Assembly: GCA_014727845.1 (NCBI GenBank) | Contig: WJMR01000232.1 | Location: 1 to 32,061 of the forward strand | DNA length: 32,061 bases | Direction: 5' to 3' | DNA from: Ignavibacteriales bacterium | Lineage (GTDB): Bacteria > Bacteroidota > Ignavibacteria > Ignavibacteriales > Ignavibacteriaceae | Shown: piece after piece, positions 1-32,061 of the stretch | Position numbering within the stretch: position 1 is the stretch's first letter | Layout of the letters: each line of letters starts with the position of its first letter | Position numbers and translations under genes: made by a program | The notes under the pieces: model-generated | The model's database searches: none | Seen by the model: the letters and a program-made list of their open reading frames with translations, nothing else | What the model was told of the DNA's origin: nothing

Positions 1-2
1 AG

Positions 3-884
3 CCGCACAAGGGCGTCAACCCCGACGAGGTGGTCGCCATCGGCGCGGCCATCCAAGGCGGCGTGCTCGCGGGCGACGTGAAGGACGTGCTCTTGCTCGA
101 CGTTACGCCGCTCTCGCTCGGCATCGAGACGCTCGGCGGCGTGATGACGAAACTCATCGAGGCGAACACGACCATCCCGACGCGTAAAAGCGAAGTCTTC
201 TCGACCGCGTCGGACAACCAACCCTCGGTCGAGATTCACGTCCTCCAAGGCGAACGACCGATGGCGCAGGATAACCGGACGCTCGGGCGCTTCCACTTGG
301 ACGGTATTCCGCCCGCGCCGCGCGGCGTTCCGCAGGTCGAGGTAACTTTCGATATCGACGCCAACGGCATCCTCAACGTCGCCGCTAAAGATAAGGCGAC
401 GAACAAGGAGCAGAGCATCCGCATCACTTCCTCGAGCGGTTTAAGCGAGGACGAGATCGAGAAGATGAAAACCGAAGCCAAGACCAACGCCGCCGAGGAT
501 AAGAAGAAGAAGGAGCTCGTGGACGCGAAGAACCACGGCGATCAGCTCGTCTTCCAAACGAAAAAGCAAATCGAGGAACTCGGCGACAAGCTCCCCGAGG
601 ACGGGAAGAACCGCCTCGAGACCGAGATCAAGAATCTCGAGGAGGCGCTCAAAACGAACGAGGCCGATAAGATAAAAGCCGCGACCGAGAAGCTGACGCA
701 AGTCTGGAACGACATCTCGCAGACGATCTACCAACAGCAAGGCGCGCAAGGCGACGCGAGCCAACCCGGCGCCGAGCAAGAGCCGCAAGGCGGCGACGGC
801 GCTTCGCAAGAGGAAGGCGACGTGCAAGACGCCTCGTACGAAGTCGTGGACGACGACGAGAAGAAGGACGAGGAGAAAAAATAA
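3..884 (+). CDS. dnaK: Chaperone protein DnaK (Hsp70), C-terminal part; 5' end lies outside the window
   Basis: Open reading frame enters from the left edge ([52 protein letters not shown]...); ends in the typical acidic tail [15 protein letters not shown]. Confidence 0.98.
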
Positions 885-908
885 CCGCGCCGAGCGGGAG
901 GTTGAACG

Positions 909-1298
909 ATGGCGAAGGGAACGGAAATCGTCAAATACGCCGGCGGGCGGTCGTGGGAAGAGGCGTTCTTCGCCGACCCCCCGAAGACGCCGCCGGTCAA
1001 CCTCTACGAACGCGAGGACGCGTTTCTCTTGATCGCGACGACGCCGGGCGTCCCGAAGTCGGACGTCCGCGTCGCGGTCGAGGGGGAGGAAATCGTGATT
1101 CGGGGAAGAAACGCCGACGATCTCTCCGAGGTCGAGCCCGTCTTCGAGGAAACGCCCTACGGGAACTTCGCGCGCAGGGTGCGCCTCGGTCGGACGATCG
1201 ACCCGGCGAGAATCGAGGCGTTCTACGACAACGGACGACTCGTCGTCGCGCTCCCCAAGCGTCGCGCGCCCGACGGTTTCGACGTGGAAATCGAATAG
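909..1298 (+). CDS. Hsp20/alpha-crystallin family small heat shock protein
   Basis: 129 aa; ACD-like pattern (LIATTPGVPKSDVRVAVEGEEIVIRGRN ... NGRLVVALPK). GGGAGG Shine-Dalgarno-like sequence upstream; directly follows dnaK. Confidence 0.85.
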   Translation: MAKGTEIVKYAGGRSWEEAFFADPPKTPPVNLYEREDAFLLIATTPGVPKSDVRVAVEGEEIVIRGRNADDLSEVEPVFEETPYGNFARRVRLGRTIDPARIEAFYDNGRLVVALPKRRAPDGFDVEIE

Positions 1299-1389
1299 GC
1301 GCCTATGACGTAATTGTCGGTTTTATTACCTCCCTATTAATTATTGAAGTCTATACTATTTACCACGTATTTATTTTGGAGCGACAACT

Positions 1390-3300
1390 ATGAGCGAACA
1401 AGCAACGGGCGAACGCGTCGCGTTTAAGGCGGAGATTAAGCAACTGTTGGACATCCTCGCCCGCTCGCTTTATTCGAGCCGCGAGATATTCTTACGGGAG
1501 CTGATATCCAACGCCTCCGACGCGCTCGACAAGCTACGATTCGAATCGACGCGCGGCGCCGAGATTAAGGACGCCGACGCGCCCTACGAGATTACCGTCG
1601 GTTTCGATAAGGACGCCCGCACGATTACCATAACGGACACGGGCGTCGGGATGACGAAGGAAGAGCTGATCTCGCAAGTCGGCACCATCGCCAAATCCGG
1701 CGCCGCCGAGTTCGTTAAACGCGTCGAAGCCGAGAACGGCGACGCGAGCTCGGTTATCGGCAAATTCGGCGTCGGGTTCTACTCGGTCTTCATGGTCGCC
1801 GACGAGGCGGAGATCGTTTCCCGATCCTTCAAGCCCGACGCGAAAACCGCGCGGTGGGTCTCCGACGGCGAGGGCGAGTACGAAGTCTTCGAACTCGACG
1901 AGGACCGCCCCCGAGGCACGACCGTCACGCTGAAGCTTAAGGAGGACGCCGAGGAGTTCGCCGATAAGGAGCGACTCTCGGGCGCGATCAAGAAACACTC
2001 GAACTTCATCTCGTTCCCGATCAAGGTCGAGGACGAGCACGTCAACACCGTCGGCGCGCTCTGGCGAGAGCCGAAATCCTCCGTAACTTCGGAGCAGTAT
2101 TCCGAGTTCTACAAGTTCCTCACTTACGACGGCGACGATCCGCTCGAGACGGCGCATGTTTCCGTGGACGCGCCGATTCAGTTCAAGGCGCTCCTCTTCA
2201 TCCCCAAACGCGAGTACGACATCTTCGGGTTGAACCGCGACGATTACGGACTCGACCTCTACGTCCGGCGCGTGCTCATCCAACGCCAAAACAAAGAGCT
2301 GCTTCCGGAATACCTCGCGTTCGTAAAGGGCGTCGTCGATAGCGAAGATCTGCCGCTGAACATCAGCCGCGAGACGCTGCAAGAGAACGTCGTCTTCAAC
2401 AAGATCGCGCAAAACGTAACGACGCACGTTCTGAAGACGCTCGAAAAACTCGCGAAGGACGACGAGAAGAAGTTCGCGGAGTTCTGGCGCGAGCACGGCA
2501 GGGTCTTCAAGCTCGGCTACACCGACTACCCGAACCGCGAGAAGTACGCGAAGCTTCTGCGCTTCAACTCCTCGAAGGCGAAGGACAAGACGGAGCTCGT
2601 TTCGTTGGCCGATTACGTCTCGCGGATGAAGGAGGACCAGAAGGAGATCTACTACTTCGTCGGGCCGAGTCGCGAGGCGATCGACGTCGATCCACGCGTC
2701 GAGATGTTCAAGCGGAAGGACGTGGAGGTGCTGTATCTATACGACCCGATCGACGAGCTGGCGCTTTCCTCGCTTCGGACGTTCGAGGAGAAGGAGCTGA
2801 AGAGCGCCGATCAAGCCGACCCCGCCGAGATCGAGAAGATGCCCGACGCGAACGACGAGGAGACGACGAAAGCCGAGCCGCTATCCGACGACGACGAGTT
2901 GCACTTTAGCTCGCTGGTCGAGAAGATCAAGAAGACGCTCGGCGACCGCGTCGAAGACGTGAAAGTCTCGAAGCGCTTAACGGGCAGCCCCTCGTGCCTC
3001 GTCAACCCCGAGGGCGGGATGTCCGGCTCGATGCAGAAAATCCTCCGCGCGGCGAACAAGGGGATGGCGACGCCGAAGAAGATCTTCGAGATCAACAAGG
3101 ACCACGCGCTCACGCGCAACCTCTTGGCGATCTACAAGAAGAACGAGAACGACGAGTTCTTGACGGAGACGATCGAGCAACTGTTCGACGCGGCGCAATT
3201 GCTCGAGGGTGACCTCGACGACCCGCACGCGCTTGTGACTCGGTTGAACAAGACGTTGGAGAAATCCAGCGGCTGGTATAAGTCGATCACGGAAGGGTAA
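1390..3300 (+). CDS. htpG: Molecular chaperone HtpG (Hsp90)
   Basis: 636 aa; AEIKQLLDILARSLYSSREIFLRELISNASDALDKLRF, TGVGMTKEEL, GKFGVGFYSVFMVAD. Confidence 0.98.
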   Translation: MSEQATGERVAFKAEIKQLLDILARSLYSSREIFLRELISNASDALDKLRFESTRGAEIKDADAPYEITVGFDKDARTITITDTGVGMTKEELISQVGTIAKSGAAEFVKRVEAENGDASSVIGKFGVGFYSVFMVADEAEIVSRSFKPDAKTARWVSDGEGEYEVFELDEDRPRGTTVTLKLKEDAEEFADKERLSGAIKKHSNFISFPIKVEDEHVNTVGALWREPKSSVTSEQYSEFYKFLTYDGDDPLETAHVSVDAPIQFKALLFIPKREYDIFGLNRDDYGLDLYVRRVLIQRQNKELLPEYLAFVKGVVDSEDLPLNISRETLQENVVFNKIAQNVTTHVLKTLEKLAKDDEKKFAEFWREHGRVFKLGYTDYPNREKYAKLLRFNSSKAKDKTELVSLADYVSRMKEDQKEIYYFVGPSREAIDVDPRVEMFKRKDVEVLYLYDPIDELALSSLRTFEEKELKSADQADPAEIEKMPDANDEETTKAEPLSDDDELHFSSLVEKIKKTLGDRVEDVKVSKRLTGSPSCLVNPEGGMSGSMQKILRAANKGMATPKKIFEINKDHALTRNLLAIYKKNENDEFLTETIEQLFDAAQLLEGDLDDPHALVTRLNKTLEKSSGWYKSITEG

Positions 3301-3325
3301 TATATATTAGATAGCGGAACGCGAG

Positions 3326-3353
3326 AAGGCGGGCGATCGAGTCCGCCTTTTTT
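3326..3353 (+). terminator. Rho-independent terminator downstream of htpG
   Basis: AAGGCGG (3326-3332), 10-nt loop, CCGCCTT (3343-3349), followed by a T run. Confidence 0.75.
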
Positions 3354-3376
3354 GCGGGGTCAATGGCGAAAATTGG

Positions 3377-3406
3377 TTGCGTCGGAAAGAGAATTTTTAT
3401 ATCTTT
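3377..3406 (+). promoter_or_regulatory. Candidate FCB-type promoter for rpmE
   Basis: TTG (3377-3379), 20-nt spacer, TATCTTT (3400-3406); resembles the Bacteroidetes TTTG / TAnnTTTG promoter. Confidence 0.4.
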
Positions 3407-3452
3407 CTTGTTCGGTTTCGGAAACAAGAGATTTTCAAAGATAGGCGAAGAC

Positions 3453-3710
3453 ATGAAAAAGGGAATTCATCCGACGTATCAACCGGTGGTGTTTAAGGAT
3501 TTCTCGTGCGATTTCGCGTTCCTAACGAAATCGACGATCAAGACGACCGAAACGATCGAGTGGGAAGACGGCAACACGTATCCGCTGGCGCGCTTGGAGA
3601 TTTCGAGCGGCTCGCATCCGTTCTTCACGGGCAAGCAGATGTTGGTGGATTCGGCGGGTCGAGTCGAGAAATTCCGCAAGAAATACCAGAAGAAACAAGA
3701 CGCCAAGTAA
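3453..3710 (+). CDS. rpmE: 50S ribosomal protein L31, type B
   Basis: [62 protein letters not shown]. The ORF-track start at 3363 extends into the leader; the ATG at 3453 matches the family N-terminus. Confidence 0.95.
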
Positions 3711-3748
3711 GCCGCGCTCGACGCGCGAATCGGCGCCACCGACGATTG

Positions 3749-3778
3749 AAGCCGTTCTCGCGTGGAACGGCTTTTTTA
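3749..3778 (+). terminator. Rho-independent terminator downstream of rpmE
   Basis: GCCGTTC (3751-3757), 7-nt loop, GAACGGC (3765-3771), followed by TTTTTT. Confidence 0.8.
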
Positions 3779-3806
3779 TTGCACAAAAACCATCGAACCG
3801 CCGAGT

Positions 3807-5192
3807 ATGGCTCACGACGACGAACGGACGACCGAGATCGAGGCGCATCGCGTCCACGACATCTACTCGGGCGTGCGCGGCATCGCCGTTAAGATTCTCA
3901 ATCGCGTCGAGCGCACCGACTCGTACCTCGACAAGCTGCTCGACTACAACATCAAGAACAACGACCTCTCCTCGGCGGATAAGGCGTTCCTCTACGAGCT
4001 GGTGCACGGCGTTGTTCGATGGATGGGGCGGTTGGATTGGATCCTCAGCGGATTCTACAAAGGACAATTCTCGAAGGCGCTGCCCATCCTCAAGAACGCC
4101 CTCCGCGTCGCGCTCTACCAGATAATGTTTTTGGATCGCGTGCCCGAATACGCCGTCGTGAACGAGGCGGTCGAGTTCGTGAAAAAGTTGCACGGCGAAA
4201 AGCCCGGCAACATCACCAACGCGGTGCTGCGGAATATCCTCCGTTCGAAGAACGCGCTCCGCTACCCCTCCCCGAGCGAGAACCTCGTCGGATTTTTCGC
4301 CGCCTACTATTCACACCCCTCGTGGCTCGTGAAACGGTGGATCGCCCGCTACGGCAAGGAGGAAACCGAGGCGCTCCTCCGAGCCAACAACGAGAAGCCG
4401 AAGATGACGCTCCGCGTCAACACGCTTAAATCCACCCCCGACGAGATGGCGAACCTTCTCAACTCCGTGGATTTGGAGCACGATCGCGGCGCGTTTCTCG
4501 ACGAATTTTTTACGCTCCACAACCTCACCAACATCCGCAACTGGGAGTATTTCGAGAAGGGACACTTCACCGTGCAGGACGAGAGCGCGGGATTCGCCGC
4601 TCGCGCGTTGGATCCGAAGCCGGGCATGCGCGTCGTCGATCTCTGCGCCGCGCCCGGCGGTAAGACCTCCCACATCGCCGAGCTTATGCGGAACGAGGGG
4701 AAGATCGTCGCGATCGATCGGTTCGAGGTGCGGATGAACCTTTTGCTCGAGAACATGGGGCGCTTGGGCGTAACGTGCGTCGCGTCGTGGATCGGCGACG
4801 CGCTCGAGTATCCCGAGGCGGAGTTCGATCGCGCGCTGGTGGACGCCCCCTGCTCGGGGTTGGGCACGCTCTCGAAGAAGCCCGAAATCAAGTGGAAGAA
4901 GGACCTGCTGGAAGTACGGCGCTTGAACGATCTCCAGTTGGCGTTGCTGAACAAAGCCGCGTCGATGATCAAGCCCGACGGCGCGGTCGTCTATAGCACG
5001 TGCACGACCGAGCCGGAGGAGAACGAGAACATCGTTCGCCGCTTCCTCGCCGAGCGCCCGGAGTTCCGACTGGTTCCGCTCTCCGAAACGTTCGACGCCG
5101 CGACGATAACCCCTTCGGGATGCGTGCAAACCCTGCCAAACCGCCATGGCGTGGACGGCGCTTTTGTTGCTAAATTTGAAAAAATACGGTAA
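3807..5192 (+). CDS. rsmB: 16S rRNA (cytosine-C5) methyltransferase RsmB (NusB-like domain plus Fmu/Sun methyltransferase)
   Basis: CAAPGGKTSHIAELM SAM motif, DAPCSGLGTLSKKPEIKWKK and YSTCTTEPEENE motifs, NusB-like N-terminus. Start placed at MAHDDERTTEIE; the track start at 3762 lies inside the rpmE terminator. Confidence 0.92.
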   Translation: MAHDDERTTEIEAHRVHDIYSGVRGIAVKILNRVERTDSYLDKLLDYNIKNNDLSSADKAFLYELVHGVVRWMGRLDWILSGFYKGQFSKALPILKNALRVALYQIMFLDRVPEYAVVNEAVEFVKKLHGEKPGNITNAVLRNILRSKNALRYPSPSENLVGFFAAYYSHPSWLVKRWIARYGKEETEALLRANNEKPKMTLRVNTLKSTPDEMANLLNSVDLEHDRGAFLDEFFTLHNLTNIRNWEYFEKGHFTVQDESAGFAARALDPKPGMRVVDLCAAPGGKTSHIAELMRNEGKIVAIDRFEVRMNLLLENMGRLGVTCVASWIGDALEYPEAEFDRALVDAPCSGLGTLSKKPEIKWKKDLLEVRRLNDLQLALLNKAASMIKPDGAVVYSTCTTEPEENENIVRRFLAERPEFRLVPLSETFDAATITPSGCVQTLPNRHGVDGAFVAKFEKIR

Positions 5193-5251
5193 TTTTTATT
5201 TTTCAATAGCGGCGCGCGGAAACGCCGCGTCAACAATTCGGAAGCCCCAAC

Positions 5252-6091
5252 ATGAACTCGCACCTCCAAGAACTCGGCGAAGAACTTAAGCAAGCGCGCG
5301 AGCGTTCCGAGCTGACGCTCCAACAGATTTCCTCGAAGATCCGCATCGATCCAAAATTCGTCGAGAAGATGGAATCCGGCGAATTCGACTTCCTCCCCGA
5401 CATTTACGTAGCCGCCTTCGTCAAGGAGTTGGCGCGGCTCTACGAGATGAACGAAGAGTTGACCGTTAAGCGCTACAAGGCGGCGAGGGCGGGTAAGGCG
5501 CTCGATCAAATGGAACAAGAGGAAGCCGAGCGTAAAAAAGCCGAGCGCGAACAGGACGAGCAAGAGAGCGAGAGCGGCGAGAAAAAAGTCGTCGGGGACG
5601 ATTCGGACTTCGACGAACACGATTTCTATCAGTCCCGCGCCAAGCAAGCCGCCCGCAACCGGATGGCGATGATCGGCGGGCTCGTCGCCGTCGTCGCGTT
5701 TATCGTCGTTTACTACGTCTTTATCAAACCCGACGACGACGTGATCGTTAAGGAACCCGCCATCGAGGATATCGTCGAGGATAAGCGCGAGCGCTACCGA
5801 ACCGATTCGGACGGCGCGGCGATTTCCGACTCGATGACGCTCGCGCTCGACGTTCGCGAGCGGAGCTGGGTGGCGGTGGTCGAAGACGACGGACGACCGA
5901 TCGATTTGACGTTCGATCGGAACTTCACCTACGAGTATAAGGCGCTTCGAAAATTCCGCCTCACCACGAACAACGCCCCGGGCATCCGCTTGACGCTCGA
6001 CGGCGAACGGATCGATCTGCCCGTTAATTCGAGAGGCAACGCCGCCTTCGAAATCGACCGCGAAGGCGTCGAACGCGTGGACGTCGAATAG
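5252..6091 (+). CDS. RodZ-like protein: HTH_25 domain, single TM segment, DUF4115-like C-terminal domain
   Basis: LGEELKQARERSELTLQQISSKIRIDPKFVEKMESGEFDFLPDIYVAAFVKELARLYEMN; TM segment MAMIGGLVAVVAFIVVYYVFI; C-terminal beta-rich VRERSWVAVVEDDGRPID. Confidence 0.82.
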   Translation: MNSHLQELGEELKQARERSELTLQQISSKIRIDPKFVEKMESGEFDFLPDIYVAAFVKELARLYEMNEELTVKRYKAARAGKALDQMEQEEAERKKAEREQDEQESESGEKKVVGDDSDFDEHDFYQSRAKQAARNRMAMIGGLVAVVAFIVVYYVFIKPDDDVIVKEPAIEDIVEDKRERYRTDSDGAAISDSMTLALDVRERSWVAVVEDDGRPIDLTFDRNFTYEYKALRKFRLTTNNAPGIRLTLDGERIDLPVNSRGNAAFEIDREGVERVDVE

Positions 6092-6102
6092 CCGGACGGC
6101 TT

Positions 6103-8127
6103 ATGGGAGAAGACCTCGCCAAGCGCGCCGAGGAACTGCGCGAGAAAATCGACGAGTACGACTACCACTACTACGTCCTCAACGATCCGCTCGTTTCCGA
6201 CAAGGAATACGACAAGCTCTTCCAAGAACTCGAGAAGATCGAAGAGGAGCGCCCGGAACTCCGAACCCCCGACTCCCCCACCCAACGCGTCGGCGACGAC
6301 CTCACGGAAGAATTCCCGACCGTCGAGCACGACGAGCCGATGCTCAGTCTCCAAAACTCCTACAACCGAGGGGAACTCGAGGACTTCGACCGCCGCGCGC
6401 GCGAAGGATTGGACGGCGAGGAGCCGGAGTACGTCGTCGAGTATAAGATCGACGGCGCGTCCATTTCCCTCCGCTACGAGAACGGCAAGCTAACGAGCGC
6501 CGCCACGCGGGGCGACGGGAAACGCGGCGACGACGTCCTCCCCAACGCCCGCGTCGTCCGCGCCGTTCCCCTCTCTTTCGACGCGCCGAAGGGCTACGAA
6601 CGGGTGGAGATCCGAGGAGAGATTTTTATGCCGATCCGGGCGTTCGAGGAACTTAATCGCGAGCGAGAACGAGCGGGCGAGAAACCGTTCGCCAATCCGC
6701 GCAACGCCGCCGCCGGAACGCTGAAACTCCACGATCCGAGAATAGCCGCCAAGCGCGGTCTCTCTATCTTCGTCTATCAGATCGTCGGCGCCCCCGCCGA
6801 GCTCGGCGACCACCAAGCCGCGCTCCGCAAACTCGAAGCGTTCCGCTTCAAGGTGACGGAGAATTACCGCCTTTGTAATAACGTCGCCGAAGCGCTCGAG
6901 CATGTCGAGCGGTTGGAGGCGCGCCGCGACGAGCTCGACTACGAAGTGGACGGGGCGGTGATCAAGATTAACGACTATCGGATGCGCGCAAAACTCGGCG
7001 CCGTCTCGCGCTCCCCGCGGTGGGCGATCGCCTATAAATTCGAGGCGAAGCAAGCGACGACGACGCTCGAACGCGTGACGTGGCAGGTGGGACGCACCGG
7101 CGCCGTCACGCCCGTCGCCGAACTCGAGCCCGTGCGGTTGGCGGGATCGACGGTGAGCCGCGCGACGCTCCACAACTACGACGAGATTACGCGGAAGGAC
7201 GTTCGCGAGGGAGACCGCGTAACGGTGGAGAAAGGCGGCGACGTGATTCCGAAAATCGTCGCGCCGATCGAACGCGTCCGCGACGGCTCCGAGAAGGAAA
7301 TCCGACCGCCGAAGTCGTGCCCTTCCTGCGGCGACGAGCTTACCCGACAGGAAGACGAGGTCGGGCTCTACTGCGTGAACGCCGAGTGTCCGGCGCAGAA
7401 GAAGGCGCGACTCCGGCATTTCGCCTCGCGCGGGGCGATGGACGTCGAGGGGTTGGGCGAGGCGGTCGTCGAGACGTTCGTGGAGGCGGGCTTGCTCTCG
7501 AACTTCGCGGACGTGTACGACCTTCGCGAGCGCGCCGAGGAGATCGAGGCGCTCGAGGGCTTCGGCGAGAAGAGCGTCCGCAATTTGCTCGACGCTATCG
7601 AGGAGAGCAAACGCCGTCCGTTCGAGCGCGTACTCTACGCCTTGGGCGTCCGCTTCGTCGGCGAGTCGGCGGCGCAAACGTTGGCGAGAACGTTCGGCGA
7701 CGTCGGCGCGTTGGCGAACGCGACGGTGGATGAGTTGCAAGAGGCGCCCGACGTCGGTCCGCGCATCGCGACGAGCGTCCGAACGTTTTTCGAGGACGCG
7801 CGGAACCTCGCGCTTATCGAGCGTCTGAAGAAGGCGGGCTTGCGATTCGAGTCGGAAGCCGACAAAACGCCCGAGCCGGGCGAGAATTTTTTCGCGGGCA
7901 AAAAGTTCGTCCTCACGGGATCGCTCGAACGCCACTCCCGAACCGAGGCGAAGAAACGCATCGAACGTCTGGGCGGCAAAGTCGTCTCCGCCGTGAGCGG
8001 CGCGACCGACGCGGTTATCGCGGGCGCCGACCCGGGATCGAAACTGGACGCGGCGAAGAAGAAAAACGTCGCCGTCGTATCCGAAGAAGAATTTTACCGT
8101 AAGCTGAAGGAAGCCGACGCCGAATGA
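6103..8127 (+). CDS. ligA: NAD-dependent DNA ligase LigA
   Basis: 674 aa; DYHYYVLNDPLVSDKEYDKLF, active-site VEYKIDGASISLRYENG, four-Cys zinc finger CPSCGDELTRQEDEVGLYCVNAECPAQ, C-terminal BRCT. Confidence 0.98.
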   Translation: MGEDLAKRAEELREKIDEYDYHYYVLNDPLVSDKEYDKLFQELEKIEEERPELRTPDSPTQRVGDDLTEEFPTVEHDEPMLSLQNSYNRGELEDFDRRAREGLDGEEPEYVVEYKIDGASISLRYENGKLTSAATRGDGKRGDDVLPNARVVRAVPLSFDAPKGYERVEIRGEIFMPIRAFEELNRERERAGEKPFANPRNAAAGTLKLHDPRIAAKRGLSIFVYQIVGAPAELGDHQAALRKLEAFRFKVTENYRLCNNVAEALEHVERLEARRDELDYEVDGAVIKINDYRMRAKLGAVSRSPRWAIAYKFEAKQATTTLERVTWQVGRTGAVTPVAELEPVRLAGSTVSRATLHNYDEITRKDVREGDRVTVEKGGDVIPKIVAPIERVRDGSEKEIRPPKSCPSCGDELTRQEDEVGLYCVNAECPAQKKARLRHFASRGAMDVEGLGEAVVETFVEAGLLSNFADVYDLRERAEEIEALEGFGEKSVRNLLDAIEESKRRPFERVLYALGVRFVGESAAQTLARTFGDVGALANATVDELQEAPDVGPRIATSVRTFFEDARNLALIERLKKAGLRFESEADKTPEPGENFFAGKKFVLTGSLERHSRTEAKKRIERLGGKVVSAVSGATDAVIAGADPGSKLDAAKKKNVAVVSEEEFYRKLKEADAE

Positions 8128-8651
8128 TTTCGTGGCTAAGAAACGCAAACCTGTATTTCATCCGCAAACAGTTGCGCCGCCGAGACGACAAGACGCGCAA
8201 ATTCAACGACGCGTTCAAGTCGGCGAAAACGTTCTTCGTCGTGCTTCCGCAAAACGCCGACGATTTCAAGAGCGCGCTCGGCGTGGTCGATCGCCTGCTC
8301 GAACGCGGGAAGAAAGTAACCGTCTTGCTCGACGCGGAGTTGACGAGCTTGATGCCGATGGCGCCGACGGTCGTCGTCGAGAAATACGACGAGGAGGACG
8401 TCTCGCGTCTCAAGCTCCCCGCTTCGGACTTTCGCCAAAGGATTCGTATCTTGACGTTCGACGTGGTCATCGATCTTAATCGCGAAGAGAACCAATTTTG
8501 CGCGTTGTGCGCCGCGTCGCCGCGCGCCGCGCTCCGCATCGGGTTCGCGAAGCCGGGCGCGGACGAGTACTTCGAGATGCAAATCGACGTGAAGAACAGG
8601 GACGCCGCGGGCGCCTACGCCGAACTCACCAGAGTGTTGGAAATGTTCTGA
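8124..8651 (+). CDS. Conserved hypothetical protein, about 175 aa, loosely resembling Bacteroidetes DUF6913-like proteins
   Basis: ATGA overlap with the ligA stop; intact ORF in operon context. Contains ASPRAALRIGFAKPGADEYFEMQIDV. No family confirmed. Confidence 0.65.
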   Translation: MISWLRNANLYFIRKQLRRRDDKTRKFNDAFKSAKTFFVVLPQNADDFKSALGVVDRLLERGKKVTVLLDAELTSLMPMAPTVVVEKYDEEDVSRLKLPASDFRQRIRILTFDVVIDLNREENQFCALCAASPRAALRIGFAKPGADEYFEMQIDVKNRDAAGAYAELTRVLEMF

Positions 8652-8652
8652 T

Positions 8653-9000
8653 ATGAATTTCGACGTTGAAAAAATCGACGACGCGATCGTCTTTCGCCTC
8701 CGAGAGCCGCGCCTCGACGCGGAGATCTCGGGATTGGTGAAGCGCGAGGTCGCCGAGGCGATCCGCAAGAACGACGCGGGCAAACTGGCGATCGATCTCA
8801 CGAGCGTCGAGTCGTGCGACAGTTCCGGATTGGGCGCCCTCCTCGTCGCCCACCGATTGGCCGCCGCGGCGAAGGGCGTCGCGGTATTTGTCGGCGTTTC
8901 CGAGCGACTTTTAAAACTACTCGAAATCACGCGGCTCGACCAACTGCTTACGCTCGCCCCATCCGAAAGCGAAGCGATGAAAATCCTCAAAGGAGAATAA
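8653..9000 (+). CDS. STAS-domain anti-sigma factor antagonist (SpoIIAA-like)
   Basis: AIDLTSVESCDSSGLGALLVAHRLAAAAKGVAVFVGVSERLLKLLEITRLDQLLTL, the typical STAS core with DSSGLG phosphosite region. Confidence 0.88.
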   Translation: MNFDVEKIDDAIVFRLREPRLDAEISGLVKREVAEAIRKNDAGKLAIDLTSVESCDSSGLGALLVAHRLAAAAKGVAVFVGVSERLLKLLEITRLDQLLTLAPSESEAMKILKGE

Positions 9001-9002
9001 CC

Positions 9003-10475
9003 GTGCCTGACGCCTCCCACGCCGTTCCCGTTATCGACTATATTATTATTGTCGTCTTTCTCGTCGGCGTCGCTCTTTGGGGCGCGCTCGCGGGCGGCAA
9101 GCAGCGCAGCGTGAAAGACTATTTTCTCGGAACGTCGAAGGCGCCGTGGTTCGCCGTCTGCTTCGCCATCGTCGCCGCCGAAACGAGCACGCTCACCTTC
9201 ATCTCCATCCCCGGCTTGGCGTATCTCACGAACCTGAATTTCCTCCAGCTCACCGTCGGCTACTTGCTCGGGCGCGTCGTCGTCTCGTTCGTTCTCCTGC
9301 CCAAGTATTTCGCGGGGGATCTCTCGACCGCCTACTCGTTCCTCGAAAACCGCTTCGGCGCGAAAACCCGCTCGTTCGCCTCGATCGTCTTCCTCTTTAC
9401 GCGATGGGCGGCGGACGGCGTTCGGCTCTACGCCACCGCCATTCCGCTCTACTTGATGGTGGACATCGACCCGCTCCTCGCCATCGTACTCATCGCGATC
9501 GTGAGTTTGGTTTACACCTACACGGGCGGCGTCAAGGGCGTCATCTGGGTGGACGCGGTGCAGATGTTCGTCTATCTCGGCGGCGCGGTCGTAAGCATCG
9601 GCTTCTTGCTGCACCTCATTCCGGGCGGATGGAGCGCGGTCGTGGCGGCGGCGTCGGACACGAGCAAATTCGAGGTGATCAATCTCGGCTTCGATCTCGG
9701 CGTTAAGGGATTCTTCTCGGATCCCTACACCCTCGTCTCGGGCTTGATCGGCGGCGCCTTCCTCTCGATGGCCTCCCATGGCGTCGATCAGCTGGTGGTG
9801 CAACGCCTCTTGGCGACGCGGGATTTGAAGAGCGCGCGCAAGGCGCTGATCGGAAGCGGCGTGATCGTCATCTTCCAATTCGCGATTTTCATGGTCCTCG
9901 GCGTTATGCTCTACGCGTTCTTGGGCGAGACCGATATGATCAGCGACGAAGTCTTCCCTTATTTCATTTTGCGACACCTGCCTCCGGGCGTGACGGGCTT
10001 CATCATCGCCGGCTTGTTCGCCGCGGCGATGTCCACCATCGCGGGTTCGATGAGTTCGCTCTCCAGTTCGACGATGCTCGATCTATTCATCCCGTTCTCG
10101 AAGAAGGCGCGCGACGACAAGGGGCAGCTCTTTGTTTCGCGCGTGATCACGATTTTCTGGGCGGCGGCGCTTATCGGTTCGGCGGCAATTTTTATGAACT
10201 CGCCGCGCGCGGTCGTCGAAGTCGCCTTGAGCATCGCGTCGTTCACCTACGGCGGATTGCTCGGCGTCTTCCTCCTCGGCGCGCTTAACAAGAAAGCGAA
10301 GCAAGAGGACGCGCTCGCGGCGTTCGTGGCGGGCATTTTCATAATGATCACGGTCATCGCGCTCGGGTTGGTGGCGTGGACGTGGTTCACGCTCGTCGGC
10401 GTCGCGGCGTCGCTCGTCGTCGGATCGGCGCTCGCGGCGCTCTCCAAACGCGAGAAGAAGGCGCCCGAGGCGTAG
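9003..10475 (+). CDS. Sodium:solute symporter family (SSS) transporter
   Basis: GTG start at 9003 just after the STAS gene; YFLGTSKAPWFAVCFAIVAAETSTLTFISIPGLAYLTNLNFLQ; TGGVKGVIWVDAVQMFVYLGGAV; multiple TM segments. Confidence 0.9.
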   Translation: MPDASHAVPVIDYIIIVVFLVGVALWGALAGGKQRSVKDYFLGTSKAPWFAVCFAIVAAETSTLTFISIPGLAYLTNLNFLQLTVGYLLGRVVVSFVLLPKYFAGDLSTAYSFLENRFGAKTRSFASIVFLFTRWAADGVRLYATAIPLYLMVDIDPLLAIVLIAIVSLVYTYTGGVKGVIWVDAVQMFVYLGGAVVSIGFLLHLIPGGWSAVVAAASDTSKFEVINLGFDLGVKGFFSDPYTLVSGLIGGAFLSMASHGVDQLVVQRLLATRDLKSARKALIGSGVIVIFQFAIFMVLGVMLYAFLGETDMISDEVFPYFILRHLPPGVTGFIIAGLFAAAMSTIAGSMSSLSSSTMLDLFIPFSKKARDDKGQLFVSRVITIFWAAALIGSAAIFMNSPRAVVEVALSIASFTYGGLLGVFLLGALNKKAKQEDALAAFVAGIFIMITVIALGLVAWTWFTLVGVAASLVVGSALAALSKREKKAPEA

Positions 10476-10544
10476 CGGATTCCCGCGTGGCTTGGGGACG
10501 TTATCCGAACACGCGGGCAAGACACAAGCAGGAAAGACAGGGTT

Positions 10545-12461
10545 ATGGCGGAACTCCAATTGATCGACGGCGCGGTCATCGCGCTTTTCTTCCTCGCCAT
10601 CTTCGGCATCGCGGCGTACTATTCCAAGCAAGCGAGCAAAGGCACGGGCGAGTTCTTCCTCTCGGGCAGGAACCTCCCGTGGTACATCGCGGGCACGGCT
10701 ATGGTGGCGACGACGTTCGCCGCCGACACGCCTCTCGCCGTCACCGAGTTGGTGGCGAAGAACGGCGTGGCGGGCAACTGGCTTTGGTGGAACCTCGCCA
10801 TCGGCGGCATGCTCACCGTCTTCTTCTTCGCGAAACTGTGGCGACGCGCCGACATAATGACGGACGTCGAGTTCGTCGAGCTCCGCTACTCGGGCAAGCC
10901 GGCGGCGTGGCTTCGCGGATTCCGCGCGCTCTATCTCGGCGTGTTTATGAACGCCGTCGTGCTCGGCTGGGTGCACAAAGCGATGGAGAAAATCTTCGCC
11001 GTTACGGTTCCGCAGTTCGACGCCTTCCTCCTCGTCGCGATCGCGGCGGTGATCATCGGCGTGTACGCCTCCGCCTCGGGCTTGGTGGGCACGGCTCGGA
11101 CGGATAGCTTTCAGTTCGTATTCGCGATGGGCGGCTGCGTCATTCTCGCGGTCATCGTCGTCAACCTGCCGGAAATCGGCGGCACCGTCGGTTTGGCGGA
11201 TCAGTTGGCGCCGCGCGTGTTGGATTTCTTCCCGAGGATCGGCGACGTCTCCGTCGAAGGGGTGACGGGAGGCGTGTTGGCGCTCAGCGTCGGCGCGTTC
11301 ATCGCGCACGTCGGGTTGCAGTGGTGGTCGAGCTGGTATCCCGGCAGCGACCCGGGCGGCGGCGGCTACGTGGCGCAGCGGATGATGTCCGCCAAGAACG
11401 AGGAACACTCGCTCTTCGCAACGCTCTGGTTCACCATCGCGCACTACGCCATTCGCCCTTGGCCCTGGATCGTCGTCGCGCTCGCCGCGCTGGTTCTGCT
11501 TCCGCGCGCGCACAGCCCCGAGGCGCTCCAAAAGGAAAACCCGGCTATGTACGAGCTCGCCGAGCGCGCATACGACGATCGGACGCTCCTCCTCTCCGAC
11601 GACGCGAAATTCCAAGACGAGGAGTTCCGACAGTTTTACGAGAAGTACGAAAACACGATCGACCCGGGCGTGATGTATCCGAAACTGATGATCCGCCACC
11701 TTCCCGCCGGTTTGCTCGGCTTGCTCTTGGCGACGTTCCTCGCGGCGTATATGTCCACTATCGCGTCCCAGCTTAATTGGGGGACGTCCTACATCGTCAA
11801 CGATTTCTATCGGCGATTCATCAAGCCCGACAAGGACGAGCGACACTACGTGCTCGTCTCGCGCGTATCGATCGTGTTGCTGGTTCTGCTATCGCTGTTG
11901 ATTACGCGGTTCCTCCTCCACACCGTTTCGGGCGCGTGGGAGTTCATCATCAACGCGAGCGCGGGCATGGGCGCCGCGCTTATTCTGCGTTGGTGGTGGT
12001 GGCGCGTGAACGCGTGGAGCGAGATCAGCTCGATGATCGCGCCGCTCGTCATCTATCCGATCGCGCGCTACGGCTTCGACGTCGAGTCGCCGATCACCCT
12101 CTACCCGACCGTCCTCGGCACGACGATCGTCTGGCTCGCCGTCACGTTTCTCACCAAACCGACGGACGAGGAGACGCTGATCAAATTCTATCGCCGCGCC
12201 TATCCCGGCGGAATCGGGTGGCGGCGCATCCAAGAGAAACTGCCGGAGGTCCGCGGCGGACAAGGGTTCGGACGCTTGTTCGTCAACTGGGTCTTGGGCG
12301 TCGTCCTCGTCTATAGCGCGCTGTACGGCATCGGCCAACTTATTTTCGCGGAGTTCCTCACGGGAGGCGTCGCGCTCGCGGGCTCGGTCGTCGCCGCGAC
12401 CGTCATCCGCTCCAACCTTCGGAAGGGCGACCTCGCCGAGAAGAGCGCGGAAGGCGCGTAG
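10545..12461 (+). CDS. Sodium:solute symporter family (SSS) transporter, second copy of the superfamily
   Basis: FFLSGRNLPWYIAGTAMVATTFAADTPLAVTELVAKNGVAGNWLWW; DPGGGGYVAQRMMSAKNEEHS; many TM segments. Confidence 0.9.
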   Translation: MAELQLIDGAVIALFFLAIFGIAAYYSKQASKGTGEFFLSGRNLPWYIAGTAMVATTFAADTPLAVTELVAKNGVAGNWLWWNLAIGGMLTVFFFAKLWRRADIMTDVEFVELRYSGKPAAWLRGFRALYLGVFMNAVVLGWVHKAMEKIFAVTVPQFDAFLLVAIAAVIIGVYASASGLVGTARTDSFQFVFAMGGCVILAVIVVNLPEIGGTVGLADQLAPRVLDFFPRIGDVSVEGVTGGVLALSVGAFIAHVGLQWWSSWYPGSDPGGGGYVAQRMMSAKNEEHSLFATLWFTIAHYAIRPWPWIVVALAALVLLPRAHSPEALQKENPAMYELAERAYDDRTLLLSDDAKFQDEEFRQFYEKYENTIDPGVMYPKLMIRHLPAGLLGLLLATFLAAYMSTIASQLNWGTSYIVNDFYRRFIKPDKDERHYVLVSRVSIVLLVLLSLLITRFLLHTVSGAWEFIINASAGMGAALILRWWWWRVNAWSEISSMIAPLVIYPIARYGFDVESPITLYPTVLGTTIVWLAVTFLTKPTDEETLIKFYRRAYPGGIGWRRIQEKLPEVRGGQGFGRLFVNWVLGVVLVYSALYGIGQLIFAEFLTGGVALAGSVVAATVIRSNLRKGDLAEKSAEGA

Positions 12462-12516
12462 TGTTTTTATACCGCCGCCGTTTTCGTAACTTACTCGGAA
12501 ACGACGCACGAGCGCT

Positions 12517-14733
12517 ATGAAAATAAAAGAGAGCAAACGCGTAAAGATACTGATGCTCGCGGCGACCGCGGCGGCGCTGACGGTTATGTTCCCGACGGGC
12601 GAGTCGCTCGAATCCGAGGTGCCCGTCGGCTCCATCTGGATCCAAGACGATCTCATCGCCGACTTCAGTTTCCCCATCTATAAGGATAAGCAACTCTATC
12701 GGCGCCAACTCGAGGAGGCGAAGGAGGACGTCCTCCCGATCTTCCTTAAAACTTCGACGCCCGCCGAAACGGCGCGCGACTCGCTCGCCCGATACAACGC
12801 GACGTTGCGCGAGACGATCGACGGCAACCTCGCCTCGGAAGACACGCTCTTCCAACCCCCGACGTTCCTCTCCGCCGCCTCCTACAAAACGTTCCGCGCG
12901 GCGCGCGTCCGCGAACGACAAGGCGCGGAGGACGGCGCGACGCTCTCGACCCTTTACGAACACGCCCGGGAGGCGCTCAACGCCGTGTACGAAACGGGCG
13001 TGCTCAACATGAGCTACGACAAGATCGGCCGCGACTCGATCTCCATCCGCCAAGGGAAAATCGACATCATCGCGCCCGAGAAGGCGTACCTCGATCGCGA
13101 CGCCGCCCGCGCCAAGATCGACCGCGTGGTGAGCCGACTCGCGGAGAACGAGGCGACGCGCAGGGCGTTGGTGGAATACGTCGCGCACTTCGTTCAGCCG
13201 AACGTGCTCTATCAGCCGGGACTCACGCGCGAGGAGATCGCGCTGAGGCAGAGCAAAGTCTCCCGCAACGTCGGCATCGTCAACGAGAACGAACGCATCG
13301 TCGCCAAGCACGACCGCGTAACGTCCGACATTAAACGCAAGATCGACTCCTACAAGAACGTGAAGGGCGAGATGAGCGGCGCGCAGAATCGATGGCTGCA
13401 ACTGCTCGGAAAGTTCCTCCACACCCTCGCGCTCTTGTCGATCCTTCTCATCTATCTTTACTATTTCCGTCCGCGCTTGTGGAACGACAACCTCAAGCTC
13501 TCGCTCTTCGCGCTTCTCTTCCTGTGGATGGGCTCGCTGACGTACATCGCCAATCAGATCGATTCGAGCGCGTCGATCCACCTTCTCGTCTTCATCCCCG
13601 CCGCGTCGATGATGCTCACGATCGTGTTCGACTCGCGCGTCGGATTCTACACGACGATGATATTGGCGTTGATGTGCGCGGCTATTCGCGGGAACGACTA
13701 CTCGTTCGCCGTGATGAACGTCGTCGCCGGCTCGCTCGCGGTGTACACCGTACGCGACATTCAAAACCGTTCGCAAATTTTTCACTCCTTCGGCTTCATC
13801 CTCCTCGGATACGCCGTCGCCATCGTCGCCTTCGGTCTCGAGCGATACTCTCCGATGGGCGATATTTTTATCGACGTCGGGTTCGCCGCGATTAACGCGC
13901 TCCTCAGCCCGGCGCTCGCCTACGGCTTGCTCGTTTTCCTCGAACGGATTTTCGGCATCACCACCGACTTGACGCTCCTCGAGTTGAGCAACTTTGACCG
14001 TCCGCTCCTGCGCGAGCTTTCCCGCAAGGCGCCCGGCACCTTCAGTCACTCGGTCACCATCGGCACCCTCGCCGAATCCGCCGCCGAAGCGATCGGCGCC
14101 AATCCGATGCTGGCGAGAGTCGGCGCCTACTACCACGACATCGGCAAAATGTTCTCACCGGATAATTTCGTCGAGAACCAGCTCGACGCCGGCAATCCGC
14201 ACGACGAGCGAAAACCCGAGGAGAGCGCCGCGCTCATCCGACGACACGTCGAGAAGGGGATAGAAACGGCTAAGCAATACAAGCTTCCCCAAGAGATTAT
14301 CGACTTCATCCCGATGCACCACGGCGATATGGTGATCACGTATTTCTACGAGAAGGCCAAAGAGCTTTACGGCGAGGAGAATGTGGACGTCGCCGACTAC
14401 CGCTATCCCGGACCCAAACCGAATTCCAAAGAGACGGGCATCCTGATGGTCGCCGACGCGTGCGAGTCCGCCGTCCGTTCCCTCGACGATCCTGACGCCG
14501 AAAAGATCGAGAACCTCATCGCCAATCTGATCCGCGCTCGCTTCGAGTCGGGACAGCTGGACGAGACGCCGCTTACATTCGCCGATCTCAGAAGGATTCG
14601 TAAAACCTTCGTCGGTATTCTGCTGGGCCAACGCCACCGACGCGTACGCTATCCGAACCAGGACAAGATGGAGTCGCGGGACGAGGCGAGCGACGGCGTC
14701 AAGGAGGATCCGAAGGACGATAAGTCGTCGTGA
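12517..14733 (+). CDS. PgpH/YqfF-type 7TM-HD phosphohydrolase (predicted c-di-AMP phosphodiesterase)
   Basis: Extracellular 7TMR-HDED-like N-terminus, TM bundle, HD domain ARVGAYYHDIGKMFSPDNFVENQ ... MHHGDMVITYFYEKA. Confidence 0.88.
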   Translation: MKIKESKRVKILMLAATAAALTVMFPTGESLESEVPVGSIWIQDDLIADFSFPIYKDKQLYRRQLEEAKEDVLPIFLKTSTPAETARDSLARYNATLRETIDGNLASEDTLFQPPTFLSAASYKTFRAARVRERQGAEDGATLSTLYEHAREALNAVYETGVLNMSYDKIGRDSISIRQGKIDIIAPEKAYLDRDAARAKIDRVVSRLAENEATRRALVEYVAHFVQPNVLYQPGLTREEIALRQSKVSRNVGIVNENERIVAKHDRVTSDIKRKIDSYKNVKGEMSGAQNRWLQLLGKFLHTLALLSILLIYLYYFRPRLWNDNLKLSLFALLFLWMGSLTYIANQIDSSASIHLLVFIPAASMMLTIVFDSRVGFYTTMILALMCAAIRGNDYSFAVMNVVAGSLAVYTVRDIQNRSQIFHSFGFILLGYAVAIVAFGLERYSPMGDIFIDVGFAAINALLSPALAYGLLVFLERIFGITTDLTLLELSNFDRPLLRELSRKAPGTFSHSVTIGTLAESAAEAIGANPMLARVGAYYHDIGKMFSPDNFVENQLDAGNPHDERKPEESAALIRRHVEKGIETAKQYKLPQEIIDFIPMHHGDMVITYFYEKAKELYGEENVDVADYRYPGPKPNSKETGILMVADACESAVRSLDDPDAEKIENLIANLIRARFESGQLDETPLTFADLRRIRKTFVGILLGQRHRRVRYPNQDKMESRDEASDGVKEDPKDDKSS

Positions 14734-15641
14734 ACACGGTCGTCGTTGGACGGGACGACTTCCTCCGCGAATTCGCCGCGTCGCTTAAGTTCGAACGCAA
14801 CCTTTCCGACAACACCCTCGACGCGTACACCCGCGACTTGAACGGGCTGCTCGCGTTCCTCAAAGAGCGCGGCGTAACCGATTGGAGCGACGCCGACGCC
14901 CCGACGCTTCACGATTATCTTACAACGTTGTACGATCTCGGACTCTCGACCCGATCGGCGGCGCGACGCCTTTCGTCGATTAAAACCTTTTTCAACTGGC
15001 TCGCCGCGAACGACTACATCGAGCGCAATCCCGCAGATAAGCTCGACGCGCCGAAACTCTCCCGCAAACTTCCCGACGTCTTGAGCGTCGAGGAGATCGA
15101 ACAAATGTTCGCCACCGCCGACCTCGCCAACCCTCGCGGCGTCCGCGACCGCGCCATACTCGAGACGTTCTACGCGTGCGGCTTGCGCGTCTCGGAGCTT
15201 ATCGGGCTGACGCTTTCGAACATCTTTTTCGACGACCGCGTCGTCCGCGTCTTCGGCAAAGGCGCAAAAGAACGGCTCGTCCCGATCGGTTCGAGCGCCG
15301 TAACGTATCTACGCGAGTACCTCAAGCGAGGCCGCCCCATACTCAATCGACAAGCGGCGGGCGAGAACGTCGTCTTCCTCAACGCGCGCGGTACACGGCT
15401 TTCTCGGATGGGCGTGTACAACGTCGTCGCGAACGCCGCGCGGGACGCGGGTATCGAGCGAAAGATTCATCCGCACACGTTTCGCCACTCGTTCGCCACG
15501 CACCTTATCGAGGGGGGCGCCGACCTCCGCGCCGTGCAAGAGATGCTCGGTCACGTCGATATTTCAGCAACACAAATCTACACGCACGTCGATCGTCAAT
15601 TCGTCAAAGAAGAGCATCGACGGTATCACCCGCGAGGATAG
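14730..15641 (+). CDS. Tyrosine recombinase XerC/XerD
   Basis: GTG start overlapping the previous stop (GTGA). SAM-like N-domain; catalytic pattern ACGLRVSELIGL, HPHTFRHSFATHLIEGGADLRAVQEMLGHVDISATQIYTHV. Confidence 0.92.
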   Translation: MNTVVVGRDDFLREFAASLKFERNLSDNTLDAYTRDLNGLLAFLKERGVTDWSDADAPTLHDYLTTLYDLGLSTRSAARRLSSIKTFFNWLAANDYIERNPADKLDAPKLSRKLPDVLSVEEIEQMFATADLANPRGVRDRAILETFYACGLRVSELIGLTLSNIFFDDRVVRVFGKGAKERLVPIGSSAVTYLREYLKRGRPILNRQAAGENVVFLNARGTRLSRMGVYNVVANAARDAGIERKIHPHTFRHSFATHLIEGGADLRAVQEMLGHVDISATQIYTHVDRQFVKEEHRRYHPRG

Positions 15642-15642
15642 T

Positions 15643-16305
15643 ATGTTTAATCACGAAGCGATCGAACGCCTGCTTCATTTCGCGACGCTCATGCCGATCT
15701 TCTTTCTCTCGATCGCCGCGCACGAGTACGCCCACGCGCGCGCCGCGTATCACTACGGCGACGACACCGCCAAAAAGCAAGGACGCCTTACGCTCAATCC
15801 GCTCAAGCACCTCGATCTCGTCGGCTCGGTCTTGATGCCGCTGATGGCGTTCTTCTCCGGCTTCGCGCTCATCGGGTGGGCGAAGCCCGTGCCCGTCAAT
15901 CCCGCCAATTTCGGCGACCCGCGCGGCGACGACGCGGTCGTAACGTTCTTCGGTCCCGGCGCCAACCTCGCGCTCGCCTTCGCGTTCCTCGCCGTCTTCG
16001 CCGCCGTCTTTCATGGCCCTTTCCTCCCAATCGACGTCGCCAACGTCGTCGTGCAAATCGCATGGTACGGCATGTACCTCAACGTCTTCCTTTGCCTTTT
16101 CAACTTGCTCCCCATTCCCCCGCTCGACGGCTCGCATCTCCTCTACGCGCTCTTCCCGACCGAAACGATGCGAAGCTACATGCGCTTGGGCGCTTACGGA
16201 ACGTTCATTCTCCTCGTCTTCATCTACAGTCCGTTGTGGGATTACTTTTCGAGCGTCGTCGATTTCGCGTTGGATAATATGCTCAAACTCGCGGGGGCGT
16301 CGTGA
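15643..16305 (+). CDS. Site-2 protease (M50) family membrane metalloprotease
   Basis: HEYAHA zinc motif, GWAKPVPVNPANF, NLLPIPPLDGSHLLYAL. Confidence 0.92.
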   Translation: MFNHEAIERLLHFATLMPIFFLSIAAHEYAHARAAYHYGDDTAKKQGRLTLNPLKHLDLVGSVLMPLMAFFSGFALIGWAKPVPVNPANFGDPRGDDAVVTFFGPGANLALAFAFLAVFAAVFHGPFLPIDVANVVVQIAWYGMYLNVFLCLFNLLPIPPLDGSHLLYALFPTETMRSYMRLGAYGTFILLVFIYSPLWDYFSSVVDFALDNMLKLAGAS

Positions 16306-18368
16306 CAACCGACCGTCGCGACGTTCGCGTGATCGACGGCGTACTCCTCGCGCTTCTTCTCGTCGCCGCGGCGAGTATGATCCACGGACTCTTCGTTAAC
16401 CAGACGGCGTTCTACGCCGCGTTCTTTCTTCTCGTCGTTCGCTCGATCGTCGCAAAGCAAAACGCGTTTTTTCGCCTCGACGTCGAACCCGCGCTAATCG
16501 CCTTCTTCCTCGCCGCCGTCGTCTCCGCCGCCCTGAGCGATCACACGGGCGACGCCTTCCGGCATTTAGTAAAGCGCGTCGTCCTCGTTCCGTATCTTTA
16601 CGTCGCCGCCTCGGTCGCCGCGCTACGCAAGGAGAACGTCGAGCGGATCGCCTCGGCGCTCTTGGTCGTCGCCGGACTCTTCGCGCTCTACTACGTCGTC
16701 GAGGGCGTCCTCCGGTGGCAAGACGGCTGGTATCGCCGCCACCACCGCGGTCCGGAAGTCCTCACCCACCACATTACCGTGGGCCAAATGTTCGCGTTCG
16801 TCGCCCTCGCCGCGCTGTCGATCGCTTGGTTGGAGCGACGCGGCGTTTGGCGAAGAGCGCTTTTCGGATCGATCGGGGCGCTCTCTCTCCTCGCGGTCGT
16901 CGTGTCGTATAGTCGCTCCGCATGGATTGGATTCGTCGCCGGCGCGTTCGCCGTCGCCCTCGTCGAGCGGAAGTGGTGGGCGATCGCCCCGATACCCGTC
17001 GCCGCGCTTATGTATATTTTGCTTATCCCCGACCGGAGCGCGGTTATTGAATATCGTCGCGTCGGCGACCAATGGCTTGTGGAACGACAAACGCCGACGT
17101 TCGACAAAGCCAACGACTGCGTACGCTTCGGCGACCGACTTCTCGTCGCCGACTACGCCGGCGGCGTGCTCGAGTATCGCGACGGAGAAGTCTTGCCTTT
17201 CATCGAAACGCCCTCGCCCGCGTTGAAACTCATCCCGTGGAACGACGACCGCTTCGTCGTGATGACGTTGGACAATCGCTTTCTTCTGTACGCGCCCCGC
17301 GCCGACTCTTTCGTCTTCGAACGCGAGTTCTGGTCGCCCGGGAAAACTCGCGACGCCGCCGCTCACCGCGACTATTTCTACGCCGTCGATCGCGACAGCG
17401 GCGTAACCGTTTGGCGCGACCCCGCCGACCCGAAAATCGTCTCGCGCGTTCCGCTCCTCGACTTCGGCGCCGTCGTCCCCGACTCTTCGCGCACGCTTGT
17501 CTATTCCCGGCATCGAGGACTCGTCGTTCTCCGCGCGGAGAACGGAGCGACGAAATCCGACACGCTCGCCGTCTTGCCGCCCGACGAAGTAAGTCGTCCC
17601 TTTCTCGGCCTCGGATGCTCCGCGCTCCTCAACGGTTTTCGCCTTTTCGACTACGCCGACGGCGCCGTGCATCCGCTCACCGTGTCTCGACGGGAACTCC
17701 GCGACCTTTGGCTCGTCGATTACGACGAGGACACCGTCGTCGGATTCTTCTTTAGCGGCGAGGGCTTCGAGGCGACGCTCGACGACGACTCCGTGCGCGT
17801 TCTCGCCGCCGTTTCCGCTCCGCTACTTCCGATGGGATTCGAGAAATCGGGGGAGCGCGCCTGGGCGGTCTATTGGCGAAGCAATCGTCTCCTCTCCCTC
17901 TTCGATTTCGCGACCCGCTCCAACCAAGAGCGCCTGACGCTCTGGTCCATCGGCGCGAGGATCATAGCCGACAATCCCGTCTTCGGCGTCGGCGACGTTG
18001 ACTTGCATCCGTACTTTTTCGCGTATCGCGAGCCGCATCAGAAAGAGGCGTACGGTCACCTCCACAATAACTACCTCCACTTGCTCGCGACGCTCGGCGT
18101 CGTCGGACTCCTCGCCTATCTATGGTTGATCGGATCGCTCGCGGTCGTCCACCTTCGCGCCGTCCGCCTCGCGGAACGCGGCACGTTCGATCGCGCGTTC
18201 GCCGTCGGAGCGTTGGGGGCGTTCGTCGCGTATCTCGCGTCGGGCGTTGGCAACTGGAATTTCGGCGACCATGAAGTCGTCGCGTTCGTGTGGTTTTTCG
18301 CGGGATTGGCGGCGTCGGTGGTTAAGCGTCGGCGCGACGCCGGCGCCGAATTATCGTTGTCCGATTGA
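16302..18368 (+). CDS. O-antigen ligase (Wzy/WaaL) family polytopic protein with a large inserted repeat domain in the extracytoplasmic loop
   Basis: GTG start overlapping the M50 gene by 4 bp. Multiple N-terminal TM segments, SYSRSAWIGFVAGA, then about 290 non-TM residues, then QERLTLWSIGARIIADNPVFGVGDVDLHPYFFAYREP...GHLHNNYLHLLATLGVVGLLAYL. Confidence 0.8.
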   Translation: MTTDRRDVRVIDGVLLALLLVAAASMIHGLFVNQTAFYAAFFLLVVRSIVAKQNAFFRLDVEPALIAFFLAAVVSAALSDHTGDAFRHLVKRVVLVPYLYVAASVAALRKENVERIASALLVVAGLFALYYVVEGVLRWQDGWYRRHHRGPEVLTHHITVGQMFAFVALAALSIAWLERRGVWRRALFGSIGALSLLAVVVSYSRSAWIGFVAGAFAVALVERKWWAIAPIPVAALMYILLIPDRSAVIEYRRVGDQWLVERQTPTFDKANDCVRFGDRLLVADYAGGVLEYRDGEVLPFIETPSPALKLIPWNDDRFVVMTLDNRFLLYAPRADSFVFEREFWSPGKTRDAAAHRDYFYAVDRDSGVTVWRDPADPKIVSRVPLLDFGAVVPDSSRTLVYSRHRGLVVLRAENGATKSDTLAVLPPDEVSRPFLGLGCSALLNGFRLFDYADGAVHPLTVSRRELRDLWLVDYDEDTVVGFFFSGEGFEATLDDDSVRVLAAVSAPLLPMGFEKSGERAWAVYWRSNRLLSLFDFATRSNQERLTLWSIGARIIADNPVFGVGDVDLHPYFFAYREPHQKEAYGHLHNNYLHLLATLGVVGLLAYLWLIGSLAVVHLRAVRLAERGTFDRAFAVGALGAFVAYLASGVGNWNFGDHEVVAFVWFFAGLAASVVKRRRDAGAELSLSD

Positions 18369-21149
18369 ACCGAGGTATTCCTTCAGATACTTTCCCGTCC
18401 ACGACTTCTCGCACTTCATCACTTGCTCGGGCGTTCCCGCGACGACCAAATCGCCGCCTCGGAAACCCGCTTCGGGACCGAGATCGACAACGTAGTCCGC
18501 GCACTTGATCACGTCGAGATTATGCTCGATCACCACCACCGAGTTCCCGCCGTCGATCAACATTTGAAAACAGTCGAGCAGTTTCGAGACGTCGTCGAAG
18601 TGCAAACCCGTCGTCGGTTCGTCGAAGATGAAGAGCCCCCGTCGCCCTTCGCGTCGCGCCAGCATATGCGCGGCGAGCTTAACGCGCTGCGCCTCTCCGC
18701 CCGAGAGCGTGTTGGACGCCTGCCCCAAGCGGATGTATCCAAGCCCCACGTCGGAGAGCGTTTGCAAAGCGTCGTGGAGTTTCCTTTTGGATTTGAAAAA
18801 CTCCAACGCCTCGTCGGCGGTCATGTTGAGGACGTCCACAATATTCTTCCCGCGATACTCGATCTCGCGCGTCTCGCGTTTGTAGCGCGTCCCCTTGCAG
18901 TCTTCGCATTCGAGATAGACGTCGGCGAGGAACTGCATATCCACCTTGATGTATCCTTCGCCTTGGCACGTCTCGCACCTGCCGCCGGCCACGTTGAAGG
19001 AAAAGTATCCCGGTTTGTAGCCCTTCGTTTTTGCCAGCGGCGTATCGGCGAACACCTCGCGGATGATCTCGAACGCCTTGATATAGCTGATCGGATTGGA
19101 GCGCGGCGATTTCCCAATCGGCGATTGATCGACGATCTCGACGTGGTCGAGATTCTCGACGCCCTCGATCGAGCGATGCTTGCCGATCGACTTCGGGTTC
19201 AATCCCAACTCGGCGGCGACGGCGCCGTAGAGGACGTCCCGCACCAACGTCGATTTTCCCGAGCCGCTTACGCCCGTCACCACCACAAATCTGTTAAGCG
19301 GAATCGTCGCGTCGATCATCTTAAGATTATGCTCGCGCGCGCCGCGAATCTTGATCGACTTCCTCGTTCGCGACTTCGTCTCTCGTCGAATCGGAATCGT
19401 TTTCTTCCGCGCCAGATATTGTCCCGTCACGGAGTTCTTACACTTCGCCAATTCCTCGGGCGTTCCAACCGCCACGATCTCTCCGCCCCGCTCGCCCGCG
19501 CCCGGTCCAATATCGACGATCAGATCGGCTTCGCGCATCATCTCGGGATCGTGCTCTACGACGAGCGTCGTGTTGCCGATGTCGCGCAAGCGTTTGAGGA
19601 TGTCGATCAGGCGGGCGTTATCGCGCGGATGGAGGCCTATCGTCGGTTCGTCCAACACGTAGAGCGCGCCGACGAGCGAAGAACCGAGCGCCGTGGCGAG
19701 GTTGATGCGTTGCGTCTCGCCGCCCGAGAGCGTCGAGCTCAAGCGGTCGAGCGTGAGATAGCCGAGCCCCACGTCGTTCAGGAACGACAACCGCTTCCGC
19801 AGTTCCTTGATAATCCGCTCGCCCACTTTCCGCTCGTAGTCGGTCGTCTCGAGTTCGTTCGCCCACTCGAGCGCGCGCTCGATCGGCATCATCACCACGT
19901 CGTGAATGGAGAGTTCGCCGACGCGCACTTGTAGCGCCTCGCGTCGGAGCCGCGACCCTTTGCACGCGTGGCACCGAGAATATCCGCGATACTTACTTAG
20001 GTAAACGCGGATGTGCATTTTATAGGTTTTGCTCTCCATCGCCTTGAAGAACTTGTCGATCCCGACGTATCCCTCGCCCCCCGAGCGGATCGCCTCGATC
20101 TGCTCGTCGGTCAATTCGCGGAACGGTTTATCGACGGGGATGCCGCGGCTCTTGGCGAACTTGATGAGATTGCGCAAGTGCCCCGCGTATTTCTGCGTGC
20201 GCCACGGCGCGATCGCGCCTTCGCGAATCGAGAGCGATTGATCCGGCGCGACAAGATCGATGTCGATGCCCATCGTCCGCCCAAACCCTTGACAGACGGG
20301 GCAAGCGCCGTACGGATTATTAAACGAGAAGAAACGCGGCTCCGGTTCCTCGTAGGTTATTCCGCAACACTCGTAGAATTGCGCGAACTCCTTCTCCTCG
20401 CCCGTGTCCGCGTTCACGAGCACGAGCCGTCCCTCGCCCTCTCGGAACGCCGTCTCGATCGAGTCGGCGAGTTCCTCGCGCGAGCTTCCCGGCTTCGCTT
20501 TGAAACGCTTGACGACGGGACGCGCTTTGTCCTTCGTGCGCGGCGCCCGCGTCAGATCGTCGATCTCCTTATACTCGCCGTTGTAATACACGCGAAAGAA
20601 CCCGCGCTTCTTCAGATAGTCGAGCTCGTCCCGAACGCTTCGCCCCTCGTGGTCGGGCATGGGAAACGCGAGGTACCACTTCGATCCGTCCTCGCGTTCG
20701 TCGAGCCAGTCGGCGACGTCCCCGACGGTCGAGCGTTTAACGACCGATCCGCAATCGAAGCAGAGCGTTTTACCGAGGCGCGCGAAGAGAAGGCGGAGAT
20801 GGTCGTAGAGCTCCGTCGCCGTGCCGACGGTCGAACGGGGATTGTGCGACCCCGTCTTCTGCTCGATCGCCACCGCGGGCGAGACGCCGTGCATCGCGTC
20901 CACGTCGGGCTTGCCGACGCGCTCTAAAAACTGCCGCGCGTAGGAGGACATACTTTCGACGTAGCGCCGTTGTCCTTCGGCGTAGATCGTATCGAACACC
21001 AACGACGACTTACCGCTGCCGCTCACCCCCGTAAAGACGACGAGCTTATTGCGGGGCAATTCGAGATCGACGTTCTTCAGGTTGTGCTCGCGCGCTCCCT
21101 TTACGACGATCGTTTTCTTCGATCCGGCGTTGTTCCGTTTTACGCTCAT
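18351..21149 (-). CDS. uvrA: Excinuclease ABC subunit A (UvrA)
   Basis: Two ABC ATPase halves: FTGVSGSGKSSLVFDTIYAEGQRRYVESMSSYARQFL; LSSTLSGGETQRINLATALGSSLVGALYVLDEPTIGLHPRDN; VTGVSGSGKSTLV; zinc finger CETCQGEGYIKVDMQFLADVYLECEDCKGTRY. Start may be 21149 (MSVKRNN) or 21188. Confidence 0.98.
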   Translation of the reverse strand: MSVKRNNAGSKKTIVVKGAREHNLKNVDLELPRNKLVVFTGVSGSGKSSLVFDTIYAEGQRRYVESMSSYARQFLERVGKPDVDAMHGVSPAVAIEQKTGSHNPRSTVGTATELYDHLRLLFARLGKTLCFDCGSVVKRSTVGDVADWLDEREDGSKWYLAFPMPDHEGRSVRDELDYLKKRGFFRVYYNGEYKEIDDLTRAPRTKDKARPVVKRFKAKPGSSREELADSIETAFREGEGRLVLVNADTGEEKEFAQFYECCGITYEEPEPRFFSFNNPYGACPVCQGFGRTMGIDIDLVAPDQSLSIREGAIAPWRTQKYAGHLRNLIKFAKSRGIPVDKPFRELTDEQIEAIRSGGEGYVGIDKFFKAMESKTYKMHIRVYLSKYRGYSRCHACKGSRLRREALQVRVGELSIHDVVMMPIERALEWANELETTDYERKVGERIIKELRKRLSFLNDVGLGYLTLDRLSSTLSGGETQRINLATALGSSLVGALYVLDEPTIGLHPRDNARLIDILKRLRDIGNTTLVVEHDPEMMREADLIVDIGPGAGERGGEIVAVGTPEELAKCKNSVTGQYLARKKTIPIRRETKSRTRKSIKIRGAREHNLKMIDATIPLNRFVVVTGVSGSGKSTLVRDVLYGAVAAELGLNPKSIGKHRSIEGVENLDHVEIVDQSPIGKSPRSNPISYIKAFEIIREVFADTPLAKTKGYKPGYFSFNVAGGRCETCQGEGYIKVDMQFLADVYLECEDCKGTRYKRETREIEYRGKNIVDVLNMTADEALEFFKSKRKLHDALQTLSDVGLGYIRLGQASNTLSGGEAQRVKLAAHMLARREGRRGLFIFDEPTTGLHFDDVSKLLDCFQMLIDGGNSVVVIEHNLDVIKCADYVVDLGPEAGFRGGDLVVAGTPEQVMKCEKSWTGKYLKEYLGSIGQR

Positions 21150-21310
21150 ATCGTTCGCTCTGCCGTCCGACGACGACGAATTTGACAAACATTTAAGATA
21201 CGACTATTTCACGCAACTCGTAAATTCAGAAAAGTCGTTTCCAATTACCCGCCGAGCGTCGAGATATTCCCGCCGTTTTTTGATAACTTGAAAGATTAAT
21301 TTATTCGGCG

Positions 21311-22531
21311 ATGAAAATACTTTTTATAGTTGACGGCTCCCTCGGCAATCCTATTCTCCTTTCGCAAGGATTTCCCGCAATGCGGCGCAACGCTCGTCGC
21401 GGCGCGGAGTTCGTCGTGCTGTCCTTCGAGAGTGAACATGCGTTTGCCGCCGAGCCCGGCCTTCGGGAGCGCTACGCGAACGCGCTCGAGATCGTCTCGT
21501 CGTTCGGCGAGGCGCGTCCTTTGTTCCTCAGGAACGACGGCTCGAAGATTCGGCGCGCGTTGCGGCTGGCGGAGATCGCGACCCGCGGAGCGCGGACGGC
21601 GAACGAACTTATCCGCGAGCGAGGAATCGACGTCGTGCACTGCCGGAGCAATCTTCCCGCGCTCGTCGGCGCGCGTGCCGCGCGGGGTACCACCGCCAAG
21701 GTTCTCTTCGATAACCGCGGTCTGTTCAGCGAAGAGGCGCGCCTCCGAGGCGATCGACTCAGAGCGGCCGCGGAGCGACGCAACGAACGACGCCTCCTCC
21801 TTCGCGCCGACGCGACCGTCGTCGTCTCGAACGCCTTTCGCGACTACGTCGCCGACGCGTACGACCTTCCGCAATCGGCGATTGACAAAGTCGTCGTGAT
21901 TCCCAACGGTTTCGCCAAGGAACGCTTCGACTATGCGGAAGCCGACCGCAAGAGATTAAAAAACGATCGATTCGGTAAACGCATAGTCGTCGCCTACGCC
22001 GGCGCCGTCGCCTCCTGGCACATGTTTTCCGAGACCGTCGAGGCGTTCATCCGATTGCGAGCGAAACGCCCGGACGCGTTTTTTCTCGTACTAACCCACC
22101 AAGGAGAGCGCGCGAAAGAGGCGCTTCACCAAACCGCCGCGACTTCGGACGAATATCTTGTCGCGGAAGCATACGGCGACGACTACGGGTGTTTGCTTTC
22201 GTTGGCGGATTTTGGTTTCTCGTTCAGAATACGCGACGTCGTCAGTCGCGTATCCGCGCCCATCAAGTTTGGCGAGTACCTCGCGGCGGGATTACCCGTC
22301 CTCCTTTCTCCCGAAATCGGGGACACGGAAGCGATCGCGCGCGAGAACCGACTCGGCGTCGTCGTTCGCGACCATCAATCCGATCTCGACCGAGCGCTCG
22401 ACGATATGCTCGCGCTCGTCGGCGAGAAAGATACGCGCGCGAGATGCCGAGCGTACGCCGAGAACAATCTCACGGTCGATCAAACCGCCGAGACATACTT
22501 CCGCCTTTACCAAAAACTCGCGAAACAATGA
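21311..22531 (+). CDS. Glycosyltransferase (GT-B fold, GT4-like)
   Basis: RERGIDVVHCRSNLPALVGA; RADATVVVSNAFRDYV; VVVIPNGFAKERFDY; APIKFGEYLAAGLPVLLSPEIGD. Confidence 0.82.
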   Translation: MKILFIVDGSLGNPILLSQGFPAMRRNARRGAEFVVLSFESEHAFAAEPGLRERYANALEIVSSFGEARPLFLRNDGSKIRRALRLAEIATRGARTANELIRERGIDVVHCRSNLPALVGARAARGTTAKVLFDNRGLFSEEARLRGDRLRAAAERRNERRLLLRADATVVVSNAFRDYVADAYDLPQSAIDKVVVIPNGFAKERFDYAEADRKRLKNDRFGKRIVVAYAGAVASWHMFSETVEAFIRLRAKRPDAFFLVLTHQGERAKEALHQTAATSDEYLVAEAYGDDYGCLLSLADFGFSFRIRDVVSRVSAPIKFGEYLAAGLPVLLSPEIGDTEAIARENRLGVVVRDHQSDLDRALDDMLALVGEKDTRARCRAYAENNLTVDQTAETYFRLYQKLAKQ

Positions 22532-23478
22532 CCCGCGTCGCCGTCGTCATAGTAAACTACAACCTCGCCGACGATGTCGGTCGCTTGATCGGTTCCATCC
22601 GCAAGCATACGCGCGACGTCGATTATCAGATTTACGTAGTTGACAACGGATCCATCGAACCCGGCTTCGACCGACTACGACGCGACTATACCGACGTCGA
22701 GTATATCGTCCTCGAACACAACCGGGGATTCGGCGCGGGCAACAACGCCGCCCTCCGCCTCGTCGAGGCGGACACGTATTTTCTCCTCAATCCCGACGCC
22801 CTTCTCGTCGAGAACTCGATCAAGAAGACGATCGACTTCATGACCGAGCGCCCCGAGTACGGAATCGTCGGGCATCGACAGGTGTACGAGGACGGCTCCG
22901 TCCAAGAGACCGCGCGCTCATTCCCCTCGCTCGTCGAAGAGCTCTTCGCGTTGTTCGGATTGAATGAACGCCTCTTTCGGTTGCGCAAACGTCTGCGACG
23001 AGTTTTCTTCGACAAGTCCCACTATCGAACCGACTTTGTGTACGGCTCGTGTATGGCGATTCGCCGCGAAGTCGTCGAGGCGACGGGCGGTTTCGACGAG
23101 GACTTTTTTCTCTTCGCCGAGGAGACCGACCTTTGTTATCGCGCCCGCCGCGCGGGCTATCCGACGGCGTTCTTGCGGGACGCCGTGATGATACACGCGG
23201 CGGGAAAGGTGACCGCCAAAGTAAAGAGCGATCGCGTACGGCGAATCTTCGAGAGCAAGCTCCTCTTCGTCAAAAAACATTACGGCGCCGGGCGACGCTT
23301 TCTTTTCCGCGCGCTTGTCCGTCTCCAGTTGGCGCTCCGTCGGATCGCCTTGCCCTTCTTCGTCGAACGCGAGAAGCGCGACGAGTTCCGCCGCGTCTAT
23401 CAAGCGCTCGACGACGTTTACCGGCGCGACGATCCGCCCGTCAACCCAACATTGAATAGCGATGAAAAACAAGCGTAA
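22528..23478 (+). CDS. Family 2 glycosyltransferase (rhamnosyltransferase/WbbL-like)
   Basis: Starts at the ATGA overlap with the previous gene: MTRVAVVIVNYNLADDVGRLIGSI; VVDNGS; GFGAGNNAALRLVEADTYFLLNPDALL; GFDEDFFLFAEETDLCYRARRAGY. Confidence 0.9.
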   Translation: MTRVAVVIVNYNLADDVGRLIGSIRKHTRDVDYQIYVVDNGSIEPGFDRLRRDYTDVEYIVLEHNRGFGAGNNAALRLVEADTYFLLNPDALLVENSIKKTIDFMTERPEYGIVGHRQVYEDGSVQETARSFPSLVEELFALFGLNERLFRLRKRLRRVFFDKSHYRTDFVYGSCMAIRREVVEATGGFDEDFFLFAEETDLCYRARRAGYPTAFLRDAVMIHAAGKVTAKVKSDRVRRIFESKLLFVKKHYGAGRRFLFRALVRLQLALRRIALPFFVEREKRDEFRRVYQALDDVYRRDDPPVNPTLNSDEKQA

Positions 23479-24616
23479 AGTCCTCAACGTTTACAACGGC
23501 TTCTACCGTGGCGGCACGGAGAAGTACATCCGCATGCTCCTCGAGGGAGTCGATCCCGACCGATATGAACACTCGGTCTGTTGCCTCATCGAGCGTGGCG
23601 ATCATGCCGAGTGGGTGGAGGAAGGGGGCTACAAGATGCACGTACTCGCCGCGACGAACGATCAATCGCCGCGCAACTGGTTCCGTAACATCCGACAGAT
23701 TTGGAAACTCTCGCGTATCCTTAAACGAGAGCGGATCGACGTCGTTCACTCGCACGATTTCTTTCCCGCGTTTATGACGAGATTCGCCGCGCTCCTCGCC
23801 CGCACGCCCGTCGTGTTCGTCACACACCACAACCTTTTCGAGTGGCTCAAGCCGATCCACCATCGCGTCAACCGATTCCTCGCCAAGCGGACGACGAAGA
23901 TCGTCGCCGTATCAGAGAGCGTGCTGCGACGCTCCGCCAAAACCGACCGCGTCGATCTCGACAAATACGAGCTCATCTACAACGGGTTGGATTTCTCAAA
24001 CCTCGCGCCCGACGCGGGGAAGCGAGAACGAGCGCGTCGCGAACTCGGCGTCGAGGGTAAGCGGGTAATCGGGACGATCGGCGGGTTAAGCTTCCGCAAG
24101 GGGCAACGCTTTTTAATCGAGGCGTTCGGCGTACTCGCCAAGGAGTCGGAAGATCTTGCGTTGGTCGTCGTCGGAGGGACGGTGCAAAACGAGCCGACGA
24201 TGTTGCGCGACCTTGAAGCGTCGGCGGAGCGCTTAGGCGTTCGCGACCGCGTCGTCTTCACGGGCGCCCGAACCGACGCGACCGATCTCCTCAACGCGTT
24301 CGACGTCTTCGCGCTTCCCTCGGTCGCGGAGGGCTTCGGCTACGTGTTGGTCGAGGCGATGGCGACGGAGGTTCCCGTCGTTTGCTCGGATATCACGACG
24401 TTTCGCGAGATCACGCGCGAGGGCGAGTTCGGCGCCTTGTTCAAGAATACAGACGCGGCTGATTTGGCGGAGAAGTTGCGCGAGACGCTTGCGCGCAAAG
24501 AAGAACTCCGCGCCCGTACGGAACGAGCGCGGAGCTATGTCCTGCAAACCTTCGACGTCGAGACGACGCTCGCGCGATACAACGACCTCTACGATCGCCA
24601 CGCGCCGCGCCGCTAA
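23462..24616 (+). CDS. Glycosyltransferase family 4
   Basis: LNVYNGFYRGGTEKYIRMLLEGV; IDVVHSHDFFPAF; FTGARTDATDLLNAFDVFALPSVAEGFGYVLVEAMATEVPVVCSDI. Confidence 0.92.
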   Translation: MKNKRKVLNVYNGFYRGGTEKYIRMLLEGVDPDRYEHSVCCLIERGDHAEWVEEGGYKMHVLAATNDQSPRNWFRNIRQIWKLSRILKRERIDVVHSHDFFPAFMTRFAALLARTPVVFVTHHNLFEWLKPIHHRVNRFLAKRTTKIVAVSESVLRRSAKTDRVDLDKYELIYNGLDFSNLAPDAGKRERARRELGVEGKRVIGTIGGLSFRKGQRFLIEAFGVLAKESEDLALVVVGGTVQNEPTMLRDLEASAERLGVRDRVVFTGARTDATDLLNAFDVFALPSVAEGFGYVLVEAMATEVPVVCSDITTFREITREGEFGALFKNTDAADLAEKLRETLARKEELRARTERARSYVLQTFDVETTLARYNDLYDRHAPRR

Positions 24617-25635
24617 CCTTCGATCCGCTTTCCTTCCTCGTCGTACTCGACGAAGTTGAAGACGTACTCCCACCAGTTGTTGAGTCTTCCGTCCTCGTTC
24701 CAACCCGGCGCGCGCGGCAGACGCGTGAACCACCACTCGAGGTAGTTGAGCTGATAGTCCGGACCGCCCCACGTCTCGCGATTGACGGGCTTCGTCTCGC
24801 CGTCGAGTTCCGGATAGTCGAGCCAATCATCCGCCGAAGATTGCACGGTGCGCGGATTCGCGTAGTCGTAGTGCTTCTCGCCGTTCGGCGGGAAGTGGCA
24901 AGTGCCGACCGCCGCCGTCCCGGACTGATGCTCGTTCGCGGCGAAGCGCGCCCAGTTCGTCGTCAGCTCGTCCGTCTCCCAGCCGCCATAGACGCGGCTC
25001 ATCGTCGATTCGGTTCGATGGCAGAGATCGTGCACCATTTCGGCGACGCCGCGTTCGTAGTTGAATCCCATAATGGCGAACGGCTCCACGGACTCGACTT
25101 CGTCGTACACGCCGCCGTTGATGAAGAAGGCGCCGGGTCCCGCCATCGCCGCCTCCCAATAGCCGAAGTAGGGCGCGCCGAACAGCCACACCTCGTCGAA
25201 TTCGCCCGCGTCGTGCCGCTCGGCGAGTTTGAACTTCTCGATCATCTTGGGATAGTCCATCCCGTCGGGGTCGTGCCAACCCTCCCACGAGTCGAAGCAT
25301 TCGAGATAGCTCTCGTCGTCGTATTGGAACCCGTCGCGCTTGACGGGATAGTAGTCCGCGTTCTCCCACTCGACGATTTGGTAATCTATTATACCATGAC
25401 TGATCTTCTTCACGCTCGAGGCGTATTCGTCGGCGAGCCAACGGGGGTCGTTGTATTCGGCGTATTCGTGGAGGCGAACGCCGTCGCGCGCCTCGAGTAT
25501 CGGATCGACGTTGATCACCAGTACGCGCACGGTTATCGTGCGGACGGGCGCGTCGTCGGTTTGCGCCGTCGTCGGCGCGCTCGTAAGCGAGGCGACGATC
25601 GCGAGCGTCAATAGGGCGTGTCGTAACGCTTTCAT
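24613..25635 (-). CDS. Secreted conserved protein of uncharacterised function with a HDLCHRTES motif
   Basis: N-terminal signal peptide MKALRHALLTLAIVASLTSAPTTAQ; DEVWLFGAPYFGYWEAAMAGPGAFFINGG; IMGFNYERGVAEMVHDLCHRTESTMSRVYGGW. AAGGAT Shine-Dalgarno-like sequence upstream. Confidence 0.8.
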   Translation of the reverse strand: MKALRHALLTLAIVASLTSAPTTAQTDDAPVRTITVRVLVINVDPILEARDGVRLHEYAEYNDPRWLADEYASSVKKISHGIIDYQIVEWENADYYPVKRDGFQYDDESYLECFDSWEGWHDPDGMDYPKMIEKFKLAERHDAGEFDEVWLFGAPYFGYWEAAMAGPGAFFINGGVYDEVESVEPFAIMGFNYERGVAEMVHDLCHRTESTMSRVYGGWETDELTTNWARFAANEHQSGTAAVGTCHFPPNGEKHYDYANPRTVQSSADDWLDYPELDGETKPVNRETWGGPDYQLNYLEWWFTRLPRAPGWNEDGRLNNWWEYVFNFVEYDEEGKRIEG

Positions 25636-25681
25636 CGTAGTATCCTTGTCATTTGTGGTTATCGCGGAGTATCACTTCGCG

Positions 25682-25712
25682 GAATCCGAAAAGAAACCGT
25701 TTGGAAAAACGG
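25682..25712 (-). terminator. Terminator-like hairpin in the divergent intergenic region
   Basis: On the minus strand CCGTTT-TTCC-AAACGG followed by TTTCTTTT. Confidence 0.35.
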
Positions 25713-25784
25713 CGGGTTCTCTCGGCGCAATCAAAAATATTTTTGTAACTTGCGACGTTATCCCACAAAAAACAAATCGCCGTT

Positions 25785-27152
25785 ATGATTGAATGGATTG
25801 AAGGAATTTACAACTCGGTCGATCAATGGCTCGGGCAATACCCGTGGCTCGACGAGAACGTCAAGTTTCTCGGGGTCCTCTTGCTCGCCTACGCCGTTTA
25901 CTTTATCACGAAGAAAGTCGTGATTAAGATTTTGACGCGCGTCGTGAAGAAGACGAAGACCGAGTACGACGACATCATCCTGAAGAACCCGATACTCAAG
26001 CGCTTCAGTATAATCGCGCCGCTGATCGTCTTCCACCAATTCGCTTATCTCGTCCCGTCGGTCGCGGAGCTAATTCGCACCGTCGCCCTCGCCATCGCGA
26101 TGGTGTTGGTGATCGTCACGATCGTCAACCTCATCTCGGCGTTCAACGAGGTGTACGAGAAGCAAGAGCGCTTCAAGAAAAAGCCGATCAAGGGCTACCT
26201 GCAAGTACTCTCGATTCTCGTCAGCATCATTGGCGGCATCGTTACGTTGGGCGTTGTGACGGGCAAGGATCCGTGGGCGATGCTCGGCGGCTTGGGCGCG
26301 ATGACGGCGATCTTGATGTTGGTCTTCAAGGACACCATCCTCTCGTTCGTCGCCAGCATCCAGATCACCACGTACGACCTCCTCGCCAAAGGCGACTGGA
26401 TAACCGTGCCGCAGTACGGCGCAGACGGCGACGTGATCGACATCGCGCTCCACACCGTCACCATTCAGAATTTCGACAAGACCATCACCATCGTCCCGAC
26501 GGCGAAGCTGGTTGACGGCTCCTTCAAGAATTGGCGCGGGATGCAACAGGCGGGCGGCAGGCGCATAATGCGTTCCATCCACCTCGACCTGAACACGATT
26601 AAGTTTTGCGACGAAGACTTACTCGAACGCCTTTCGAAGATCCAACTTCTGCGCCCCTACATCGAGGCGAAGAAGTCGGAGATCGCGAAGCACAACAAGG
26701 AGAACGAGGTCGATCTCTCGACGCTCGCCAACGGCAGACGGATGACTAATATCGGCACGTTCCGCGCCTACATTAGCGCGTATCTCCGCAACCGCTCCGA
26801 CATCGGGATGCACTTCACGTTCCTCATTCGTCAACTCGAGGCGAGCTCCGAGGGCTTGCCCTTGCAGATTTACGTCTTCACGACGACGACGGTGTGGACG
26901 GAATACGAGGCGATTCAGGCGGACCTCTTCGACCACCTCTTGGCGGTCGTGCCTCACTTCGACTTGCGTCTTTTCCAGAGCCCTTCGGGATACGACTTCT
27001 CGCGCGTCGGCGCGGATCCCGCGGCGCTCGAAGCCGCGTTCGACCAAAACGCCGAAGACAGCGCGCCGAGCAAACTGCCTTCGGGCGACGCCTCGGCGGG
27101 CATCTACTCCTCGCGCACTAAGCGCGGCGAGAGCGGCGACGGCGGGGAATAG
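25785..27152 (+). CDS. MscS-family mechanosensitive ion channel, YbdG-like
   Basis: DPWAMLGGLGAMTAILMLVFKDTILSFVASIQITTYDLLAKGDWITVPQYGADGDVIDIALHTVTIQNFDKTITIVPTAKLVDGSFKNWRGM. Confidence 0.9.
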   Translation: MIEWIEGIYNSVDQWLGQYPWLDENVKFLGVLLLAYAVYFITKKVVIKILTRVVKKTKTEYDDIILKNPILKRFSIIAPLIVFHQFAYLVPSVAELIRTVALAIAMVLVIVTIVNLISAFNEVYEKQERFKKKPIKGYLQVLSILVSIIGGIVTLGVVTGKDPWAMLGGLGAMTAILMLVFKDTILSFVASIQITTYDLLAKGDWITVPQYGADGDVIDIALHTVTIQNFDKTITIVPTAKLVDGSFKNWRGMQQAGGRRIMRSIHLDLNTIKFCDEDLLERLSKIQLLRPYIEAKKSEIAKHNKENEVDLSTLANGRRMTNIGTFRAYISAYLRNRSDIGMHFTFLIRQLEASSEGLPLQIYVFTTTTVWTEYEAIQADLFDHLLAVVPHFDLRLFQSPSGYDFSRVGADPAALEAAFDQNAEDSAPSKLPSGDASAGIYSSRTKRGESGDGGE

Positions 27153-27159
27153 CGGAAGG

Positions 27160-27888
27160 TTACCGTCCCGTCGAGTCGAGACGTTCGGCGACGCGCGACC
27201 GCAAACTGTCGATGCGTCGTTGTTCCTCTTCGGGGGGCGTATAGGCGCGGATGAAGTTGAGCTCTCTCCGCGATTGGCTTTCGTAAACGTTGCGTTCGGG
27301 AATCGCCGCGCGACGTTTCATCGTCGCGGCTCCGCCGAGTCGGTCGTCGGATCGATCGCGCGTCGGCGCCCCGTACTCGGCGTCGGCGACGTCGTACTCC
27401 TCCTCGACTTCGGTCGGCGGCGGAGGCGCCTCCTCGGTCACCGCCATCTCCGCGCGTATTTCCGGTTTCGGTTCGGTCGGCTTTTTTTTCGCGCTTGGTT
27501 CCGCGGCGGCCCGCTCTTCCGCGAGGCCCTTTTCTCTCGAGGCGCTCGCCTCGTCGGACGCGGTCTCGCTCATATCGACGTCGATCAATCGCTCCACTCG
27601 CTCCGGTTCCAATATCAATTGTTCCGCGCTCCCGTTCCCGTTTCCCGGCGTCACGAGAAGCGCGACAATCGCGATGATCGCGGCGCCGGCGCCGAGCGGC
27701 AGGAATCTCGACGACGTGAGGATGCGCTTCGCCCGTCGCGGCTCGCTGTGGCGGTCGTATTCCTCGGCGTTAATCCGTCGCATCAATCGCGACTCGAAAC
27801 CCGCCGGCGCCTTCTTGCGCGGCAACTTCCCGAGCAACGCGGCTACGTCTCGATGTTCTTCTCGTTCGTGTTCTTCCGACCGCTTCAT
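27160..27888 (-). CDS. Putative anti-sigma factor: single-TM protein encoded directly after the ECF sigma factor
   Basis: Short N-terminal cytoplasmic region, one TM segment (FLPLGAGAAIIAIVALLVTP), long acidic, Pro-rich extracytoplasmic region; 4-bp gap to the upstream sigma gene. Confidence 0.6.
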   Translation of the reverse strand: MKRSEEHEREEHRDVAALLGKLPRKKAPAGFESRLMRRINAEEYDRHSEPRRAKRILTSSRFLPLGAGAAIIAIVALLVTPGNGNGSAEQLILEPERVERLIDVDMSETASDEASASREKGLAEERAAAEPSAKKKPTEPKPEIRAEMAVTEEAPPPPTEVEEEYDVADAEYGAPTRDRSDDRLGGAATMKRRAAIPERNVYESQSRRELNFIRAYTPPEEEQRRIDSLRSRVAERLDSTGR

Positions 27889-27892
27889 AGTT

Positions 27893-28480
27893 CTACTCTT
27901 GATAAACGTCTTTCAATAATTCCTTCAGCGCCGCTCTTCCTCGGTTAATTCTCGACTTAACCGTGCCGATTTCCTGACCCGAGGCGACGGCAATCTCTTC
28001 GTAACTCAGCTGCTCGACGTCCCGCAGTATTACCGCCTCGCGATAGACGGGCTTAATCTTCATCAACGCCGCCTGGATCTCCTCCTCCACGATCCCCGCG
28101 TCCGCCAACTCGTCGGGCGAGGGCCCGTCGTCGGCGATCTCGAGCGGCGCGTAATCCTCGTCGCGTCGATCGATCGAAACCGCGCTTCGCACCTTCCGCT
28201 TCTTCAACTCCGATTTCGCGAGGTTGCCCGCGATTGTGTACACCCACGTCGAGAACTTTGCGACCGGTTTGTAGGAGTTCTTTTTTCGATACACGCGGAT
28301 CATCGTCTCTTGCACCACGTCCTCCGCCGAGTCTCGTTCGTTGAGATATCGGAAGACAAAGTTGTATAGTTGATCTTTATAGCGCCCGACCAACGCTTGA
28401 AACGCGTCGATATCGTCGCTCTTCTGGAACTCGACAATCAGTTCCTCGTCCGTGTAGTCCTTACTAGGGCGTTCGAGCAC
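27893..28480 (-). CDS. ECF-type RNA polymerase sigma factor (sigma-70 family, RpoE-like)
   Basis: GTG start. Region 2: FQALVGRYKDQLYNFVFRYLNERDSAEDVVQETMIRVYRKKNSYKPVAKFSTWVYTIAGNLAKSELKKRK; region 4: LSYEEIAVASGQEIGTVKSRINRGRAALKELL. Confidence 0.93.
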   Translation of the reverse strand: MLERPSKDYTDEELIVEFQKSDDIDAFQALVGRYKDQLYNFVFRYLNERDSAEDVVQETMIRVYRKKNSYKPVAKFSTWVYTIAGNLAKSELKKRKVRSAVSIDRRDEDYAPLEIADDGPSPDELADAGIVEEEIQAALMKIKPVYREAVILRDVEQLSYEEIAVASGQEIGTVKSRINRGRAALKELLKDVYQE

Positions 28481-28489
28481 GGCTACTTA

Positions 28490-28518
28490 TTATACTCGTG
28501 TGCGTGGTTTTTGTTTCC
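28490..28518 (-). promoter_or_regulatory. Candidate ECF-type promoter ahead of the sigma factor gene
   Basis: Minus strand GGAAACA - N16 - GTATAA, ending 9 nt before the GTG start codon. Confidence 0.35.
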
Positions 28519-28553
28519 AAGAAAGTACGGAATTACGCGTAAAGAGTGAAGCG

Positions 28554-29570
28554 TTACGGAAGGAAGACGACGGTCATCAGCGAGCCGAGTACGGCGCGCT
28601 CGTCGGCGGCGGACGATTTCAACTCGCGGTCGGCGTCGTAGAGCGCGGCGCCGATCCGATAGAGTTTATCGTCGGAGAAGCGACGGCGGGCGGCTTGATG
28701 GCGCGGGTAGTAGTAGGGATGGGCGCCGACGGCGCGGGCGGCTTGCGCGTTCGGAACCCCGGCGCGCTCGAGCTCGGGTATCCGAAGCAACCCGACGAAG
28801 AAGCGATTGAGAACGGCGACTATGCCGATCGCCTGTTCACCTTGTCGGAGAAGGGCGTCCACCAACATAAAGGCGCGCGCGCGGTCGTCGTCGATCGCGG
28901 CGTCCTGCAAATCGAATACGGAATATCGCTTGGTGGGCGCGGCGTGGGCGCGCAGCGTCTCGGGATCGATCTCGCTTTTTTCGCCGACGTAGGCGACGAT
29001 CTTCGCGAGTTGCGCGGCGAGGAGTTCGCGGTCGTCCCCGACGAGATCGAGCATCAGTTGCGCGTCGTCGGGCGATAGGCGTTTGCCGAGCTCCCCGGCG
29101 CGCGCGCACAGCCACTCGCGTAGCGCGCGTTCGTTCTTGCCACCCGCCTCGAAAATGCACCCGAGCGCGGCGAGCTTTTTCGGGAGCTTCCGGTTCAACT
29201 TCGGCGCCGCGTCTCCGCCGACGAGGATAAGCGCCGCGAACTCGGACGGCGCGTCGAGATACTCCACCAACGGCGCGTCGTCGAGCTTCTCCGGGTCGCG
29301 CGCCGTCGCCAACTTGATTTCCGAACCGAACGGAAAGGAGCGACAGAAATCGACGATCTCCTCCGAGGTCGCCTCGGCGCCGTCGAACGTCTTGTAGTCG
29401 AAGTCCCCGACGATGAACTCGCGGAAGTAGTCGGTCGCTTGCTCGACCGCCTCGCGCACGGCGTAGCGATCGTCGCCAAATATGTAATAGATAGGAAGAG
29501 GGCGCGACTTATCCAGCGCGCCCCGTAATTCCTCGATCGAGCGAAATTTCCCCGACGCCTTTTTCGCCAT
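28554..29570 (-). CDS. holA: DNA polymerase III subunit delta (HolA)
   Basis: PLPIYYIFGDDRYAVREAVEQ; VGDFDYKTFDGAEATSEEIVDFCRSFPFGSEIKLATARDPEKL; LVGDDRELLAAQLAKIVAYVGEKSEIDPETLRAH. Confidence 0.88.
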   Translation of the reverse strand: MAKKASGKFRSIEELRGALDKSRPLPIYYIFGDDRYAVREAVEQATDYFREFIVGDFDYKTFDGAEATSEEIVDFCRSFPFGSEIKLATARDPEKLDDAPLVEYLDAPSEFAALILVGGDAAPKLNRKLPKKLAALGCIFEAGGKNERALREWLCARAGELGKRLSPDDAQLMLDLVGDDRELLAAQLAKIVAYVGEKSEIDPETLRAHAAPTKRYSVFDLQDAAIDDDRARAFMLVDALLRQGEQAIGIVAVLNRFFVGLLRIPELERAGVPNAQAARAVGAHPYYYPRHQAARRRFSDDKLYRIGAALYDADRELKSSAADERAVLGSLMTVVFLP

Positions 29571-29576
29571 CGTCGG

Positions 29577-30146
29577 CTACTCGCGCGCTCGTCTCTCGAT
29601 CGTCACCTTCTTCATCACGACGTCCTTCTTGGGTCGGTTGGCGGGACGCTCGAAGGAGAGCGTGGTGGGAATGTTTTCGATCGCGCGGATCGTCTCCATC
29701 CCGGAGATCACCTTGCCGAAGACCGAGTGCTTGCCGTCGAGCCACGGCGCGGGACCGAGCGTGATAAAAAACTGCGACGTGTTCGTGTTGGGACCCGCGT
29801 TCGCCATCGAAACGACGCCCGCGCTGTCGTGTCGGAGCGTGTCCACGAATTCGTCCTCGAACGGTCCGCCCCACAAGCTCTCGCCGCCCGAGCCCTTACC
29901 CGTCGGGTCGCCGCCTTGAATGACGAATCCTTTGATGACGCGGTGGAAGATCACGCCGTCGAAGTATCCCTTCTTCGCCAAGCCCGCGAAATTCTCGGCG
30001 GTCTTGGGGGTCGCTTCGTCGAAGAGTTGAATCTCGAACGTTCCGACGTTCGTCTCGACGACGGCGACGGTTATCGAGTCGGTTTGTCCGAACGCGCCGA
30101 CGGCGAAGAGCGCGGCGAGCGCGAGGGCTTTTCCGATTTGCTTCAT
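29577..30146 (-). CDS. Cyclophilin-type peptidyl-prolyl cis-trans isomerase with signal peptide
   Basis: [21 protein letters not shown] signal; [66 protein letters not shown]. Strong AAGGAG Shine-Dalgarno. Confidence 0.95.
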
Positions 30147-30207
30147 ATCGTTAACTCCTTAATAGTATAACCTTCAACTATAAACTTGGCGTTAATTAAC
30201 GGGCATT

Positions 30208-30852
30208 CTATTCGCTCTTCTCCACCGTAATCTCGACCGTCTCCATCACGACGTCCTCGACGGGTTTGTCCCCGGGTCCCGTGGCCGTCGAACCGATCGC
30301 TTGTACGACGTCCATCCCCTCGACCACCTCGCCGAATACGGAGTGGCGATCGTCGAGGTGCGGCGTCGCGGAGAGGGTGATGAAGAACTGGCTGCCGTTG
30401 GTGTTCGGTCCCGCGTTCGCCATCGAAAGAATGCCGGGTCCTTTGTGGCGCAGTTCGGGGTGGAACTCGTCCTCGAACGTTCCGCCCCACAAGCTCTCGC
30501 CGCCGCGTCCCGTTCCCGTCGGGTCGCCGCCTTGGATCATGAAACCGTCGATGACGCGGTGAAAGATCACGCCGTCGTAGTATCCCTTCTTGGCGAGGCC
30601 CGAAAAGTTCTCGACCGTCTTCGGCGCGCGGCGCGCGAATAATTCGATTTTTACGTCTCCCTTGTTCGTCTTGATCGTCGCAAACATACGTTCTCCCGGT
30701 TTTACTAATTTACTCGCGGCGGCTTCTCGCTTCGTTTCCTTCGTCGCCGCTTCGACGTTTTTTGTTTGTTCGTCGGCGTTCTTGCTTTCGCATCCGACGA
30801 ACGCGGCTACTATCAACGCGAACATCGCGCCAACGGCAAATACTCTCGTCAT
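30208..30852 (-). CDS. Cyclophilin-type peptidyl-prolyl cis-trans isomerase, predicted lipoprotein
   Basis: [14 protein letters not shown] lipobox-like signal; [66 protein letters not shown]. Confidence 0.94.
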
Positions 30853-30864
30853 AGGATATCCTCC

Positions 30865-31713
30865 TTACGTTGTGATGACGCCCGCCGCCAACAGCGCCAA
30901 AATGGCGGCGCCCGCGGCGATGCGATAGTATATGAAAAGGAACGTGGTGTTCTTCCGTAAAAACTTAATGAGGAAATCGATCGCCGCGTATCCGCTCGCG
31001 CCCGAAACGACCGTCGCGACGACCAGCGTCGTCCACCCGTCCGCGTCGAGATAGTCGAGGGATTGATAGAACTGTAGCGCGCCCGAGGCGAGCACCGCCG
31101 GCACGCTGAGCAAGAACGAAAATCGCGCCGCCGCCTCTCTGTTCAATCCGACGAACAAGCCGCCCGTTATCGTCGTGCCGGAACGCGACGAGCCGGGGAT
31201 GAGCGCGAACGCCTGCGCCGTTCCGATAATCAGCGTGTCGATAAAGGTCAAGTCCTCGATCTTCTTGTGGAAGCGCGCCGTCTTTTCCGCGATCGCCAAG
31301 ACGATCGCCAACGCGATTAAGCTTCCCGCCACGACGTATAAGCTCTTCGTCAGCGCGCCCTCGATCGCGTCCTTAAACAGCAAGCCGACGACCGCGACGG
31401 GCACGGAGCCGACGACGATCAGCCACCCCGATTTCGCGCCGCCCGACTGCTCCTTGATCGGTCGGCGTTCCATAAGATTCTGCGAGAACCACTCGCCGAC
31501 GATCTCGACGATGTCCCTCCAAAAATAGACGACCGCCGAGCCGAGCGTGCCGAGCTGAATTACCGCGATGAACGCCGTCCACTCTTCGGGCTTCCGGTCG
31601 CTGATCAACCCCATCAACTGCCCGACGACCGTGAGGTGCCCCGTACTACTGATCGGGAGGAATTCCGTGAGCCCTTGAACTATGCCGAGAATAATCGCTT
31701 CGAGTATGCTCAT
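30865..31713 (-). CDS. uppP: Undecaprenyl-diphosphatase UppP (BacA)
   Basis: GIVQGLTEFLPISSTGHL; ALIPGSSRSGTTITGG; polytopic. Confidence 0.97.
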   Translation of the reverse strand: MSILEAIILGIVQGLTEFLPISSTGHLTVVGQLMGLISDRKPEEWTAFIAVIQLGTLGSAVVYFWRDIVEIVGEWFSQNLMERRPIKEQSGGAKSGWLIVVGSVPVAVVGLLFKDAIEGALTKSLYVVAGSLIALAIVLAIAEKTARFHKKIEDLTFIDTLIIGTAQAFALIPGSSRSGTTITGGLFVGLNREAAARFSFLLSVPAVLASGALQFYQSLDYLDADGWTTLVVATVVSGASGYAAIDFLIKFLRKNTTFLFIYYRIAAGAAILALLAAGVITT

Positions 31714-31715
31714 CG

Positions 31716-32061
31716 TTAAAAGGCGAATGCCACGCCGAGTTTAAATCCAAAAGTGAGCGCGCTCATCTCCACCTCCTCGCCCGACGGGTCGAGCGTCTCG
31801 CCCGCCTCGTTTTCGGGAGCCCCGGGAAGGTCGTAGCGAACGTCGCCCGCGACGTATCCGAACAGGTTGTCGCTAACGATTGTCATCGCTTCGGCTTTGA
31901 GCAGTGCGCCGAATCCGACGGAGGAGTAGTCGGTGGTTAGCAGAATTTTTTCGGTGACCGACGCGAACCGAGGTCCCGCGCCGCCGCCGAATTTGAAACG
32001 GTAGCCCTCGCCCTTGGTGTAGTAGTAGTAGGCGACGGAGGGGGCGAGGATCGAGTAGGTG
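31716..32061 (-). CDS. Outer-membrane beta-barrel protein, C-terminal part; runs off the right edge
   Basis: Minus-strand frame reads TYSILAPSVAYYYYTKGEGYRFKFGGGAGPRFASVTEKILLTTDYSSVGFGALLKAEAMTIVSDNLFGYVAGDVRYDLPG...MSALTFGFKLGVAFAF*; alternating strands and a terminal Phe typical of OM barrels. Absent from the ORF track. Confidence 0.7.
   Translation of the reverse strand, partial: TYSILAPSVAYYYYTKGEGYRFKFGGGAGPRFASVTEKILLTTDYSSVGFGALLKAEAMTIVSDNLFGYVAGDVRYDLPGAPENEAGETLDPSGEEVEMSALTFGFKLGVAFAF

Follow-up and report, generated by a model that had tools for sequence, protein, structure and literature searches.

The locus and its gene product

Within the window, by which we mean the whole stretch of 32,061 nucleotides analysed here, a gene on the plus strand (16302..18368) encodes a protein of 688 aa, which its translation, a match to Pfam Wzy_C and full-length orthologues in related genomes identify as a propeller-bearing glycan ligase of the WaaL type. 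The gene starts with GTG and overlaps the end of an M50 peptidase gene (15643..16305, plus strand), the latter being part of an upstream gene order, HDIG-XerD-M50-(lipoprotein)-MsbA-ligase, that is shared with many related genomes. HDIG, XerD and M50 precede the ligase in the window's own genome as they do in the relatives; the msbA and lipoprotein genes are absent between M50 and the ligase at this locus, and the best MsbA match of the genome, an MsbA-like exporter, sits on another contig. Since LpxC is present in the genome, lipid A is probably made. Two further Wzy_C proteins are encoded besides the propeller ligase, one of them located after Wzz-like and Wzx-like genes in a separate cluster and probably acting as a polymerase, which leaves the ligase role open for the propeller protein. 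The row of Wzz-like, Wzx-like and Wzy_C genes found at L177:43-4167 (contig C68 of the same genome) is probably a polymer-making cluster.

The GC content of the window is 60% against a mean of 36% in the loci of relatives, and on a tree of the enzyme core the window's ligase shows a long branch and skewed composition. Frameshift, chimaera and recent acquisition were ruled out, the reading frame being continuous and GC3 amounting to 0.79, 0.755 and 0.79 in the N-terminal core, the insert and the C-terminal core, respectively. Elsewhere in the window, the minus strand (24613..25635) encodes a 340-aa protein that looks secreted and has no Pfam match.

A membrane core with the catalytic residues of WaaL ligases

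The Wzy_C match (E 3e-17, 63.1 bits versus a curated cut-off of 31.7) covers residues 523-607 and is found in 30/30 family members. The AlphaFold model has 12 transmembrane helices (TM) and, towards the C-terminus, a long loop in the periplasm. These helices comprise an N-terminal bundle of TM1-TM9 (residues 6-243; 16317..17030, plus strand), delineated also by loop charges, and TM10-TM12 (residues 590-687; 18069..18362, plus strand). Cytoplasmic loops are long and rich in K/R while periplasmic ones are short and nearly devoid of them, a bias that fits a cytoplasmic position of both termini and a periplasmic position of the inserted domain. The catalytic periplasmic segment ahead of TM10 (residues 529-589; 17886..18068, plus strand) is common to insert-bearing and insert-less forms, as defined by the Wzy_C match and by the resumption of insert-less proteins at profile positions 526-541.

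By sequence, the relative of solved structure is the WaaL ligase 7tpg, in which two arginines bind the diphosphate and one histidine is proposed to activate the acceptor (PMC10920833). In the alignment its second diphosphate-binding residue R265 corresponds to R544 (17931..17933, plus strand) and the proposed activator H313 to H588 (18063..18065, plus strand), both retained in 62/62 propeller forms; R205 (16914..16916, plus strand; R in 59/62) is the counterpart of R191, which binds undecaprenyl diphosphate, by motif, the local alignment there being not significant. Polymerases of clan GT-C1 mostly have Glu or Asp at the position of the ligase His (PMC10920833), whereas the propeller forms have neither there. 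Judged by these sequence features, the core is an intact enzyme of the O-antigen-ligase type (WaaL-type, GT121-like), and the first-pass annotation, which had called it O-antigen-ligase-like, is supported by the Wzy_C match, the 7tpg alignment and the conserved catalytic residues alike.

An inserted domain predicted to be a seven-bladed propeller

In the AlphaFold model of the full protein, built on a 30-member family alignment (mean pLDDT 86.5, pTM 0.82), an all-beta domain running from residue ~244 to ~527 breaks the membrane bundle. Folded alone, the insert (pLDDT 86.9, pTM 0.87) contains exactly 28 strands ordered as two, then six groups of four, then two, i.e., seven blades of four strands, and it is predicted to be a velcro-closed beta-propeller (residues 245-526; 17034..17879, plus strand), an assignment resting on the models, on fold and profile matches and on a repeat test. 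Blade 7 is split, with strands C and D at the N-terminal end of the domain (245-254 and 257-265 in the models; 17034..17096) and strands A and B at its C-terminal end (512-526; 17835..17879), so that the domain begins and finishes in one blade. Between them the model of the insert alone places, all on the plus strand as are both parts of blade 7, blade 1 (17109..17204), blade 2 (17220..17333), blade 3 (17346..17450), whose DxDSG turn is well conserved by the conservation scores, blade 4 (17469..17576), blade 5 (17601..17678), degenerate and of lowest confidence in both models, and blade 6 (17706..17816).

Searched against PDB with Foldseek, the insert alone gave 1116 matches at E <= 0.001, the best 50 all being propellers or propeller-containing complexes, with TM scores up to 0.66 among the matches listed; the whole protein also retrieved propellers. 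Over 239-520, a match of the family profile to Tako8, a designed propeller, reaches E 4e-5. When the seven blade segments were compared profile to profile, 6/21 pairs exceeded 50% probability (mean 37%) versus 0/63 pairs in column-shuffled controls (mean 0.75%), indicating repeat character beyond chance.

These results bear on what had been read from the sequence at the outset. The translation bears out the open reading frame, the insert at residues ~244-533 (17031-17900) and each of the seven repeat motifs quoted; the motifs, read as units of a propeller-like domain, fall in order on blades 1-7, and prediction of the full protein yielded a closed blade arrangement. The all-beta insert was confirmed, its C-terminal limit moving from ~533 to ~527: the insert proper spans ~245-527, and residues 528-589 belong to the ordinary catalytic loop. 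The supposed insertion into the large periplasmic loop ahead of the R..W/H..N motifs is borne out by the AlphaFold model and the 7tpg alignment, which place the propeller after TM9 and before R544, within the catalytic loop.

Distribution of propeller ligases and their insert-less relatives

A class-wide search revealed insert-containing full-length orthologues in 36/59 genomes of the order (a count taken from the result table) and in six genomes of family f13 outside it, one f13 copy being cut short. Most relatives with a match have the full-length orthologue, insert included, and the named records from an alignment search of genome contigs belong to Ignavibacteriaceae, Melioribacteraceae, Ignavibacterium and Stygiobacter. 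An oddity of one genome is ruled out by these orthologues. The unusual ligase architecture proposed by the first-pass annotation is therefore upheld but is not a one-off: the orthologues present the insert as a standard part of one subfamily through most of the order, which speaks against an oddity and not against the unusual architecture. In 396 genomes of the phylum, the matches listed at E <= 1e-30 include no propeller ligase from outside the class.

Other families of the class possess a form of ~386-440 aa in which the two matching stretches abut, mostly within 15 residues, profile positions 236-247 joining 526-541 with no domain in between. In a core-only tree, a single branch (100/99) has all 62 propeller forms to one side and 27 insert-less forms to the other; the tree is unrooted, and its polarity depends on the most distant rows, which are insert-less, while the exact place of the window's row is unsure owing to its long branch and unusual letter make-up. 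Since one branch parts the two forms, the sequences are most simply explained by a single gain of the propeller followed by descent. A close free-standing donor was not found in 197 genomes of the class, where only weak matches occur outside the ligase (best E 8e-8). In an Ignavibacteriota chromosome (CP053447.1, L070:5941-8063) the ligase is split into open reading frames 5941-6381 and 6384-8063, by a frame break or a sequencing error.

Linkage to msbA in related genomes

Among loci with enough sequence, an MsbA-like exporter is encoded directly upstream in 47/59 propeller loci and 19/27 insert-less loci. The best match of this neighbour is the lipid A exporter model, on which its score of 550 bits stays below the cut-off of 602. 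The linkage, which the window's own locus lacks, suggests lipid A-core as the acceptor. In several genomes of the order the msbA-adjacent slot is occupied by a different, much diverged Wzy_C protein, mostly of ~390 aa and without propeller, which looks like in-place replacement of the ligase and would be expected if the slot holds a ligase with exchangeable specificity. Diverged Wzy_C-like proteins of this slot are encoded at L167:3538-4362, L168:3564-4736, L169:3642-4817, L171:4038-5210, L176:2722-3894, L179:2879-4033 and L180:2926-4086.

Upstream of msbA, many Ignavibacteriales and family f18 encode a lipoprotein of ~290-436 aa (e.g., L031:2892-4133, L074:2943-4157, L034:2816-4114), with SPOR in 5/29 members, weak propeller matches and otherwise no Pfam identity. 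The window's genome gave no match to it, and it occurs in members of the order having no propeller ligase, so it was ruled out as an obligate partner.

Conservation of the propeller and its possible functions

The insert has a mean pairwise identity of 24% versus 47% for the core, and its length is near-constant across families f1-f3 and f13. Near-invariant positions are S246, T266, residue 268, D284, G288, D324, R326, G347, D363, D365 and G367, although conservation of D/G at turns may have purely structural reasons. In blades 1-3, a subset chosen after the data were seen, the D-A and B-C (top-face) loops reach 2.4-3.1 bits and the bottom loops 1.4-2.4 bits; blades 4-7 display low conservation throughout, and top and bottom differ weakly when all loops are compared (permutation p 0.09). 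In propeller topology the D-A and B-C loops lie on one face. This face also carries the 7B-7C turn, where the domain is joined to the rest of the protein at both ends; the conserved patch is thus probably directed at the membrane core and the active site, an orientation deduced from blade topology. Such a position favours contact with the core or a nearby substrate over an outward docking surface.

Taken with the catalytic set, this pattern is compatible with the following scheme. A finished polysaccharide would be held at its undecaprenyl diphosphate by R205 and R544, and H588 would activate a hydroxyl of the acceptor; this acceptor is most likely lipid A-core that MsbA has flipped. The propeller, situated in the periplasm above the active site and tethered by the face that bears the conserved loops of blades 1-3, would most likely bind and position one of the two substrates, so that blades 4-7, which evolve faster, and the opposite face could adapt as local glycan structures change. 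The first-pass annotation had proposed that the insert could bind the acceptor or nascent glycan or recruit a partner. Of such roles we favour the positioning of a substrate at the active site, for which PorZ offers a precedent as a glycan-binding propeller protein acting on LPS, and we give it about an even chance of being correct; the narrower proposal that the propeller serves as a built-in glycan-recognition module choosing the polysaccharide or the acceptor is put forward tentatively. Insert-less relatives with the same neighbours manage without the domain, hence the basic reaction does not require it.

It is conceivable, if rather doubtful, that the propeller instead provides a platform for protein-protein docking which couples ligation to transport, with MsbA, an Lpt component, the Wzx/Wzy/Wzz complex or the order-specific upstream lipoprotein as proposed partners. 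Most propellers among the Foldseek matches listed are protein-binding scaffolds (WD40, RCC1, BamB), msbA is tightly linked in the propeller loci, and the lipoprotein lies upstream of msbA in many of them; insert-less ligases, however, are also linked to msbA, the lipoprotein is distributed as expected of no obligate partner, and the loops facing outward are poorly conserved. The enzyme itself might be a polymerase (Wzy) or a PglL-like protein O-oligosaccharyltransferase whose propeller reads a protein acceptor, an assignment that overlaps partly with the other readings. Wzy_C spans WaaL and PglL, which are inseparable by simple sequence comparison (PMC3643930), the NCBIfam WaaL model scores far under its cut-off (20 of 277 bits), and the NCBIfam model of an exosortase-linked ligase gives weak matches. 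Such an activity is nevertheless unlikely considering the ligase-type His of all propeller forms, where polymerases of the clan mostly have Glu/Asp (PMC10920833), the linked genes, which are msbA and glycosyltransferases with no pilin-like target, and the PglL-specific PF15864 (PglL_A motif), unmatched in the Pfam scans, albeit this model was built on proteobacterial proteins. That the domain is a ligand-free spacer or lid, gained once and kept for stabilising a flexible catalytic loop, would agree with its much faster evolution relative to the core and with insert-less enzymes at the same genomic position but is quite improbable in view of the near-invariant positions from S246 to G367 and the near-constant length.

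Relation to known systems and implications

To our knowledge, the way in which WaaL-type ligases discriminate finished polysaccharide from precursor, or choose the acceptor, is still poorly understood. The propeller ligase shares with WaaL of Cupriavidus metallidurans (PDB 7tpg/7tpj; CAZy GT121) the Wzy_C region, 12 TM, the long periplasmic loop and the Arg/Arg/His set, and differs by ~283 residues inserted between TM9 and R544, the C. metallidurans enzyme having 413 residues and no propeller. Closer counterparts are the insert-less relatives of the class (L096:3894-5072, L097 and L101-L108; 386-404 aa), which match the core on both sides of the insert and usually have MsbA upstream and a GT2 enzyme downstream, but continue at ~529 directly after profile position ~240. 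With respect to the propeller, PorZ, from a bacterium belonging to the same wider group, is comparable in that its propellers bind LPS polysaccharide (PMC8545088); it is, however, a surface protein in its own right, which has two propellers but lacks an enzyme domain, and is likened here by fold and not by sequence relation. BamB/PQQ and YncE-type propellers are likewise folds of the bacterial envelope and give weak profile matches (PQQ_2 E 0.005, YncE-type E 0.3), yet they are free-standing, and the sequence matches fall under curated cut-offs.

Both the enzyme class and the fold are thus known, and their combination at this insertion site is apparently undescribed: an earlier report of the ligase-propeller architecture was not found in the open-access literature searched, and scans of Pfam and NCBIfam gave no model for the combination. 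The architecture implies that an entire folded domain can be accommodated in the catalytic loop of the WaaL-type family. Related enzymes that differ by the presence of one large domain at a defined site form a natural pair that makes WaaL specificity testable, and, if the propeller is indeed a glycan-recognition module, the enzyme would be a ligase equipped with its own specificity domain, inherited through an order.
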